In this document: positions 1-59,146 of the stretch, piece by piece
How positions within the stretch are numbered: position 1 is the first letter of the stretch
Layout: each line of letters opens with the position of its first letter
Origin: Thermoanaerobaculia bacterium
Lineage (GTDB): Bacteria > Acidobacteriota > Thermoanaerobaculia > Thermoanaerobaculales > Sulfomarinibacteraceae
Assembly (NCBI GenBank): GCA_027067575.1
Contig: JAMOVQ010000026.1
Location: 1-59,146, forward strand
Reading direction: 5' to 3'
Length of the DNA stretch: 59,146 nucleotides
Made by a program: the position numbers and the translations under genes
Notes under the pieces: generated by a model
Told to the model about the DNA's origin: nothing
The model's input: the letters and a program-made list of their open reading frames with translations, nothing else
Databases searched by the model: none

Positions 1-106
1 GCTCCGTTGTGGGGACAGTCCCGATCGTGAAGGGCGTGGTTCTCTGAAGCGCCAACCGGAACATCGCTCCGCTCGTCCCTGGGCGGGCAGGTGGGTGGGG
101 TGCCAG
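1..106 (+). repeat. Dispersed GACAGTCCCGATCGTGA repeat, copy 1 (cut by window edge)
   Basis: Aligns without large gaps to 57578-57683, with the core GGGACAGTCCCGATCGTGA conserved and mostly single-base differences elsewhere. The left part present at 57538-57577 is missing because the window begins here. Confidence 0.75.
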
Positions 107-142
107 GTGGAGCGCCATCCTCTCGGCGGGGGTTTCGGCCAG

Positions 143-240
143 GTTGCGGGGGCAGTCCCGATCGTGATGGGCTTGGTTCTCTGGAACGCCAACCGGGTCG
201 TCGCTTCGTTCGTCCCTGGGTGGGTGAGGGGTGGGGCACC
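143..240 (+). repeat. Dispersed GACAGTCCCGATCGTGA repeat, copy 2
   Basis: Second tandem copy, more diverged: the core reads GGGGCAGTCCCGATCGTGA. It runs through the same downstream blocks (GGTTCTC, AACGCCAACCGG, GTCGCTTCG, TCCCTGGGTGG) as copy 1 and the copy at 57538. Confidence 0.7.
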
Positions 241-361
241 GGCTGGGAGTACTTCGTTGGTCTCGACTCCGTCACGGACTTCGGTGTCAGAATGCCGGTG
301 TTCCTCTGCCTGGGGGGATCGGTCGACGGGTTGCGGCGCGACCCCCTCGGCCCCGCGGGCG

Positions 362-390
362 TTGACCCTTGCGGGCTCGGGTGTTAGCGT
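362..390 (+). promoter_or_regulatory. Housekeeping-type promoter for the pseudokinase-TonB gene
   Basis: TTGACC at 362-367, a 17-nt spacer, and TAGCGT at 385-390. A strong GGGAGGAGG ribosome-binding site follows at about 396-404, just before ATG 411. The same TTGACC box occurs before rpsU (36550) and before the TPR gene (13306). Confidence 0.5.
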
Positions 391-410
391 TGGATGGGAG
401 GAGGAGCGTC

Positions 411-2336
411 ATGGCGGACTATTCGATGATTGGCCCGTTCGTGCTGTTCAAGGAGGTGGAGTCCGACGAGCTCGGCCGGCTCTACCGGGCCCGCGAGGTG
501 GACAGGGATGGGTGGCGGCGGACCGTCTGGCTCCGGGTCTTCCAGGCCGCTGGGGTGCAGGTCGAGGCGCTCCGGGAGCGGATGGCGCTCGTCAACGAGC
601 TCTCCAGCCAGCTCAAGGCCGCCAACGTGGTCTCCGGTCAGGAGCTGACCATCGTCGACGGGACGCCGGTGCTCGCCTGGGACCACGTTCCCGGCAACCT
701 CCTCTCCAGGCTGCTCGCCACGACGCGCGAGGAAGGGTTTCCTGTCCCGACGGACAACGCCCTGCTGATCATCGAGAAGATCGCCCTGGCGCTGGCCTCG
801 GGTCTGGCGTTCGAGCTCGAGGGCCAGAGCCTGATCCACGGTTTCCTCCATCCCGCCATGATCATGGTGACGAACGAGGGTGAGGCTCAGGTCTCCGGGT
901 TCGGGTTTGCCGAGCAGCTGCTCGGGATCCTCGATGATCCGGTGGCCCGCGAGCGGTGCGCCCCGTACCTGGCGCCGGAGGTCCTCCAGGCGCGCTCCAC
1001 GACCAAGCGGGGCGACGTCTACTCCCTGGGCGCCATCCTGTTCGAGCTCCTGACGGGCCAGCCGCTCCCGGCGGATCCGGCAGCCCGTGCCGAGGCCGTG
1101 GCGAATGCGCGGATGGCGCTGGAGGACGAGCCCATCCCCGACGACATCGCCGCGCTTCTCAAGCGTTCGCTGGCGGACCGCCCGGAGGAGCGGTTCAGTT
1201 CGGCCGCCGACTTCAAGAAGGAGCTGGACAAGCTGCTGTTCGGCGGCGCCTACAGCCCGACGACGTTCAACCTCGCCCTGTTCATCGACCGGCTCTTCCG
1301 GGCGGACATCGAGCAGGAGGAGAAGGAACGGATGGCGGAACAGGACCTCGATCCGGCACCGTACCTGGCGCCCGGGCCCGAGGACGAAGAGGAGGAGACG
1401 GAGCTGGCCGTGGCGAAGGCGCGGAGCCGCGCGGGGATGTGGATCGCGCTGGCGGCGGCGCTCGTGCTCGTCGCCGTCGCCCTCGTCGTCCTCGCGCCGA
1501 AGTTCCGGCAGCCTGCGGCGCCGCCGACCCCGACGCCCGAGGAGCTCGCCCGCAAGAAGGAGGCGGAGCAGAAGCGGTTCGAGGCGCTGGTCCAGGAGGA
1601 GCTGCAGCGGCTGATCGCCGAGCGCGAGGCCCAGAGTCAGAAGGAGCTCGAGCAGCGTCAGAAGGAGATCGAGAGCCTCAAGAAGAAGCTCAAGACGGTT
1701 CAGAAGCCCCAGGGGAAGCAGACGATGACGGCAGAACAGAAGCGCCAGGAGGAGGCGATCCGGGAGCAGCTCGCCCAGGCCGAGGCCGCCAAGAAGGCCC
1801 AGGAGGCGAAGCTGGAGGAGGCGCGTCAGAAGGCGCTCGAGGAGGCGCGCCGCAAGGCCGAGGCCAAGGCCGCGCAAGCGGCGACCCCCACCCCGGTGCC
1901 GAAGGCTGCGCCGACCGGCGCCCCGGCCGCCGCCCCCACCGAGGCGCCGAAGGTGGCCGCCGCGGCGTCGCCGGCCCCGGAGGCCGCCGCGCCCGCTTCG
2001 GCCGCCACCGCAACGGAGCAGATCACCGAGGGGATGTACGTGCCACCGACGGAGCTGGACACGAGTCCCGCCGTGCTCCGGACCGAGGCGCCCCACTGGT
2101 CGCGGATGGCACTCAACTCCCGGCGGCGCGGGGTGGTCATCCTCTCCGCCCGTGTCGATGCCGAGGGCCGCGTGACGGCGGTGAAGATTCTTCGGGCCGA
2201 CGACAAGGGGTTCGGGATCCCCAAGGCCGCAGCCGAGGCCGTCAAGAAGTACCTGTTCAAGCCGGGCACGAAGAACGGTGTCAAGGTGACGACGGACACG
2301 ACGGTGGCGATCCCCTACTCGTTCCGGGGACGGTAG
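411..2336 (+). CDS. Membrane pseudokinase fused to a TonB C-terminal domain
   Basis: Protein of 641 aa; ATG 411 is chosen because GGGAGGAGG lies just upstream, although the frame stays open to 369. Residues about 1-280 have a Ser/Thr protein-kinase fold (AP-YLAPEVL and GDVYSLGAILFELLTG motifs). The catalytic residues are gone: the VAIK lysine position reads WLRVF, HRD reads H143-G-F, and DFG reads G163-F-G. A membrane segment follows at about 341-363, then a Lys/Glu/Gln-rich coiled coil (about 377-490), an Ala/Pro linker, and a TonB C-terminal domain (about 558-641) with RGVVILSARVDAEGRV and the terminal IPYSF. The layout cytoplasmic pseudokinase - TM - periplasmic coiled coil - TonB suggests signal-gated energy transduction or a periplasm-spanning scaffold. 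No ExbB/ExbD or receptor gene is in the window. Confidence 0.85.
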   Translation: MADYSMIGPFVLFKEVESDELGRLYRAREVDRDGWRRTVWLRVFQAAGVQVEALRERMALVNELSSQLKAANVVSGQELTIVDGTPVLAWDHVPGNLLSRLLATTREEGFPVPTDNALLIIEKIALALASGLAFELEGQSLIHGFLHPAMIMVTNEGEAQVSGFGFAEQLLGILDDPVARERCAPYLAPEVLQARSTTKRGDVYSLGAILFELLTGQPLPADPAARAEAVANARMALEDEPIPDDIAALLKRSLADRPEERFSSAADFKKELDKLLFGGAYSPTTFNLALFIDRLFRADIEQEEKERMAEQDLDPAPYLAPGPEDEEEETELAVAKARSRAGMWIALAAALVLVAVALVVLAPKFRQPAAPPTPTPEELARKKEAEQKRFEALVQEELQRLIAEREAQSQKELEQRQKEIESLKKKLKTVQKPQGKQTMTAEQKRQEEAIREQLAQAEAAKKAQEAKLEEARQKALEEARRKAEAKAAQAATPTPVPKAAPTGAPAAAPTEAPKVAAAASPAPEAAAPASAATATEQITEGMYVPPTELDTSPAVLRTEAPHWSRMALNSRRRGVVILSARVDAEGRVTAVKILRADDKGFGIPKAAAEAVKKYLFKPGTKNGVKVTTDTTVAIPYSFRGR

Positions 2337-2377
2337 GCGGCCGGGGGCCGGGCGAAACTGGCACGGCGTGACGTACC

Positions 2378-2407
2378 GAGGCCCTGCGGCGGATGCCGCA
2401 GGGCCTC
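2378..2407 (+). terminator. Hairpin between convergent genes
   Basis: Perfect 12-bp stem GAGGCCCTGCGG / CCGCAGGGCCTC with a 6-nt loop, 41 nt after the stop at 2336 and 69 nt from the end of the convergent HU gene. There is no U-tract, so it may act on both strands or with Rho. Confidence 0.65.
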
Positions 2408-2476
2408 GAATCATCGCTCACCGCGGCGTCCAGGCGGGAACCTGGACCCGCGCGAGAAGAACCGGCTTCCGCCGTT

Positions 2477-2770
2477 CTACTTCTCGACGCGCTCGCGGAG
2501 GGTCTTGCCGGGCTTGAAGTGCACGTAGTGCTTCTTCGGGATGGTGATCGTCTCACCGGTGGCCGGGTTGCGGCCCTGGCGCTCCCCGCGCTGGCGGGTG
2601 GAGAACGTCCCGAACCCCGGGATGGTCACCTTCTGGCCGGCGTCGAGCGCCGTGGCGATCAGTCCCTTGCCAGGCTGCGCGGCGAAGATGATGTCGAGGA
2701 TCTCGGCAGCCTTCGCCTGGCTGATACCGGCCTTCTTCGCGAGCTTCATTGCCATGTCGGTCTTGTTCAT
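2477..2770 (-). CDS. hup: HU-family DNA-binding protein
   Basis: Histone-like nucleoid protein of 97 aa that bends DNA and acts in the nucleoid. It shows the HU/IHF fold signatures GFGTF (core beta strand) and RNPATGETI (the DNA-intercalating arm with its proline), and it ends in a basic tail. The start is the ATG at 2770 because GGAGG sits just upstream; a longer frame to 2803 would run into the promoter. HU-type rather than IHF-type is the simplest reading, since only one subunit is seen. It is transcribed alone from a near-consensus promoter (2802-2831). Confidence 0.95.
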   Translation of the reverse strand: MNKTDMAMKLAKKAGISQAKAAEILDIIFAAQPGKGLIATALDAGQKVTIPGFGTFSTRQRGERQGRNPATGETITIPKKHYVHFKPGKTLRERVEK

Positions 2771-2801
2771 GCCAACCTCCGTATTGGTTTCATCACGAGG
2801 C

Positions 2802-2831
2802 ATTATCGGGGCGAGTTTCGCCTCCTGTCAA
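2802..2831 (-). promoter_or_regulatory. Strong sigma-70-type promoter of the HU gene
   Basis: On the minus strand: perfect TTGACA (2826-2831), an 18-nt spacer, then GATAAT (2802-2807). It predicts a leader of about 25 nt containing the GGAGG ribosome-binding site. This is the closest match to consensus in the window, as expected for an abundant protein. Confidence 0.75.
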
Positions 2832-2943
2832 GGGCCATCGGCCTTTTCGCGGTAATCTCGGCCGGATCGGAGACTGATCGGTCGTTGTCCGTCTGTCACC
2901 GCGCCCGCGGATCTTACGTGCAGTCAGTTGGTTGCGGAAGCCG

Positions 2944-5796
2944 TCATTGGGTCTCCCCGGATGCCGGGCCGGTCGTGGATCCGTCCCGCCGGAGGATCGT
3001 CTGGAGGTAGCGGCCCGTGTGGGACGCCTCGGCGGTGGCCACGGCCTCGGGCGGGCCCTCGGCCACCACGCGGCCGCCGGCCTCGCCGCCCTCCGGACCC
3101 AGGTCGATCACCCAGTCCGCCGTCTTGATCACGTCGAGGTTGTGCTCGATGACCACGACGGTGTTACCCCGGTCGACCAGGGCGTGCAGGACGTCGAGGA
3201 GCTTCCGGACGTCGTGGAAGTGGAGGCCCGTGGTCGGCTCGTCGAGCAGGTAGAGGGTCCGGCCCGTGGCGCGCCTGGCGAGCTCCCGGGAGAGTTTGAG
3301 CCGCTGGGCCTCGCCGCCGGAGAGGGTGGTCGCCGGCTGGCCGAGCTTCAGGTAGCCCAGGCCGACGGCGATCAGGGTGTCGAGGATCCGGGCGATCCGC
3401 GGGACCGGACCGAACAGCTCCCGCGCCTCCTCCACCGTCAGCTCGAGCACCTCGGCGATGTTGAGCCCCTTGTACCGGACCTCGAGCGTCTCGCGGTTGT
3501 ACCGGGACCCGTTACAGACGTCGCAGGTGACGAACACGTCGGGCAGGAAGTGCATCTCGATCCGGGTGCGTCCCGCTCCCTGGCACGCCTCGCACCGCCC
3601 CCCCCGGACGTTGAACGAGAACCGCCCGGCCCGGTACCCGCGGGCCCGGGCCTCCGTCGTCGCGGCGAACAGCTGGCGGATCGGGTCGAACACCTTGGTG
3701 TACGTCGCCGGGTTGGAGCGGGGGGTCCGGCCGATGGGGTTCTGGTCGATCATGATGATCTTGTCCAGATGCTCGATGCCGGAAAGGCCGTCGTGCGCCC
3801 CGGGCCTCGTCAGGGTCCCGTACAGCTCCCGTCCGACCGCCTTGTGGAGGATCTCGTTGACCAGCGTCGACTTCCCCGAGCCGGATACGCCGGTCACGCA
3901 GACGAAGAGCCCCAGCGGGAACCGGACGTCGATCCCCTTGAGGTTGTGTTCCCTGGCGCCGTGGACGGTCAGCGCCTCCGGCCCGGGCGCGCGGCGCCGC
4001 TCCGGGACGGGGATGCGGAGCTCCCCGGAGAGGTACCGGCCGGTCAGCGATTCGGGGAACGACGGGATCCGCCCGGGCGGGCCCTCGGCGACGACCCGTC
4101 CGCCGTGGCTCCCGGCTCCCGGTCCCAGGTCGATCACCCAGTCGGCCTCGCGGATCGTCTCCTCGTCGTGCTCCACGACGATGACGGTGTTGCCCAGGTC
4201 GCGCATCCCGGTCAGGGTGTCCAGCAGGCGCCGGTTGTCGCGCTGGTGGAGCCCGATGGAGGGCTCGTCCAGGACGTAGAGGACGCCCATCAGCCGGGAG
4301 CCGACCTGGGTCGCCAGGCGGATCCGCTGGGCCTCGCCGCCGGACAGCGTGCCCGCCATCCGGTCGAGCGTCAGGTACTCCAGCCCCACCGAGACCAGGA
4401 ACCCCAGCCTGTCCACGATCTCCCGGAGCACCTTGTCCACGATCCGGCGCTCCCTGTCGGTGAGGCGGAGCCCGCGAAACCATGCGAGCGCCTCGTGGAC
4501 CGGGACGGCGGCGACCTCGGCGAGGCTCCTCCCGCCGACGCGGACGGCCAGCGCCTCGGGGCGGAGGCGGGCGCCGTGGCACTCCGGACAGGGCGCCAGC
4601 GACATGAACCGTTCGAGCTCGCGGCGGACCTCGTCGGAGCCCGTCTCCCTGTACCGCCGCTCGAGCCGCGGCACGAGCCCCTCGAACCGGTCGCGGAAGA
4701 CGTACGCGCTCCGGCGCCCCTCCCAGCGGAACTCGACCTCCTCGTCCGAGCCGAACATGATCAGCCGCCGGACCGCCTCCCGGAGCTCCCGCCACGGCGT
4801 CGACAGCGAGAACCCCGCGTGGCGTGCCAGCTGCTCGAGCTGGCGGCGGCGCCAGGAGGTGGAGCCCTCGCGGATCACGGCGAGGCAGCCGGCCGCGAGG
4901 GAGCGGTCCGGGTCCACGACCAGCTTCTCCGGGTCGATCTCCCGCAGGAACCCCAGGCCGGAGCAGCGGGGGCAGGCGCCCTGGGGGGCGTTGAACGAGA
5001 ACAGGCGGGGGGAGATCTCCGAGAGCGAGTACCCGCACCGCGGACAGGCGTGGCGGGCGGAGAGCAGGAGCTCCTCCGAGCCGGGTACGGCGATCCGGAC
5101 GAGCCCCTTCCCGGCCTCCAGCGCGGTCTCCAGCGAGGCCGCCAGACGGCTCCGGACGCCCTCGCGGACCGAGAGCCGGTCCACGACGATCTCGATGGTG
5201 TGGACCCGGTTCCGGTCGAGCTCGGGCGGCTCGGTGACCTCAACGACCTCCCCGTCCACCCGGGCCCTGACGAACCCGTCCCGGGCCATCCGCTCGAACA
5301 GCTTGCGGTGTTCCCCCTTGCGCCCCTCCACCACCGGGGCGAGGACGAGGAACCGCTCACCCTCCGGGAGCGCCAGCACGCGGTCCACCATCTGCTCCAC
5401 CGTTTGCGGCTCGATGGGGAGGTCGCACTCCGGGCAGTGGGGAATCCCGATGGAGGCCCAGAGGAGCCGCAGGTAGTCGTGGATCTCCGTCACCGTGCCT
5501 ACGGTGGAGCGGGGGTTTCTCGACGTGGTGCCCTGCTCGATGGAGATCGCCGGCGAGAGCCCCTCGATGGCGTCCACGTCGGGCTTCTCCATCTGCTGGA
5601 GGAACTGCCGGGCGTACGCGGAGAGCGACTCCACGTACCGGCGCTGGCCCTCGGCGAACAGCGTGTCGAACGCCAGCGACGACTTCCCCGAGCCGGAGAC
5701 TCCCGTGATCACCACGAGCCGGTCCCGCGGGATCTCCACGTCGATCCCCGCCAGGTTGTGCTCCCGCGCACCGCGGATGACGATCCTGTCCTTCAT
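2944..5796 (-). CDS. uvrA: Excinuclease ABC subunit A (UvrA)
   Basis: Damage-recognition ATPase of nucleotide excision repair, 950 aa, usual length. Two ABC modules are visible: Walker [10 protein letters not shown] near residues 32-40 and a second GVSGSGKST in the C-terminal half. Both signatures, LSGGEAQRI and [11 protein letters not shown], are intact. Zinc modules show CPRCGY...CPRC in the first half and CEACQG...CDVC in the second. The start ATG at 5796 ([10 protein letters not shown]) has GGCGGAGG upstream and matches the usual N-terminus; the frame extends eight codons further without a better site. It is the last gene of the HD-GYP - smpB - uvrA run, 60 nt after smpB. The C-terminal Gly/Ser/Thr tail is unremarkable. 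Confidence 0.98.
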
Positions 5797-5856
5797 TCCG
5801 CCTCCGCCGTAGCCCAACACGGCTCCCGGCCGGTTCCTTCCGGGACGGCCCCGCGG

Positions 5857-6345
5857 CTACAGCTCGCCCTTCATGGCGCGCTCGGCCTCGCGGTCCAGCG
5901 CCCGCCGCCGGAGGGTCTCCCGCTTGTCGTGGAGCTGCTTGCCCCGGACGAGGGCGATCTCGACCTTGATCCAGTTCCCGTCGAGGAGCAGGGCCAGGGG
6001 AACGACCGTGTACCCCTTCTCCCGGCTCTTGGAGGCCAGCCGCTCGATCTGCCGCTTGTGGAGCAGCAGCTTCCGTGGCCTGACGGGATCGTGCTGCGCG
6101 TAGCCCGCCTGCTCGTACGGGCTGATGTGGCATCCGACGAGGAACGCCTCGCCGCCCTCGAAACGGACGTACGCCTCCTTGAGGTTGACCCGGCCCTCGC
6201 GGGCGGACTTGACCTCGGACCCGGTCAGCTGGAGCCCGGCGACCTCGGTCTCGAGGATCTCGTACTCGTGCCGGGCCCGCCGGTTCCGTGCGAGCACCTT
6301 CGGCTCCGCCCCGCGGGGCCGTTCCCGCCGCCTGCCCCTGGCCAT
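5857..6345 (-). CDS. smpB: SsrA-binding protein SmpB
   Basis: tmRNA-binding protein of trans-translation, 162 aa. It has the core EYEILETEVAGLQLTGSEVK, the NLKEAYVRF and HISPY segments, the HDPVRPRKLLLHK loop, and a basic C-terminal tail (RETLRRRALDREAERAMKG) that mimics mRNA in the ribosome channel. The start is ATG 6345, 2 nt after the stop of the upstream HD-GYP gene, so the two are almost certainly co-transcribed. The long upstream frame reading through to 6735 is the antisense shadow of that gene. The tmRNA gene itself was not found here. Confidence 0.96.
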   Translation of the reverse strand: MARGRRRERPRGAEPKVLARNRRARHEYEILETEVAGLQLTGSEVKSAREGRVNLKEAYVRFEGGEAFLVGCHISPYEQAGYAQHDPVRPRKLLLHKRQIERLASKSREKGYTVVPLALLLDGNWIKVEIALVRGKQLHDKRETLRRRALDREAERAMKGEL

Positions 6346-6347
6346 CG

Positions 6348-7847
6348 CTACACCACGTTCCCGAGCGCCCGGACGACCTCCGGGTCGAACTGGTGGCCCG
6401 CCGCGGAACGGAGGACGCCGAGCGCCTCGGTGCGGCCCACGGGACGCCGGTAGCTGCCGTCGGAGGTCAGCACGTCGTAGACCTCGGCCACATGGACGAT
6501 CCGCGCCAGCTTCGGGATGGCATCGCCGCGGAGCCGGTCGGGGTATCCCCCGCCGTCCCACCGCTCGTGGTGGTGCCGTACCGCCTCGGCGACCACGGGG
6601 AGCCCGGCCTCCGAGAGGATTCGCTCGCCGATCACCGGGTGCCGTGCGTACAGACGGCGCTCCGTGGGGCCGGGCTGAGGGTGACGGTACAGCCGCTCGT
6701 AGTCGAGTTCGCGCATCCCGACGTCGTGGAGCCATCCGGCAAGCGCCGCGGTCTCGATGGTGCGATCGTCCTCTCCCAGGTCAGCCGCCAGCCGCCAGGC
6801 CAGGCGCGACACGGCCTCCGAGTGGTGCCTGAGCTCCGGAAACCGCTGTTCCCCGGGCTCCAAGAGCGCTTTGGCCAGCCGCCGGGACTGCCGGATCGCG
6901 GTACGCGCCTCCCGGAGCATCTCGACCTCGCGCGCCAGAATCTCGAGCACCGTTTCCGGCACGGGGGAACCCAGCCCGCCGAGCACCGTGCCGGCGAGTC
7001 CCCACCCGTCCTCGGTCAGGAGCGGACGGCTGGCAGCCATCTCCCGGGGAGTGTCCCCTGCGCCCTCGACCACCGCGGCGTCCACGGTCCACGTACGCTC
7101 CGATGCGGGATCGGGAGCGCCGGCGAGCAACGACGCCTGGTGCCGCCGCAGCGTGTTCAATGCGTCAGCCCCCGGCCGCGCCACCGAGCGGACCACGGTG
7201 TGGGCCTGGCCGTCGGCCGCAAGCGTCACCGCCACGGCGCCGACGCCGGGAAGGGCTGCGAGCCGTTCCACGGTCCCGAGCAGGAACGGGAGGGCGCCCC
7301 GGTCGAGAAGGCGCGCATCCCGGATGCGGGATGTGCCAGGACGTTCCTGGTGGACGGTCTCCTGCGTTCCGCTTTCCTCGAGGTCGGGGTACAGCCCGGA
7401 GCTGCGGACCAGCGCCACGAGCGCCGAGGCGATGGCGGTGGCGGCCTCCTCGTCGGCCGGCGTGAACACCTTGCGGCGCCCCTTGTCGCGGACGTCGGCG
7501 AACCCGACGAGACGTGAACCGGTGTACAGCGGCACGAGCAGGATCCGCGCCGTTCCCGCGCCCTCCAGGTACTCGGCGATCTCCCGGGCCTCGCCCGGGC
7601 TGTTGAACGCCTTCGGACGGGTCCGGAGGTGGCGGGCGAGCTGCACCATGGCAGCCCGCGGCGGGAACTCGGCGGCAAGAAGGTCGCGGCGGCCAAAACC
7701 GTACTGGGTGACGAGGAGGTACCGCCCGTCCTCGGCGAGGAGGTACAAGGCGGCTTTCGTCGAGTGGACCTCCTCCAGGAAACGGTAGAGGAGCTCCTTG
7801 AACCGTCGTTCCATCTCGGGGTTCCAGCCCGGCAGCACCGCGGTCAC
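6348..7847 (-). CDS. GAF - HD-GYP-like signalling protein with altered active site
   Basis: Protein of 499 aa. The GTG at 7847 is preferred because GGAGGAG lies 7 nt upstream; an internal ATG at 7814 is the alternative. The N-terminal half looks like a GAF-type sensor. The C-terminal part (about 340-495) is an HD-GYP domain (family role: cyclic-di-GMP hydrolysis), with LHDVG near residue 370 and HHHERWDGGGYP near 425. Two conserved positions differ: the usual HDxGK lysine is Met (HDVGM), and the usual VADxFD reads VAEVYD. Activity is therefore uncertain. It is divergent from lpxC across a 220-bp region containing a palindrome and heads the operon with smpB and uvrA. Confidence 0.85.
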   Translation of the reverse strand: MTAVLPGWNPEMERRFKELLYRFLEEVHSTKAALYLLAEDGRYLLVTQYGFGRRDLLAAEFPPRAAMVQLARHLRTRPKAFNSPGEAREIAEYLEGAGTARILLVPLYTGSRLVGFADVRDKGRRKVFTPADEEAATAIASALVALVRSSGLYPDLEESGTQETVHQERPGTSRIRDARLLDRGALPFLLGTVERLAALPGVGAVAVTLAADGQAHTVVRSVARPGADALNTLRRHQASLLAGAPDPASERTWTVDAAVVEGAGDTPREMAASRPLLTEDGWGLAGTVLGGLGSPVPETVLEILAREVEMLREARTAIRQSRRLAKALLEPGEQRFPELRHHSEAVSRLAWRLAADLGEDDRTIETAALAGWLHDVGMRELDYERLYRHPQPGPTERRLYARHPVIGERILSEAGLPVVAEAVRHHHERWDGGGYPDRLRGDAIPKLARIVHVAEVYDVLTSDGSYRRPVGRTEALGVLRSAAGHQFDPEVVRALGNVV

Positions 7848-7889
7848 GCCAACCCTCCTCCCCGGACCGGCCAGCGGTCCGGACGGCCC

Positions 7890-7895
7890 AGTGTA
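7890..7895 (-). promoter_or_regulatory. -10-like box for the HD-GYP gene
   Basis: TACACT on the minus strand, 42 nt before GTG 7847. No good -35 is present; the -35 position falls inside the palindrome at 7911-7928, which would suit regulation by an activator or repressor. Confidence 0.35.
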
Positions 7896-7910
7896 GCACC
7901 GGACCTCGAC

Positions 7911-7928
7911 TGTGGCATCCGCGCCACA
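7911..7928. promoter_or_regulatory. Palindromic operator or enhancer TGTGGC-N6-GCCACA
   Basis: Perfect 6-bp arms separated by 6 nt. A further half-site ATGCCACA lies at 7942-7949, inverted relative to TGTGGCAT at 7911-7918. The palindrome overlies the -35 region of the HD-GYP promoter and is about 95 bp upstream of the -24 element of the lpxC promoter, a usual distance for a sigma-54 enhancer. The arm spacing differs from the classic CRP site. The protein that binds it is unknown. Confidence 0.5.
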
Positions 7929-8022
7929 CCCCGTCTGTTCCATGCCACACCTCCTGGCGAGCAGGTACAGCCCGACCCCGGAAGACGCAATGATGACGGC
8001 GGTTGTTCCTTGCGATTCTGGG

Positions 8023-8038
8023 TGGCACGGATCGTGCT
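8023..8038 (+). promoter_or_regulatory. Sigma-54-type (-24/-12) promoter of lpxC
   Basis: TGGCACGGATCGTGCT matches the -24/-12 consensus TGGCACG-N4-TTGCW, with the diagnostic GG (8024-8025) and GC (8036-8037) exactly 10 nt apart. The predicted transcript start is near 8049, giving a leader of about 20 nt with the GGAAGGGAAGG ribosome-binding site before ATG 8068. Confidence 0.65.
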
Positions 8039-8067
8039 TGCCGACAGGAGCGGAAGGGAAGGTTGGA

Positions 8068-8985
8068 ATGATCCGATCGCAACGGACACTCGGCAGGACG
8101 GTGGCCACAGCCGGTGTGGGGCTCCATTCGGGAGAGCTCGCCCGTCTCTGGCTTCACCCGGCGCCTGCCGGTCACGGGATCCGGATCCATCGCCGGGGCT
8201 CGAAGGAGATCATCCCCGCACGGGTGGACTCGGCCCAGGAGCTCTCCTACGCGACCCGCCTCGGTCTCGGCGAGGCCTCCGTGTCGACGGTGGAGCACCT
8301 TCTCTCGGCGCTCGCCGGTCTCGGTGTGGACAACGTCCGGATCGAGCTCGACGGTCCCGAGATCCCGATCAAGGACGGCTCGGCGCTCCCGTTCGTCCGG
8401 TTGATCGAGCGTGCGGGCGTCGTCGAGCAGGCGGCGCCGGTCAGCGCCATCCGGATCCTCGAACCGATCGAAGTCCGGGAGGACGGCAAGTGGATCCGGG
8501 TGGAGCCGGGCAGCGAGTTCGTCGTCGACTACCGGATCGCCTTCGACAACCCGGCCATCGGGTACCAGCGGTTCGTCGGAGCCGTGGACCCGGAGACGTA
8601 CCGGGACGCCGTGGCGCCCGCCAGGACGTTCGGGTTCCTCAAGGAGGTCGACTACCTCCGCAGCCGGGGCCTCGCCCGCGGCGGCACGCTGAGCAACTGC
8701 ATCGTGGTGGACGGGCCGAAGGTCCTCTCCGGGGAGCTCCGGTTCAACGACGAGTTCGTCCGCCACAAGGTTCTCGACCTGATCGGCGATCTTGCGCTCC
8801 TCGAGTACCCGTTGATCGGCAGGGTCACGGCGTACAAGGCCGGGCACGCCCTCCACGCCGCGCTCTCCCGGGCGATCCTCGACCAGCCCGAGAAGTGGGT
8901 CATCGTCGGTCCCGAGGGTGCGGCCACCGTGGTGCCGTTCCCGCTCGAGACCGAGGTGGCGGCGACCGGAGCCATGTCCATGTGA
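8068..8985 (+). CDS. lpxC: UDP-3-O-acyl-N-acetylglucosamine deacetylase (LpxC)
   Basis: Zinc amidase that catalyses the committed step of lipid A synthesis, removing acetate from UDP-3-O-acyl-GlcNAc in the cytoplasm; 305 aa, the usual length. The zinc ligands are visible: H77 (STVEHLLSAL), H233 and D237 (VRHKVLDLIGD). The catalytic E76 and H260 (AGHALHA) are also present. The start is ATG 8068, with purine-rich GGAAGGGAAGG upstream; the open frame back to 7912 would cross the promoter. It stands alone and is followed by a hairpin terminator at 9025. Its presence shows that the organism makes lipid A. Confidence 0.97.
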   Translation: MIRSQRTLGRTVATAGVGLHSGELARLWLHPAPAGHGIRIHRRGSKEIIPARVDSAQELSYATRLGLGEASVSTVEHLLSALAGLGVDNVRIELDGPEIPIKDGSALPFVRLIERAGVVEQAAPVSAIRILEPIEVREDGKWIRVEPGSEFVVDYRIAFDNPAIGYQRFVGAVDPETYRDAVAPARTFGFLKEVDYLRSRGLARGGTLSNCIVVDGPKVLSGELRFNDEFVRHKVLDLIGDLALLEYPLIGRVTAYKAGHALHAALSRAILDQPEKWVIVGPEGAATVVPFPLETEVAATGAMSM

Positions 8986-9024
8986 CCGCAACAGGAACCA
9001 CGCATCCGCTCGCGCGGATCTCCG

Positions 9025-9049
9025 GGGGCACGTCACGTGCCCCTTTCTT
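9025..9049 (+). terminator. Intrinsic terminator of lpxC
   Basis: Stem GGGGCACG / CGTGCCCC with a 3-nt loop followed directly by TTTCTT, 40 nt after the lpxC stop. Confidence 0.75.
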
Positions 9050-9323
9050 GCGCCACGGCCGGCCGCTCGGGAAGGGACACTCCCGAAATGGGGACACTCC
9101 CTTTCTTTTCCCCTGCCGCGTCCGTTCCGCTCCTCGCGGCGGCGGGGACCGTGTTCCCAGCCCCGCCCCCAGGACGCCGTCTCCGGAGGGCCCGTGGCGG
9201 TGCCGCCATCGGAAATAAACAGTGTCCCGTTCTCTTGGGCCTGTTCTGAGAAAATCAGTGTCTCTTCCTGTTGGGGTGCGGGTGGGATGGCCGTTTGCGG
9301 CCGGGGGCGCGATCGGCACTGTG

Positions 9324-9330
9324 GTAAAGT
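9324..9330 (+). promoter_or_regulatory. -10-like GTAAAGT before the DUF4390 operon
   Basis: GTAAAGT ends 9 nt before ATG 9340, with no ribosome-binding site between them. It fits the GTANNNT pattern seen at other starts in this window but with slightly longer spacing, predicting a leader of only a few bases. Confidence 0.4.
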
Positions 9331-9339
9331 TGCAACACC

Positions 9340-9858
9340 ATGCGGGTGGCGGCGCTCCTCCTCGCGCTCGTAGCCGCCGGGACGGCCGAGCCGGTCCTCC
9401 ATGTGGCGGCGCGCTGGGAGCCTTCAGGGCTCCGGGTGGAGCTGCACCTGTCCGGCCCGCTTCCTGAGGCGATGGAGAAGGCGCTCCCCTCGGGAGCAGT
9501 GGTCCGGGTGCTGTACCCGCTGAAGGTCCGGTCGCGTAGACGGCTGTGGTGGGACAAGAAGCTGTTCTCGTCGGAGGCCGAGTCGCTCGTCGCCTTCGAC
9601 CCACTGACGGGGCGGTACCGGTGCCAGTTCCGGCTCGGCGACGTGGTGATCTCCGTGCACGAGACCGCCTCCATCGAGGCGGCCCGCGGCTGGCTGACCG
9701 ATCCGCCGCCGTTCCACATCGTCATCGCCCGGCGCCGCCCCCATGTCCGGATCGAGGCGCGCGCCATCTTCGCCAGCGGCACCACGTGGCTCGTCTTTCC
9801 GTCCTCCGCGGGAACGGAGTGGGTGGAGGCGCAGGTCCCGGCGGAGGACGATCGATGA
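9340..9858 (+). CDS. DUF4390 family exported protein
   Basis: Protein of 172 aa beginning with a short signal-like segment (RVAALLLALVAAGTAEP). The body is a beta-rich domain with RVLYPLKVRSRRRLWWDKK and VHETASIEAARGWL, resembling DUF4390, a family of unknown function often encoded directly before NtrY-like kinases in Proteobacteria. Its end overlaps the kinase start by 4 nt (ATGA, 9855-9858), so translation is probably coupled. The link suggests a periplasmic accessory or input protein for that kinase, which is inference. Confidence 0.75.
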   Translation: MRVAALLLALVAAGTAEPVLHVAARWEPSGLRVELHLSGPLPEAMEKALPSGAVVRVLYPLKVRSRRRLWWDKKLFSSEAESLVAFDPLTGRYRCQFRLGDVVISVHETASIEAARGWLTDPPPFHIVIARRRPHVRIEARAIFASGTTWLVFPSSAGTEWVEAQVPAEDDR

Positions 9859-11957
9859 ACCGCCTGGTCGAGGCGTGGCACCGCCACCGCCGCGAGAACC
9901 GGTTCCTTCTGGGCGTCTTCGTCTCGCTCCTGGTGCTCTCCACCGGAGCCTTCTTCCTCCTGCAGCGTGCCCAGGCGGCCTCACCGCGGGAGCTCGCCAA
10001 CAGGATCCTGCTGTTCGTCCTGTGGTACCTCGACCTGTCGCTCATCCTGATCCTCCTGTTCGTCCTCATCAGGAACCTCGTCCACCTGGCCATCGAGCGC
10101 CGTATGGGCGTGCTCGGGAGCCGGTTCCGGACCAAGCTCGTCCTGACGTACGTAGGTCTCTCCCTGCTCCCCGTCGTGTTCATCTTTCTCGTCGCCACGA
10201 ACCTGCTCCAGCGTTCCATCGACCGGTGGTTCTCGGCGCCGGTGGAGGAGGTCCTCCGGGGCGGGGCGGCGGTGGCGGAGCAGGTCCGCTCCCTCGTGGA
10301 ACAGCACCTCGAACGGCAGGCGGCCGCGGCCGCCGAGGAGCTCGCCGGCAACGGCGACCGGGAGCTCGACCAGCTCCAGTCGCTCCTCGGCGTCGATCTC
10401 CTGGCCGTCTACGACAGGGGCCGGCTCGTCCAGGCGGTGACCGACCCGCGCCGGATCCCCTCCTCGACGCCGCCCCTCGCGCCCTCGCTCCTCCGGGTCC
10501 CGGGCCACCGGGCCGACCGGTGGCGTGGCGGTCTGCTCGTCCGGGCGTGGCGGCCGATACCTGGCCGTCCCCGCCGGGTGGTCGTGGTGGGCGACATGCT
10601 CCCCCGCGACCTGCTCCAGCACCTCGAGCGGGCCACGGCGGCCCACGCGACGTTCCAGGAGATGCAGCTCGAGCGGGGGACCATCACCTGGACGACGATC
10701 CTCGTCTTCCTGGCCATCACCCTGCTCCTGCTGTTCGGCACCGTCTGGATCGGCCTGTACCTTTCGCGGCGGTTCACCGAGCCGCTTCTGGCCGTGGCCT
10801 CGGCGACCCAGCGCGTCGCCGAGGGGAACGAGCTCGAGGAGATCGCCGTGCCCGCGACGGACGAGGTCGCGGTGCTGGTCGACTCGTTCAACGCCATGGT
10901 CCGCCGGGTGCGGAGCACCGAGGCGGAGATCCTGGCGTCGAACCAGGAGCTGGCGACACTCCTCGCCACCGTGCCCACCGGCGTCCTGACGGTGGATCCC
11001 GCCGCTGGCCGGTTCCGGGCCAACCCGTCGGCGGCGCGGCTTCTCGGTCTGGAGGAGGGCGACCGGTGGACTCCGCTCGACACGCTGGCGGCGCCGGGCC
11101 TCGGGCCGCTCCGGACACTCCTGGAGGACCCCGACCGCCTCGCAGGCCGGCGGGAGATCGACCTTGAGACCGATGGGGCGCTCCGGCACGTCGAGGTCTC
11201 CGCCCGCCGCCTCCCCGGGGGTGGCTGGGTCGTGGCGGTGGACGACCTGACCCAGCTCGTCCGGGCCCAGCGCCAGGCGGCGTGGAGCGAGGTCGCCCGC
11301 CGGATCGCCCACGAGATCAAGAACCCGCTGACCCCGATCCGGCTCGCGGCGGAGCGGATCCTTCGCCAGACAACCGGCGTGGACGGAAAGGCCCGGACCG
11401 TCATCGAGACCGGGTGCGCGGCGATCATCGCCCACGTCTCGGGGTTGAAGGAGCTCGTGGACGCGTTCCACCAGTACGCCCGGATGCCCCAGGTCAACCC
11501 CAGGCCGACCCGGATCGACACCCTGCTCAGGGAGGTTGCGGCCCTGTACGTCGGCGTTCGGGACGGGCTTCAGATCGAACTCGCATGGGACGCGGGGGAA
11601 CGCACGGCGTTCGTGGACCCCGCGCTGCTGCGCCAGGCGCTGGTCAACCTGCTGGACAACGCCGTGGAGGCGATGGACGGTCCGGGAACCATCGTGCTCC
11701 GGGGCGAGGTGGCCGACGGCGACCTGACCATCGAGGTGCTGGACGAGGGCGTGGGTCTGCCCACCGAGGACACGGGGAAGCTGACACAGCCGTTCTTCTC
11801 CACCAAGGGGCGCGGGTCCGGGATGGGGCTGGCGCTCGTCCACCGGATCGTCAGCGACCACGGCGGCAGCCTGGAGCTGAGACCGCGGCCCGGCGGCGGG
11901 ACGGTGGCGCGGATCGTCCTGCCGGGCGTGGTGCCGCGGGGCGAGGGAGGAGTGTGA
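9855..11957 (+). CDS. NtrY-like membrane sensor histidine kinase
   Basis: Sensor kinase of 700 aa. Membrane segments are near residues 17-37, 50-72, 95-115 and 278-300, with a periplasmic part between the third and fourth. HAMP and PAS-like regions follow, then HisKA with phospho-acceptor H486 (AHEIKNPLTPIRLAAE) and an ATPase domain (NLLDNAVEAM, DEGVGLP, GRGSGMGLALV). The four-TM plus HAMP-PAS plan and the HEIKNPLTPI box are typical of NtrY. Its stop overlaps the activator start by 1 nt (TGATG), forming a kinase-regulator pair. The stimulus is unknown; NtrY relatives control nitrogen, redox or envelope genes. Confidence 0.93.
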   Translation: MNRLVEAWHRHRRENRFLLGVFVSLLVLSTGAFFLLQRAQAASPRELANRILLFVLWYLDLSLILILLFVLIRNLVHLAIERRMGVLGSRFRTKLVLTYVGLSLLPVVFIFLVATNLLQRSIDRWFSAPVEEVLRGGAAVAEQVRSLVEQHLERQAAAAAEELAGNGDRELDQLQSLLGVDLLAVYDRGRLVQAVTDPRRIPSSTPPLAPSLLRVPGHRADRWRGGLLVRAWRPIPGRPRRVVVVGDMLPRDLLQHLERATAAHATFQEMQLERGTITWTTILVFLAITLLLLFGTVWIGLYLSRRFTEPLLAVASATQRVAEGNELEEIAVPATDEVAVLVDSFNAMVRRVRSTEAEILASNQELATLLATVPTGVLTVDPAAGRFRANPSAARLLGLEEGDRWTPLDTLAAPGLGPLRTLLEDPDRLAGRREIDLETDGALRHVEVSARRLPGGGWVVAVDDLTQLVRAQRQAAWSEVARRIAHEIKNPLTPIRLAAERILRQTTGVDGKARTVIETGCAAIIAHVSGLKELVDAFHQYARMPQVNPRPTRIDTLLREVAALYVGVRDGLQIELAWDAGERTAFVDPALLRQALVNLLDNAVEAMDGPGTIVLRGEVADGDLTIEVLDEGVGLPTEDTGKLTQPFFSTKGRGSGMGLALVHRIVSDHGGSLELRPRPGGGTVARIVLPGVVPRGEGGV

Positions 11958-13309
11958 TGCACCAGGGATCGATCCTCATCGTCGACGACGAGCCGGGGAT
12001 CCGGGAGTTGCTCGGCCAGATCCTTGGCGACGAGGGGTACGAGACGGCCGAGGCGGCTTCCGGCGAGGAGGCGCTCACTCTGCTCGAACGCGAGCTGTAC
12101 GACCTCGTGCTCCTCGATCTGTGGCTGCCGGGGATCGACGGGCTCGAGGTGCTCCGGCGGCTCCGGGAGGCCGGGTACCAGGTGCCCGTCATCGTCATCT
12201 CCGGGCACGCCTCGGGGGAGCAGGCGGTGGCCGCGGTCCGGGAGGGGGCCAGAGACTTCCTCGAGAAGCCGTTGAGCTACGACCGGGTTGTGCTCTCGGT
12301 GCGGAACGCCTTGGATCAGGCGCGGCTCGAGCGGCGGGTCGCCGAGGCGGCGGAGGGGCGGGTGGCCCTGACCGGTTCTTCGCCTGCCATCCGGGAGCTG
12401 CGCCGGCAGGTGATCACGGCGGGGGCCTCGGAGGGGCGCGTGCTCATCAGTGGTCCCAACGGCTCCGGGAAGGAGGTCGTCGCACGGATGCTCCACCGGC
12501 ACTCCGGGCGAGCCGGCGGACCGTTCGTCGCGGTCAACTGCGCGGCGATCCCCTCCGAGCTGATCGAGAGCGAGCTGTTCGGCCACCTGCGCGGTGCGTT
12601 CACCGGGGCCGTGGAGTCGAAGCGGGGCAAGTTCGAGCTCGCCGACGGCGGCACGCTGTTCCTCGACGAAATCGGCGACATGAGCCTGCTGACGCAGGCG
12701 AAGGTCCTCAGAGTGCTCCAGGAGCAGCGGTTCACCCGGCTCGGCGGGAGCCGTGAGATTACGGTGGACGTCCGGGTCATCGCCGCCACGAACAAGGATC
12801 TGGAGGCGGAGATCGAGGCCGGACGGTTCCGGCAGGACCTGTTCTTCCGGCTCAACGTCATCCCCGTGCGCGTCCCGGCGCTGGCCGAACGGCTGGAGGA
12901 CATCCCGGAGCTCGTGGAGGAGTTCGTGGCGGAGGTGGCCGGATCCACGGGGCTCCGGCCCAAGTTGTTCGCCCCGGACGCCCTGGACAGGCTCCGTGAG
13001 TACGGCTGGCCGGGCAACGTCCGGGAGCTTCGGAACGTGGTCGAGCGGGTGATGATCATGGTGCCGGGCGAGACGATCCACGCGGCGGACCTGGCGTTCC
13101 TTCCGGCGGATTCGGGCGTCGCCCCTCCCGCCGGCGAGGTTCCGCGGGATCTTCCGCTCCGGGAGGCGAGGGAGCGGTTCGAGCGGGAGTACATCCGGCA
13201 GGCCCTCGAACGGTGCGGCGGCAACGTCACCCGTGCCGCGGCCCGGCTGGGGGTCGAACGGAGCCACCTTCACCGGAAGTTGCGGCAGCTCGGACTGGCT
13301 CCGCGTTGA
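11957..13309 (+). CDS. NtrX/NtrC-type sigma-54-dependent response regulator
   Basis: Activator of 450 aa. The receiver domain has phospho-acceptor D54 (VLLDLWLPG) and the lysine in FLEKP. The AAA+ domain has Walker A GPNGSGKE (about 166-173), the sigma-54-contacting loop GAFTGA (about 212-217) and Walker B GGTLFLDEIGDM. A Fis-type helix-turn-helix ends the protein (GNVTRAAARLGVERSHLHRK). GAFTGA is intact, so it should open sigma-54 promoters. Two such candidate promoters lie in this window, before lpxC (8023) and the giant DUF11 gene (18046). A direct link is inference; rpoN itself is not present. Confidence 0.94.
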   Translation: MHQGSILIVDDEPGIRELLGQILGDEGYETAEAASGEEALTLLERELYDLVLLDLWLPGIDGLEVLRRLREAGYQVPVIVISGHASGEQAVAAVREGARDFLEKPLSYDRVVLSVRNALDQARLERRVAEAAEGRVALTGSSPAIRELRRQVITAGASEGRVLISGPNGSGKEVVARMLHRHSGRAGGPFVAVNCAAIPSELIESELFGHLRGAFTGAVESKRGKFELADGGTLFLDEIGDMSLLTQAKVLRVLQEQRFTRLGGSREITVDVRVIAATNKDLEAEIEAGRFRQDLFFRLNVIPVRVPALAERLEDIPELVEEFVAEVAGSTGLRPKLFAPDALDRLREYGWPGNVRELRNVVERVMIMVPGETIHAADLAFLPADSGVAPPAGEVPRDLPLREARERFEREYIRQALERCGGNVTRAAARLGVERSHLHRKLRQLGLAPR

Positions 13310-13335
13310 CCGGCATCGAGCCGGCTTGATACCAT
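13306..13335 (+). promoter_or_regulatory. Promoter for the TPR gene
   Basis: TTGACC (13306-13311), an 18-nt spacer, TACCAT (13330-13335). It lies at the very end of the activator gene, with GGGAGG between it and ATG 13345. Confidence 0.45.
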
Positions 13336-13344
13336 CGGGAGGTC

Positions 13345-15429
13345 ATGGCATACCCGGGGAATACGGAGCTGTCTCCCGAGGCCCAGGAACGCGTGCTCTC
13401 GACGTTCCGTGAGGTGATCCGGAACATCCAGGCGGGCCGGCGGGACGAGGCGAAGATCGGGCTGGAGTTCGTGCTCCGGCTCGATCCGGAGTTTGCACCA
13501 GCCGTGGGGCTCCAGCGCCAGATCGCCAGCGGCTCCGGCGAGCTCGACCTGGGCAGTGTCCTCGAGAGCCTCGCGGGCCCCGCCCCCGAGGAGCTGGAGT
13601 CGGAGCTCGTCCGGGCGGTGGAGCTCTTCTCGGAGCGGCACTTCCTCGAGGCCAAGGAGGTTGCGGAAGCGGTTCTCCGGGAGCTCCCGGGGCACCAGGA
13701 GGCCCGCCAGCTGCTCGGTCAGATCCAGGAGGCGCTCAAGCTCGAGGCCCAGGTCGCCGGGTTCCTCTCCCAGGCGCGGGAGGCGCTGGACCGGGGCGAG
13801 GGGCAGGAGGCGGCCAACTTCGTCACCATGGCCCAGGCGCTCGATCCGAACCACCCGGGGATCTCGCCGATGCTCGCCGAGCTCCAGGCCGTTGCGCCCC
13901 AGGCCGCCGCACCGGCTCCCGCCGAGGAGGAACCCGTGCCGGCGGCTGCGGAGGGCGAGTTCGATATCCGGTTCGAGACGATCGAGGACCCGGCCGCCCA
14001 TGCCGGCGGGGCAGAGCCGCGGGAGGGTGACGGGTTTCAGTTCGAGTTCGGCGGTGCCGCAGAGTTCGATTTCGGTGAGGCTGCCGGGGAGGCGGCTCCG
14101 TCCGAAGAGATCCCTTCCGGGGCGCCGGGTGAGGACGAGCTGTTTTCCTTCGCCGGGGAGGGTGGGGCCGATGCCGGAGAGTCTCCCCCGTCCGGGCCCG
14201 GTGCGGACGAGAAGGTGGCCGAGCTCCTGGGCCGTGGTCAGGAGGCTTTCGACGCCGGGGAGTTTCAGGAGGCGATCGACGTCTGGTCGCGGATCTACCT
14301 GATCGACCCGTCCAACGACACGGTCTCCGAGCGGATCGACACGGCCCGCGCCCGGCTCGAGGAGCGGTCTCGCGAGCTGGAGCTGCTCCTCCACGATGCA
14401 GCGGAGGCCGCGGAAGCGGGGCGGCCCGCCGAGGCGCTGGAGATCGTGGCGCAGGTGCTCGAGCGGGAGCCCGGCCACATTGAGGCGCTCGATCTCAAGA
14501 GACGGCTGGAGCAGGGCACGGGAGCGGCTGCCGAGACGGAGCCAGGCCAAGAGATCGCCATGCCGGAGATCGAGGACGACCTCTTCCGGGAGGAGCTGCC
14601 GTCCCAGATCCCCACGCCGGCCGAGCCGCTGGAGATCCCCGACCTCCCGGAGATGACAGCTCCGGTCCCTGCCCGGCGAAAGCGGTTCCCTTTCCGGCTG
14701 GTCGCCGTGATCGTCAGCGCGCTCCTCGTGGTGGCCCTTGGAGCCTGGTTCGGGACCCGGATGCTCTCCGGCCACGGCAAGGCGGAACAGGACTCCGAGG
14801 CGGCCGAGCGGGCGATTCGTCAGGCGGCCCGGCTGTACCGCCAGGGCCGGATCGAGGAGGCGATCCACATCCTTCAGGAGGCCCGCGCATCCTCGGTCGA
14901 CCAGCAGCGGATCGCGATGCTGATCCGGCGGTACCAGAAGGCGCTCCAGCCGCCGACACCGACGCCGGTCCCTGCAGTCCTCGGGGATGCGGAGGCCGCC
15001 GCGAGGGAAGGACGCTGGCTGACCGCCTACACGCTCGTGCTCGAGGGGCTCCAGACCCAGCCGAAGGACCCCGGTCTTCTCGAGCTGAAGGAGCAGATCG
15101 TCCAGCAGGAGCCGCTCGTCCAATCGTACGCCGCCGCGGCGGGTCGAGGCGACGCGTCCACCGCGCTCTCCATCGTGCGTCAGCTCGCCGAGCGGCACCC
15201 GGACGATCCCGCGGTGGTGAAGGAGCTCGACAGACAGCTGTTCAACGCCGCGGTGACCGAGCTCAGGCAGTACAACCTGACGGGAGCCAACGTGCTGCTG
15301 AAGGACCTGGCGGCGCGGCACCCCGACGACGAGGAGGTGGGGCGGATCCTGGAGTTCATTCAGAAGTACAGGAACCGGCCCGTGGACATGCGCCTCAAGA
15401 TCTTCATCTCGACCATCGAGCTGCGATGA
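13345..15429 (+). CDS. TPR-repeat membrane protein with acidic FDFGE linker
   Basis: Protein of 694 aa with no close family recognised. Residues about 1-175 form helical TPR-like repeats (GRRDEAKIGLEFVLRLDP, LDRGEGQEAANFVTMAQALD). An Ala/Glu-rich disordered stretch (about 185-285) contains Phe/Asp/Glu motifs such as FQFEFGG and FDFGEAAGEA. More TPRs follow (AFDAGEFQEAIDVWSRIYL). A single membrane segment lies at about 449-471, preceded by RRKRF, so the N-terminal two-thirds should be cytoplasmic. The remaining about 220 residues carry further TPRs on the other side. TPR arrays on both faces of the membrane suggest an envelope scaffold. It is joined by a 4-nt overlap to the next gene. Confidence 0.75.
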   Translation: MAYPGNTELSPEAQERVLSTFREVIRNIQAGRRDEAKIGLEFVLRLDPEFAPAVGLQRQIASGSGELDLGSVLESLAGPAPEELESELVRAVELFSERHFLEAKEVAEAVLRELPGHQEARQLLGQIQEALKLEAQVAGFLSQAREALDRGEGQEAANFVTMAQALDPNHPGISPMLAELQAVAPQAAAPAPAEEEPVPAAAEGEFDIRFETIEDPAAHAGGAEPREGDGFQFEFGGAAEFDFGEAAGEAAPSEEIPSGAPGEDELFSFAGEGGADAGESPPSGPGADEKVAELLGRGQEAFDAGEFQEAIDVWSRIYLIDPSNDTVSERIDTARARLEERSRELELLLHDAAEAAEAGRPAEALEIVAQVLEREPGHIEALDLKRRLEQGTGAAAETEPGQEIAMPEIEDDLFREELPSQIPTPAEPLEIPDLPEMTAPVPARRKRFPFRLVAVIVSALLVVALGAWFGTRMLSGHGKAEQDSEAAERAIRQAARLYRQGRIEEAIHILQEARASSVDQQRIAMLIRRYQKALQPPTPTPVPAVLGDAEAAAREGRWLTAYTLVLEGLQTQPKDPGLLELKEQIVQQEPLVQSYAAAAGRGDASTALSIVRQLAERHPDDPAVVKELDRQLFNAAVTELRQYNLTGANVLLKDLAARHPDDEEVGRILEFIQKYRNRPVDMRLKIFISTIELR

Positions 15430-15923
15430 GCGACCCAGACCTTCGCGTGAGCGGCGAGAACGGGGGAACGGAGTCTCCGCTGGATCTCGCGTTCGAGGAG
15501 GAACCGGCGGTGTTCGACGACGCCGGAGAGGATGAGCCCGGAACCGAACGGGGCGTGGTCCCGGGGCCGCTCCTCGCCGCCGCCACCGCCTGGGCGGACC
15601 TCGTCCTCGTCCTGGCGGTCTGCGCAACGGCCGTGGCAGGGATCCGGCTTCTCGGCCTGCCGCTGTCCGGTTCGGTGCTGCCGTGGGCCTGTGGTCTCGG
15701 GGGGCTTGCATGGATCACCGTCTCGGCGATCCTCCTCCCGACCCGGAGGTCGTGGCCGGGGGCGCTCGTGCTCGGACTCGTGCTCCCGCCGGATGCCGGA
15801 AGGGACGGGGTGGTTCGCCGTCTGCTTCTCATCCTCCTGGCCATCGCGACGGTGGGACTCCTCTCCGCCCTGGCCTCCGGCCGCGACCCCTGGGCCGATC
15901 TCGTGCCCGAGAGATCGCTCTGA
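15426..15923 (+). CDS. Small RDD-like membrane protein
   Basis: Protein of 165 aa: an acidic N-terminal tail of about 45 residues, then about four hydrophobic segments (for example ADLVLVLAVCATAVAGIRLL and LLLILLAIATVGLLSAL). The C-terminal RDPWADLVPERSL vaguely resembles the end of RDD-family proteins, but the Arg-Asp-Asp residues that name the family are not clearly in place. It overlaps the TPR gene by ATGA (15426-15429) and probably works with it. Function unknown. Confidence 0.55.
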   Translation: MSDPDLRVSGENGGTESPLDLAFEEEPAVFDDAGEDEPGTERGVVPGPLLAAATAWADLVLVLAVCATAVAGIRLLGLPLSGSVLPWACGLGGLAWITVSAILLPTRRSWPGALVLGLVLPPDAGRDGVVRRLLLILLAIATVGLLSALASGRDPWADLVPERSL

Positions 15924-15952
15924 CGCCCGCCGCCGCAAGAGGCGGGGAGCGT
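15923..15952. terminator. Possible bidirectional hairpin
   Basis: CCCGCC (15926-15931) pairs with GGCGGG (15941-15946), with a further ACG/CGT extension across a bulge. It sits between two convergent genes. No U-tract. Confidence 0.4.
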
Positions 15953-15962
15953 GTCCCCCTGG

Positions 15963-16154
15963 CTACACCTTCCGGCGCTTGAACACCATCCCGATGTGAT
16001 CGGTCGCTCCGGTCTTGAAGTTGATCGCCGTGATGGAGACCAGCTCCCATCCCTCCTCGCCGAGCTCGTTGAGCTCCGCCTCGTAGATCGGGTCGAGCCG
16101 GTAGTTCTCGGAACGGATGTTGATGATCCTGTACTCCCAGCGCACCTGTGCCAT
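15963..16154 (-). CDS. DUF4177 domain protein
   Basis: Protein of 63 aa with the DUF4177 pattern: WEYRIINI at the start, LNELGEEGWELVSITAIN in the middle and a basic MVFKRRKV end. The family is small, cytoplasmic and of unknown function. The start at 16154 (MAQVRWEYR) is set by GGAGG a few bases upstream; the open frame to 16214 runs into the promoter of the divergent glycosyltransferase. Confidence 0.85.
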   Translation of the reverse strand: MAQVRWEYRIINIRSENYRLDPIYEAELNELGEEGWELVSITAINFKTGATDHIGMVFKRRKV

Positions 16155-16193
16155 CCGTACCTCCCTCCCTCGCCTCGAACGGGCGTGGGCATT

Positions 16194-16200
16194 GTACCAT
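16194..16200 (+). promoter_or_regulatory. Leaderless-type -10 element of the GT2 gene
   Basis: GTACCAT ends 7 nt before ATG 16208, and no ribosome-binding site fits between. The predicted transcript starts at or next to the start codon. Confidence 0.5.
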
Positions 16201-16207
16201 CGGGACG

Positions 16208-16987
16208 ATGCCACGGCCCCGCCTTTCCATCGTCGTCCCCGCGTTCGAGGAGACTGGACGGCTTCCCGGCCGGCTCGCGGCGTTCGGGGCGTACCTGGAA
16301 GGAAGCCCGTGGTGTCCCGTGGAGCTGCTCGTGGTGGACGACGGGTCCACGGACGGGACCGCGGAGGCGGCGGCCGCTGTGCCCGTGCCCGATGGGGTCG
16401 GGCTCCGGGTGCTTCGGCACGAACACAACCGTGGCAAGGGTGCGGCGGTCCGGACGGGGTTTTCCGCCAGCCGGGGCGAGCTCGTGCTGATGACCGACGC
16501 CGACCAGTCGACGCCTGTCGAGGAGCTCGCCGCCCTGGCCGCGCGGATGGCCCCGGGGGCGGTTCCCATCGCCTCCCGCGCCGCAGATCGGCACCGGATC
16601 GTCCGGCGCCAGCCGGTGTACCGCGACCTGATGGGGCGGACGTTCAACCTTCTCGTCCGGGCCGTCCTCCTTCCAGGGATCGGCGACACCCAGTGCGGGT
16701 TCAAGCTGTATCCCGGGAGGCTCGCCCGTGCGCTGGCTGCGGCGCAGCGGATCGAGGGGTTCGCCTTCGACGTGGAGCACCTCGTGCTCGCCCGGCGGTG
16801 GGGATGGCGGGTCGTGGAGGTCCCCGTTGCGTGGGCCCACGCCGAGGCATCGAGAGTCTCGCCGTTCCGGCACTCCCTCCAGATGCTCCGGGACGTCGTC
16901 AGCCTGGGCGTCCGGAGGGTGCCGCCTGCGCCGGTGGGCGGGGCGCCGGCCCCGCCGCCGCCCTGGCTTCCCGAGGTGCTGGCATGA
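16208..16987 (+). CDS. GT2 glycosyltransferase (dolichyl-phosphate glucosyltransferase-like)
   Basis: Protein of 259 aa with a GT-A fold: LSIVVPAFEE at the N-terminus, VVDDGSTDGT, NRGKGAAVRTG, and the metal-binding DADQSTP. GDTQCGFKLYPG and the late VEHLVLARR segment match the Alg5/DPM-like subgroup, which moves a sugar from a nucleotide donor to a polyprenyl phosphate at the cytoplasmic membrane. There is no C-terminal membrane helix; the tail is Pro/Ala-rich. It overlaps the recombinase start by ATGA (16984-16987). The exact sugar and acceptor cannot be told. Confidence 0.87.
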   Translation: MPRPRLSIVVPAFEETGRLPGRLAAFGAYLEGSPWCPVELLVVDDGSTDGTAEAAAAVPVPDGVGLRVLRHEHNRGKGAAVRTGFSASRGELVLMTDADQSTPVEELAALAARMAPGAVPIASRAADRHRIVRRQPVYRDLMGRTFNLLVRAVLLPGIGDTQCGFKLYPGRLARALAAAQRIEGFAFDVEHLVLARRWGWRVVEVPVAWAHAEASRVSPFRHSLQMLRDVVSLGVRRVPPAPVGGAPAPPPPWLPEVLA

Positions 16988-17889
16988 CGGGGCCGGTGGA
17001 TCCCTGGCGGGTCGAGGCGTTCCTCGAGCAGCTCGAGTGGGAGCGCAACCTCTCGCCCCGGACCCAGGCGGCCTACCGGCGGGAGGTCCTCCGGTTCGCC
17101 GCGTTCGCCTCGGAGGAGCTGGGGAGGGCGTGCCCCCGGAGCATCGAGACGGCCGACATCCGGGCGTTCGTAGCCCACCTGCACTCGCTGCGGCTGGCGC
17201 CCCGGTCGATCCAGCGGGCGCTCGCCGCGCTTCGGACCTACTTCCGGTTCCTCACCGCAGAGGGAGTCGTGCCGGCCAACCCGGCCGCGGCCGTACCGAA
17301 CCCCCGGGTGCCAAGGACGCTCCCCGACACCGTCCCTCCCGCGGCGCTGGAGGCGCTGTTCGAGGCGTTTCCCGAAACCCCTGCGGGGCGGCGGGACCGG
17401 GCGATCCTCGAGCTGCTCTACGGGTCGGGGTTGCGGGTCTCCGAGCTGGTGGGGCTCGACCTCGCGGACGTGGACCGGGGACGCCGCCTCCTGCGGGTCC
17501 GCGGCAAGGGGCGCAAGGAACGGATCGTCCCGTACGGAGGCAAGGCGGAGGAGGCGCTGGCGGCGTACCTCCCGGAGCGGGCCGCCTGGCGGCAGGGTGG
17601 TGGCCGGGACGACGATCCGCTGTTCGTCAACCAGCGCGGAGGCCGGCTGACGGACCGGTCGGTCCGGCGGATCGTCGACGCTGCGGTCCGCAGGGTCGCC
17701 TCCCTCCACCGCCTCCACCCCCACTCGCTGCGCCACGCCTTCGCCACCCACCTCCTGGAGGCCGGGATGGACCTCCGCGCGATCCAGGAGTTGCTCGGCC
17801 ACGCCTCGCTGGCCACGACCCAGGTCTACACCAACGTGGACCTCGAGCACCTGATGGCAGTCTACCGCAGGAGCCATCCGAAGGCGTGA
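16984..17889 (+). CDS. XerC/XerD-type tyrosine recombinase
   Basis: Site-specific recombinase of 301 aa, the usual length for Xer proteins that resolve chromosome dimers. An N-terminal SAM-like domain (LEWERNLSPRTQAAYRREV) is followed by the catalytic domain with the full set R151 (GSGLRVSEL), K175 (RGKGRKERI), H247-x2-R250 (HSLRH), H273 (LLGHAS) and nucleophile Y282 (TTQVYTN). XerC and XerD cannot be separated by eye. Coupling to a glycosyltransferase and the lack of phage genes favour a housekeeping Xer over a mobile integrase. Confidence 0.93.
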   Translation: MTGPVDPWRVEAFLEQLEWERNLSPRTQAAYRREVLRFAAFASEELGRACPRSIETADIRAFVAHLHSLRLAPRSIQRALAALRTYFRFLTAEGVVPANPAAAVPNPRVPRTLPDTVPPAALEALFEAFPETPAGRRDRAILELLYGSGLRVSELVGLDLADVDRGRRLLRVRGKGRKERIVPYGGKAEEALAAYLPERAAWRQGGGRDDDPLFVNQRGGRLTDRSVRRIVDAAVRRVASLHRLHPHSLRHAFATHLLEAGMDLRAIQELLGHASLATTQVYTNVDLEHLMAVYRRSHPKA

Positions 17890-17950
17890 CGGTCTCAGGA
17901 TGCCCGGACGTCCCGGGATCCATCCGGGGCCAGTCGTGCCCGGGTGTTCC

Positions 17951-17978
17951 TTGAACGGTTGTGCCGTGTTGGTACGGT
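17951..17978 (+). promoter_or_regulatory. Possible sigma-70-type promoter upstream of the giant gene
   Basis: TTGAAC (17951-17956), a 16-nt spacer, TACGGT (17973-17978). It would give a leader of about 155 nt containing two adjoining hairpins at 18011-18025 and 18025-18045. Confidence 0.35.
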
Positions 17979-18045
17979 GGGGCGCTGCCTGTTTCGTGAC
18001 GAACCGACGGGGCGGTCACTCCGCCGAAGGACCGGTGCTCCTTCG

Positions 18046-18060
18046 GGAACGGTTCTTGCT
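18046..18060 (+). promoter_or_regulatory. Sigma-54-type promoter of the giant DUF11 gene
   Basis: GGAACGGTTCTTGCT matches the -24/-12 consensus: GG at 18046-18047, ACG, then TTGCT with GC at 18058-18059, exactly 10 nt between GG and GC. The predicted start near 18071 gives a leader of about 70 nt. Confidence 0.6.
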
Positions 18061-18141
18061 TCCCCGGAATTCTGGAATCACGTCCGACCGGTCCGTGCGG
18101 CACTCGAGAGGCTGCCGGATCGTCGGATGGAGGAGGATCGA

Positions 18142-21100
18142 ATGGTCGGGAAGAATGGATCGTTGATTCGGACGGTGCTGGCGGGGCTCGGGGTCCTGAT
18201 GGCCGCTGCGGTCTGCGTGGCACAGCCGGTGCCAACGGTGACGATGGATGTGCCATCGGAGGTGATGCTGGGCGAACAGGTGTCGTTCACCGTGACCTTC
18301 GACAACACGTCGGCGACCGACCCGGGGTACGGGCCGATCATCGACCTGGTGTTCCCGGTCAACGGCGCCGATGGTGCGGCAGGGACGGACACGCCGGATG
18401 GAATCTCCTTCGTCTCCGCCTCGTACCTGGGCCAGCCCGTGGACGTGACGATCCGGACCTTTCCGGATGATGGGGGAGGCGTCGGCTGCAGGCGGCACCC
18501 CTTCTTCATGAAGCCGAATCATCGCCGGAAGTGGGTATGCGGAACTGCGGGCGACACGCTCGTCGTGCTCAAGCTTCCGTTCGGCTCCGTCGTTCCAGAC
18601 CAGCCTCCGATCACGGTGGACGTCACGGCGAATCTGTCGAACCTCGCGGATCTGCAGGTGCCGTTGCCCATTCATGCCAGGGGAGGGTTCCAGTACGGCG
18701 CCGATCCGCTCGATAACCCGTGTTGCGATTCTGTGATCGTCAATCCGGACGATTCCGACTCCTCGTCCTGGCCATCCTCCTCCGTCACCCCGATCCTCAT
18801 GCGGATCTCGAAGATCGGCCTGTCCCCCGACACCCTGGCGCCGGAGGACGAGACCACCGTCGGTCCCGGGTTCGAGCGGTGGTTCCAGATCACGGTGGAC
18901 GTGGCCGACGGTCAGACGATCACGAACCTCGACGTGACCGACATCCTCCCCGACAACGTCCAGTTCGTGGCGGTGACGGCGACGCAGGTCAACGGTTCGG
19001 ATGTCTCCACGACGGCTGTCGCGACGCCGAGCACCACGACGCCGGGTGGAACCCTGACGCGACGGTATGCAACGGTGACGGGGACGACGGGCGCCAACGA
19101 CGTGGCGCTGGTGTTCCGGTACTACGTGCCGCGTCTCGATGCCAACGGGAACGAGACGATCCCCGAGGGGTCGTGCTCCAAGGTCCTGGGGTTCAACGAC
19201 GCCGCTACGCTGGGTGACTGGGATCCGATCGATCCCCGGGATCCGTCTGGAACGGACAACGCGGGGATCGATCCCCCGGGACACGAGGCCGGGTTCTCTG
19301 GCAAGACGATCGCCGTGCAGGAAGATGCGGCCATCGTGAACGATCTCGGCGCGGCGGGGGCGACGCCCGGCGACACGGTGGAGTACATCGTGGAGTTCCA
19401 GGTCTCGGACGTGATGGCGTTCGACAGCCTCCGGCTCGAGCAGGTGATCTCGGACGGGCAGCGGTTCGACACGTCGTTCACCCCGACGATCCAGGTCAAT
19501 GAGCACGGAACCTCGACGGGACCGGCGGCGTTCGATGCGGCGAACTTCACGGTGACGGATCATTACACGGGGTCTCCATCCGCCGTGGCGCCCATCGACG
19601 GAACCCAGACCGTGGAGTTTCGTGTGTCCGACGAGATGGTGCATCAGGGGCTCGACGCCGCGGTTCTCGGAAACTGCGTGCCCGATGGCGGGACCGGAGG
19701 CGGTCCTCCCGACTGCTCGGTCTATTCCGGAGGCAAGGCGAAGGTCCGGGTGGTCTTCCGGACCATCATTCAGGATCAGTTCACCGATGACTACCCGTCG
19801 GGCGATCCCTCCGTCGATCAGGGCGATGAGCTGACCGGTGATGTGGACGTCTACGGTAACCTGCTCGACCCCGAGGATCTGACAGCGACGGGGAGCACGT
19901 GCACCGACGACTCCGATGCAGGTGTCACGATCGTGCGGGGGAACGTCACGAAGGAGGTCTATGCCATCAACGGGTCCACCTCGTTCCAGACCCCGGTGCT
20001 GGTGGCGCCGGGCGACGAGGTGACCTACCGGATCCGGTACACGCTGGCGACGTCGGATTTCGAGAGCCTGGTGGTCCGGGACTTCCTGCCGCTTCCCGTG
20101 TTCATGGCGACGGACGTGACGACGTTCACCTCCGTCGTGGATGGTTCCATCCCAGCAGCGGGCGAGGCAAAGTACGGCCCGGACGACACGTTCCACGCCT
20201 ACTCCGGAATCGACCCGACCCTTTCGACCAATGCGGCATCCAACGCCGTGGTGTTCGATTACGGGGATTTCGACTCGGCGTCGAACCAGGCGACGGAGAT
20301 CGATCTGCTGTTCACCGTCAAGGCGACGGATGAGCCGTACGCCGACGGCATGGTCCTGATCAACCAGGTCCGGGTGCACGAGGGATCGACCAACGCCGAG
20401 GAGTCGGACGACGATGCCATTGCACCCGTGACGCTCATGATGCCCCGGCTCGTCGTCCGGAAGGGGGCGTGCCAGACGGACAACCCGGACGAGCAGTACG
20501 ATCCGCCGCTGTCCGGCGGGGGGTGCCCGGGGCAGGTGACGTCCGATGACCTGGCCAACGATCCGGCGCTCTCGGATTCCGACGTGTCCGGTATCGACGT
20601 GGGCGACCACATGACGTTCTCCATGACCATCGAGAACCAGGGCGGGGCGGGAGCGTTCGACATCACGATCCACGACGTCATGCCGCCAGGGTTCTGTCTG
20701 CCCGGCTGCACCACGGCCGATCCCATGTGCGCCGCCGGAGCGTCGGGGCTCAACTTCTCGGTTGTCCGGGGAGACGGGTTCGTTCCGACGTGGGTGCCAC
20801 AGGGAACGTACAACGACGACAGGGACCTGTTCTCCAACGGCCTGATGCTCGACGATTCGGCCGGACAGCCGCTCTTCCAGCCGCACGATCCGGCGGCGGG
20901 GACCAACACCCTGACCATCAGTTACGAGCTGGAAATCTGCGACATCTCTCTCGTCCCGGGGTCGTTGCTCGCCAACCAGGGGGGTGTCAGCAGCTTCGCG
21001 AGCCGGGAGGGCGGACCGAACTTCGTCGATCCCAACAACCCCGTGGACTACACCGACCAGGCCACGATGACCCTGGCCATGCCTCAGTTCGCCAAGGCGC

Positions 21101-24100
21101 TCGTGGGGACCTCCATCACCGACTCGGTCAACGCCGCCGACGAGGTGGTGATCGGCGAGATGGTGACGTACCAGCTCACCCTCACGGTGCCCGAGGGAAC
21201 GATGCCCTCGACCCACATCGTGGACACCCTGGATCCCGGCCTGGCGTTCGTGGACGTGGTTTCCGTGGTCTATTCCTCCTCGGACCTGACATCGACCAAC
21301 ACCATCGGGATCGGTCCGAATCCGTCCAACGTCACCGTCGGAGCGAACGGATCCAGCCTCGATTTCGATTTCGGCGACCTGGTCAATGCAAACACGGACA
21401 ACACGGTGGACGAGACGGTCACCGTCGTGTACCGCGCTGTGGTGCTCAACATCGCCGCGAATCAGGCGGGGACGACGCTGGGCAACTCGGCCTCGGTCTC
21501 GTGGACCGATGGCACGCTCGGACCGGTCTCCGCCGCCGATGTGGCGGTGATCGAGCCGGCGATAGCGATCGACAAGAACGCCTCCCCGACGGCGGTCGAT
21601 GCCGGCGACGTCATCACGTACACCGTCAACGTGACGAGCCCCAACGATCCGTCGGCGGCCTCGGCGATGGACGTCGTGGTGACCGACACGCTCCCGACCG
21701 GGATGACCTACGTGGCCGGATCGCTCGGAACCGGTACCTGCGCCACGACGCCCACGGCGCTGGACGACAGCAGTGCTCCGGCCCTGACGGTGACCTGGGC
21801 CTCATTCCCACCGGGTGGCTCGTGTGAGATCACCTACCAGGCCACGGTGGATCAGAGCGTGGAACCCGGACAGGGGATGCCCAACACGGTCACGGATACC
21901 TGGACGAGCCTGCCGGGCGATCCGGGCCAGATCTCGGCCCACAACGGCGACGCCACCGAACGGAACGGTTCGGGTGGTGTCAACGACTACACGGGGACGG
22001 ACTCGGCGACGGTGACGGCCCGGAATGTCGACCCTGCCAAGTCGGTGGGGACGACCTCCGAGAGCTTCACGTCGGGAACGGACGTCGCCGTGGGTGAGGT
22101 CGTCCGGTACCGTATGGTGATCGAGCTGCCCGAGAGCACGGTGCCCGATCTGCGCCTGCAGGATGTTCTGCCAGCAAGCCTGCAGTTCATCGACGACGGC
22201 ACGGCGCGGCTCGCGCTGGTCTCCAACGGGAGTCCGATCACGTCGACGGAACCTGCCGGCTCCACGCTGGGGCTGGCACTGGGCAACGGTCCGTTCGGCA
22301 GCGGTCCGTGGGTCCAGGGGAACGATCCCACGGCGGTGACGCCGACCTTCGTGCTGCCCGACGCCAACATCGGATCCGATGGCTCTCTGACGAACGATCC
22401 GGACAACTGGGCGCCCGGGACGGACGTCTTCTTCAAGCTTGGAGATCTCGTCAATCCGGATTCCGACACCGATTCGGAATGGATCGTGCTCGAGTTCAAC
22501 GCCGTGGTGGTCAACACCGCGGACGTCAGTAACGGCACGGTGGTGAACAACTCCTACCTGGTCCTCTCGGGTTCCGACGAGCTTGCGGACTCCGGGCCCG
22601 CCGGGATTCCGTCGTTGACCGTCCGCGAACCGGCGGTGATCGACCTCGTCAAGACCGTCACGCCGACTTCCGGCGACGCCGGGGACACGGTGTCCTACCA
22701 GATCACCTGGTCCAACTCCGGGACCGCCACGGCCTGGGACACCGACCTCGTGGACGTCATCTCCTCCGGACTGGCGCTCAACGCAAGCTCTGTCACCATC
22801 ACCCTCTCGGGCGGCGCGACCGGGGCCACCGATCTGACGGCGGGCAACACGGTCCACGTCCAGGTGACCGAGATCCCCGTCGGTGGCTCGGTGACGGTGA
22901 CCTACACGGCAACGATCGAGACGAGCGTGGCGCCGGAACAGGTGCTGTCCAACTCCGTGGACCTGACCTGGACCTCGCTGCCCGGCCAGAACGGAACGAC
23001 GGGCAACCCCACGGGGTCCGATACGCCGGGTGGTCCGGGTTCGGACACGGGTGAGCGCGATGGATCCGGCGGGGTCAACGACTATTCCGCCTCGGATTCG
23101 GCCGACGTGACCATCACGTCGCCGGAGATCACCAAGACCGTGGCGTCCACGTCGGAGCCTTCCACGGGGATGAATCAGGGCGGCGTTCAGCTGCTGACCA
23201 TCGGCGAGACGGCGACGTTCTCGATCACGATCACGTTGCCCGAGGGCACCACGCCCACGGTGGTCATCACCGACTCGCTCCCGGCCAACGCCACCGGGGT
23301 CATGGAGGTGGTCTCCACCTCGGTCGACTCCATCGGCGCGAACCTGACGCCGGCCAACAGTCCGGCGGTCGTCACCATCACCGACGCCAACCTGGGCGAC
23401 GGGATCAACGACACGGTGAGCTTCGACTTCGGACAGGTCCAGAACGCGCCGGACGGCGTGGTGGACGACAACGATCGGATCACCGTGTCGGTGACGGCTC
23501 GCTTGAAGGACGTGCCCAACAACTCGAACGGCAATGTGCTGACCAACACGGCACGGCTCCAGTACGGAACGGGGCTCCAGGCGACCGACACGGCCGACGT
23601 GGAGGTGGTGGAGCCCGAGCTGGACGTCAGCAAGACGGCCTCGCCCACCACCGGCGACGCCGGGGACACCATCACGTTCACCGTCACGGTGGACCATGCG
23701 GGCACCTCGACGGCCGACGCCTTCGACCTCGTCGTGACGGATCAGATTCCCACGGACATGACCTGGGCCGGAAACGTGCAGACGGTTTCCGGACCCGCTC
23801 CGACGGTGGATACCTCCGGGTTGCCCACGGTGACGTTCTCGTGGGATGATCTCGCGCTGGGCGCGGGACCGTACACCTTCACCTTCGATGTCACACTGGA
23901 CACCACGGTCCAGCCGCAGCAGGTGATCACCAACACGGATGGCCTCACCTACGACACGCTCCCGGCGGACAACGATCCCGAGGAGCGGGACCACTCCGAC
24001 TCCGACTCGGCCAGTGTCACGATCTCGGCTCCAGGTGTGACCAAGACGGTCACATCGACCTCGGTCACGGCCACAGGGAATGGATCGGATTCGGAACCCG

Positions 24101-27100
24101 ATCTGACCATCGGTGAGCAGGTCACGTACGAGATCACCATCACGGTGCCCGAGGGCACCCTGAACCAGACGCTGGTGGTGGACGATCTGCCCACCGCACC
24201 GGGGCTTCTGGAAGTCGTCTCCTCCCAAGTCACGGCGATCGACGGTGACATGACGTCGTCCACGGGGCTCGGCGTCGGCTCGGCGGGAACGGCCTCCGAT
24301 CCCAACGGCGACGGCCGAAACGAGCGGGTGACGTTCGACTTCGGCACGCTGGTCAACGGTGTGGGCGGCTCCAACACCATCACGATCCAGGTGGTGGCCG
24401 TGGTGCCCGACGTGCCCGTCAACCAGGGCGGGCTGGACGGGCTCGTCAACACCGCGTCGGCCTCCACCTCCGGGGGCAGCGCGGTCAGCGGCACGGCCGC
24501 CGTGGACATCGTCGAGCCCGAGCTCGAGGTCACCAAGACGCTCGTCACGCCGTCCTCGCCGTTCGGCGACGCGGGCGACACGTTGACCTACCGGATCACG
24601 GTGGAGCACACCGCCGCCTCCTCGGCCGACGCGTTCGACGTGACGGTGGACGACGTCCTGCCGGTGGGACAAACCTACGTGACCGGGTCGCTCACCGTCG
24701 TCGATGGGCCTGCGCCCACCGAGGACACCTCGGGCCTCCCCGGCTCGGTCGTCTTCACCTGGCCGACCATCGCGCTGGCCGACAGCCCGGTGGTGATCGA
24801 GTACCAGGTCACGCTGGACGCCGGGGTCCATCCGGCCGAGACTCTGACCAACACGGCTCTGCTCTCCTGGGACTCGCTGCCCTCCGGGGCACCGGGCGAC
24901 GGCGGGGCCAACGATCGGGACGGGTCCGACTCGGACAACGCCGAGATCACCATCGACGCGCCGGCGCTGGTCAAGGTGACGGGGGTGTCCTCGCTCTCCG
25001 ACACCGGTCAGTCCCAGCACGATCCCACCCTGACCGACCTGGCCATCGGCGAGCAGGTGACGTACGAGATCACCGTCACGGTGCCCGAGGGTATCACCCA
25101 GTCGGCCGTCGTCACGGACTCGGTCCAGGCCGACGCCAACGGCGTGCTCGAGGTCATCGGAGCCACCGTCGTCTCCATCGGCGGCAACCTGACGACGACC
25201 CAGGCAGGCACGCCCACGTTCGCCGACAACATGCTGGGCGACGGACTCGATGACACGGTTTCCTTCGACTTCGGGGACATCACCAACACCGCGGACGGCG
25301 TCACGAACGACGACGACCGGATCGTGCTCGAGGTGACGGCGCGGGTCGTGGATCTTGCCGCCAACGCCGACGCCGACGAGCTCGTGAACTCCGCCAGTCT
25401 GACCTACGCCACAGGCCCGGCGGTGGACGACACCGCTGATATCGACGTGGTGGAGCCGGTGATGGCCATCGACAAGACCATGGGGACGCCGGTGAACGGC
25501 GTGGTGCCGATCACCGTGACGCTCTCCAACACGGGAACGGCGCCCGCGTACGACGTCCGGGTCACCGACGCCTTCGCCGCGGCCACCTGGGATACGGCGT
25601 CCATCGCGCCGGTCTCGATCCCGTCAGGGTTCACCTTCTCGGTTTCCGGTGCGCCGGGCGATGCCACGGTGACCATCGCATCGGATCCGGGAGCCTCGCC
25701 TCCGTCGTCCTCCATCGAGCCGGGTGAGGCGGTGGCGTTCACGTTCCAGGCTGCGTTCGTGGCCGACGGGGGGACTCCGGCGACGAATCCGCTGACCAAC
25801 ACGGCCACCAACGACCAGGCCACCACGCTCCCAGGTGACAACACCTCCGAGCGTGAGGAGCCCGACGTCTCCGACCAGGCGCAGCTCGCGCTGCCGTCCA
25901 TCGAGCTCGACAAGAGCTGGTCCATCGCCCCTGGCGGCGACCTGGATGGCTCGGGGACGGCCTCGCCGGGCGACATCCTGCGCTACACCATCACCGTGAC
26001 CAACTCGGGCCAGGGCGCGGCGACGAACCTCGCCATCACCGACCCGATCAACGATCCGAACCTGACACTCGTCACCGGTTCCGTCACCGCCGGCTCGGGT
26101 GCCGTGATCACGACGGGCAACAACGCCGGCGACACGGCTGTCCGGGTCGATTACGCAAGCTTCGCCGGTGGTACGAGCGACACCATCGCCTACGACGTCC
26201 AGGTGGCAGACCCCGTGGCTTCGGGGGTCTCCACACTGACCAACTGGGCCGCCGGTGATTGTGACGAACTCGACTCCGAGCCGTCCGACGACCCGTCCAC
26301 GACGGACGACGACGATCCGACCGTGGTGCCGCTCGACGCCGCTCCGGACATCGCCGTGGCCAAGGACGACGGTGTGACCGAGGTGCGCCCCGGCGACACC
26401 ATCACGTACACCGTGACGGTCTCCAACGTGGGCAACCAGGACGCCACCGGCGTCGTGCTGACCGATCCGGTTCCCTCCGGCACGGCTTTCGTCTCCGCTT
26501 CCGACGGCGGGACGGAGTCGGGCGGGACCGTGACCTGGCCTGCGTTCGATCTTGCGGCGGGCGATTCGGCCCAGCGGACCCTCGTGGTCCAGGTGAACGA
26601 CCCCGCCCCGGCGGGCCAGGCCACCGTGGCCAACACGGCTCATGCCGCCGACGACGGGGCCAACGGCACCGACCCGGATTCGGGCAACAACGATGCAACG
26701 GACACGGACACCCTGATCCAGGCGGACCTTGGGATCACCAAGGCCGATAGCCCGGATCCGGTCCGCGCCGGCGAACAGGTGACGTACACACTGACAATCG
26801 TCAACAACGGTCCGTCGGCCGAACCGAACGCCGTGGCGACGGACACACTACCGGCACAGTTCACCTTCGCCTCGGCCACGGCCAGTCAGGGCTCGTGCAC
26901 CGAAGCCGGCGGTGTGGTGACCTGCGCACTGGGCGCCATGGCCTCCGGTGCGACGGCCACCGTGACCATCGTCTGCGACGTGCCGGCGAACGTGGCAGCC
27001 GGTTCGTACACCAACACGGCCTCCGTGTCGGGCGACGAGTCCGACCCGGTCTCCACCAACGACACGGCGTCCGAGGACACCTCCGTTGTGGAGGAGGCCG

Positions 27101-30100
27101 ACCTGGCCATCACCAAGACGGACTCTCCGGATCCCGTCACGGCGGGCGAGCCGCTGACCTGGACCCTGACCGTCACCAACAACGGCCCGTCCGACGCCAC
27201 GAACGTGGTGGTCACGGACACCCTGCCCGCGGGCGTGACGTTCGACTCGGCCGACGCCGGGTGCACCGAGGCCGGCGGGACCGTCACCTGCACCGCTACG
27301 AACCTGGCGGCCGGTGACTCCGCGAGCTTCGACGTGGTGGTCACGGTGGATCCCTTCACCACGGGCACCATCCAGAACGCAGCCTCCGTGACGGCCGACC
27401 AGACCGACACCGACACCACCAACGACACCGACGACGAGGACACCGCCGTGGAGACGCGGGCGGACCTCTCGGTGGTCAAGGACGCTCCGGCGACAGTGGC
27501 TCGCGGCGACGATCTGACCTACACCATCACGGTAGCCAACGCGGGACCGTCCGATGCGGAGAACGTCACGCTCTTCGATCCGACACCGGGCGGACTGACG
27601 TTCGTCTCCGCCACGGCGCCGTGCACGGGCGGGTTCCCGTGCGACCTCGGCACCCTGGCCGCGGGCGCGTCGGTGACCCTGACGGCAACCTACACCGTCC
27701 CGGCGGACTACTCAGGGGCCGATCCGATCCTCAACACGGCCTCGGTGGCCACGGACACCGTGGACACCGACTCGACGAACAACTCCGACGACGGGACCAC
27801 GGCAGTGGACCGGACGCCCGAGTGTGACGTCTCGGTGGACAAGACCGGACCGCCCTCGGCGGCGGTGGGTTCCACGGTGACGTACACGCTGGTGGCATCC
27901 AACGCCGGCCCCGACGCCGCGGCGGACGTGGTGCTCGACGACCCGGCGCCGGCGGGGTTGACCTTCGCCTCGGCCGACGGGCCGTGCGCTGGCGGGTTCC
28001 CGTGCACCCTCGGGACGCTCGATCCGGGGCAGACCGTGACGGTCCACGCGACCTACGACATCCCGGCGTCCTACACGGGCTCCGACATCACGAACACGGC
28101 CACGGTGACCACCACGACGGACCAGACCGACACCACCAACGACTCGGACGACGAGACCACACCCATCGGGGCCGACCCCGTGGACCTCGTGGTGGACAAG
28201 CAGGGGCCCACGGCGGCCAACCCCGGTGACGACATCACCTACACCATCACCGTGACCAATCGCGGCCCCGGCGACGCCACGGGCGTGACCGCAACGGACA
28301 CCTTCCCCGGCGACGTCACCTGGGTCTCCGACAGCTGCGGCAACGACTTCGCCGACGGCGTCTGGAACATCGGGAACCTTGCCGCCGGTGACTCGGTGAC
28401 CTGTGAGATCACGGCCCACGTGGATCCCAATGCGGCGGGGCCGCAGACCAACAGCGTGACGGTCTCGGCCAACGAGGACGACAGCGACACGAGCAACAAC
28501 ACCGACGACACCATCACGGGGCTCGGTGCCGAGGCCGCCGACGTGGCCGTCGTCAAGACCGGCCCGGCCCGGACCTACCCGGGGAGCGACCTGGTCTACA
28601 CCCTGACCGTGACCAACAACGGTCCGGGGCTTGCTGCCAACGTGGTGCTCGACGATCCCACCCCGACGGGACTGACCTTCGTCTCGGCGTCGGCGCCGTG
28701 CGCTGGCGGGTTCCCGTGCACCCTGGGCAACCTGACCTCGGGTTCCTCGGTCTCGATGAGCGTCACGTTCCAGGTTCCGACGAACTACTCGGGTCCCGAC
28801 CCCATCGTCAACACGGCCTCGGTGACCACGGACTCCCAGGATGCCGACGCTGGAAACGACACCGACGACGCCTCGACGGACTACGTGCCAGAGGCCGACG
28901 CTTCCATCGACAAGGACGACGGTCAGACCACCGCCGTCCCGGGCACGACGATCACGTACACCATCACCGTGGGGAACGCCGGTCCTGGAGAGATCGTCGG
29001 TGGTACCGTCACGGACACCTTCCCGGCGATCCTGACCGGGATCTCCTGGACCTGCACGGCGTCGGCCGGCAGCTCCTGCACGGCCTCCGGCACGGGCGAC
29101 ATCGCCGACACGGTGACGATCCTGCCGAACGGCACGCTGACCTACACGGTCACCGCGACCATCGTGCCCGACGCCACCGGAAACCTCGTCAACCAGGCGA
29201 CGGTCACGCTTCCCAACGGCATGACCGATCCGGACCCGGCCGACAATACCGACGACGACACGGACACACTGACGCCTCAGACCGATCTGACCATCGTCAA
29301 GACCGACTCGCCCGACCCGGTGCTCGAGGGTTCGAACCTGACCTGGACGCTCGACGTCACCAACAACGGCCCGTCGGACGCCACCGGTGTGACGGTGACC
29401 GACCCGCTGCCGGCCGGCGTGGCGTTCCAGTCGGCCACGGCCAGCCAGGGCACCTGCTCCGAGACCGGTGGCGTGGTCACCTGCGACCTCGGCGACATGG
29501 CCGCCGGGACCACGGCCCAGGTCCAGATCGTCGCCATGGTGGACTGGAACGAGCCGGGTCCGATCCAGAACTCGGCCTCGGTCTCCGGTGACCAGGACGA
29601 TCCGGACGGCACCAACGACACGGACGACGAGCCGACGGACGTGCTGTACAGCCAGCTCGACGTGCTCAAGACCGTGTCGCCGCCGCCGGACGGCGAGGCG
29701 TACCGCCCCGGGGACGTGATCACCTGGACCATCGTCACCACCAACTCGGGCAACAGCCCGGCGGCGAACGCCATCCTGGGCGATCCGTTGCCGGTCGGGG
29801 CCGCCTACGTCCCCGGGTCGCTGACCCTCGACGGGGTGGCGCAGACCGATGCCGTGGACGGCGACGCCGGTTCGTACGACGGCGCCACGCGGACCGTGAC
29901 GGTGGACCTGGCACCGGTTCCTGCCAACGGCGGAACCCGGACCATCACCTTCCAGACCGAGCTCGTCGGGTACACGGGCAACCCGCCGACGACGATCTGG
30001 AACCAGGCCACGGTGGACACCCCCGGCGGCACGGTTCCCTCGGACGACCCGGACACCTCGGAGAACGACGATCCGACGGACGTCACCATCGAGTCGGTTC

Positions 30101-30192
30101 CGGCGATCCCCGCCCTGGGGACCGGGGGTGCGGCCGGGTTCGTGCTTCTGCTGATCCTGGCCGGCCTCGCGGTGCTCCGCCGGGTCCACTGA
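18142..30192 (+). CDS. Giant secreted DUF11-repeat protein with C-terminal sorting-type tail
   Basis: Protein of 4,016 aa. ATG 18142 is chosen for AGGAGG at 18131-18136. A signal peptide (LIRTVLAGLGVLMAAAVCVAQ) is followed by about 950 less regular residues. Residues about 980-2440 alternate two beta-domains: type A (IGEQVTYEITVTVPEG; at nt 21090, 22030, 23130, 24030, 24965) and type B (GDAGDTITFTVTV; at 21560, 22640, 23615, 24520). Residues about 2440-3960 are 12 DUF11 repeats of about 120 aa (DSPDPVTAGEPLTWTLTVTN type). The tail (3986-4016) is IPALG, a hydrophobic helix and RR, like IPTL/PEP-type sorting signals but without the tryptophan. It is very rich in Asp and Thr and poor in Lys and Cys. 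It is likely an anchored adhesin, fibre or S-layer-like protein, possibly stabilised by isopeptide bonds or calcium. Confidence 0.9.
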   Translation: MVGKNGSLIRTVLAGLGVLMAAAVCVAQPVPTVTMDVPSEVMLGEQVSFTVTFDNTSATDPGYGPIIDLVFPVNGADGAAGTDTPDGISFVSASYLGQPVDVTIRTFPDDGGGVGCRRHPFFMKPNHRRKWVCGTAGDTLVVLKLPFGSVVPDQPPITVDVTANLSNLADLQVPLPIHARGGFQYGADPLDNPCCDSVIVNPDDSDSSSWPSSSVTPILMRISKIGLSPDTLAPEDETTVGPGFERWFQITVDVADGQTITNLDVTDILPDNVQFVAVTATQVNGSDVSTTAVATPSTTTPGGTLTRRYATVTGTTGANDVALVFRYYVPRLDANGNETIPEGSCSKVLGFNDAATLGDWDPIDPRDPSGTDNAGIDPPGHEAGFSGKTIAVQEDAAIVNDLGAAGATPGDTVEYIVEFQVSDVMAFDSLRLEQVISDGQRFDTSFTPTIQVNEHGTSTGPAAFDAANFTVTDHYTGSPSAVAPIDGTQTVEFRVSDEMVHQGLDAAVLGNCVPDGGTGGGPPDCSVYSGGKAKVRVVFRTIIQDQFTDDYPSGDPSVDQGDELTGDVDVYGNLLDPEDLTATGSTCTDDSDAGVTIVRGNVTKEVYAINGSTSFQTPVLVAPGDEVTYRIRYTLATSDFESLVVRDFLPLPVFMATDVTTFTSVVDGSIPAAGEAKYGPDDTFHAYSGIDPTLSTNAASNAVVFDYGDFDSASNQATEIDLLFTVKATDEPYADGMVLINQVRVHEGSTNAEESDDDAIAPVTLMMPRLVVRKGACQTDNPDEQYDPPLSGGGCPGQVTSDDLANDPALSDSDVSGIDVGDHMTFSMTIENQGGAGAFDITIHDVMPPGFCLPGCTTADPMCAAGASGLNFSVVRGDGFVPTWVPQGTYNDDRDLFSNGLMLDDSAGQPLFQPHDPAAGTNTLTISYELEICDISLVPGSLLANQGGVSSFASREGGPNFVDPNNPVDYTDQATMTLAMPQFAKALVGTSITDSVNAADEVVIGEMVTYQLTLTVPEGTMPSTHIVDTLDPGLAFVDVVSVVYSSSDLTSTNTIGIGPNPSNVTVGANGSSLDFDFGDLVNANTDNTVDETVTVVYRAVVLNIAANQAGTTLGNSASVSWTDGTLGPVSAADVAVIEPAIAIDKNASPTAVDAGDVITYTVNVTSPNDPSAASAMDVVVTDTLPTGMTYVAGSLGTGTCATTPTALDDSSAPALTVTWASFPPGGSCEITYQATVDQSVEPGQGMPNTVTDTWTSLPGDPGQISAHNGDATERNGSGGVNDYTGTDSATVTARNVDPAKSVGTTSESFTSGTDVAVGEVVRYRMVIELPESTVPDLRLQDVLPASLQFIDDGTARLALVSNGSPITSTEPAGSTLGLALGNGPFGSGPWVQGNDPTAVTPTFVLPDANIGSDGSLTNDPDNWAPGTDVFFKLGDLVNPDSDTDSEWIVLEFNAVVVNTADVSNGTVVNNSYLVLSGSDELADSGPAGIPSLTVREPAVIDLVKTVTPTSGDAGDTVSYQITWSNSGTATAWDTDLVDVISSGLALNASSVTITLSGGATGATDLTAGNTVHVQVTEIPVGGSVTVTYTATIETSVAPEQVLSNSVDLTWTSLPGQNGTTGNPTGSDTPGGPGSDTGERDGSGGVNDYSASDSADVTITSPEITKTVASTSEPSTGMNQGGVQLLTIGETATFSITITLPEGTTPTVVITDSLPANATGVMEVVSTSVDSIGANLTPANSPAVVTITDANLGDGINDTVSFDFGQVQNAPDGVVDDNDRITVSVTARLKDVPNNSNGNVLTNTARLQYGTGLQATDTADVEVVEPELDVSKTASPTTGDAGDTITFTVTVDHAGTSTADAFDLVVTDQIPTDMTWAGNVQTVSGPAPTVDTSGLPTVTFSWDDLALGAGPYTFTFDVTLDTTVQPQQVITNTDGLTYDTLPADNDPEERDHSDSDSASVTISAPGVTKTVTSTSVTATGNGSDSEPDLTIGEQVTYEITITVPEGTLNQTLVVDDLPTAPGLLEVVSSQVTAIDGDMTSSTGLGVGSAGTASDPNGDGRNERVTFDFGTLVNGVGGSNTITIQVVAVVPDVPVNQGGLDGLVNTASASTSGGSAVSGTAAVDIVEPELEVTKTLVTPSSPFGDAGDTLTYRITVEHTAASSADAFDVTVDDVLPVGQTYVTGSLTVVDGPAPTEDTSGLPGSVVFTWPTIALADSPVVIEYQVTLDAGVHPAETLTNTALLSWDSLPSGAPGDGGANDRDGSDSDNAEITIDAPALVKVTGVSSLSDTGQSQHDPTLTDLAIGEQVTYEITVTVPEGITQSAVVTDSVQADANGVLEVIGATVVSIGGNLTTTQAGTPTFADNMLGDGLDDTVSFDFGDITNTADGVTNDDDRIVLEVTARVVDLAANADADELVNSASLTYATGPAVDDTADIDVVEPVMAIDKTMGTPVNGVVPITVTLSNTGTAPAYDVRVTDAFAAATWDTASIAPVSIPSGFTFSVSGAPGDATVTIASDPGASPPSSSIEPGEAVAFTFQAAFVADGGTPATNPLTNTATNDQATTLPGDNTSEREEPDVSDQAQLALPSIELDKSWSIAPGGDLDGSGTASPGDILRYTITVTNSGQGAATNLAITDPINDPNLTLVTGSVTAGSGAVITTGNNAGDTAVRVDYASFAGGTSDTIAYDVQVADPVASGVSTLTNWAAGDCDELDSEPSDDPSTTDDDDPTVVPLDAAPDIAVAKDDGVTEVRPGDTITYTVTVSNVGNQDATGVVLTDPVPSGTAFVSASDGGTESGGTVTWPAFDLAAGDSAQRTLVVQVNDPAPAGQATVANTAHAADDGANGTDPDSGNNDATDTDTLIQADLGITKADSPDPVRAGEQVTYTLTIVNNGPSAEPNAVATDTLPAQFTFASATASQGSCTEAGGVVTCALGAMASGATATVTIVCDVPANVAAGSYTNTASVSGDESDPVSTNDTASEDTSVVEEADLAITKTDSPDPVTAGEPLTWTLTVTNNGPSDATNVVVTDTLPAGVTFDSADAGCTEAGGTVTCTATNLAAGDSASFDVVVTVDPFTTGTIQNAASVTADQTDTDTTNDTDDEDTAVETRADLSVVKDAPATVARGDDLTYTITVANAGPSDAENVTLFDPTPGGLTFVSATAPCTGGFPCDLGTLAAGASVTLTATYTVPADYSGADPILNTASVATDTVDTDSTNNSDDGTTAVDRTPECDVSVDKTGPPSAAVGSTVTYTLVASNAGPDAAADVVLDDPAPAGLTFASADGPCAGGFPCTLGTLDPGQTVTVHATYDIPASYTGSDITNTATVTTTTDQTDTTNDSDDETTPIGADPVDLVVDKQGPTAANPGDDITYTITVTNRGPGDATGVTATDTFPGDVTWVSDSCGNDFADGVWNIGNLAAGDSVTCEITAHVDPNAAGPQTNSVTVSANEDDSDTSNNTDDTITGLGAEAADVAVVKTGPARTYPGSDLVYTLTVTNNGPGLAANVVLDDPTPTGLTFVSASAPCAGGFPCTLGNLTSGSSVSMSVTFQVPTNYSGPDPIVNTASVTTDSQDADAGNDTDDASTDYVPEADASIDKDDGQTTAVPGTTITYTITVGNAGPGEIVGGTVTDTFPAILTGISWTCTASAGSSCTASGTGDIADTVTILPNGTLTYTVTATIVPDATGNLVNQATVTLPNGMTDPDPADNTDDDTDTLTPQTDLTIVKTDSPDPVLEGSNLTWTLDVTNNGPSDATGVTVTDPLPAGVAFQSATASQGTCSETGGVVTCDLGDMAAGTTAQVQIVAMVDWNEPGPIQNSASVSGDQDDPDGTNDTDDEPTDVLYSQLDVLKTVSPPPDGEAYRPGDVITWTIVTTNSGNSPAANAILGDPLPVGAAYVPGSLTLDGVAQTDAVDGDAGSYDGATRTVTVDLAPVPANGGTRTITFQTELVGYTGNPPTTIWNQATVDTPGGTVPSDDPDTSENDDPTDVTIESVPAIPALGTGGAAGFVLLLILAGLAVLRRVH

Positions 30193-30200
30193 TTCCGCTC

Positions 30201-30233
30201 GCTCCCGGCCGGGTTCGAACCCCGGCCGGGAGC
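30201..30233. terminator. Strong hairpin after the giant gene
   Basis: Perfect 13-bp stem GCTCCCGGCCGGG / CCCGGCCGGGAGC with a 7-nt loop, 8 nt after the stop. It lies between convergent genes and may serve both. It has no U-tract. Confidence 0.65.
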
Positions 30234-30319
30234 CGTTCACTCACAGACCGGAGGGTTTCGGGCCAGGACCGGGGAGGCGTCTTTCAGAGGGAGTCCGAAC
30301 ACAGGTCGCGGCGGCGGGC

Positions 30320-30667
30320 TCAGCGGAAGCCGATCATCCCGTGACGGGCGAGCTGGTGGAGGAACAGCGCCACGCGGGCCTCGGCGGCCTCCATCTCTCC
30401 GCCCTCGGCCTCCCGGAGCGCCGAGGCGATCTCTTCGGCGGAGCGCTCCCCGTCCAGGAGGCGCCAGACCGCCGAGCCCCGCTCGTCGAGCAGGATCGTC
30501 GGTGAGGAGAGGAAGGCGGCGATCCGTTCCAGGAACCCCCGCACCCCCGGGGTCTCCGGCTGCGGCCTCCTGAGGAGCACGCGCCCCTCCCGATCCTCCC
30601 ACGACGCCAGCGGGACCGGCGTGAGGGCCAGCATTTCCCCGACGGTCATGGTCCGCTTCCGTGCCAT
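30320..30667 (-). CDS. Stand-alone PqqD-family protein
   Basis: Protein of 115 aa with the PqqD/RRE winged-helix pattern ILLDERGSAVWRLLDG...SAEEIASALRE. PqqD-type domains bind precursor peptides in PQQ and other RiPP pathways, but stand-alone copies with unknown partners are common. It starts 4 nt after the ubiA stop, so it is co-transcribed with it. An internal ATG at 30649 is an alternative start. No radical-SAM enzyme or precursor peptide was found near it. Confidence 0.75.
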   Translation of the reverse strand: MARKRTMTVGEMLALTPVPLASWEDREGRVLLRRPQPETPGVRGFLERIAAFLSSPTILLDERGSAVWRLLDGERSAEEIASALREAEGGEMEAAEARVALFLHQLARHGMIGFR

Positions 30668-30671
30668 GGCG

Positions 30672-31655
30672 CTACACCACGTACGCCATGGCGAACCCCA
30701 CCTGCGCCGCCATCATCATCAGGTACATGTGGGTCCAGGACGGGTGGTTCTCCACGGTGGCCAGGGCGCCGGGGTCGCGGAGCATCAGCCGGATGGTGTA
30801 CACGCCCCACGCCGCCAGTCCCAGCCCCAGGGCGACGAGCACCGGACCGTTCCCCGTCAGGATCGCGTGGGCCGGGTCGTGGGGGTCGGGGAGCATCGCC
30901 CCGAGCGGCATCAGCAACCACGGGAGCACGAACGACGGCGCCATCAGGTGCACGGCCCGCCTGGTGCCGTAGATCAGCGGCAGGGTCCGGCAGCCGCCGC
31001 GGGCATCTCCCTCCATGTCCGAGAAGTCCTTGGTCGAGCTCGCCCCGAGGAGGAACATCCCGAAGATCGCCCCGATCCACCACGGCTCGGCGGACCAGAC
31101 CGGCGCCACCATGGACCACCCGGCGACCTTGAGCAGCGTGCCCCGGGGGATGGCGATGGTCAGGTTGGCCAGCCACCCGAGCCGCTTCGTGCGGCCGAAC
31201 GCCGGCAGGGAGTAGACGAGGGTGAACAGCAGCCCCGCCAGGTAGATGAAGAAGCAGACGTGCTCGGACACGGGCGCTGTCAGCTTTGCCGCCAGGGTGT
31301 CGTAGGGGTGCGGCACCACGAGCCAGGTCGGGAGCAACGCCAGCGCGTACATGACGACGGTGACCGTCCACGCCTCCCGGAGCGACACCCGTCCCGAGGG
31401 CAGGGCCCTCCCCGGCTTGTTGACCCGGTCGATCTCCAGGTCGGCGATCTGGTTGAGGATGTTCGATGCCGCGTTGAGCAGTGAAGCGCACGCCGAGCCC
31501 AGCACGACGGTGGCCACCACGGTCCAGGTCAGCCGGTGGGCCGGGTCCGGGTTGTGGACCGAGCCGAAGGCGCACACCGCGCCCGAGACGATTCCGAGCA
31601 GCGGCGGCAGCAGCGTGAACGGCCGGGAGAGGTCCCGGAGGTCCTTCAACGTCAT
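30672..31655 (-). CDS. UbiA-family prenyltransferase
   Basis: Integral membrane enzyme of 327 aa that transfers a prenyl group from its diphosphate to an acceptor. Both Mg-diphosphate motifs are visible: N68-QIADLEID (NxxxDxxxD) followed by RVNKPGR, and the second loop KDFSDMEGDARGG. Eight to nine hydrophobic segments surround them. The substrate is not clear: quinone, chlorophyll-synthase-like and lipid prenylating enzymes share these motifs. The start ATG 31655 has TAGACT 7 nt upstream and no ribosome-binding site, so the mRNA is probably leaderless. It is followed by pqqD. A prenol-kinase fusion lies 0.4 kb upstream on the same strand. Confidence 0.9.
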   Translation of the reverse strand: MTLKDLRDLSRPFTLLPPLLGIVSGAVCAFGSVHNPDPAHRLTWTVVATVVLGSACASLLNAASNILNQIADLEIDRVNKPGRALPSGRVSLREAWTVTVVMYALALLPTWLVVPHPYDTLAAKLTAPVSEHVCFFIYLAGLLFTLVYSLPAFGRTKRLGWLANLTIAIPRGTLLKVAGWSMVAPVWSAEPWWIGAIFGMFLLGASSTKDFSDMEGDARGGCRTLPLIYGTRRAVHLMAPSFVLPWLLMPLGAMLPDPHDPAHAILTGNGPVLVALGLGLAAWGVYTIRLMLRDPGALATVENHPSWTHMYLMMMAAQVGFAMAYVV

Positions 31656-31662
31656 GGCCGGG

Positions 31663-31669
31663 AGTCTAC
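31663..31669 (-). promoter_or_regulatory. Leaderless-type -10 element of ubiA
   Basis: Minus-strand GTAGACT ends 7 nt before ATG 31655, with no ribosome-binding site. Confidence 0.5.
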
Positions 31670-31711
31670 CGCACCCCGGACGCGCCCTCCGGCATTCCCC
31701 GGCGTGGCTGA

Positions 31712-31822
31712 CCAGGCTGTGAGGGATTGCTTCGTCACCCGCCTTCGGCGAGTCCGTGGGGCGCGCCAAGCTGTCAGGGATTGCTTCGCCGTTCTCCTTA
31801 CGGAGTCCGGCTCGCAATGACA
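31712..31822 (-). repeat. CATTGCGAG...GAAGCAATC repeat, full copy plus partial copy
   Basis: 31760-31822 on the minus strand differs from 57119-57181 by only about four bases, starting TGTCATTGCGAGCC and containing ACGGCGAAGCAAT. A second partial unit (31712-31759) follows. Repeats of this CATTGCGAG...GAAGCAAT type are known as dispersed elements in many unrelated bacteria. Confidence 0.75.
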
Positions 31823-31892
31823 GGGCCAGGACATGGCCGAGGCGCTCAGCCCGCGCGGAGCGCGGGGACCGGCCGCCGGTTCGCCCTCCGCG

Positions 31893-31920
31893 AGAGAAAG
31901 GGAGTGTCCCCTTCTCCGGT
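31893..31920 (+). repeat. 28-bp perfect direct repeat, left copy
   Basis: Identical to 32015-32042; both contain GGGAGTGTCCCC, the inverted form of the GGGACACTCCC motif. The two copies flank the inverted repeat at 31921-32013, so the arrangement resembles an inserted unit with matching ends. Confidence 0.8.
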
Positions 31921-32013
31921 TTGCGCTTCGGAGAACGAGGTCCATCACGATCGGGACTGTCCCCTCAAAGGAGCCCCCGGCCATCCAGCGATCGAGCGCC
32001 CCACGAGGAACGG
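31921..32013 (-). repeat. Dispersed GACAGTCCCGATCGTGA repeat, inverted copy
   Basis: The reverse complement matches 57538-57630: a left block of about 33 identical bases (starting CCGTTCCTCGTGGGGCGCTC), then the GGGGACAGTCCCGATCGTGA core. Confidence 0.75.
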
Positions 32014-32014
32014 A

Positions 32015-32042
32015 AGAGAAAGGGAGTGTCCCCTTCTCCGGT
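32015..32042 (+). repeat. 28-bp perfect direct repeat, right copy
   Basis: Same 28 bases as 31893-31920. Confidence 0.8.
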
Positions 32043-32053
32043 GGGAAGGAGGG

Positions 32054-33394
32054 TCACGGCGGGAGCAGGAGGGTGATGGCGTGGAGGATCAGGGCGCCGG
32101 TGACGGTGTTGGCCAGGTTGGTGCCGGTGTTGGTGACGGGGCCGAGCCGGGGGAGGAACCCCTCGGCGAGCATGGCGAGGAAGCCGGCCGCCGTCACGGG
32201 GAGGAGCGCCCCCGCCGGGAGGAACCCCGAGGCCACGGCCGCCCCGGCGATCGCCGCCGCGCCGGCGAGCCCGGCCAGGGTGCCGGGGATCGAGACGGCG
32301 CCCTCGGTCCCGGGCGGCACGGGCCGCAGGGAGGGCAGTGCCCAGGTCCGGCGGCCGTACGCTTTGCCGATCTCCGAGGCTGCGGTGTCCGCGAGCGCCG
32401 CGGCGAGACCCGCCGCCACGACCGCCGCCGCCGCGGCGCTTCCCGTCAGTCCGTAGAGGACGCTTCCCACGAGGCAGAGCGCGCCGTTGGCCGCCACGTG
32501 GGCGAGCCCCCTCCGGCGCTCGTCCTCGAGCCCGGCGCGGCGCTTCTCGGCGCGCCGGATCCTGGTGACGGCCGTGCCGCCCGCCAGGAAGATCCAGAGG
32601 AGCAGGTAGGCGCGCCACGTCCCGAACCCCAGGGTCACCGTGCCGAGGAGCCAGGCGGCCGCGATCCCGGGGCCCTCCAGCAGCCGCACCGCCCGCGCCG
32701 CCACGGCGATGGCCAGGTTGACGGCCGCCGCCAGCGCCACGGCCCGCGCGAGGGCCGGCGGGTCCGTCAGGCCGGCCGTCCCCGCGGTGGCCGCCGCCAG
32801 GACGAGGGTCCCGGCCAGCGGCGGCAGCACGTTGTCGTCGAGCCCGTGGGGGAGCGACTCCAGCACCGCCGCCAGGACGGTACCGAGCACGACGGCCACC
32901 GCCGCGGCCGTACCGTACGCCCCGTACGGGCACCGTCCCCAGACGAAGGCGAACAGCGCCACGCCGAGCGCCCCGCCACCCAGGACGTACCCGGTGAACC
33001 CCTCCCACGACTTGGCGCCGTTCCAGGGGAGCGGGTGGCGGCCCCACAGCATCCCCACGGTGCCCGCCACGGCGTCGCCCCCGGCGAGCAGACCCCAGCC
33101 GAAGGCGGCCAGCGCCAGCCCGGACGCGCCCGGCCGGTGGAAGAGCACGATCAGGGCCAGGACCACCAGCGGGTACAGGAGCACGCCGCGGTCGGAGGCG
33201 CCGTGCCGTTTGGTAGCCAGGCGGTGGCCGAGCAGACGCGGCAGGAGCAGGAGGTTGAACAGGAACGCCACCAGGGCACACAGGGCGGCGGCGCGCCAGT
33301 CGAGCCAGCGCAGCGCCAGCGCGAAGGCGGCCATGCCCAGGTGGACCGCCTTGCGGGGCAGCTCGCCGGGAGGCAGCGTGCGGCGGGCGGTCAC
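32054..33394 (-). CDS. Prenol kinase (VTE5/dolichol-kinase-like) fused to DUF92 (VTE6-like)
   Basis: Multi-pass membrane protein of 446 aa. The N-terminal half has the phytol/dolichol-kinase pattern: PRKAVHLGM at the start and GDAVAGTVGMLWGRHPLPW followed by AKSWEGFTGYVLGG. The C-terminal half is DUF92: GGTAVTRIRRAEKRRAGL, ADTAASEIGKAYG and VPPGTEGAVSIPGT. In plants VTE5 phosphorylates phytol and the DUF92 enzyme VTE6 makes the diphosphate, so one chain could convert a prenol to its diphosphate. The GTG start at 33394 overlaps the reductase stop by 4 nt (GTGA), placing it last in the rhamnose operon. That position favours polyprenol lipid-carrier recycling; UbiA downstream favours salvage for prenylation. 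Confidence 0.8.
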   Translation of the reverse strand: MTARRTLPPGELPRKAVHLGMAAFALALRWLDWRAAALCALVAFLFNLLLLPRLLGHRLATKRHGASDRGVLLYPLVVLALIVLFHRPGASGLALAAFGWGLLAGGDAVAGTVGMLWGRHPLPWNGAKSWEGFTGYVLGGGALGVALFAFVWGRCPYGAYGTAAAVAVVLGTVLAAVLESLPHGLDDNVLPPLAGTLVLAAATAGTAGLTDPPALARAVALAAAVNLAIAVAARAVRLLEGPGIAAAWLLGTVTLGFGTWRAYLLLWIFLAGGTAVTRIRRAEKRRAGLEDERRRGLAHVAANGALCLVGSVLYGLTGSAAAAAVVAAGLAAALADTAASEIGKAYGRRTWALPSLRPVPPGTEGAVSIPGTLAGLAGAAAIAGAAVASGFLPAGALLPVTAAGFLAMLAEGFLPRLGPVTNTGTNLANTVTGALILHAITLLLPP

Positions 33395-34377
33395 GGCGCC
33401 TCCGAGAGCGTCAGGGTGCGGCGGACCTCCCGCCGCCACCACTCCAGGAGGTCGAGCAGCGTCTGTTCGATGGGAATGGCGGGCTCCCACCCCGTCGCCT
33501 CGCGGAACGCCTCGGCACTTCCCCACAGGGCCGGGATGTCGGCGGTCCGGAGACGGCCGGGATCGACGCGGACCTCGACGGTCTCCTCGCTGGAGGAGAG
33601 CAGGAGGTCGAGGACCCGCCGGATCGTGACGGGACGCCCCGAGCAGACGTTGTAGACGGCACCGGGTTCCCCCCGGGTGGCCGCCAGCCAGTATGCGCGG
33701 ACCACGTCGCGCACGTCACAGAGATCGCGGACCACGTCGAGGTTTCCGACCTCGATCCGCGGCGGACGCATCCCGGCCTCGATCTCGGCGATCTGCCGGG
33801 CGAAGGAGGAGGCGACGAACCGGGAGGGGCGGCGCGGCCCGGTGTGGTTGAACAGCCTGAGCCGGACGATCTCCATGGAGTACGCCGTGGCGTACTGGGC
33901 GGCCAGGAGGTCCTGGGCCGCCTTGCTGACGCCGTACGGGGAGACCGGCGCCAGCGGCGTATCCTCCCGGGCTGGGAGGTGGTCCTCGGGGACGGCCCCG
34001 TACACCTCGCCGGAGCAGGCCACCACGATCCTGGGGTTCATGTCCAGCGTCCGGATCCCCTCGAGGAGGTACACCTGGCCGATGGCGTTGACCTGGAGCA
34101 CCTCGGCGGGCGTGACCCACGAGGAGGAGACGGTGGAGGCCGCGGCGAGGTGGAAGACGATGTCGGGCCGCGCGGCCCGGAGCGCCCTGAGGATCGCCGG
34201 AGCGTCGGTCAGGTCGCCCTCGACGAGCCGGACGAGCGGTGCGATGGGGCCGAGCACCTCGGCCTCAGAGTCCCACCGGACGAGCCCCCAGATCGTGGCC
34301 TCGGGAACGCGCTCCACGAGCAGCTCGGCGAGGTACCGCCCGGCGAACCCGGTGATCCCGGTGATCAGGACGCGCAT
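33391..34377 (-). CDS. NAD(P)-sugar epimerase/reductase, GDP-4-keto-6-deoxymannose reductase-like
   Basis: Extended short-chain dehydrogenase of 328 aa. It has the Rossmann motif TGITGFAGRYL, the HLAAASTVSSSW segment, the catalytic Tyr/Lys pair in YGVSKAAQDL, and NHTGPRR. The pattern is closest to RMD (GDP-D-rhamnose formation) and related 4-reductases, but the substrate cannot be fixed by eye; no GDP-mannose dehydratase gene is here. It overlaps rmlD by 13 nt and the kinase fusion by 4 nt. Acts on a nucleotide sugar in the cytoplasm. Confidence 0.82.
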   Translation of the reverse strand: MRVLITGITGFAGRYLAELLVERVPEATIWGLVRWDSEAEVLGPIAPLVRLVEGDLTDAPAILRALRAARPDIVFHLAAASTVSSSWVTPAEVLQVNAIGQVYLLEGIRTLDMNPRIVVACSGEVYGAVPEDHLPAREDTPLAPVSPYGVSKAAQDLLAAQYATAYSMEIVRLRLFNHTGPRRPSRFVASSFARQIAEIEAGMRPPRIEVGNLDVVRDLCDVRDVVRAYWLAATRGEPGAVYNVCSGRPVTIRRVLDLLLSSSEETVEVRVDPGRLRTADIPALWGSAEAFREATGWEPAIPIEQTLLDLLEWWRREVRRTLTLSEAP

Positions 34378-35213
34378 CGTGCCTCCAGGTCGCGGTCGAG
34401 GGCGTTCTCCCACGGCGGGAGCTCCCGCCCGAGGAGCCGCCGGAGCCGGTCCGTCGCCAGGACGGAGTTCGCGGGCCGCCGGGCCGGCCGGGGGAACGCC
34501 TCGGTGGGAACGGGGCGGACCGCGACCCCCGGCGCGGTCCGCGCGACGATGGCCCGGGCGAACCCGTGCCAGGTCGTGGACCCGGCGTTGACGACGTGGA
34601 TCGTGCCCGTGGCCCCGCGGGCGAGGAGGTCGAGGATCGCCCCGGCGAGATCGGGGGCGTAGGTGGGGCAGCCGCGCTGATCGGCCACCACGTCCAGCGT
34701 CCGGGCTCCGGACTCGACCTGCCGGAGGATCGCCTCGACGAAGTTCCGGCCCCCGGGGCCGAACAGCCAGGCCGTCCGGACCACCAGGTGCCGGCGGGCG
34801 GTCCGGGCCAGCGACTCGCCGAGCGCCTTGCTCCGGCCGTAGGCGTTGACCGGGTCCACGGGGTCGTCCTCGGCCCACGGCCGGGAGCCGGTGCCCGGGA
34901 AGACGTAGTCGGTGGAGACCTGGACGAGCACCGCTCCGGCGAGATCGGCGGCGCGGGCCAGGTTGCCCACGGCGAGACCGTTGATCCGGTTGGCCGCGTC
35001 GGGCTCGGACTCGCAGCGGTCAACGTCGGTCATCGCCGCGCAGTTGACGATCACCGACGGGCGCACGCGGAGGACCGTCCGCTCCACGGCCACGGGATCG
35101 GCGATGTCCAGCGTGTCGAGATCGTGCCCCTCGGCCGCGAGCCTCCGCCTGGCGGCCTCGGCGAGGAGGGCCGCGCCCAGCTGGCCGCGGGACCCCGTGA
35201 CGAGGACCGTCAT
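34365..35213 (-). CDS. rmlD: dTDP-4-dehydrorhamnose reductase (RmlD)
   Basis: Last step of dTDP-L-rhamnose synthesis, 282 aa. The N-terminus has VLVTGSRGQLGAAL, followed by VNCAAMTDVDRCE, VQVSTDYVFPGTG, the catalytic YGRSKALGE and VRTAWLFGPGGRNF, all typical of RmlD. ATG 35213 overlaps the rmlB stop by 4 nt. The other enzymes of the pathway (rmlA, rmlC) are not adjacent and must be encoded elsewhere if dTDP-rhamnose is made. Confidence 0.95.
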   Translation of the reverse strand: MTVLVTGSRGQLGAALLAEAARRRLAAEGHDLDTLDIADPVAVERTVLRVRPSVIVNCAAMTDVDRCESEPDAANRINGLAVGNLARAADLAGAVLVQVSTDYVFPGTGSRPWAEDDPVDPVNAYGRSKALGESLARTARRHLVVRTAWLFGPGGRNFVEAILRQVESGARTLDVVADQRGCPTYAPDLAGAILDLLARGATGTIHVVNAGSTTWHGFARAIVARTAPGVAVRPVPTEAFPRPARRPANSVLATDRLRRLLGRELPPWENALDRDLEARCAS

Positions 35214-36244
35214 CCCGCCGGCCCGTCCTCCAGGCGCCGCCCGTACTGGCGGCGGTAGTAGGCGGCGAACTCCTCGTCCCCCTCGCGGATCGGACGCCAC
35301 CAGTCCGGGTGGTCCACGTACCACCGGACCGTCGTCTCCAGGGCGTCCTCGAAGGAGGTCTCCGGCCGCCACCCCAGGGCGGCGAGCTTGGAGGCGTCGA
35401 GGGAGTACCGGCGGTCGTGGCCCGGCCGGTCCTCGACGAACCGGATCAGGTCGCGGGGGCGGCCGAGGAGGTCGAGGATCCGCGTGGTGATCTCCAGGTT
35501 CGTCCGCTCGTTGCCGCCGGCGATGTTGTACACCTCGCCAGGATCGCCGTGGGAGAGCAGGAAGTCGATGGCCCGGCAGTGGTCCAGGACCCAGAGCCAG
35601 TCCCTGACGTTGCCGCCGTCGCCGTACAGCGGCAGGGGCAGGCCGGTCAGGGCGTTGGTGACGAACAGGGGGATCAGCTTCTCCGGGTACTGGTACGGGC
35701 CGAAGTTGTTCGAGGCGCGGGTGATGATCACCGGCACGCCGAACGACGCCCAGAACGAGAAGGCGATCCGGTCGCCGCCGGCCTTGGAGGCCGAGTACGG
35801 GTTCGTCGGCATCAGGGGCGAGCTCTCGGTGAACGATCCGCGGTCGATGGAGCCGTACACCTCGTCGGTGGAGACCTGGACGAACCGGGCCACGCCGCGC
35901 CGGCGGGCCTCCTCCAGCAGCACCCAGACGCCGTAGCAGTCGGTCTGGATGAAGTGGCCGGCGCCGAGGAGCGAGCGGTCCACGTGGGTCTCCGCGGCGA
36001 AGTTGACCACCGCGTCGCAGCCGTCCATGGCGTCGCGGACGGCCTCGGCGTCGCAGATGTCCCCGTGGACGAACCGGTAGCGCGGGTCGTCCTCGATGTC
36101 GGCCAGGTTCTCGCGCCGGCCGGCGTAGGTCAGTGCGTCGAGGTTGACCACCTCGAGGCCGGGGCGGGCCGCGAGCACGTGCCGGACGAAGTTCGACCCG
36201 ATGAACCCGCAGCCGCCGGTGACGAGAAGCCGTTCGATCCGCAT
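35210..36244 (-). CDS. rmlB: dTDP-glucose 4,6-dehydratase (RmlB)
   Basis: Converts dTDP-glucose to the 4-keto-6-deoxy sugar, 344 aa. Motifs include VTGGCGFIGSNFVRH for NAD binding, NFAAETHVDRS, STDEVYGS, the catalytic YSASKAGGD, NNFGPYQYPEKLIPLF, GDGGNVRDW and the late RPGHDRRY, all strongly RmlB. It is the first gene of the operon rmlB-rmlD-reductase-kinase fusion. The start ATG 36244 has TACGAT 7 nt upstream and no ribosome-binding site, so the transcript is probably leaderless. Confidence 0.97.
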   Translation of the reverse strand: MRIERLLVTGGCGFIGSNFVRHVLAARPGLEVVNLDALTYAGRRENLADIEDDPRYRFVHGDICDAEAVRDAMDGCDAVVNFAAETHVDRSLLGAGHFIQTDCYGVWVLLEEARRRGVARFVQVSTDEVYGSIDRGSFTESSPLMPTNPYSASKAGGDRIAFSFWASFGVPVIITRASNNFGPYQYPEKLIPLFVTNALTGLPLPLYGDGGNVRDWLWVLDHCRAIDFLLSHGDPGEVYNIAGGNERTNLEITTRILDLLGRPRDLIRFVEDRPGHDRRYSLDASKLAALGWRPETSFEDALETTVRWYVDHPDWWRPIREGDEEFAAYYRRQYGRRLEDGPAG

Positions 36245-36251
36245 CGCCGGA

Positions 36252-36258
36252 ATCGTAC
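36252..36258 (-). promoter_or_regulatory. Leaderless-type -10 element of the rml operon
   Basis: Minus-strand GTACGAT ends 7 nt before ATG 36244, with no ribosome-binding site. Confidence 0.5.
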
Positions 36259-36369
36259 CAGAGCCCGGTGCCCCCGGCAGGATCCCGGCCCCGGGCGGTG
36301 GGCCGCGGGGTGCGCCCCGCCCGGGTACCCCGGCGGGGGCGAGCTCCTCCCGGTCCGCCCGTGCGACAC

Positions 36370-36403
36370 GCTGGCGCCGCCTGCGGCGTCGCTGCCGGCC
36401 GCC
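36370..36403. repeat. 34-bp repeat shared with 57310-57343
   Basis: Identical over 34 bp to 57310-57343. It contains the imperfectly palindromic GGCGCCGCCTGCGGCGTC and ends GCCGGCCGCC. Confidence 0.75.
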
Positions 36404-36549
36404 GGTTGACCTCGGCTGGCTGAGAATCAAACACTGTCCCCTTCTTGGGGAGGCTCTGCCCTGTTGGCACGCGGAAATCCTCCAGGCCTCCCCGTCCGAC
36501 CACCACCGTCCCGCCGGGGCACGGCGAACAGCCTCCCGGAACGGGCGTC

Positions 36550-36578
36550 TTGACCGTACCGGGCGGTTGGGGTAGGCT
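36550..36578 (+). promoter_or_regulatory. Promoter of the rpsU-mutS2-dnaG operon
   Basis: TTGACC (36550-36555), a 17-nt spacer, TAGGCT (36573-36578). It gives a leader of about 50 nt ending in GGAGGGGG before GTG 36638. Confidence 0.6.
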
Positions 36579-36637
36579 ACGGGCCCTGCGTGGTGTGCCT
36601 GCACACGAGACCGGCGCAGAGGAGGGGGTGAGCACCA

Positions 36638-36850
36638 GTGCCGACCGGAGTCGTGGTTCGCGAGAACGAGTCGTTCGAGCAGGCACTGCGCCGTTTCAAG
36701 CGCAAGTGCGAGAAGGCCGGCATCCTCTCCGAGGTCAAGCGCCGCCGCTACTACGAGAAGCCCTCCGAGCGCCGCAAGCACCAGATCATGGCCGCGCGGA
36801 AGAAGATGCTCCGCAAGCTGGCCAAGCAGCGCCGGGCCGGGATGCTCTGA
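36638..36850 (+). CDS. rpsU: 30S ribosomal protein S21
   Basis: Small basic ribosomal protein of 70 aa that helps base-pair mRNA with 16S rRNA. It matches bS21 throughout: [39 protein letters not shown] and a Lys/Arg-rich tail. The GTG start follows GGAGGGGG by 9 nt. It is the promoter-proximal gene of an operon with mutS2 (7 nt later) and dnaG. Confidence 0.97.
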
Positions 36851-36857
36851 TCAGCCA

Positions 36858-39242
36858 GTGACCCGCCGCTGCGCCACCGAGATCGAGTTCCCCGAGGTGC
36901 TCCGCCTCGTGGCGGCCCACGCCAGGAGCCCGCTCGGTGCCAGGCGGATCCTCGAAACCGACGCCCTTCCCTCACCGGGGGAGGGCGTTCTCTCGTGCCG
37001 GCTGACCTTGGAGGCCGAACGGCTGCTCGCCGAGGAGGGCCCCCTTCACCTCGGCGGGATCGACGACGCGCTCCCCCTGCTCGATCCGGCGTCGCCGCCC
37101 CCGGCCGAGGTGCCGGGCCTGATGGCCCTGCTCTCCCTGGCCCGGCGCGTGGCGTCGGTCCGCCGGACCCTGGCCGGGCTCGGGACCGAGTTCGAGCGGC
37201 TCGACGAGCTGGGCCGGAGGCTCCCGGACACCGCCGGGCTGGTCCAGTGGGTCTCGCAGCGCCTCGGCCGCGACGGCACGGTGCCCGACACGGCCTCCCC
37301 CCAGCTCGCCTCGGTCCGCCGCGGACTCGTCCGCACCCGGCGTGAGCTGCTCCAACGGCTGGAGGCGTTCCGGAGGCGGCACGCTGCCGCGGCCACCGAC
37401 GCGCCCCCCACCGTGCGCCGGGACCGGTACTGCCTGCCGGTCCGCGCCGCCGCGCGCAACGAGGTGCCCGGCCTCGTCCTCGATGCGTCGGGCTCCGGCG
37501 CCACGGTGTTCGTCGAGCCGTTCGAGATCGTCGACGCCAACAACGCGCTGGTGGAGCTCGCCGCCAGGGAACGCGAGGAGGTCCGGCGGATCGTGGACGA
37601 GGTGGCTGCGGCCATGACGGCGGCGATCCCAGAACTGCGGCGCGCCGCCGACGTCCTGGCCGAGCTCGACGCCGCCCAGGCCCGGGCGCTGTTCGGCCGG
37701 GCCGCCGGGGGGATCGTCGTGCCGCCCGGCGGGGAGGCGCTCGTCCTGGAGTCCGCGCGCCATCCCCTCCTCGACGAACGGCTGGCCCCGCTCCGGCGGG
37801 AGGTGCTCGGTGAGGACCCCGAGCTCGACCGGCGCGTCGTCCCCCTCGACCTCGAGCTCCCCCCCGACGTTCGCACCCTCGTGATCTCCGGTCCCAACGC
37901 GGGCGGCAAGACCGTCGTGCTCAAGACCGTTGGGCTGATGGTGCTGATGGCGTACCACGGGATCCCCCTCCCCGCCGGTGAGGGGACGCACATCCCCGCC
38001 ATCGACCGGCTCTGGTGCCACGTGGGCGACGAGCAGGACGTGGCCCGCGACCTCTCCACCTTCTCGGCGGCCATGGCCGCCACGAGCGAGCTGCTGGCCT
38101 CTCCTCCCGGCCGGACGCTGGTGCTGTACGACGAGCTCGGAGCGGGCACCGACCCGCTCGAGGGCGCGGCGCTGGGCACGGCGCTCCTGGAGGAGCTGAC
38201 CCGGCGCGGCGGGATCACCATCGCCACGACGCACCTGGCCGCCATCTCCCAGGCGGTGGCCGGCGCCGAGGGGATGGAGAACGCCGCCATGGGGTACGAC
38301 GAGGCCACGGGCCGCCCGACCTACCGCCTCGTCGTGGGCCGGCCGGGCCGCTCCCGCGGGCTCGAGATCGCCCGGCGGATGGGGGTCCCGGCCGCGGTGG
38401 TGGACCGGGCCGACGCCCTCCTCGGCGGCCAGCACCTGGAGATGGAGCGGTGGCTCCGCAGGATGGAGCGGCTGGAGCAGGAGCTGGAGGCCGCGCGCCG
38501 GACGCTCGAGCTGGACTCGATCGAGCTGGCCCGCCGGAGGCGGGAGGCCGAGGAGGAGCGAAGGCGGCTGGAGGAGGAACGACGGCGGCTCGGGGAGCGG
38601 CTGGAGGCCGAGCGGACGGCACTCCGCCGGAAGGCGAAGGAGAGGCTCGACCGGGCCATGGCCCGGCTCGACGAGGCGATGGAGCGGCAGGAACGGCTGG
38701 GGCGCCGGCGCCGCGAGCGGATCCGGCAGGAGGCGCTGGCGCTGGACGCCAGCGGGGGGGGTCCGGCCCCGGAGGCCCCGGCGGCGCTGGAGCCGGGCGT
38801 CCCCGTCCGCCTGCGCTCCCTCGGCACCCGGGGGACGGTGGAGGCCGTCCGCGGGGGGCGGGTGCGGGTTGCCGCCGGGGGCAAGCGGATCTGGGTCGCC
38901 GCGGACGACGTGGAACCGGAGCCCGTGCCGGCGGGAACGGCGAGCGCCCCGGCCCGCGCCGTCCGCGTCGCCGTGGAGGCCCCGGCGGAGCGCGAGATCA
39001 AGCTGCTCGGGATGGATGCCGAGACGGCCCGGGAGGAGCTGGAGCGGTTCCTGGACCGCGCGTTCGCCGCCGGGGTCCCCCGGGTGCGGGTGGTCCACGG
39101 GCACGGCACCGGGACACTGCGCCGCGTGGTGGGCGAGCTGTGCCGTACCCACCCCGCGGTCCACGCCTTCGCCCACCCGCCCCAGCACCGGGGCGGCTCG
39201 GGCGTGACGGAGATCGAGCTGGAGGAGCCCGGCGATGGGTGA
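36858..39242 (+). CDS. mutS2: MutS2 (MutS-like ATPase with Smr domain)
   Basis: Protein of 794 aa, the usual length. It lacks the mismatch-recognition domain and has the MutS ATPase: GPNAGGKT (Walker A), YDELGAGTDPLEGAAL (Walker B), then the long coiled coil of MutS2 (about 530-620) and a C-terminal Smr domain. MutS2 acts in recombination control or in rescue of collided ribosomes. The Smr motifs differ from the norm: LDLRG reads IKLLG, and HGKGTG reads HGHGTGTLR. The GTG start, 7 nt after rpsU and without a good ribosome-binding site, suggests coupling to rpsU; the position next to rpsU suits a ribosome-linked role. Confidence 0.93.
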   Translation: MTRRCATEIEFPEVLRLVAAHARSPLGARRILETDALPSPGEGVLSCRLTLEAERLLAEEGPLHLGGIDDALPLLDPASPPPAEVPGLMALLSLARRVASVRRTLAGLGTEFERLDELGRRLPDTAGLVQWVSQRLGRDGTVPDTASPQLASVRRGLVRTRRELLQRLEAFRRRHAAAATDAPPTVRRDRYCLPVRAAARNEVPGLVLDASGSGATVFVEPFEIVDANNALVELAAREREEVRRIVDEVAAAMTAAIPELRRAADVLAELDAAQARALFGRAAGGIVVPPGGEALVLESARHPLLDERLAPLRREVLGEDPELDRRVVPLDLELPPDVRTLVISGPNAGGKTVVLKTVGLMVLMAYHGIPLPAGEGTHIPAIDRLWCHVGDEQDVARDLSTFSAAMAATSELLASPPGRTLVLYDELGAGTDPLEGAALGTALLEELTRRGGITIATTHLAAISQAVAGAEGMENAAMGYDEATGRPTYRLVVGRPGRSRGLEIARRMGVPAAVVDRADALLGGQHLEMERWLRRMERLEQELEAARRTLELDSIELARRRREAEEERRRLEEERRRLGERLEAERTALRRKAKERLDRAMARLDEAMERQERLGRRRRERIRQEALALDASGGGPAPEAPAALEPGVPVRLRSLGTRGTVEAVRGGRVRVAAGGKRIWVAADDVEPEPVPAGTASAPARAVRVAVEAPAEREIKLLGMDAETAREELERFLDRAFAAGVPRVRVVHGHGTGTLRRVVGELCRTHPAVHAFAHPPQHRGGSGVTEIELEEPGDG

Positions 39243-40974
39243 GTACGACCTCGACCGCGCCGTGGTGGCCCGGGTCCGCGACGCCGCGGACATCGTGGAG
39301 GTCGTCTCCGAGCACGTGGCGCTCAAACGGCGCGGGCGCAACTGGACCGGCCTGTGCCCGTTCCACGAGGAGAAGACGCCGTCGTTCTCGGTCAACGCCG
39401 AGAAGGGGCTGTACTACTGCTTCGGCTGCCACGCCGGCGGGGACGTCATCGACTTCGTCATGCGGCTCGAACGGATGGACTTCCCCGAGGCCGTGGAGTA
39501 CCTGGCCCGGCGGTTCGGCGTGGAGCTCCCCCGGCGTTCGCCGGGGCAGCTCAGGGCCCGGCGCGAGGCGGAGCGGGTGGCGGGGATCCTCGGGGAGGCC
39601 CAGCGGTTCTTCGTCGAACGGCTCGGCCGTCCGGACGCTGCCGAGGCGCGCCGCACCCTCGAGGCGCGGGGGTTCCCGGAACCCACCTGGAGCGAGTTCG
39701 GGTTCGGGTTCGCCCCCGACGGCTGGCGTGAGCTGATCGGCGCCCTGGGCAGGCGCCACCCGGTCCAGGCGCTCGTGGACGCCGGCCTCGCCCTGGTCCC
39801 CGAGAGGGGCGGGAACCCGTACGACCGGTTCCGGAACCGGATCACCTTCCCGATCCGGGCCGCCGACGGCTCCCTGATCGCCTTCGGCGGGCGTGCGCTG
39901 GGCGACACGGAACCCAAGTACCTCAACAGCCCGGAGGGCCCGCTGTTCAGCAAGCGGTCGGTGCTGTTCATGCTGGACCGGGCGCGCCGGGCGGCCGCCG
40001 ACGAGGGGGGCGTCCTCGTGGTGGAGGGGTACTTCGACTGCCTCTCCCTCCACCGGGCCGGGATCGTGAACGTGGTCGCCACGCTGGGGACCTCGCTGAC
40101 ACCGGAGCACGCCCGGCTCCTGCGGCGGCTGACCTCGCGGGTCGTGCTGGCGTACGACGCCGACCCCGCCGGACGCCGGGCCGCTGGCGCCGGCGCCCGG
40201 GTGCTGCTCGAGGCCGGGCTCGAGGCGGCGGTGCTCGTGCTTCCCGAGGGGAAGGATCCCGACGACATCGTCCGGGAGGAGGGGCCCGACCGGTTCCGCG
40301 AGCTGATGGCACGTCCCGTCCCGCTGCTCGACTTTCTCCTCGGCGACGCGCCGAACGATCCCGAGGGCCGCCGGCGCATCGGCCGCGAGATCGCCGAGCT
40401 CGTGGCCGGGGCGCGGGATCCCGTCACCCGGTTCGCGCTCCAGGAGGAGCTGGCACGGCGTCTGGATCTCCCCATCGCCGTCATCGCCGAGGCCGGTCGG
40501 CGGCGGGCCCGGCGCGGTCCCCGGGCCGGGCAGGCGGAGACGGCGGTGGAGGAGCCGGTCCCCACGGGAGAGCTCGAGCTGGTCCGGATCGTCCTGGAAG
40601 GGACGCCGGATCTCCGGCGGAAGGCCCTGGAGGCCGTGCGGGACGACCTGCTTCGGAGCGAGGTGGTCCGCGCCGTGTTCACGGCCGTCCGCGCGCTGGA
40701 GACGGAGGACACGGACATCGTGGGCTCGCTCCTTGCGAAGGGCACCGACCCCGCCGTCCACCGGCTCGTCGCCAGGGTCACCGCGTCGGAGCTGCCACCG
40801 GTGGACGAACGTTCGGCGCTCCAGCTGATCGGCCGCACCGCCAGGATCCACGCCTCGGAGGCCGCACGCCGGCTTCAGCGGGCGATCCGCGAGGCGGAGG
40901 AACGGGGTGACGAAGCAACGCTCGCCAAGCTGCTCGAGGAAAAGACCAGGCTCCGGGGAAGCGGAATGGTGTGA
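39235..40974 (+). CDS. dnaG: DNA primase (DnaG)
   Basis: Makes RNA primers at the replication fork, 579 aa. The CHC2 zinc finger shows C41-P-F-H44 and C62-F-G-C65. The TOPRIM core has VVEGYFDCLSLHRAG and LAYDADPAGRRA. The C-terminal helicase-binding part (about 430-579) is present but divergent. ATG 39235 overlaps the end of mutS2 by 8 nt, so the two are coupled. In many bacteria rpsU-dnaG-rpoD form one operon; here mutS2 sits between rpsU and dnaG, and rpoD does not follow. Confidence 0.97.
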   Translation: MGEYDLDRAVVARVRDAADIVEVVSEHVALKRRGRNWTGLCPFHEEKTPSFSVNAEKGLYYCFGCHAGGDVIDFVMRLERMDFPEAVEYLARRFGVELPRRSPGQLRARREAERVAGILGEAQRFFVERLGRPDAAEARRTLEARGFPEPTWSEFGFGFAPDGWRELIGALGRRHPVQALVDAGLALVPERGGNPYDRFRNRITFPIRAADGSLIAFGGRALGDTEPKYLNSPEGPLFSKRSVLFMLDRARRAAADEGGVLVVEGYFDCLSLHRAGIVNVVATLGTSLTPEHARLLRRLTSRVVLAYDADPAGRRAAGAGARVLLEAGLEAAVLVLPEGKDPDDIVREEGPDRFRELMARPVPLLDFLLGDAPNDPEGRRRIGREIAELVAGARDPVTRFALQEELARRLDLPIAVIAEAGRRRARRGPRAGQAETAVEEPVPTGELELVRIVLEGTPDLRRKALEAVRDDLLRSEVVRAVFTAVRALETEDTDIVGSLLAKGTDPAVHRLVARVTASELPPVDERSALQLIGRTARIHASEAARRLQRAIREAEERGDEATLAKLLEEKTRLRGSGMV

Positions 40975-41022
40975 CCACCGTTCTCGTTGCGGAGAGGAAG
41001 AGGACCGGGGGAACTGCATGTC

Positions 41023-43830
41023 ATGAACGAGACTGAACGCTCCAGACTGCTCCAACTGATCGTGCCGGCCCTGTCGGCCGAGCTGATCGCCGTTCGCTTC
41101 CTCTCGGGGGCGCTCGAGATCCTCGGCGCCCGGGCCGGGGCGCTCTGGCTTTCCGTCGCCGGCACGAAGGAGACCCCCCGTCCGACACTGGCGAGGACCG
41201 CCTGCCGCCCGGAGGGGTTCAGAGCGGCCGCGGAGATCCCTCCGGATCATCCGATCCTGGATGCGCTGCACCAGCGTCCCTCGGCCGTGTTCGGTGCCAC
41301 CGACCCGGAGGTCACCGGCCTGTTCGAACCCGACAGCGATCCCCGGTCGGCGGTCCTGGCGATGGCCACCGATCCCGGCGGCGTGCTGGCGTTTCTCGTT
41401 CCCGACCGGCGCGCGTTTCCCGTCCAGCGGGTCCACGAGCTCAGGCCGGTCGCCGACCGTCTCGGGTACGCACTTGGGCAGGCGCTCAGCCACCGCGCAG
41501 TGGAGGAGGAGGTCAGACAGCTCAAGAAGGAGCTGGCAGCGCTCCGGTACACGGCAGGCCGCCTCCGCGCCCTGGTGGAGAACAGCCTGGACTTCCTGAT
41601 CGTCCTCGGATACGACGGCTCGATCCAGATGACCAGCCCCTCCCTGGCCGAGGCCACCGGCCTCGCCCAGAACGAGCTCGAGGGGACGTCGATCTTCACC
41701 CTCGTTCACCCGGACGACGTGGGGCCGTTCATCGAGGAGTTCCGGGAGCGGCTGCTCCAGCGCGGCCTGGGACCGGCCCGGGAGCTCCGGCTGAAGGGGC
41801 TCCGGGGGTGGCGGTGGGTGACCGCCCGGCTGGTCAACCGGCTCGACGACCCGAAGGTCGGAGGTGTGATCCTCTCACTTCACGACATCACCGAGCTCAA
41901 GCGCCACGCCGAGGAGCTGGAACGGGCCCGTCAGGACGCGGAGGCCATGAGCCGGGCCCGTGCCGAGTTCCTGGCGGCGATGAGCCACGAGATCCGCACC
42001 CCGATGAACAGCGTCATTGGGCTCGCCAGCCTGCTCGAGGAGACGGATCTCGACGAACAGCAGCGCGAGATGCTCCACACCATCCGCACGAGCGGGGCGA
42101 CTCTCGTCGGGATCATCAACCAGGTACTCGACCTCGCCCGGATCGAGGCCGGGGAGATCGTGCTCCACGTCGCACCGGCGGACATCCGGACACTCGTCGA
42201 CGAGGTGCTGGAGGTCGCCGGGCCGGCAGCATCCGAAAAGGGACTCGACCTGATCGACGACATCCCGGACAGCGTTCCCCGGAGCCTTCTCCTCGATGCT
42301 CAGAGGATCCAGCAGATCCTCCTCAACCTGGTCACCAACGCCGTCAAGCACACTGAGGCCGGTTCGGTGACCGTCACGGCGACGGTCAGCGGAAGCGGGG
42401 TCTCCCCTCAGCTCGAGCTGTCGGTCCGGGATACCGGTCACGGGATCCCGGAGAGCCAGGTGGCCCGGATCTTCGAGCCGTTCATGCAGACCGCAGAGGG
42501 CGTGCGCGAGGGTGGCACCGGGCTCGGCCTGGCCATCACTCGTCAGCTCGTCGAGGCCATGGGTGGCACCATCGAGGTCAGGAGCGCCATCGGCAAGGGT
42601 TCGACGTTCCGCGTTACGCTGCCGGTCCAGATTGCCGAGACGGGCACCGGGCACCCCACGCGTGCGCTCCGGGACCGAGCCGTCCTGCTCATCGGGGCGG
42701 GACCGGAGACCATGAGCGCCCACGCCGGCTGGCTTCGCAGCGAGGGTGCCACCGTGACCGCCGTACCCGCAGAGGGATCGCTCCCGGAGAGAGGGCCGTT
42801 CGATCTCCTCGTGGTGGACACGGCCCGCGGCATCGAACGGGGGATCCGGACGATCCGCGAGCTCCGGGAGGCGCTGGGTGAGACCGTACCGGCCATCCTG
42901 CTGCTGCCGCTGGGCCACAGGCCCGGGGACGGGCTGCCGGAACGGACCGCCGTCGTCACCAAGCCGGCGCGCCGGGGCCGTCTCCTCGAGGCTGCCCGCC
43001 GGATCCTCCTGGGCGGAGAGGCGCCAGCGGTTTCCCCCGCCGGACCATCGTCGCGGATGAGTGCATCCCGGCCGCTCCGGATCCTCCTGGCCGAGGACAA
43101 CCCCGTGAACCGCAAGGTCGCCACCATGATGCTGGAGCAGCTCGGCCACCGGGTGGAGACCGTGTCTTCCGGTCCAGAGGTCGTGGAAGCCACCCGCTCC
43201 GGGCAGTACGACGTCATCCTGATGGACGTGGAGCTGCCGGGCTTCAGTGGATTGGAGGCCACGCGCAGGATCCGGGCCATGACTCTGGTGAACCTCCCGT
43301 ACATCGTGGCGATGACGGGCCACGCGCTGCCCGCCGACCGGGAGCGGTGCCTCGCCGCGGGGATGGACGAGTTTCTTCCCAAGCCGGTCGTGCTCGAGGA
43401 GCTCCGGGCGGTGCTGAACCGTGCGCCCGTACCTTCACGGCATGAGGAGCAGGCGGCCGAGACACGGCAGATCATCGTCGACCCCGACCGGATCGAGATG
43501 ATCTCCGCCGTCACCCCCGGCCTGCTCCGTCAGCTCGTCGAGCTGTTCTCCGCCGATGCGCCGGAACGGATCGAGGCGATCGCCACGGCGATCGAGGCCG
43601 GGAACCTCCACGAGGTGGCCCAGTCGGCCCACCAGCTCAAGGGGGCGGCGGCCAACATGGGAGCGCGCGAGCTGGAGCGGCTGGCCTGCGACGTGGAGAA
43701 CCTGGCACGCACCGGCCAACGGGACCGTCTGGCCGGCGTGGCCGGCCTTCTCCACGAGGCGTTCGAGGCGGCCCGTACCGCCCTCGACCGTGCCGTCGCC
43801 GCGGAGGACGACGGGTTCGTGGAGTGGTGA
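41023..43830 (+). CDS. BarA-like hybrid histidine kinase (GAF-PAS-HisKA-HATPase-REC-REC-HPt)
   Basis: Soluble hybrid kinase of 935 aa with no membrane segment. Domains: GAF (about 20-165), PAS (about 186-300), HisKA with H322 (MSHEIRTPMNSVIGL), ATPase (NLVTNAVKHTEAG, GTGLGLAIT), a degenerate receiver (about 552-662), a normal receiver with D735 (LLAEDNPVNRK ... LMDVELPG, LPKP) and an HPt domain with H870 (AHQLKGAAANMGA). The first receiver keeps an aspartate in VVD and the TKP lysine but lacks the acidic pair (LIGAG instead of LAEDN). It encodes a full phosphorelay in one chain; the output regulator is not adjacent. It follows dnaG by 48 nt. Confidence 0.92.
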   Translation: MNETERSRLLQLIVPALSAELIAVRFLSGALEILGARAGALWLSVAGTKETPRPTLARTACRPEGFRAAAEIPPDHPILDALHQRPSAVFGATDPEVTGLFEPDSDPRSAVLAMATDPGGVLAFLVPDRRAFPVQRVHELRPVADRLGYALGQALSHRAVEEEVRQLKKELAALRYTAGRLRALVENSLDFLIVLGYDGSIQMTSPSLAEATGLAQNELEGTSIFTLVHPDDVGPFIEEFRERLLQRGLGPARELRLKGLRGWRWVTARLVNRLDDPKVGGVILSLHDITELKRHAEELERARQDAEAMSRARAEFLAAMSHEIRTPMNSVIGLASLLEETDLDEQQREMLHTIRTSGATLVGIINQVLDLARIEAGEIVLHVAPADIRTLVDEVLEVAGPAASEKGLDLIDDIPDSVPRSLLLDAQRIQQILLNLVTNAVKHTEAGSVTVTATVSGSGVSPQLELSVRDTGHGIPESQVARIFEPFMQTAEGVREGGTGLGLAITRQLVEAMGGTIEVRSAIGKGSTFRVTLPVQIAETGTGHPTRALRDRAVLLIGAGPETMSAHAGWLRSEGATVTAVPAEGSLPERGPFDLLVVDTARGIERGIRTIRELREALGETVPAILLLPLGHRPGDGLPERTAVVTKPARRGRLLEAARRILLGGEAPAVSPAGPSSRMSASRPLRILLAEDNPVNRKVATMMLEQLGHRVETVSSGPEVVEATRSGQYDVILMDVELPGFSGLEATRRIRAMTLVNLPYIVAMTGHALPADRERCLAAGMDEFLPKPVVLEELRAVLNRAPVPSRHEEQAAETRQIIVDPDRIEMISAVTPGLLRQLVELFSADAPERIEAIATAIEAGNLHEVAQSAHQLKGAAANMGARELERLACDVENLARTGQRDRLAGVAGLLHEAFEAARTALDRAVAAEDDGFVEW

Positions 43831-43851
43831 CCCCGGACCGGTTGGCTCGGT

Positions 43852-44304
43852 TCAGTTCCCCTCGAGGACCACGTCGTCGTACTCGGTCTCGAAGAACAGC
43901 TTGTGCTTCAACTCTTCACGGGCCAGCGACTTGAATGTCTCACGGAGCTCCGGATCCGAAACCGCCTTCGCCAGGCCGATGTACAGGTCGTGGGCGCGCT
44001 GCTCGGCCTTCATGGCGAACAGCAGCGCCTCCTGGTAGGTCATCTCCGGAGAGGGCGTCACGTCCACGAGCAGATCGGTCAGCCCGAGGTCGCCGACGGC
44101 TCCGCTCCCGAACGCCTGTACCCCACGGGCCTTGATCGCCTCGAGACGGCGCCGGTGCCCCAGTTCCATCTCCGCGAGCTCCTGGAACGTCTGCCGCAGC
44201 CCCGGCCGGCGGACCATCTCCGCGACCTGGGCGTAGAGGTCGTGCGCCTCCTGCTCCTTCGCGATCGCGAAGTCGAGCACGTCGTCGATACCGAGAAAGT
44301 CCAT
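43852..44304 (-). CDS. Ferritin-like (rubrerythrin-type) di-iron protein
   Basis: Four-helix protein of 150 aa with two symmetric Glu/His pairs: KEQEAHDLY ... EMELGHRRR in the first half and KAEQRAHDLY ... REELKHKLF in the second. These are the ligands of a carboxylate-bridged di-iron centre. There is no rubredoxin tail, so it is an erythrin- or rubrerythrin-like peroxidase or iron-binding protein rather than full rubrerythrin. The start ATG 44304 has AGGAGG upstream. It is convergent with the hybrid kinase, 21 nt apart. Confidence 0.87.
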   Translation of the reverse strand: MDFLGIDDVLDFAIAKEQEAHDLYAQVAEMVRRPGLRQTFQELAEMELGHRRRLEAIKARGVQAFGSGAVGDLGLTDLLVDVTPSPEMTYQEALLFAMKAEQRAHDLYIGLAKAVSDPELRETFKSLAREELKHKLFFETEYDDVVLEGN

Positions 44305-44404
44305 CGTTCCTCCTGACGGTCGGTGGATCGGCGCGGCACCGCCGCACCGGGTGCAGGATACCACGCGTCCCGTCCGGAAGGTCCCGGCCCCGTGGCGCAA
44401 CCAC

Positions 44405-44411
44405 GTACAAT
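44405..44411 (+). promoter_or_regulatory. Leaderless-type -10 element of the first GT4 gene
   Basis: GTACAAT ends 6 nt before GTG 44418, with no ribosome-binding site in between. Confidence 0.55.
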
Positions 44412-44417
44412 GGCGCC

Positions 44418-45545
44418 GTGGCACTGAAGGTCGGCATCGACGCCCGCAAGCTGACGGACTTCGGCATCGGGACCCACATCGAGGGCCTGGTGACGCGCCT
44501 GGCCGCAAGGCGGGATCTCCGGCTCTTCCTGCTCGTCCGGGAGGAGCACGCGGAGCGCGCCCGGCAGCTGGCGCCCGGCGCCACGATCCGTCCCGTGGCC
44601 GCGGCGGGGTACACGATCCGGGAACTGTTCGAAGTCGGGCTGGCGTTCCGTGGCCAGGAGCTCGACGTGGTGCACATCCCGCACTACGTGCTCCCGGTGT
44701 GGCTTCCGGCGCCGGCCGTGGTGACGATCCACGACGTCATCCAGCTCCTGTACCCGCCGCGGGACCGCCGCCCCGGGGCGCTCCTGTACCTGCGCCACAT
44801 GATGCGCCGCGCCCTCCGGCGCGCCCGGCGCGTCGTGACGGTCTCCCGGACCACGCGGAACGACCTGCTCGAGCTGTTCGGCGGCCGGTCCGACCGGATC
44901 GAGGTCATCCCGAACGGCGTGGACGAGGCGTTCTTCGAACGCCCACCCCGCGAGGTGCTGGAGCGTCTTCGCGAGCGGTACGGCCTGCGACCGCCCGTGA
45001 TCCTCGTCGTGGCCAACGACAAGCCGCACAAGAACGTGGACACGGCGCTCCGGGCGTTCCACCGCGCGGTGCGGGTTCACGGGATCCCCGGACAGCTCGT
45101 CTTCGTTGGCGGGTTCCCGCCCGACGGACGGCTGGCCTCCATCGCCCGCCACATGGGGCTCGGCGACCGGGTGGCGTTCACCGGCCGGGTTCCGCGGGAC
45201 GATCTGGTGGGCCTCTACCACATGGCCGCCCTCCTGCTCCACGTCGCCCTCTACGAGGGGTTCGGCCTGCCGATCCTCGAGGCGATGGCGGCCGGCGTCC
45301 CGGTGATCACGTCGAACCTCGGCGCGATGCGGGAGCTCGGCGAGGGCGTGGCGACCCTCGTGGAGCCGCTCGACGTGTTTGGGATCGCCGCGACGCTGGA
45401 GCGCGTCCTGGTGGACGATCCGCTGCGACGCCGTATGATCGAGGCCGGGCGGCGGCGGGCGAGGGACCTGTCCTGGGACCGGGCCGCCGAGGCGATGGTG
45501 GCGGTGTTCAGGAAGGCCGCGGGAAGGGCGGCCAGGGAGGCGTGA
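44418..45545 (+). CDS. GT4-family glycosyltransferase
   Basis: Protein of 375 aa with a GT-B fold: IDARKLTDFGIGTHIEGL at the N-terminus for acceptor binding, HDVIQLLYPP, TVSRTTRNDLLELFG, PNGVDEAFF, and in the donor domain YEGFGLPILEAMAAGVPVI with the E-x7-E motif of retaining GT4 enzymes. Likely adds a sugar to a lipid-linked glycan at the inner face of the membrane. GTG 44418 is 6 nt after a TACAAT box, and no ribosome-binding site fits. It begins the run GT4-GT4-WcaJ-type transferase. Confidence 0.9.
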   Translation: MALKVGIDARKLTDFGIGTHIEGLVTRLAARRDLRLFLLVREEHAERARQLAPGATIRPVAAAGYTIRELFEVGLAFRGQELDVVHIPHYVLPVWLPAPAVVTIHDVIQLLYPPRDRRPGALLYLRHMMRRALRRARRVVTVSRTTRNDLLELFGGRSDRIEVIPNGVDEAFFERPPREVLERLRERYGLRPPVILVVANDKPHKNVDTALRAFHRAVRVHGIPGQLVFVGGFPPDGRLASIARHMGLGDRVAFTGRVPRDDLVGLYHMAALLLHVALYEGFGLPILEAMAAGVPVITSNLGAMRELGEGVATLVEPLDVFGIAATLERVLVDDPLRRRMIEAGRRRARDLSWDRAAEAMVAVFRKAAGRAAREA

Positions 45546-45547
45546 TC

Positions 45548-46636
45548 GTGCGGGTTGCACTGGTGCACGACTGGCTGACGGGGATGCGGGGCGGGGAATG
45601 GGTGCTGGCGGAGATCGCGGCGCTCTTCCCCGAGGCGCCGATCTACACCCTGGTCCACCGGCCGGGGAGTCTGGCGCCGGAGCTGGATGGCCACCCGATC
45701 CGGGTCTCCTGGCTCCAGGGGCTCTCCCTCGGCGGGCGGAAGTGGCGGCATCTCCTGCCGCTGATGCCGGCGGCGGTGGAGTCGTTCACCTTCCCCAACG
45801 TGGATCTCGTGATCTCCACGAGCCACTGCGTCGCCAAGGGGGTGATCCCACCGCCGGGGGCGTACCACGTCAGTTACATCCACACGCCGATGCGGTACGC
45901 CTGGGACCAGCGGGACGTCTACGTCCGCCAGCTCCCCCGGCCGCTGCGGCCGCTGGTCCAGATGCGGCTGGCGCACCTGCGCCAGTGGGACCACGTCTCG
46001 GCGGCGCGGGTGGACCGGCTGCTGGCCAACTCCCGGCTGGTCGCCTGGCGGATCCGGCACTACTGGAACCGAGAGGCGGAGGTGCTGCCCCCGCCGGTGG
46101 ACACGGGGTTCTTCACGCCGGGAGGGGAGCGGGGTGACTCCTTGCTGATGGTGGCGGCTCTCGTTCCGTACAAGAGGGTGGAGCTGGCCGTGGAGGTCGC
46201 ACGGGCCCTGGGACGGCACCTCGACGTGGTGGGAACCGGCCCGCTCCTCGGGAGGCTGCGGCGGATGGCGGGACGGGATGCGACGTTCCACGGCTGGGTC
46301 GGAAGGGAACGGCTCCGGGAGCTGTACCGGCGGTCGGCCGCCCTGATCGTCCCCAACGTCGAGGACTTCGGAATGGCCTCGGTGGAGGCGCTGGCCTGCG
46401 GCACCCCGGTGGTCGGTCTGGCCGCCTCGGGAACCGCCGACGTGGTCTGGCCGGGCCGCGAGGGCGAGCTGGCCGACGCGCCGGACGCGGGCTCCCTCGC
46501 CGAGGCGGCCCGGGCGGTCCTCGACCGGGAGTGGGACCGGGAGGCGCTCAGGCGGCGCTCGGCGACGTTCTCCCGTGAGCAGTTCCGCCTGCGGTTCCTC
46601 AACCTCCTCGACCGGATCGGGTTCCAGGTGCGGTGA
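45548..46636 (+). CDS. GT4-family glycosyltransferase, WbaZ-like
   Basis: Protein of 362 aa. LVHDWLTGMRGGEWVL at the start, SYIHTPMRYAWDQRD in the middle and EDFGMASVEALACGTPVV near the end match the WbaZ-like mannosyltransferase group of O-antigen and exopolysaccharide clusters. The GTG at 45548 is preferred because GGGAGG lies 7 nt upstream; the in-frame GTG at 45542, overlapping the previous stop, is the alternative. The sugar is not certain. Confidence 0.88.
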   Translation: MRVALVHDWLTGMRGGEWVLAEIAALFPEAPIYTLVHRPGSLAPELDGHPIRVSWLQGLSLGGRKWRHLLPLMPAAVESFTFPNVDLVISTSHCVAKGVIPPPGAYHVSYIHTPMRYAWDQRDVYVRQLPRPLRPLVQMRLAHLRQWDHVSAARVDRLLANSRLVAWRIRHYWNREAEVLPPPVDTGFFTPGGERGDSLLMVAALVPYKRVELAVEVARALGRHLDVVGTGPLLGRLRRMAGRDATFHGWVGRERLRELYRRSAALIVPNVEDFGMASVEALACGTPVVGLAASGTADVVWPGREGELADAPDAGSLAEAARAVLDREWDREALRRRSATFSREQFRLRFLNLLDRIGFQVR

Positions 46637-46637
46637 G

Positions 46638-48032
46638 ATGATCGCCCGACGACGCCAGACCCAGGTCGCCCTCTACCTCGTCGGCGACGTGGCCGCCACG
46701 GCGGCGTCGGTGCTCGTGGCGTACTGGCTCCGGTTCGTCATCGAGATCGTCCCGGTGACCAAGGGCGTGCCCCCGCTGGCGCCGTACCTGCGCCTGATCC
46801 CGGTGACGGCGCTGCTCTGGCCCGTGGTGTTCTACTTCCAGGGCCTGTACCAGCTCCGCCGCTCCCGCTCGCGGTTCGAGGAAGCGCTGAAGGTCGTTCT
46901 CGCCGTGGCCCTGGGGACCGTCATCCTCGCCGCCGGCCTCAACTTCTACCGGGACTTCTCCTACTCGCGGCTGACCCTGGCGATTTTCGCCGGGGTGGAC
47001 ACCGTGGCCGTCGTCCTGACGCGGTGGGCCATCGCCGCGACGCTCAGGCGGATCCGCCGTTCCGGCGGCAACCTCCAGCGGGTCCTCGTGGTCGGCGCCG
47101 GGGAGCTGGGCAGGCAGGTCGTGGAACGGCTCCAGAACCACCAGGAGTACGGCTTCCGGGTGGCGGGGTTCCTGGACGACGACCCCGGCAAGCAGAAGCG
47201 GAAGATCCTCGACGTCCCCGTCCTCGGCACCACCCACGACCTGGAGACGGTGATCCTCGCGGAGGCGATCGACCAGGTCGTGCTGGCCCTGCCCCTCTCC
47301 GCCCACCACCGCACGGTGCAGCTGATCCGCCGCGCGGGCAACATGCTCGTGGAGGTCAAGGTCGTCCCCGACCTGCTCCAGTACTACGTGCTCCGGGCGG
47401 GGATCGAGGACCTGGATGGCCTGCCCGTCATCAACCTGACCCAGGTCCCGCTGGCCGGCTGGAACCAGATCGTCAAGCGGGCGTTCGATCTCGTGGGCGC
47501 CAGCCTGATCCTCCTGGGCACCTGCTGGCTGTTCCCCCTCATCGCCTGGGCGATCAAGCGCGAGGATGGGGGGCCGGTGTTCTACTCCCAGGTCCGCATG
47601 GGGCTCGACGGCCGGTCGTTCCGGATGTGGAAGTTCCGCTCCATGCGGATCGACGCCGAGGCCGACGGCCAGGCCCACTGGACGCGCAACCGGGACCCCC
47701 GCGTCACGCGGATCGGGGCGTTCCTCCGGCGCACGAACCTGGACGAGCTCCCCCAGCTGATCAACGTGATCAAGGGCGAGATGTCCCTCGTGGGTCCCAG
47801 ACCGGAGCGGCCCGAGTTCGTCGAGCGGTTCCGCGAGCGGTACCCCGAGTACATGGCCCGCCACCGGGTCCGGGCCGGGATGACCGGCTGGGCGCAGGTC
47901 AACGGCCTGCGGGGCGACACCTCCATCCGCAAGCGGATCGCCGCCGACCTCTTCTACATCGAGAACTGGTCGCTGGCGCTGGACCTCCGGATTCTCTGGA
48001 TGACCCTCCGCACGGCGTTCCGCAGACACTGA
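46638..48032 (+). CDS. Undecaprenyl-phosphate sugar phosphotransferase (WcaJ-type)
   Basis: Polyisoprenyl-phosphate hexose-1-phosphate transferase of 464 aa that starts glycan repeat units on the lipid carrier. It has four N-terminal membrane segments, a Rossmann-like CoA-binding_3 domain (VLVVGAGELGRQVVERL), one more membrane hairpin (RAFDLVGASLILLGTCW), then the catalytic bacterial sugar transferase domain: KFRSMRIDAEADG, RRTNLDELPQL, VGPRPERPEF and RAGMTGWAQVNGLRGDT. It starts 1 nt after the preceding stop. No flippase or polymerase gene follows. Confidence 0.94.
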   Translation: MIARRRQTQVALYLVGDVAATAASVLVAYWLRFVIEIVPVTKGVPPLAPYLRLIPVTALLWPVVFYFQGLYQLRRSRSRFEEALKVVLAVALGTVILAAGLNFYRDFSYSRLTLAIFAGVDTVAVVLTRWAIAATLRRIRRSGGNLQRVLVVGAGELGRQVVERLQNHQEYGFRVAGFLDDDPGKQKRKILDVPVLGTTHDLETVILAEAIDQVVLALPLSAHHRTVQLIRRAGNMLVEVKVVPDLLQYYVLRAGIEDLDGLPVINLTQVPLAGWNQIVKRAFDLVGASLILLGTCWLFPLIAWAIKREDGGPVFYSQVRMGLDGRSFRMWKFRSMRIDAEADGQAHWTRNRDPRVTRIGAFLRRTNLDELPQLINVIKGEMSLVGPRPERPEFVERFRERYPEYMARHRVRAGMTGWAQVNGLRGDTSIRKRIAADLFYIENWSLALDLRILWMTLRTAFRRH

Positions 48033-48110
48033 GCCGGCGTGGACGCGGGCGGCCGGCCGGGCCTCCCGCTAAGAATCGGTGACGACGTCCGTTCCCACGG
48101 TGGAGGAACG

Positions 48111-48647
48111 ATGCCGGGGACGACGGTGGTGATGGAGGCGGCGATCGACGAGAGAGACGGGGACGGTCCGGTCCGGCTCGGGGCGCTCTACCGGGAACAC
48201 GGGCGCGCCGTCCTGCGGGCCGCGTACCGCGTGACCGGCAACCTCGCCGAGGCCGAGGACGTGCTCCAGACCGTCTTTCTCAGGCTGGCCACGCGGGGCA
48301 CGGACGGCGTCGGACGAGCGTACCTACTCCGCGCCGCGGTCAACGGCGGGCTGGACTGCCTTCGCACGCGGCGATGGGGCGACGCCGATCCGGCCGAGTC
48401 CGTGGCCCGGGCCCCCGGGCCGGACCGGCTGGCGGAGTCCGGCGCCCTCCGTGAGGCGCTTCGCGACGCGCTCGCCCGGCTCGCGCCAAGGACCGCGGAG
48501 ATGTTTCTCCTCCGGCACGTGGAGGGCCTTCCGAACAGGGAGATCGCCGCGTTGCTCGGCACCACGCCGGGCACCGTGGCCGTGACCGTCAACCGCGCCA
48601 GGGCCCAGCTGCGCGAGCTCCTGGGGGACTGGAGAGGAGAGCGATGA
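48111..48647 (+). CDS. ECF-family RNA polymerase sigma factor
   Basis: Protein of 178 aa with sigma-2 (LYREHGRAVLRAAYRVTG, EAEDVLQTVFLRL) and sigma-4 (LPNREIAALLGTTPGTVAVT) domains and no regions 1 or 3, as in ECF sigma factors. It directs transcription in response to an envelope or extracytoplasmic signal. ATG 48111 follows GGAGG. It overlaps the next gene by 4 nt (ATGA); that gene encodes a zinc-finger membrane protein likely to be its anti-sigma factor. Confidence 0.92.
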   Translation: MPGTTVVMEAAIDERDGDGPVRLGALYREHGRAVLRAAYRVTGNLAEAEDVLQTVFLRLATRGTDGVGRAYLLRAAVNGGLDCLRTRRWGDADPAESVARAPGPDRLAESGALREALRDALARLAPRTAEMFLLRHVEGLPNREIAALLGTTPGTVAVTVNRARAQLRELLGDWRGER

Positions 48648-51094
48648 TGTACCAGAACGATTCCGAGTTGCTCGACCGCGCCGCGGAGATGCTGGCCGGG
48701 GACCGTCCCGAACCCGAGGCGGAGGAGGCGATCCTTCGGCGGGTCGAGGCACGGGTGGCCGACTACGGGACACCCGAGGTGATCGACGGGTGCGGCGGCT
48801 TCGCGCCGCTGCTCGGACCGTACCGGCGGGGAGAGCTCCCGGAGGCCACGGTCCGGCTCGTTCGCGATCACCTCAGGGGATGTCCGGCATGCCGGAACAG
48901 GATCCGGGAGGCGGTTGTCCGTCCGCCGCTCCGGGCCGTGCAACCGCCCGCCCGCCGGATCCGGTGGTGGCGCGCTGCCGCGGCGGCGGCCCTCGTGGCG
49001 GTCGCCTGGGCCGGCTGGCGTGTGGCCACTGCGAACCCGGTCGATGCCACCGTGGCCGCCGGCCCTGGAACCGTGCACCGGCTCGCAGGCGGCCCCTCCG
49101 GACGGCTGGCGCTGGGAGACCGGATCCGGCCCGGCGACCGGGTTCGGATCGGCCGGGAGGGTGGCGCGCTGCTGTCCCTGGCCGACGGCTCCACGGTGGA
49201 GCTCGCACCGGGAACCGAGATCGTCCTCGCCCGGTTGCGGCGCGAAATCGGGGTCGCTCACGGCGCAGTCCTGGTTCATGCGGCGCCCCAGCTCCGGGGA
49301 CGGCTGCACGTCCGCACCCGGGACTGCGGCGTCACGGTCCACGGGACGACGTTCGTCGTGGAGGCCGGACTCGCCGGCTCGCGCGTCGGCGTGGTGGAAG
49401 GGGAGGTCGCCGTCCGCCACGGCAACCGTCGGACGCTGCTCGAACCCGGACAGACCCTCCGGACCGGTCCGGCCGCCGCGGCCGAACCAGTGGTGGAGCA
49501 GGTGGCGTGGAGCCGGGATGCCGACCGGTACCGGGCGATGCTCCGGGAGCTCGCCGCGTTCCAGCGCGAGGTGGCCGAGCGGGCACGGCCGTTCGGCGTC
49601 CGGTACCGGTCGCGGCTCGCCAGACTGATGCCGGAGAACACGGTCCTGTTCCTGACGGCGCCCGACCTGCCTTCCCGCGCCGCGGCGATCCGGGAGACGC
49701 TGGAGCACCGTCTGGAGACGAGCGAGACGCTGGCCCGCTGGTGGCGGGAAACCATCGCCGCGAACGGCGAAGGGGACGAGGTCATGGCGATGCTGGGCTG
49801 GTTCGAGGCGCTGGGCCGGGCGCTCGGCGAGGAAGGCGCCATTGCGGTGACCGGCGGCGAGGCGCCGGAGACGGGCGCCACGTTGCTGGCGGCCGAGGTC
49901 CGGGATCCCGCGGCCCTCGCCGGCCTGCTGGAGAACGGACCGTGGACGGACGGAGACGAGGCTCCGGCGCTCGTCCTGCTGGACGACGCCTCCGCCGCGG
50001 TGGAGCATGCCGCCGCGGTTCAAGTCGTGCTGGTCGACGATCTCCTCCTGGCCTCCCGCGAGGGCCGCCTGCTCCGGGAGGCGGCGGCGCGGGCATCGGG
50101 GACGGTTCCGCCCGTCTTTCCGGACACGCCGCTCGGCCGCGCGGTGGCCTCGGCGTACGCCCGGGGCGTCACCTGGCTCGCCGGCCTCGACGGCGCCGTT
50201 CTGCGGGGCGACTCCACCGGGGAGGAGCTTCCGGTGCTCGAGCGCCTCGGAGTCGCCAACGCACGGACCCTCGTGCTGCGGCTGAGCGAGACCGATGGCC
50301 TGGAGGGGGTCGCCGCCTTCGATGGGCCCCGGGCGGGCGCGGCGGCGTGGCTCGCCCCGCCGGGACCGATGGGATCCCTGGAGTTCGTCTCCCCGCGAAC
50401 CGTACTGGCAGCGGCCGCCCTGACCCGGGAGGGCGCCGCCATCGTGGACGACGTGCTGGCGATCCTCGCCGCGGTGGACCCGGACCTGCCCGGGGAGCTC
50501 CGCCGGTTCGAGGCGGAGCACGGGATCGATGTGCACTCCGACCTCGGGGGGCCTCTGGGCGGCGAGGTGGCGCTGGCGCTGGACACACCGCTCCTGCCCG
50601 TCCCGTCGTGGAAGCTCGTGGTGGAGGTCCGGGACCCTGCCACGCTGGAGGCCACCATCGAGCGGCTCGTCGCCCAGCTCGCAGCCGGGGAGGGTGAGGC
50701 ACCGACGGTCCGGGAGCTGCCCGGCGAACCGGGCTGGCACGCTCTCGTCTGCGGCGACCGGACCCTGGCCGTGTGGACGTACGCCGGCGGATACCTGGTG
50801 GCCGGACCGGCCGCCGGCGTGGTGCACGACGCCCTCGACCTGTGGCGGACGGGGAGCGGCTTGCCGGCCTCCGCCGCGTTCCGCGACCTCCTGCCGCCCG
50901 ACGCCCCGCTGGACTGTTCGGCGGTGGTGTACCACGACCTCGACGCCGTGAACGGCGCGCTCGGGATCGTGGACGACCCCGACATCGCTCCGTTGATCGC
51001 GTTGCTCCCCGCCGGCCCTGGAGTTGTTGCGGCGTACGGGGAGCAGGACGCCATCGTGGTGCGGGCCGCGCCCCGGGGGAGCACGGACCGGTGA
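48644..51094 (+). CDS. Putative anti-sigma factor with FecR and DUF3352-like domains
   Basis: Protein of 816 aa. The N-terminal cytoplasmic part has the anti-sigma zinc-finger pattern H-x3-C-x2-C in RDHLRGCPACRNR. A membrane segment (about 108-126, WWRAAAAAALVAVAWAGW) follows, then a FecR-type domain (about 135-275; GDRVRIGREGGALLSLADGS, GTTFVVEAG, GEVAVRHGNR). The remaining about 500 periplasmic residues resemble DUF3352 (GIDVHSDLGGPLGGEVALAL; VYHDLDAVNGALG), a family of unknown function. Co-translation with the ECF sigma gene supports an anti-sigma role, with the large exterior part as sensor. Zinc binding and sigma binding are inferred. Confidence 0.78.
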   Translation: MMYQNDSELLDRAAEMLAGDRPEPEAEEAILRRVEARVADYGTPEVIDGCGGFAPLLGPYRRGELPEATVRLVRDHLRGCPACRNRIREAVVRPPLRAVQPPARRIRWWRAAAAAALVAVAWAGWRVATANPVDATVAAGPGTVHRLAGGPSGRLALGDRIRPGDRVRIGREGGALLSLADGSTVELAPGTEIVLARLRREIGVAHGAVLVHAAPQLRGRLHVRTRDCGVTVHGTTFVVEAGLAGSRVGVVEGEVAVRHGNRRTLLEPGQTLRTGPAAAAEPVVEQVAWSRDADRYRAMLRELAAFQREVAERARPFGVRYRSRLARLMPENTVLFLTAPDLPSRAAAIRETLEHRLETSETLARWWRETIAANGEGDEVMAMLGWFEALGRALGEEGAIAVTGGEAPETGATLLAAEVRDPAALAGLLENGPWTDGDEAPALVLLDDASAAVEHAAAVQVVLVDDLLLASREGRLLREAAARASGTVPPVFPDTPLGRAVASAYARGVTWLAGLDGAVLRGDSTGEELPVLERLGVANARTLVLRLSETDGLEGVAAFDGPRAGAAAWLAPPGPMGSLEFVSPRTVLAAAALTREGAAIVDDVLAILAAVDPDLPGELRRFEAEHGIDVHSDLGGPLGGEVALALDTPLLPVPSWKLVVEVRDPATLEATIERLVAQLAAGEGEAPTVRELPGEPGWHALVCGDRTLAVWTYAGGYLVAGPAAGVVHDALDLWRTGSGLPASAAFRDLLPPDAPLDCSAVVYHDLDAVNGALGIVDDPDIAPLIALLPAGPGVVAAYGEQDAIVVRAAPRGSTDR

Positions 51095-51127
51095 CCCCAT
51101 GGCGGCCGGACCGGTTCCGGAGACCCC

Positions 51128-51134
51128 GTATGAT
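51128..51134 (+). promoter_or_regulatory. Leaderless-type -10 element of the ABC operon
   Basis: GTATGAT ends 6 nt before ATG 51141, with no ribosome-binding site between. Near-consensus -10, no -35. Confidence 0.6.
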
Positions 51135-51140
51135 CGGTCC

Positions 51141-52073
51141 ATGACCGGTTCCGGGGGATCCGCGCCCCTTGTGGAGCTGGACGGGCTGACCGTCCGGCTG
51201 GGTGGACGGACGGTGCTCGACGCCGTCACGGCCCGGCTCGACGGCAGGGCGGTGGGCCTTCTCGGCCCCAACGGCGCCGGGAAGACCACGCTGATCCGGA
51301 CACTGCTCGGGTTCCATCGCCCCGCAGCCGGAAAGGCGGCGGTCCTCGGGCTCCCCGTGGGCTCCGGCGCCGCCCTGGCCCGGCGGATCGGGTACATGCC
51401 CGAGCACGAGGCGTTCATCGCGGGCATGACCGGCGTCCGCCTCGTCCGGATGCTGGCCGAGCTGTCCGGCCTCGACCGGCGCGAAGCGCTGGAGCGTGCC
51501 CACGAGGCGCTGGTGTGGGCGGGCCTCGGCGAGGCCCGGTACCGCACGGTGGAGACGTACTCGGCCGGGATGCGCCAGCTCCTCAAGCTCGCCCAGGCGG
51601 TGGTCCATCGGCCGCAGCTCCTGATCCTCGACGAGCCGACCAACGCCCTCGACCCCCCGGCCCGCCGCCGGATGCTGGAGCTCGTGGAGCACCTCCGCGA
51701 CACGGAGGGCGTGCGCGTGCTGCTTTCGTCCCACATGCTGCCCGACGTGGAACGGCTGTGCGACCAGGTGATGATCCTCCGTGAGGGCCGGCCCGCCGCC
51801 GTGCTCGACCTGGCCGCCGAACGCCGCGAAGCGCGGGGACTCTGGGTCGTCGAGGTCTCCGGAGACGAGGCCGCCTTCGCAACCGCCGCCGCGGCGGTCG
51901 GGTTCGGTGTCGCGCGGTCCGGCCGGCGGCTCCGGGTGACGGCCGCGGGCGGGCCCGGTCCCGCGGAGCTGTTTGCGGCCGCGGACCGGACCGGCACGGC
52001 GGTCGTCCGCCTGGAGGCGCGCCGGGATTCCCTGCGGGACATCTACCTCGAGGCGATGGGAGAGCTGCCGTGA
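51141..52073 (+). CDS. ABC transporter ATP-binding protein (ABC-2 type), first
   Basis: Protein of 310 aa. Walker A GPNGAGKTT, Q-loop region RIGYMPEHEAF, the signature in the form YSAGMRQLLKLAQA, Walker B LLILDEPTNALDP and switch His in SSHMLPDVER. The C-terminal about 75 residues form an extra domain after the ATPase. It powers the permease that overlaps it by 4 nt (GTGA). The substrate is unknown; ABC-2 systems of this shape export lipids, drugs, glycans or peptides, or act in membrane organisation. Confidence 0.92.
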   Translation: MTGSGGSAPLVELDGLTVRLGGRTVLDAVTARLDGRAVGLLGPNGAGKTTLIRTLLGFHRPAAGKAAVLGLPVGSGAALARRIGYMPEHEAFIAGMTGVRLVRMLAELSGLDRREALERAHEALVWAGLGEARYRTVETYSAGMRQLLKLAQAVVHRPQLLILDEPTNALDPPARRRMLELVEHLRDTEGVRVLLSSHMLPDVERLCDQVMILREGRPAAVLDLAAERREARGLWVVEVSGDEAAFATAAAAVGFGVARSGRRLRVTAAGGPGPAELFAAADRTGTAVVRLEARRDSLRDIYLEAMGELP

Positions 52074-52891
52074 GGCGGCGGTCCCTCCCTCCGTCCCTCG
52101 TCGTCGCGCGGTACGCCGTGGCCCGGATGCTGGCGGGCCGCCGGTTCCGGCAGGCGTACATCCTCGCCCTGGCTCCGCCGACCGTTGCTCTGGCCATCCT
52201 CTACGTTCTCTCCAGCGCTCCGCTGATCGAACAGCTCGGCATCCGTGGACCCGCCGCGGGAGACGCCGCCCTCGCAGTCTTTCGCGCCCTCTTCCGCTGG
52301 CAGGCGTTCGCCGCCTTCGTGCTCGCGGCGCTGGGCGGCCCCGAGATCGTCAGCCCGGACCTCGTGGACGGGGGGCTCCCCCTCCTCCTGGCCCGGCCGC
52401 TCGGACGGTGGGGGTACGTCCGCGGCAAGGTCGGCGGCGTGATGGCGCTGCTGGCGCCCGTGACATGGGGGTCGGGGCTGCTCGTCTGGCTCCTGGCGGC
52501 CGGCCTGTTGAGCGACGGCTGGTGGCGGGGCCACCTGGCCGTGGCGGGCGCCATCTTGGGGGGGCACATCCTCTGGACCGCCGAGCTCGCGCTGCTCGTC
52601 CTGGCGACCTCCGCATGGGTCCGCAACCGGTCGGCCGCCCAGGGCCTGATGCTGGGGATCCTGATGGTGCTGACCTCCGTGGGGGCGATCTCGGCACAGG
52701 TGCTGCACAACGAGCTCCTGACGCTCGTCTCGCCCCCCATGGCCGTGGCCGCCCTGGTCGCTCCTGCGCTCGGGAGCACCCGGGTGCCCGCCGGTCTCGG
52801 GCCGGCGGCCTGCCTTGCCAGCGCGACCCTGGTCGCCATCTGCCTCGCCGTGCTCATGGCCCGCCTCCGGGCCGCGGAGGTCGTCCGGTGA
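52070..52891 (+). CDS. ABC-2 type permease, first
   Basis: Membrane protein of 273 aa with about six hydrophobic segments (AYILALAPPTVALAILYVL, FAAFVLAALGGPEIVSPDL, ILWTAELALLVLATSAWV). The segment LVDGGLPLLLARPLGRWGYV is typical of ABC-2 permeases (loss-of-domain type related to NosY/GldF). The GTG start overlaps the ATPase stop; its own stop overlaps the next ATPase start by 4 nt. Confidence 0.85.
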   Translation: MRRRSLPPSLVVARYAVARMLAGRRFRQAYILALAPPTVALAILYVLSSAPLIEQLGIRGPAAGDAALAVFRALFRWQAFAAFVLAALGGPEIVSPDLVDGGLPLLLARPLGRWGYVRGKVGGVMALLAPVTWGSGLLVWLLAAGLLSDGWWRGHLAVAGAILGGHILWTAELALLVLATSAWVRNRSAAQGLMLGILMVLTSVGAISAQVLHNELLTLVSPPMAVAALVAPALGSTRVPAGLGPAACLASATLVAICLAVLMARLRAAEVVR

Positions 52892-53826
52892 CCATCGTCT
52901 CCTTCGCCGGGGTCTCGCGGTTCTACGGGGAGGTCCTCGGTGTGGCCGGGATCGACCTCTCCATCGGACCGGGGATCACCGGCCTCGTCGGCCCGAACGG
53001 CGCCGGCAAGAGCACGCTACTCGGCCTGGCTGCGGCGCTCCTGCGGCCGGACCGGGGCGAGGTTCGCGTCGGCGGGATCCCCACCACGAAACCCGGGGGG
53101 CTGCTGCGGCTGGTTGGCGCCTGCCCTCAGCGTCTGGCGTTCCCGCCCTGGGCGACGGGGATCGGGCTGCTGGAGGAGGCAGCGTCGCTGGCCGGGCTCC
53201 CACGCCGGGCCGCCCGGCGCCGGGCCGGGGCGGTGCTGGCGCGCGTGGGCCTGGAGGAGGCCGGCCCCCGGCGGGCCGCCGGGTACAGCAAGGGGATGCA
53301 GCAACGGCTCAAGGTCGCGCGGGCGCTGGTCCACGACCCGCCCGTGCTGCTCCTCGACGAGCCGCTGGACGGCCTGGACCCGGTGGGCCGGGAGTGGATG
53401 ATGCACCTGATGCGCGAGCGGGCCGACGCCGGCGGGACCGTGGTGGTTTCGACCCACGTGCTCCACGAGGTCGAGGCCATCGCCGACCGGGTGGTGTTCG
53501 TCGCGGACGGGAGGGTGGTGGCCTCGGGAGCGCTCGGCGAGGTCCGGGAGACGATCCGGTCCGAGCCGGCCCGGTATCGGGTCGTCTGTGGAGCCCCACG
53601 GGAGCTGGCGGCCACCCTCGTCGTCCGGGAGGGTACGGTGTCGGTAGGCGTCGAGCCCGGGGAGGGCGCGGTGCTCGTCCGCACCTTCGATCAGGATGGC
53701 CTCCTCGCCGCAGTGACCCGTCTCGCCGCCGCCGGTCGTTTCGGAATCACCGGTGTGGCTCCAGTCGACCGTGACGCCGAGTCGGTCTACGCCTACGTCA
53801 TGGCGGAGAGGGGAAGGAGCCGGTGA
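52888..53826 (+). CDS. ABC transporter ATP-binding protein, second
   Basis: Protein of 312 aa: Walker A GPNGAGKST, signature YSKGMQQRLKVARAL, Walker B LLLDEPLDGLDP, switch STHVLHEVEAI, followed by an extra C-terminal domain of about 85 residues. It differs enough from the first ATPase (51141) to be a separate subunit rather than a recent copy. GTG start with 4-nt overlaps on both sides. Confidence 0.92.
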   Translation: MTIVSFAGVSRFYGEVLGVAGIDLSIGPGITGLVGPNGAGKSTLLGLAAALLRPDRGEVRVGGIPTTKPGGLLRLVGACPQRLAFPPWATGIGLLEEAASLAGLPRRAARRRAGAVLARVGLEEAGPRRAAGYSKGMQQRLKVARALVHDPPVLLLDEPLDGLDPVGREWMMHLMRERADAGGTVVVSTHVLHEVEAIADRVVFVADGRVVASGALGEVRETIRSEPARYRVVCGAPRELAATLVVREGTVSVGVEPGEGAVLVRTFDQDGLLAAVTRLAAAGRFGITGVAPVDRDAESVYAYVMAERGRSR

Positions 53827-54617
53827 GCGGCGGCCTCCCCGTTCCGGCGTTGGCGGCGCTCATCCGGGCCGAGCTCCGAAGGGCTCTGACCACGCGGCGC
53901 GGGGCAACACTGTTCCTCGCCGCCGCCGCCCCCGTGCTCCTGGCCGGGCTCCGCGCCCTCTCGACCGGCGGCGGAGCGGCCGCGGCCCTGACGAGCCAGA
54001 CCTCCCAGGTTCTCCACCTCGTCCTGCTCCGCTCCGCCCTGGTGCTCGGTACCGCGGACATGCTGGCCAAGCTGTTCTCCGCGGACCGCCAGGAAGGGAC
54101 CCTGGCCCACCTCCTCCTGGCACCGCTGCCCAGGGCGGCGCTGGTCCTCGGGCGGTTTGCCGGAGCCGCCGCCGCCGTGGCCGCGGCGTTTTCCGCGTCC
54201 CTCGTCCTGACCGCCGCGCTCCTCGCCGTGCCCGCCGCCCGGGCGGGGATGCCGGTGGCTGCCACCGTGGCCGGCACCGTCGCGGGCTACCTCCCCGCCG
54301 TGGCGGCCGGGACCGTGGCGTACGGGGCCGTGTTCCTCCTCCTCGGTCTCCTGCTCCGTACTCCGGCGATCCCGATCCTCCTGATCTACGGCTGGGAGCT
54401 GCTCGTCCCGTTCCTGCCCACGGGGCTCAAGGCGTGGAGCCTCGCGTACCACGTCGGCGCCCTGGCGCCGCCACTCCTGGTCCACTCGACCCTCGAGGTC
54501 GTCGCCGCGCCCGAGAACCCAGTCCTCGCCGTTGCCGTCCTCGTCGCCGTGTCCATCCTGGCGCTGGCCGCCGCCGCCCGCCTCGCCCGCCGGCTGGAGG
54601 CCACCCCCTCGGCGTGA
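53823..54617 (+). CDS. ABC-2 type permease, second
   Basis: Membrane protein of 264 aa, Ala/Leu-rich, with about six hydrophobic segments. FSADRQEGTLAHLLLAPLPR is the ABC-2/NosY-type motif (a discrete dosage-type loop between helices). It ends the four-gene operon, 4 nt before the convergent glycosyltransferase. Two ATPases plus two permeases suggest one heteromeric exporter or two paired exporters. Confidence 0.85.
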   Translation: MSGGLPVPALAALIRAELRRALTTRRGATLFLAAAAPVLLAGLRALSTGGGAAAALTSQTSQVLHLVLLRSALVLGTADMLAKLFSADRQEGTLAHLLLAPLPRAALVLGRFAGAAAAVAAAFSASLVLTAALLAVPAARAGMPVAATVAGTVAGYLPAVAAGTVAYGAVFLLLGLLLRTPAIPILLIYGWELLVPFLPTGLKAWSLAYHVGALAPPLLVHSTLEVVAAPENPVLAVAVLVAVSILALAAAARLARRLEATPSA

Positions 54618-54621
54618 ACGC

Positions 54622-55740
54622 TCACGTCCCGGCGACCTCCCGCACGAGCTCCCGCCACGCCGCCACGGCGGCCTCCCAGCCGAGGGCGGGGGCGCGTTCG
54701 AGGGCGGCGGCCCGGAGGCGGTCGCGTTCCGCGGGCTCCAGGGCGCGGCGGATGGCGGCGGCCAGCGCCCCGGGGTCGTGGACCGGGGCGGTCAGCGCCG
54801 CGCCGCCGGCGACCTCGAGCAGGGCAGGCGTCTCGGTGACCACCACGGGCGCGCCGCACCGGAGCGCCTCGGCCACCGGGAGGCCGAACCCCTCCGCCTC
54901 GCTGGCCAAGACGAACGCCTCCGCCGAGCGGTAGAGCGCCGGCAGGTCAGCGTCGGGGACGCGACCGGGCAGGTGGATCCGGCCGGCCAGGGGGGAGCGG
55001 GCGATCCGTGCGAGGATCGGGCCGGTCCCCCACCCGGGACCGCCCGCCAGCACGAGGTCGGGGGCGCCCGGGCCGGACTCCGCGATCCGCTCCCACGCTG
55101 CCACGAGGTCGAGGATCCCCTTCCGCGGCTCCAGCGTGCCCACGTGGAGCAGGTAGGGCCGTCCCCCGGCGTAGCGGGCGCGGATCCGCTCCGCCTCGCC
55201 CGGCGCCGCCTCGGGGGAGAACCGCGGGTCGGCGCCCTCGCCGATGACCCGGACACGGTCCACGGCCCACGGGAACGCGCGAACCAGCTCGTCCCGCGTG
55301 GCACACGACGGGACCACCACGGCCGAGGCGCCCGCCAGGGAATCCTCGACCCACGCGTTGAAGCAGAACCGGTTCTTCAGCGTGTGGCGGTCGGGCAGCA
55401 GCCGGGGGGTCAGGTCGTGGACCACCACGATGGACGGCACCGGACAGCGCCGCGGCGCCACGGCCAGGCTGGCGACGAAGAGGTTCGCCCCAAGGCCCCG
55501 GAGCTGGCCCGGAACGAGCCACTGGAGCCAGAGCGATCCCGGGAGCCGCACCGGGGGCGGCGCCACGGCCGATGCACCGGCCTCCGCCAGCGGCGCGGGG
55601 AGGTCCTCAAGCGGCGCGGGGGTCAGTAGCTCGACCCGCCACCCCGGCGTGGCGGCGAGCCCCGCCATGATCTGGACCGTCCACGTCCCGACCCCGGTGC
55701 GGGGGCCGAGGAGCGCCCTCGCGTCACACGCGATATTCAT
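54622..55740 (-). CDS. GT4-family glycosyltransferase
   Basis: Protein of 372 aa: IACDARALLGPRTGVGTW at the N-terminus, VVHDLTPRLLPDRH, VVPSCATRDELVRAF, HVGTLEPRKGILDLV and the E-x7-E motif in EGFGLPVAEALRCGAPVV. The GxGTW start and EPRKG box are typical of mannosyl- or rhamnosyltransferases in glycan clusters. Its start lies 17 nt inside the preceding glycosyltransferase gene, so the pair is co-transcribed. Confidence 0.9.
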   Translation of the reverse strand: MNIACDARALLGPRTGVGTWTVQIMAGLAATPGWRVELLTPAPLEDLPAPLAEAGASAVAPPPVRLPGSLWLQWLVPGQLRGLGANLFVASLAVAPRRCPVPSIVVVHDLTPRLLPDRHTLKNRFCFNAWVEDSLAGASAVVVPSCATRDELVRAFPWAVDRVRVIGEGADPRFSPEAAPGEAERIRARYAGGRPYLLHVGTLEPRKGILDLVAAWERIAESGPGAPDLVLAGGPGWGTGPILARIARSPLAGRIHLPGRVPDADLPALYRSAEAFVLASEAEGFGLPVAEALRCGAPVVVTETPALLEVAGGAALTAPVHDPGALAAAIRRALEPAERDRLRAAALERAPALGWEAAVAAWRELVREVAGT

Positions 55741-57016
55741 CGGGTCCGGTGGGCGGCAGCCCCGCCGCCTGCCGCAGCACCTGCGCCGTCGCCCCGGCCG
55801 CACGGTCCCAGCGGAACAGCGCCGCCCGCACGCGGCCCGCCTCGCCGAGCCGCCGCCGGTGCTCCGGGTCGCGGACCAGTGCGAGCACCCCCGTTGCGAT
55901 CCCGTGAGGGCTCTCGGGATCGACGTAAACGGCAGCCGACCCGGCGACCTCGGGCATGGCGGAGCGGCCGGCGGTGACCACCGGCGTACCGCACGCCATC
56001 GCCTCCAGGAGCGGCAGCCCGAACCCCTCGAGCAGGGAAGGAAACAGCAGCGCCTCGGCGTTGGCGTACAGCGCGGGGAGCGCCTCCTGCTCCACGTAGT
56101 CCAGGTGGAGGATCCGGTCGCGGACGGGCGAGACATCGAGCTCCCGGCGGATCGACTCCGTCCGCCATCCCCAGCGCCCGACCAGGACCAGCGAGCCGGG
56201 GTAGCCCCACTCCACCACGAGGCGGAACGCCCTCAGCACGTTCGCCACGTTCTTCCGGGGCTCCAGCGTCGAGACGAACAGGAGGTACCGCTCCGGAACG
56301 CCGTCCGGCGGCTCCCCGGGGTCTCCGGAGAACGCCGGGTCGATCCCCTCGTGGACCGTGTGGACCCGGCGGCGCGGGACGCCCAGGCACTGGACCACAT
56401 CGCCTGCCGTCGCCTCGGAGACGGCGACGATCCGCTCGCTCCGGTACAGACTCGGCCCGAGGTTGCGCTCGAACTCGGCCAGCGTCTCCGGTGCAACGGT
56501 CTCCGGCATCGCCCGGAAGGCGAGGTCGTGGACCGTCGCCACAACCGTTCTGGCGAACGGCAGCTGCGTCCGGTGGGCGAAGAAGTTCGGCGCGAACAGC
56601 ACATCGTTCCCGTCGAGGACCCGCAGCAGTGGCTCCACAACGCCCTGGAGCACCGCCATGGCGGGGTGGACCGGCAGCAGGAACCCGGGAGGCAGGTGGT
56701 GCACGCGGAGGCGCATCCGCCGGGAGCCCGGCATCGGCGGCGGCGCAGGCTCCTCCGGCGCCAGGAACGTCCGGCCGTACAGGTTGAACTCGAGCCCGTC
56801 GCCGTCGCGCTCATCGAGCGCTGCCAGGAGGTTCCAGGCGTACCGCCCCACGCCGGTCATCCGCTCGAAGAACGGGAACACGTCCACGCCCACCACGGCG
56901 AGCGGCTCCCCGAGCACCGTCCTCCGGTGGAACCGCCGCCACCGGAGCGCCAGCGTCCCGGCGACGTCCTTCGCCAGGTGCCCCAGGAACCGCGCGGTCG
57001 CCGACAACCGACCCAT
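55724..57016 (-). CDS. GT4-family glycosyltransferase
   Basis: Protein of 430 aa. After a basic N-terminal stretch (RWRRFHRRTV) it has GVDVFPFFERMTGVGRYAW, TVHDLAFRAMPE, AVSEATAGDVVQ, STLEPRKNVANVLRAF and EGFGLPLLEAMACGTPVV. It resembles the next gene in plan but is about 60 residues longer. ATG 57016 has TATGAT 8 nt upstream and no ribosome-binding site. The two genes form an operon facing the ABC transporter operon. Confidence 0.9.
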   Translation of the reverse strand: MGRLSATARFLGHLAKDVAGTLALRWRRFHRRTVLGEPLAVVGVDVFPFFERMTGVGRYAWNLLAALDERDGDGLEFNLYGRTFLAPEEPAPPPMPGSRRMRLRVHHLPPGFLLPVHPAMAVLQGVVEPLLRVLDGNDVLFAPNFFAHRTQLPFARTVVATVHDLAFRAMPETVAPETLAEFERNLGPSLYRSERIVAVSEATAGDVVQCLGVPRRRVHTVHEGIDPAFSGDPGEPPDGVPERYLLFVSTLEPRKNVANVLRAFRLVVEWGYPGSLVLVGRWGWRTESIRRELDVSPVRDRILHLDYVEQEALPALYANAEALLFPSLLEGFGLPLLEAMACGTPVVTAGRSAMPEVAGSAAVYVDPESPHGIATGVLALVRDPEHRRRLGEAGRVRAALFRWDRAAGATAQVLRQAAGLPPTGPDEYRV

Positions 57017-57024
57017 TGCGCCAG

Positions 57025-57031
57025 ATCATAC
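57025..57031 (-). promoter_or_regulatory. Leaderless-type -10 element of the GT4 pair
   Basis: Minus-strand GTATGAT ends 8 nt before ATG 57016, with no ribosome-binding site. Confidence 0.5.
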
Positions 57032-57118
57032 ACGAGGCCCGCCCCCCGACGGCCTCCCACGGCCGGCACGGTGCGGGGCGAACTACCGGCACCCACCCGG
57101 CGTCTCTCGCCCGCACCG

Positions 57119-57181
57119 TGTCATTGCGAGCCGGACTCCGTGAGGAGAACGGCGAAGCAATTCCTGGCAGCCTGGCGCGCT
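57119..57181 (+). repeat. CATTGCGAG...GAAGCAAT repeat
   Basis: Nearly identical to the inverse of 31760-31822 (about four differences in 60 bases). Confidence 0.8.
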
Positions 57182-57268
57182 CCTCGGCCGTGTCGATCCG
57201 CCTCGCCGTGGGCCCAACCGGCGGCCGGCCCCCGCGCTTCGCGCGGGTGGTGCGCCCCGGCCTGCCGT

Positions 57269-57294
57269 CGCGGTGGAAGCGAGCTTCCACCGCG
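57269..57294. repeat. 12-bp perfect inverted repeat
   Basis: CGCGGTGGAAGC - GA - GCTTCCACCGCG. With only two bases between the arms it would form a cruciform or hairpin; it sits inside the repeat cluster and not next to a gene end. Confidence 0.75.
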
Positions 57295-57309
57295 CCGTCC
57301 GGCCGTGCC

Positions 57310-57343
57310 GCTGGCGCCGCCTGCGGCGTCGCTGCCGGCCGCC
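57310..57343. repeat. 34-bp repeat shared with 36370-36403
   Basis: Identical over 34 bp to 36370-36403. Confidence 0.75.
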
Positions 57344-57537
57344 TGGGCTTCGTTGAAGGGCGTTCGAGTCATCGACATTGGATGAACGGGGCCGCGAGTC
57401 TCGCACCCCGGGACCGCCCCCGCCGCGGTCGCTTCGTCGTCACGACCGCCAGGTCAGTTTCTCCTCGCGCCCTTGCGGGAACGGCCCCGGGGCTTGCCCT
57501 CGCCTCCGTCGCTGGACCGCCCCCGCCCCCACGCCGG

Positions 57538-57683
57538 CCCGTTCCTCGTGGGGCGCTCGATCGCTGGATGGTGAAGGGCTCCGTTGCGGGGACAGTCCCG
57601 ATCGTGAAGGGCCTGGTTCTCCGAAGCGCCAGCCGGGACGTCGCTTCGCTTGTCCCTGGGTGGATGGGTGAGTGGGGGCACCA
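57538..57683 (+). repeat. Dispersed GACAGTCCCGATCGTGA repeat, fullest copy
   Basis: Includes the left block seen at 31980-32013 (inverted) and the core plus right block seen at 1-106 and 143-240, so it appears to be the complete unit of about 145 bp. Confidence 0.75.
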
Positions 57684-57730
57684 GGTCGGGGTGCGTGGTT
57701 TCGGGCGAGGGGATGTGCTAATGGAGAGGA

Positions 57731-57775
57731 GCGTCCCGATCGTAAAGGCTGGGGTGTTGTGAGATGCCCACCGGG
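57731..57775 (+). repeat. Decayed GTCCCGATCGT repeat fragment
   Basis: GCGTCCCGATCGTAAAGGCT and then GGTGTTGTGAGATGCCCACCGG align to the core of the family with many changes. A still weaker copy is at 57825-57860. Confidence 0.5.
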
Positions 57776-57989
57776 AGTCGGTTCCCGACGAAAAAGGGAC
57801 ACTGTTTATCTTGTGCCGCGCTTACGGGACGGTCTCGATCGTGATGGGTGGTGGTCTCCGGGGAGAGAAGTCGCGGATCTCGCACGTGCAGCAAGTGGGG
57901 ACACTCCCCATTTCTCTGTGGATCCGATCAGCGAGGTGCAGCCCCAAGGAGCGCCCTATTTCCCGATGGTTTCCCCGTTCCGGCCGCGA

Positions 57990-58982
57990 TCAGGAGGAGG
58001 TGCCGGATGTGGCGTACCGGCGGGCGGCCTCGGCGTGCTCGCGGTGGATCGTCTCGCGGAGGCCGGCCGGCTCGAGGACCGTGCACGCCGCGCCCCAGCC
58101 GAGGATCCAGGGCACGAGCTCGGTGGCCGACGTGACCGTCAGGCCCAGCTCGAGGGAGCCGTCGGGCGCCTCGGCGAGGGTCTGGGAGGGGTGCCACCGC
58201 GTCTCCTGGACGAGCCCGGCGGCGTGGGGGGCGAACCGCAACCGGACGGTGACCGGCTCGTCGTCGGCGATCCAGACACCCCAGGAGCGCTCGACCCGGT
58301 CGAGGAGGGCCTCGACCGGTGGGGGGGTGAACGGCCGTTCCGTCACCCGGGATTCGGCGATCCGCTCGAGGCGGAGCACCCGGAGCCCTCCGGGGGGATC
58401 GAACCGGCCGACTGCGTAAAGGGCCGCGCCGACCACGGAGGGTTCCAGAAGGTACGGTTCGAAGAGCCCTTGCCGCTCCCCGGCGCCGGTGCGGGGCCTG
58501 TACCGGACCTCGACGGTCCGCCCCGTGGCCCATCCGTACGCGAGGTCCCGGAACGTCGCTGCGTGGCGGCTCCCGGCGCCGTCGATCCGGCCGGCGAGCC
58601 GCTCGAACGCCGTCTCCAGCTCGCGGGGCACGACACTGGCGAGCTTCCCGATCGCGCCGCGGAGGGCGCCACCGGGTTCCCCGGACCGGCGGGTGAGCCT
58701 CCGCACGGCGATGTAGACGGCGGTGGCCTCCTCGAGCTCGAACCGGACCGGCGGGATCGGGATCCGCGCCCCCTCCACGAGCCGCCACCCGGTCCCGCTG
58801 GCGTACACCGGGAGGCGGCCGGACGACGAGAGCTCGGTCAGGTACTTCCGGACGGTCCGGGGGTGGACGCCGAGCCGCTCGGCGATCTCCGCGGTCGTTC
58901 GCGTCCGGTACGGCTGCCGCGCGAACATCGTCTGGATCTCGATCAGCCTTCCGGCCTTCGTCAGTGCGTCACCGTAGACCAT
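57990..58982 (-). CDS. HTH and WYL-domain transcriptional regulator
   Basis: Protein of 330 aa. The N-terminal winged helix (about 8-65) shows RTTAEIAERLGVHPRTVRKYL. A central WYL-like domain has VEVRYRPRTG and FEPYLLEPSVVGAALYAVGR, where the Trp-Tyr-Leu triplet reads Leu-Tyr-Ala. A WCX-like C-terminal part follows (VTVRLRFAPHAAGLV). Such proteins sense a ligand and control DNA-repair, defence or metabolic genes. The start at 58982 (MVYGDALTK) follows AGGGGAAC, and TAGACT lies 20 nt upstream. No target operon is adjacent. Confidence 0.87.
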   Translation of the reverse strand: MVYGDALTKAGRLIEIQTMFARQPYRTRTTAEIAERLGVHPRTVRKYLTELSSSGRLPVYASGTGWRLVEGARIPIPPVRFELEEATAVYIAVRRLTRRSGEPGGALRGAIGKLASVVPRELETAFERLAGRIDGAGSRHAATFRDLAYGWATGRTVEVRYRPRTGAGERQGLFEPYLLEPSVVGAALYAVGRFDPPGGLRVLRLERIAESRVTERPFTPPPVEALLDRVERSWGVWIADDEPVTVRLRFAPHAAGLVQETRWHPSQTLAEAPDGSLELGLTVTSATELVPWILGWGAACTVLEPAGLRETIHREHAEAARRYATSGTSS

Positions 58983-59146
58983 CGCCCCGTTCCCCTGTCC
59001 CCAGTCTACCGCAGGCGTCCCCCCAGAATCCACCGCTAAGGGTTCGTCGATGGTGTGTAGGGGTTCCAGCCGTGGGGGGGGGCGGGGTTTGAAAGGGTGG
59101 TCAGTGGTTCAGAGGGCCTGGAGCGGTTGCATCTTGGGATTGTGTC

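Follow-up and report, generated by a model that had tools for sequence, protein, structure and literature searches.

The window analyzed here (the whole stretch of 59,146 nucleotides, on contig C26, from a member of the Thermoanaerobaculia, phylum Acidobacteriota) encodes near its start a 641-amino-acid protein, P0001, in which a kinase fold with replaced catalytic residues is joined across the membrane to a TonB C-terminal domain. We read P0001, with a probability of about 0.5, as an envelope-spanning, noncatalytic pseudokinase receptor or scaffold that would tie cell wall growth to the cytoplasm. This reading is favored because the dead residues are conserved, the protein is kin to an active sister kinase, its gene is linked to mltG, and neither an ExbB contact nor linkage to exb genes was observed.

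Architecture of P0001

The open reading frame begins with an ATG at 411, 3' of a GGAGG (GGAGGAGG), and its stop codon ends at 2336. In Pfam, the Pkinase model (53 bits) and the TonB_C model (42 bits) each matched above the cut-off. The features of the gene and its surroundings were as follows.

411..2336, forward strand: pseudokinase, transmembrane helix, helical rod, and TonB_C protein P0001, 641 amino acids (open reading frame, Pfam, AlphaFold2)
411..1235, forward strand: pseudokinase domain, residues ~1 to 275, with K42R, R144G, D145F, N150M, and D163G (Pfam, alignment, AlphaFold2)
1236..1343, forward strand: hallmark post-kinase helical element, residues ~276 to 311, GGAYSPTTFNLALFIDRLFRADIEQE (AlphaFold2, conservation)
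1434..1493, forward strand: transmembrane helix, residues ~342 to 361, with Ser-x3-His absent (AlphaFold2, motif scoring)
1536..1883, forward strand: long helices, residues 376 to 431 and 441 to 491, a probable periplasmic coiled coil (AlphaFold2)
1884..2030, forward strand: Ala/Pro-rich linker, mostly of low confidence (AlphaFold2 pLDDT of <50 at residues 495 to 533)
2031..2333, forward strand: TonB C-terminal-like domain, residues ~541 to 641 (Pfam, AlphaFold2, Foldseek)
2477..2803, reverse strand: HU-type DNA-binding protein, convergent to the P0001 gene and also a neighbor of some orthologues

Alignment to an intact kinase encoded elsewhere in the window genome placed R42 (VWLRV) at the position of the beta-3 lysine. 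The HRD motif was replaced by HGF (residues 143 to 145), with G144 for its arginine and F145 for the catalytic aspartate; M150 stood for the metal-binding asparagine, DFG had become GFG (residues 163 to 165), and two of the three P-loop glycines were lost. The APE motif (residues 188 to 190) and the structural arginine (R261) were retained. The sequence-only reading had called this a dead kinase whose lysine and two aspartates were replaced while the fold and APE remained, and alignment, Pfam, and AlphaFold2 bore it out. To judge from its residues, P0001 is probably incapable of phosphotransfer.

In the AlphaFold2 model, built with 51 sequences, both the kinase fold (residues 1 to 311; pLDDT of ~96) and the C-terminal domain (residues 545 to 640; pLDDT of ~97) were predicted with high confidence. 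Bacterial PknI, PknA, and Stk1 ranked at the top of the Foldseek matches to the whole model, and the top nine matches to the C-terminal domain alone were all solved TonB C-terminal domains (E values of 3e-6 to 7e-4; TM-scores to the target of 0.66 to 0.80). The YP motif that opens the TonB fold was replaced by HW in P0001. Pfam, AlphaFold2, and Foldseek thus agreed with the earlier proposal of a transmembrane helix followed by long helices and a terminal TonB fold; in the model, the helices spanning residues 376 to 491 likely form the coiled coil that it had included.

The dead state and the active sister kinase

Whole-genome searches recovered a full-length match to P0001 in most of 60 relatives. 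Conservation of the three substitutions was confirmed in a main alignment of 30 sequences from two families (P0001 and 29 relatives at 38 to 56% identity), where HRD was replaced by HGF and the DFG aspartate by glycine in all 30, and the lysine by arginine in 28. More distant members across the class had all lost the HRD and DFG aspartates and retained HG at the catalytic loop, except for one with LG (L055). A profile search of 297 genomes of the phylum yielded strong matches in 83; among the 20 loci read from other classes, 19 encoded dead kinases and one (L136) encoded the active sister described below. The pseudokinases of other classes had decayed further, with even APE partly lost. No orthologue that we read had intact catalytic residues, which were confined to a separate paralogue. 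Because the catalytic residues are lost class-wide and beyond the class, the dead state is old and has been maintained across several classes of the phylum, rather than being a local decay. One relative with a genome of 2.0 Mb carried a tandem pair of pseudokinase-TonB_C genes, the second more diverged (L083; G037:C60:1555-5597).

The most conserved 20-residue stretch of the family (residues ~272 to 295) lies directly C-terminal of the C-lobe, outside the old active site, and together with the next helix reads (Y)SPTTFNLAFFMHxLFRxEIE. Nearly all of the pseudokinases read, from several classes, carry this TTFNLAFF element; within the 1.04 Mb of DNA searched, it was absent from every active kinase, the active sister included. 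Such a pattern, with the strongest constraint outside the old active site and no counterpart in the active sister, is what would be expected of a docking surface, and we infer that the element is one.

The same genomes encode a second kinase, transmembrane helix, and TonB_C protein of ~930 to 1,170 amino acids, with intact HRDVSPQN, DFG, and AIK motifs. The placement of a pseudokinase N-terminal to a TonB domain, remarked on from the sequence, is therefore less unusual than had been thought, because an active kinase with this architecture occurs alongside it. In the window genome, this active sister (P0002, G000:C59) shares with P0001 the order of kinase, transmembrane helix, linker, and TonB_C and is nearest to it in the kinase tree; it differs in its intact catalytic residues, an extra N-terminal receiver-like domain, and the lack of a TTFNLAFF element. 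In that tree, which was made by a quick method with other kinases sampled from one genome only, one branch set all pseudokinases apart, the nearest group to them was formed by the active kinase-TonB_C proteins, and the 12 other kinases of the window genome lay on the far side of a branch with an SH-aLRT support of 100. The simplest reading of these sequence relationships would be one old duplication of a kinase, transmembrane helix, and TonB_C protein, followed by loss of catalysis in one copy. The TonB_C domains of the two proteins can also be exchanged: in one pseudokinase (G008; L014:1501-3378), the kinase half was 59% identical to that of P0001, whereas TonB_C matched the active sister of the window genome at 65% identity and P0001 at 32%, indicating a natural domain exchange. 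At the N terminus of the active sister (L087:5669-8446), the phospho-acceptor aspartate of the receiver-like domain was replaced, mostly by Ser or Thr, and the acidic pocket read E-x-E (IEYEPRY) in nearly all relatives read; this sister thus looks like a pseudo-receiver placed ahead of an active kinase, transmembrane helix, and TonB_C.

Linkage to mltG

The conserved neighbors of P0001 orthologues were ruvX, mltG, lptD, and a thiolase gene. mltG (yceG, encoding an endolytic transglycosylase) immediately preceded the pseudokinase gene on the same strand, 13 to 383 bp away, in 31 of the 33 main copies outside family f2, a count that spans nine families, all within the class. In nearly all mltG-pseudokinase loci of the class, ruvX (yqgF) was found upstream of mltG. 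Family f2 (G020 to G036) kept the pseudokinase and had no mltG (PF02618) in any of the 13 genomes tested; ruvX was immediately upstream of the pseudokinase in all 14 of its loci. Outside this family, mltG was near-universal in the class. Genus g22 had mltG without a pseudokinase-TonB_C protein, and mltG did not adjoin the pseudokinase gene in the loci read from other classes. Given these three exceptions, MltG is no obligate partner: the linkage is strong but class-bound, and it may reflect position only.

In the window, the P0001 gene lies 410 bp from the end of C26. In the same genome, contig C18 ends with mltG, ruvX, and the thiolase gene in the expected orientation, consistent with adjacency of mltG to the P0001 gene; no overlap between the ends of C18 and C26 was found on an attempted join. 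Between the end of C26 and the P0001 gene, the window carries an 82-nucleotide direct repeat (6 to 87 and 143 to 224; 85% identical; spacing of 137), which may have caused the assembly to break there.

Proposed role and comparison with known systems

In the scaffold reading, the pseudokinase and its TTFNLAFF helices would form the docking site for a partner in the cytoplasm, perhaps the active sister kinase or a cell wall synthesis protein, the helical rod would carry TonB_C through the periplasm, and TonB_C would bind peptidoglycan or an outer membrane protein. P0001 would in this way tie peptidoglycan growth or strand termination (by MltG) to the cytoplasm through binding rather than phosphorylation, as does the mycobacterial MviN pseudokinase, a target of phosphorylation by PknB that recruits FhaA, an inhibitor of peptidoglycan synthesis (PMC12599244). 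We infer the partner docking, the periplasmic ligand, and the tie to MltG activity; MltG is among the PknB-dependent phosphoproteins of Streptococcus thermophilus (PMC6593474).

Of the two roles offered by the sequence-only reading, a scaffold spanning the periplasm fits better, control of TonB work by cytoplasmic binding is not supported, and P0001 is more likely a cell envelope scaffold or sensor than a nutrient uptake motor. An energy transducer, working as a TonB with ExbBD on outer membrane receptors and gated by the cytoplasmic pseudokinase, would account for the single transmembrane helix and for the genuine TonB fold, whose nearest matches are TonB domains solved with receptors, and ExbD proteins are encoded in the window genome. 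However, Ser16 and His20 of the transmembrane helix of Escherichia coli TonB contact ExbB (PMC12215075), and Ser-x3-His was found in this helix in none of the 50 family members scored; two TonB-like proteins of the window genome encoded near exbD carry SIVLH (C109) and VALH (C175) there. The linked exbB/exbD that P0001 might have been expected to have was likewise not seen: exbD occurred in the window genome only on C54, C109, and C175, with other TonB genes next to it on two of these contigs, and not on C26, and the gene neighbors are instead mltG and ruvX. With the YP motif also lost, such a motor is in our estimation quite improbable. P0001 shares the fold of its C-terminal domain with the TonB of ExbBD systems yet differs in its large cytoplasmic pseudokinase as well as in the missing Ser-His motif and exbBD linkage. 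The presence of TonB_C is in itself no evidence of ExbBD-driven uptake, because the active kinase of the window genome and a BlaR1-like (M56) membrane protein also end in one; the latter (L003; G000:C72) is another receptor with a TonB_C outer domain.

Alternatively, P0001 might be the allosteric partner of the active sister, the two forming a pair of dead and live receptors like HER3 and HER2 in which the dead member switches the live kinase on or holds it back, and MltG would have no special part. Such a role finds some basis in the common architecture of the two proteins, their neighboring places in the kinase tree, and the TonB_C exchange in G008. In the phylum profile search, moreover, a second match of >900 amino acids at an E value of <1e-60 accompanied the pseudokinase in about 34 genomes (counted by eye). 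At the same threshold, however, several pseudokinase genomes, including those of family f34, had no close active sister, and G109 had the active kinase only, and we regard this role as rather doubtful. We are about as hesitant over a broader proposal, in which the phylum would hold a dead/live pair of envelope-spanning kinase-TonB_C receptors, the pseudokinase serving as a signaling hub through TTFNLAFF and coupling MltG strand termination to the cytoplasm, with TonB_C as a cell wall or outer membrane sensor replacing PASTA. Least probable, and very much so, is a kinase fold turned to another, nucleotide-using reaction (as in SelO and SidJ): the arginine held at the beta-3 lysine position in at least 90% of 51 sequences and the HG held at the catalytic loop might hint at one, but both metal ligands (the DFG aspartate and the catalytic-loop asparagine) and two P-loop glycines are gone, and decay has gone further in other classes, where APE is partly lost.

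The envelope scaffold that we favor has counterparts among known systems, and P0001 would act in the manner of MviN or the PASTA kinases although it is a member of neither group. The MviN/MurJ-fused pseudokinase of Mycobacterium (ActPs3) is, like P0001, cytoplasmic and membrane bound with three catalytic motifs lost; it is tied to peptidoglycan synthesis and acts by recruitment (PMC12599244), as proposed here for P0001. In contrast, the MviN pseudokinase is joined to a membrane protein of the flippase type and its activation loop carries a deletion, whereas P0001 has one transmembrane helix followed by a TonB_C rod and retains an activation segment with APE. The ActPs3 motifs (VALT and Lsidhpsr) were not found in P0001, which has WLR, HGFLHP, and an intact GFG-to-APE segment, nor were those of GLW pseudokinases (GLW for HRD and LLLL/W at beta 3), for which P0001 has HGF and VWLRV (PMC12599244); some class members carry HGLVWP, in a register other than that of GLW. 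PASTA kinases (PknB, StkP, and Stk1) share the order of kinase fold, transmembrane helix, and outer sensor, and StkP and PknA/B were the closest kinase structures to P0001 by sequence profile; PASTA kinases have been linked to MltG phosphorylation in Streptococcus (PMC6593474). P0001 differs in its dead kinase and in having TonB_C in place of PASTA repeats: no PASTA domain was matched by Pfam, and the NCBIfam PknB_PASTA model scored 89 bits against a cut-off of 450. EssB/YukC of type VII secretion, which works as a scaffold, also has a dead cytoplasmic kinase fold and one transmembrane helix (PMC12599244), but its outer part is different, and no secretion genes were seen in the neighborhoods of the P0001 family loci read. 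Models of the anti-phage kinases PD-T4-6 and MAD6 matched P0001 only as generic kinases, and that identity was rejected. Plasmid records yielded generic kinases only, and a peptide-pattern scan of public genomes returned a single, unrelated kinase.

Neither TonB nor Acidobacteria is mentioned in a review from 2025 that covers families of bacterial pseudokinases (ActPs1 to ActPs3, GLW, CP1, DYD, and DLHK; PMC12599244), and none of the motifs compared (ActPs3, GLW, CP1, and DLHK) fits P0001. No pseudokinase with a TonB domain was found in the literature searched, which omits most subscription journals. Membrane pseudokinase scaffolds are thus already known, while the TonB_C architecture and this family appear undescribed in that literature. 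A function is known for few bacterial pseudokinases. The P0001 family is old, widespread in the phylum, and recognizable by a diagnostic motif outside the active site; its usual adjacency to mltG in the class makes pseudokinase control of the Gram-negative envelope a hypothesis that can be tested. Elsewhere in the window (17944 to 30189), a 4,082-amino-acid open reading frame rich in DUF11 and Ig-like repeats encodes a giant surface-type protein.
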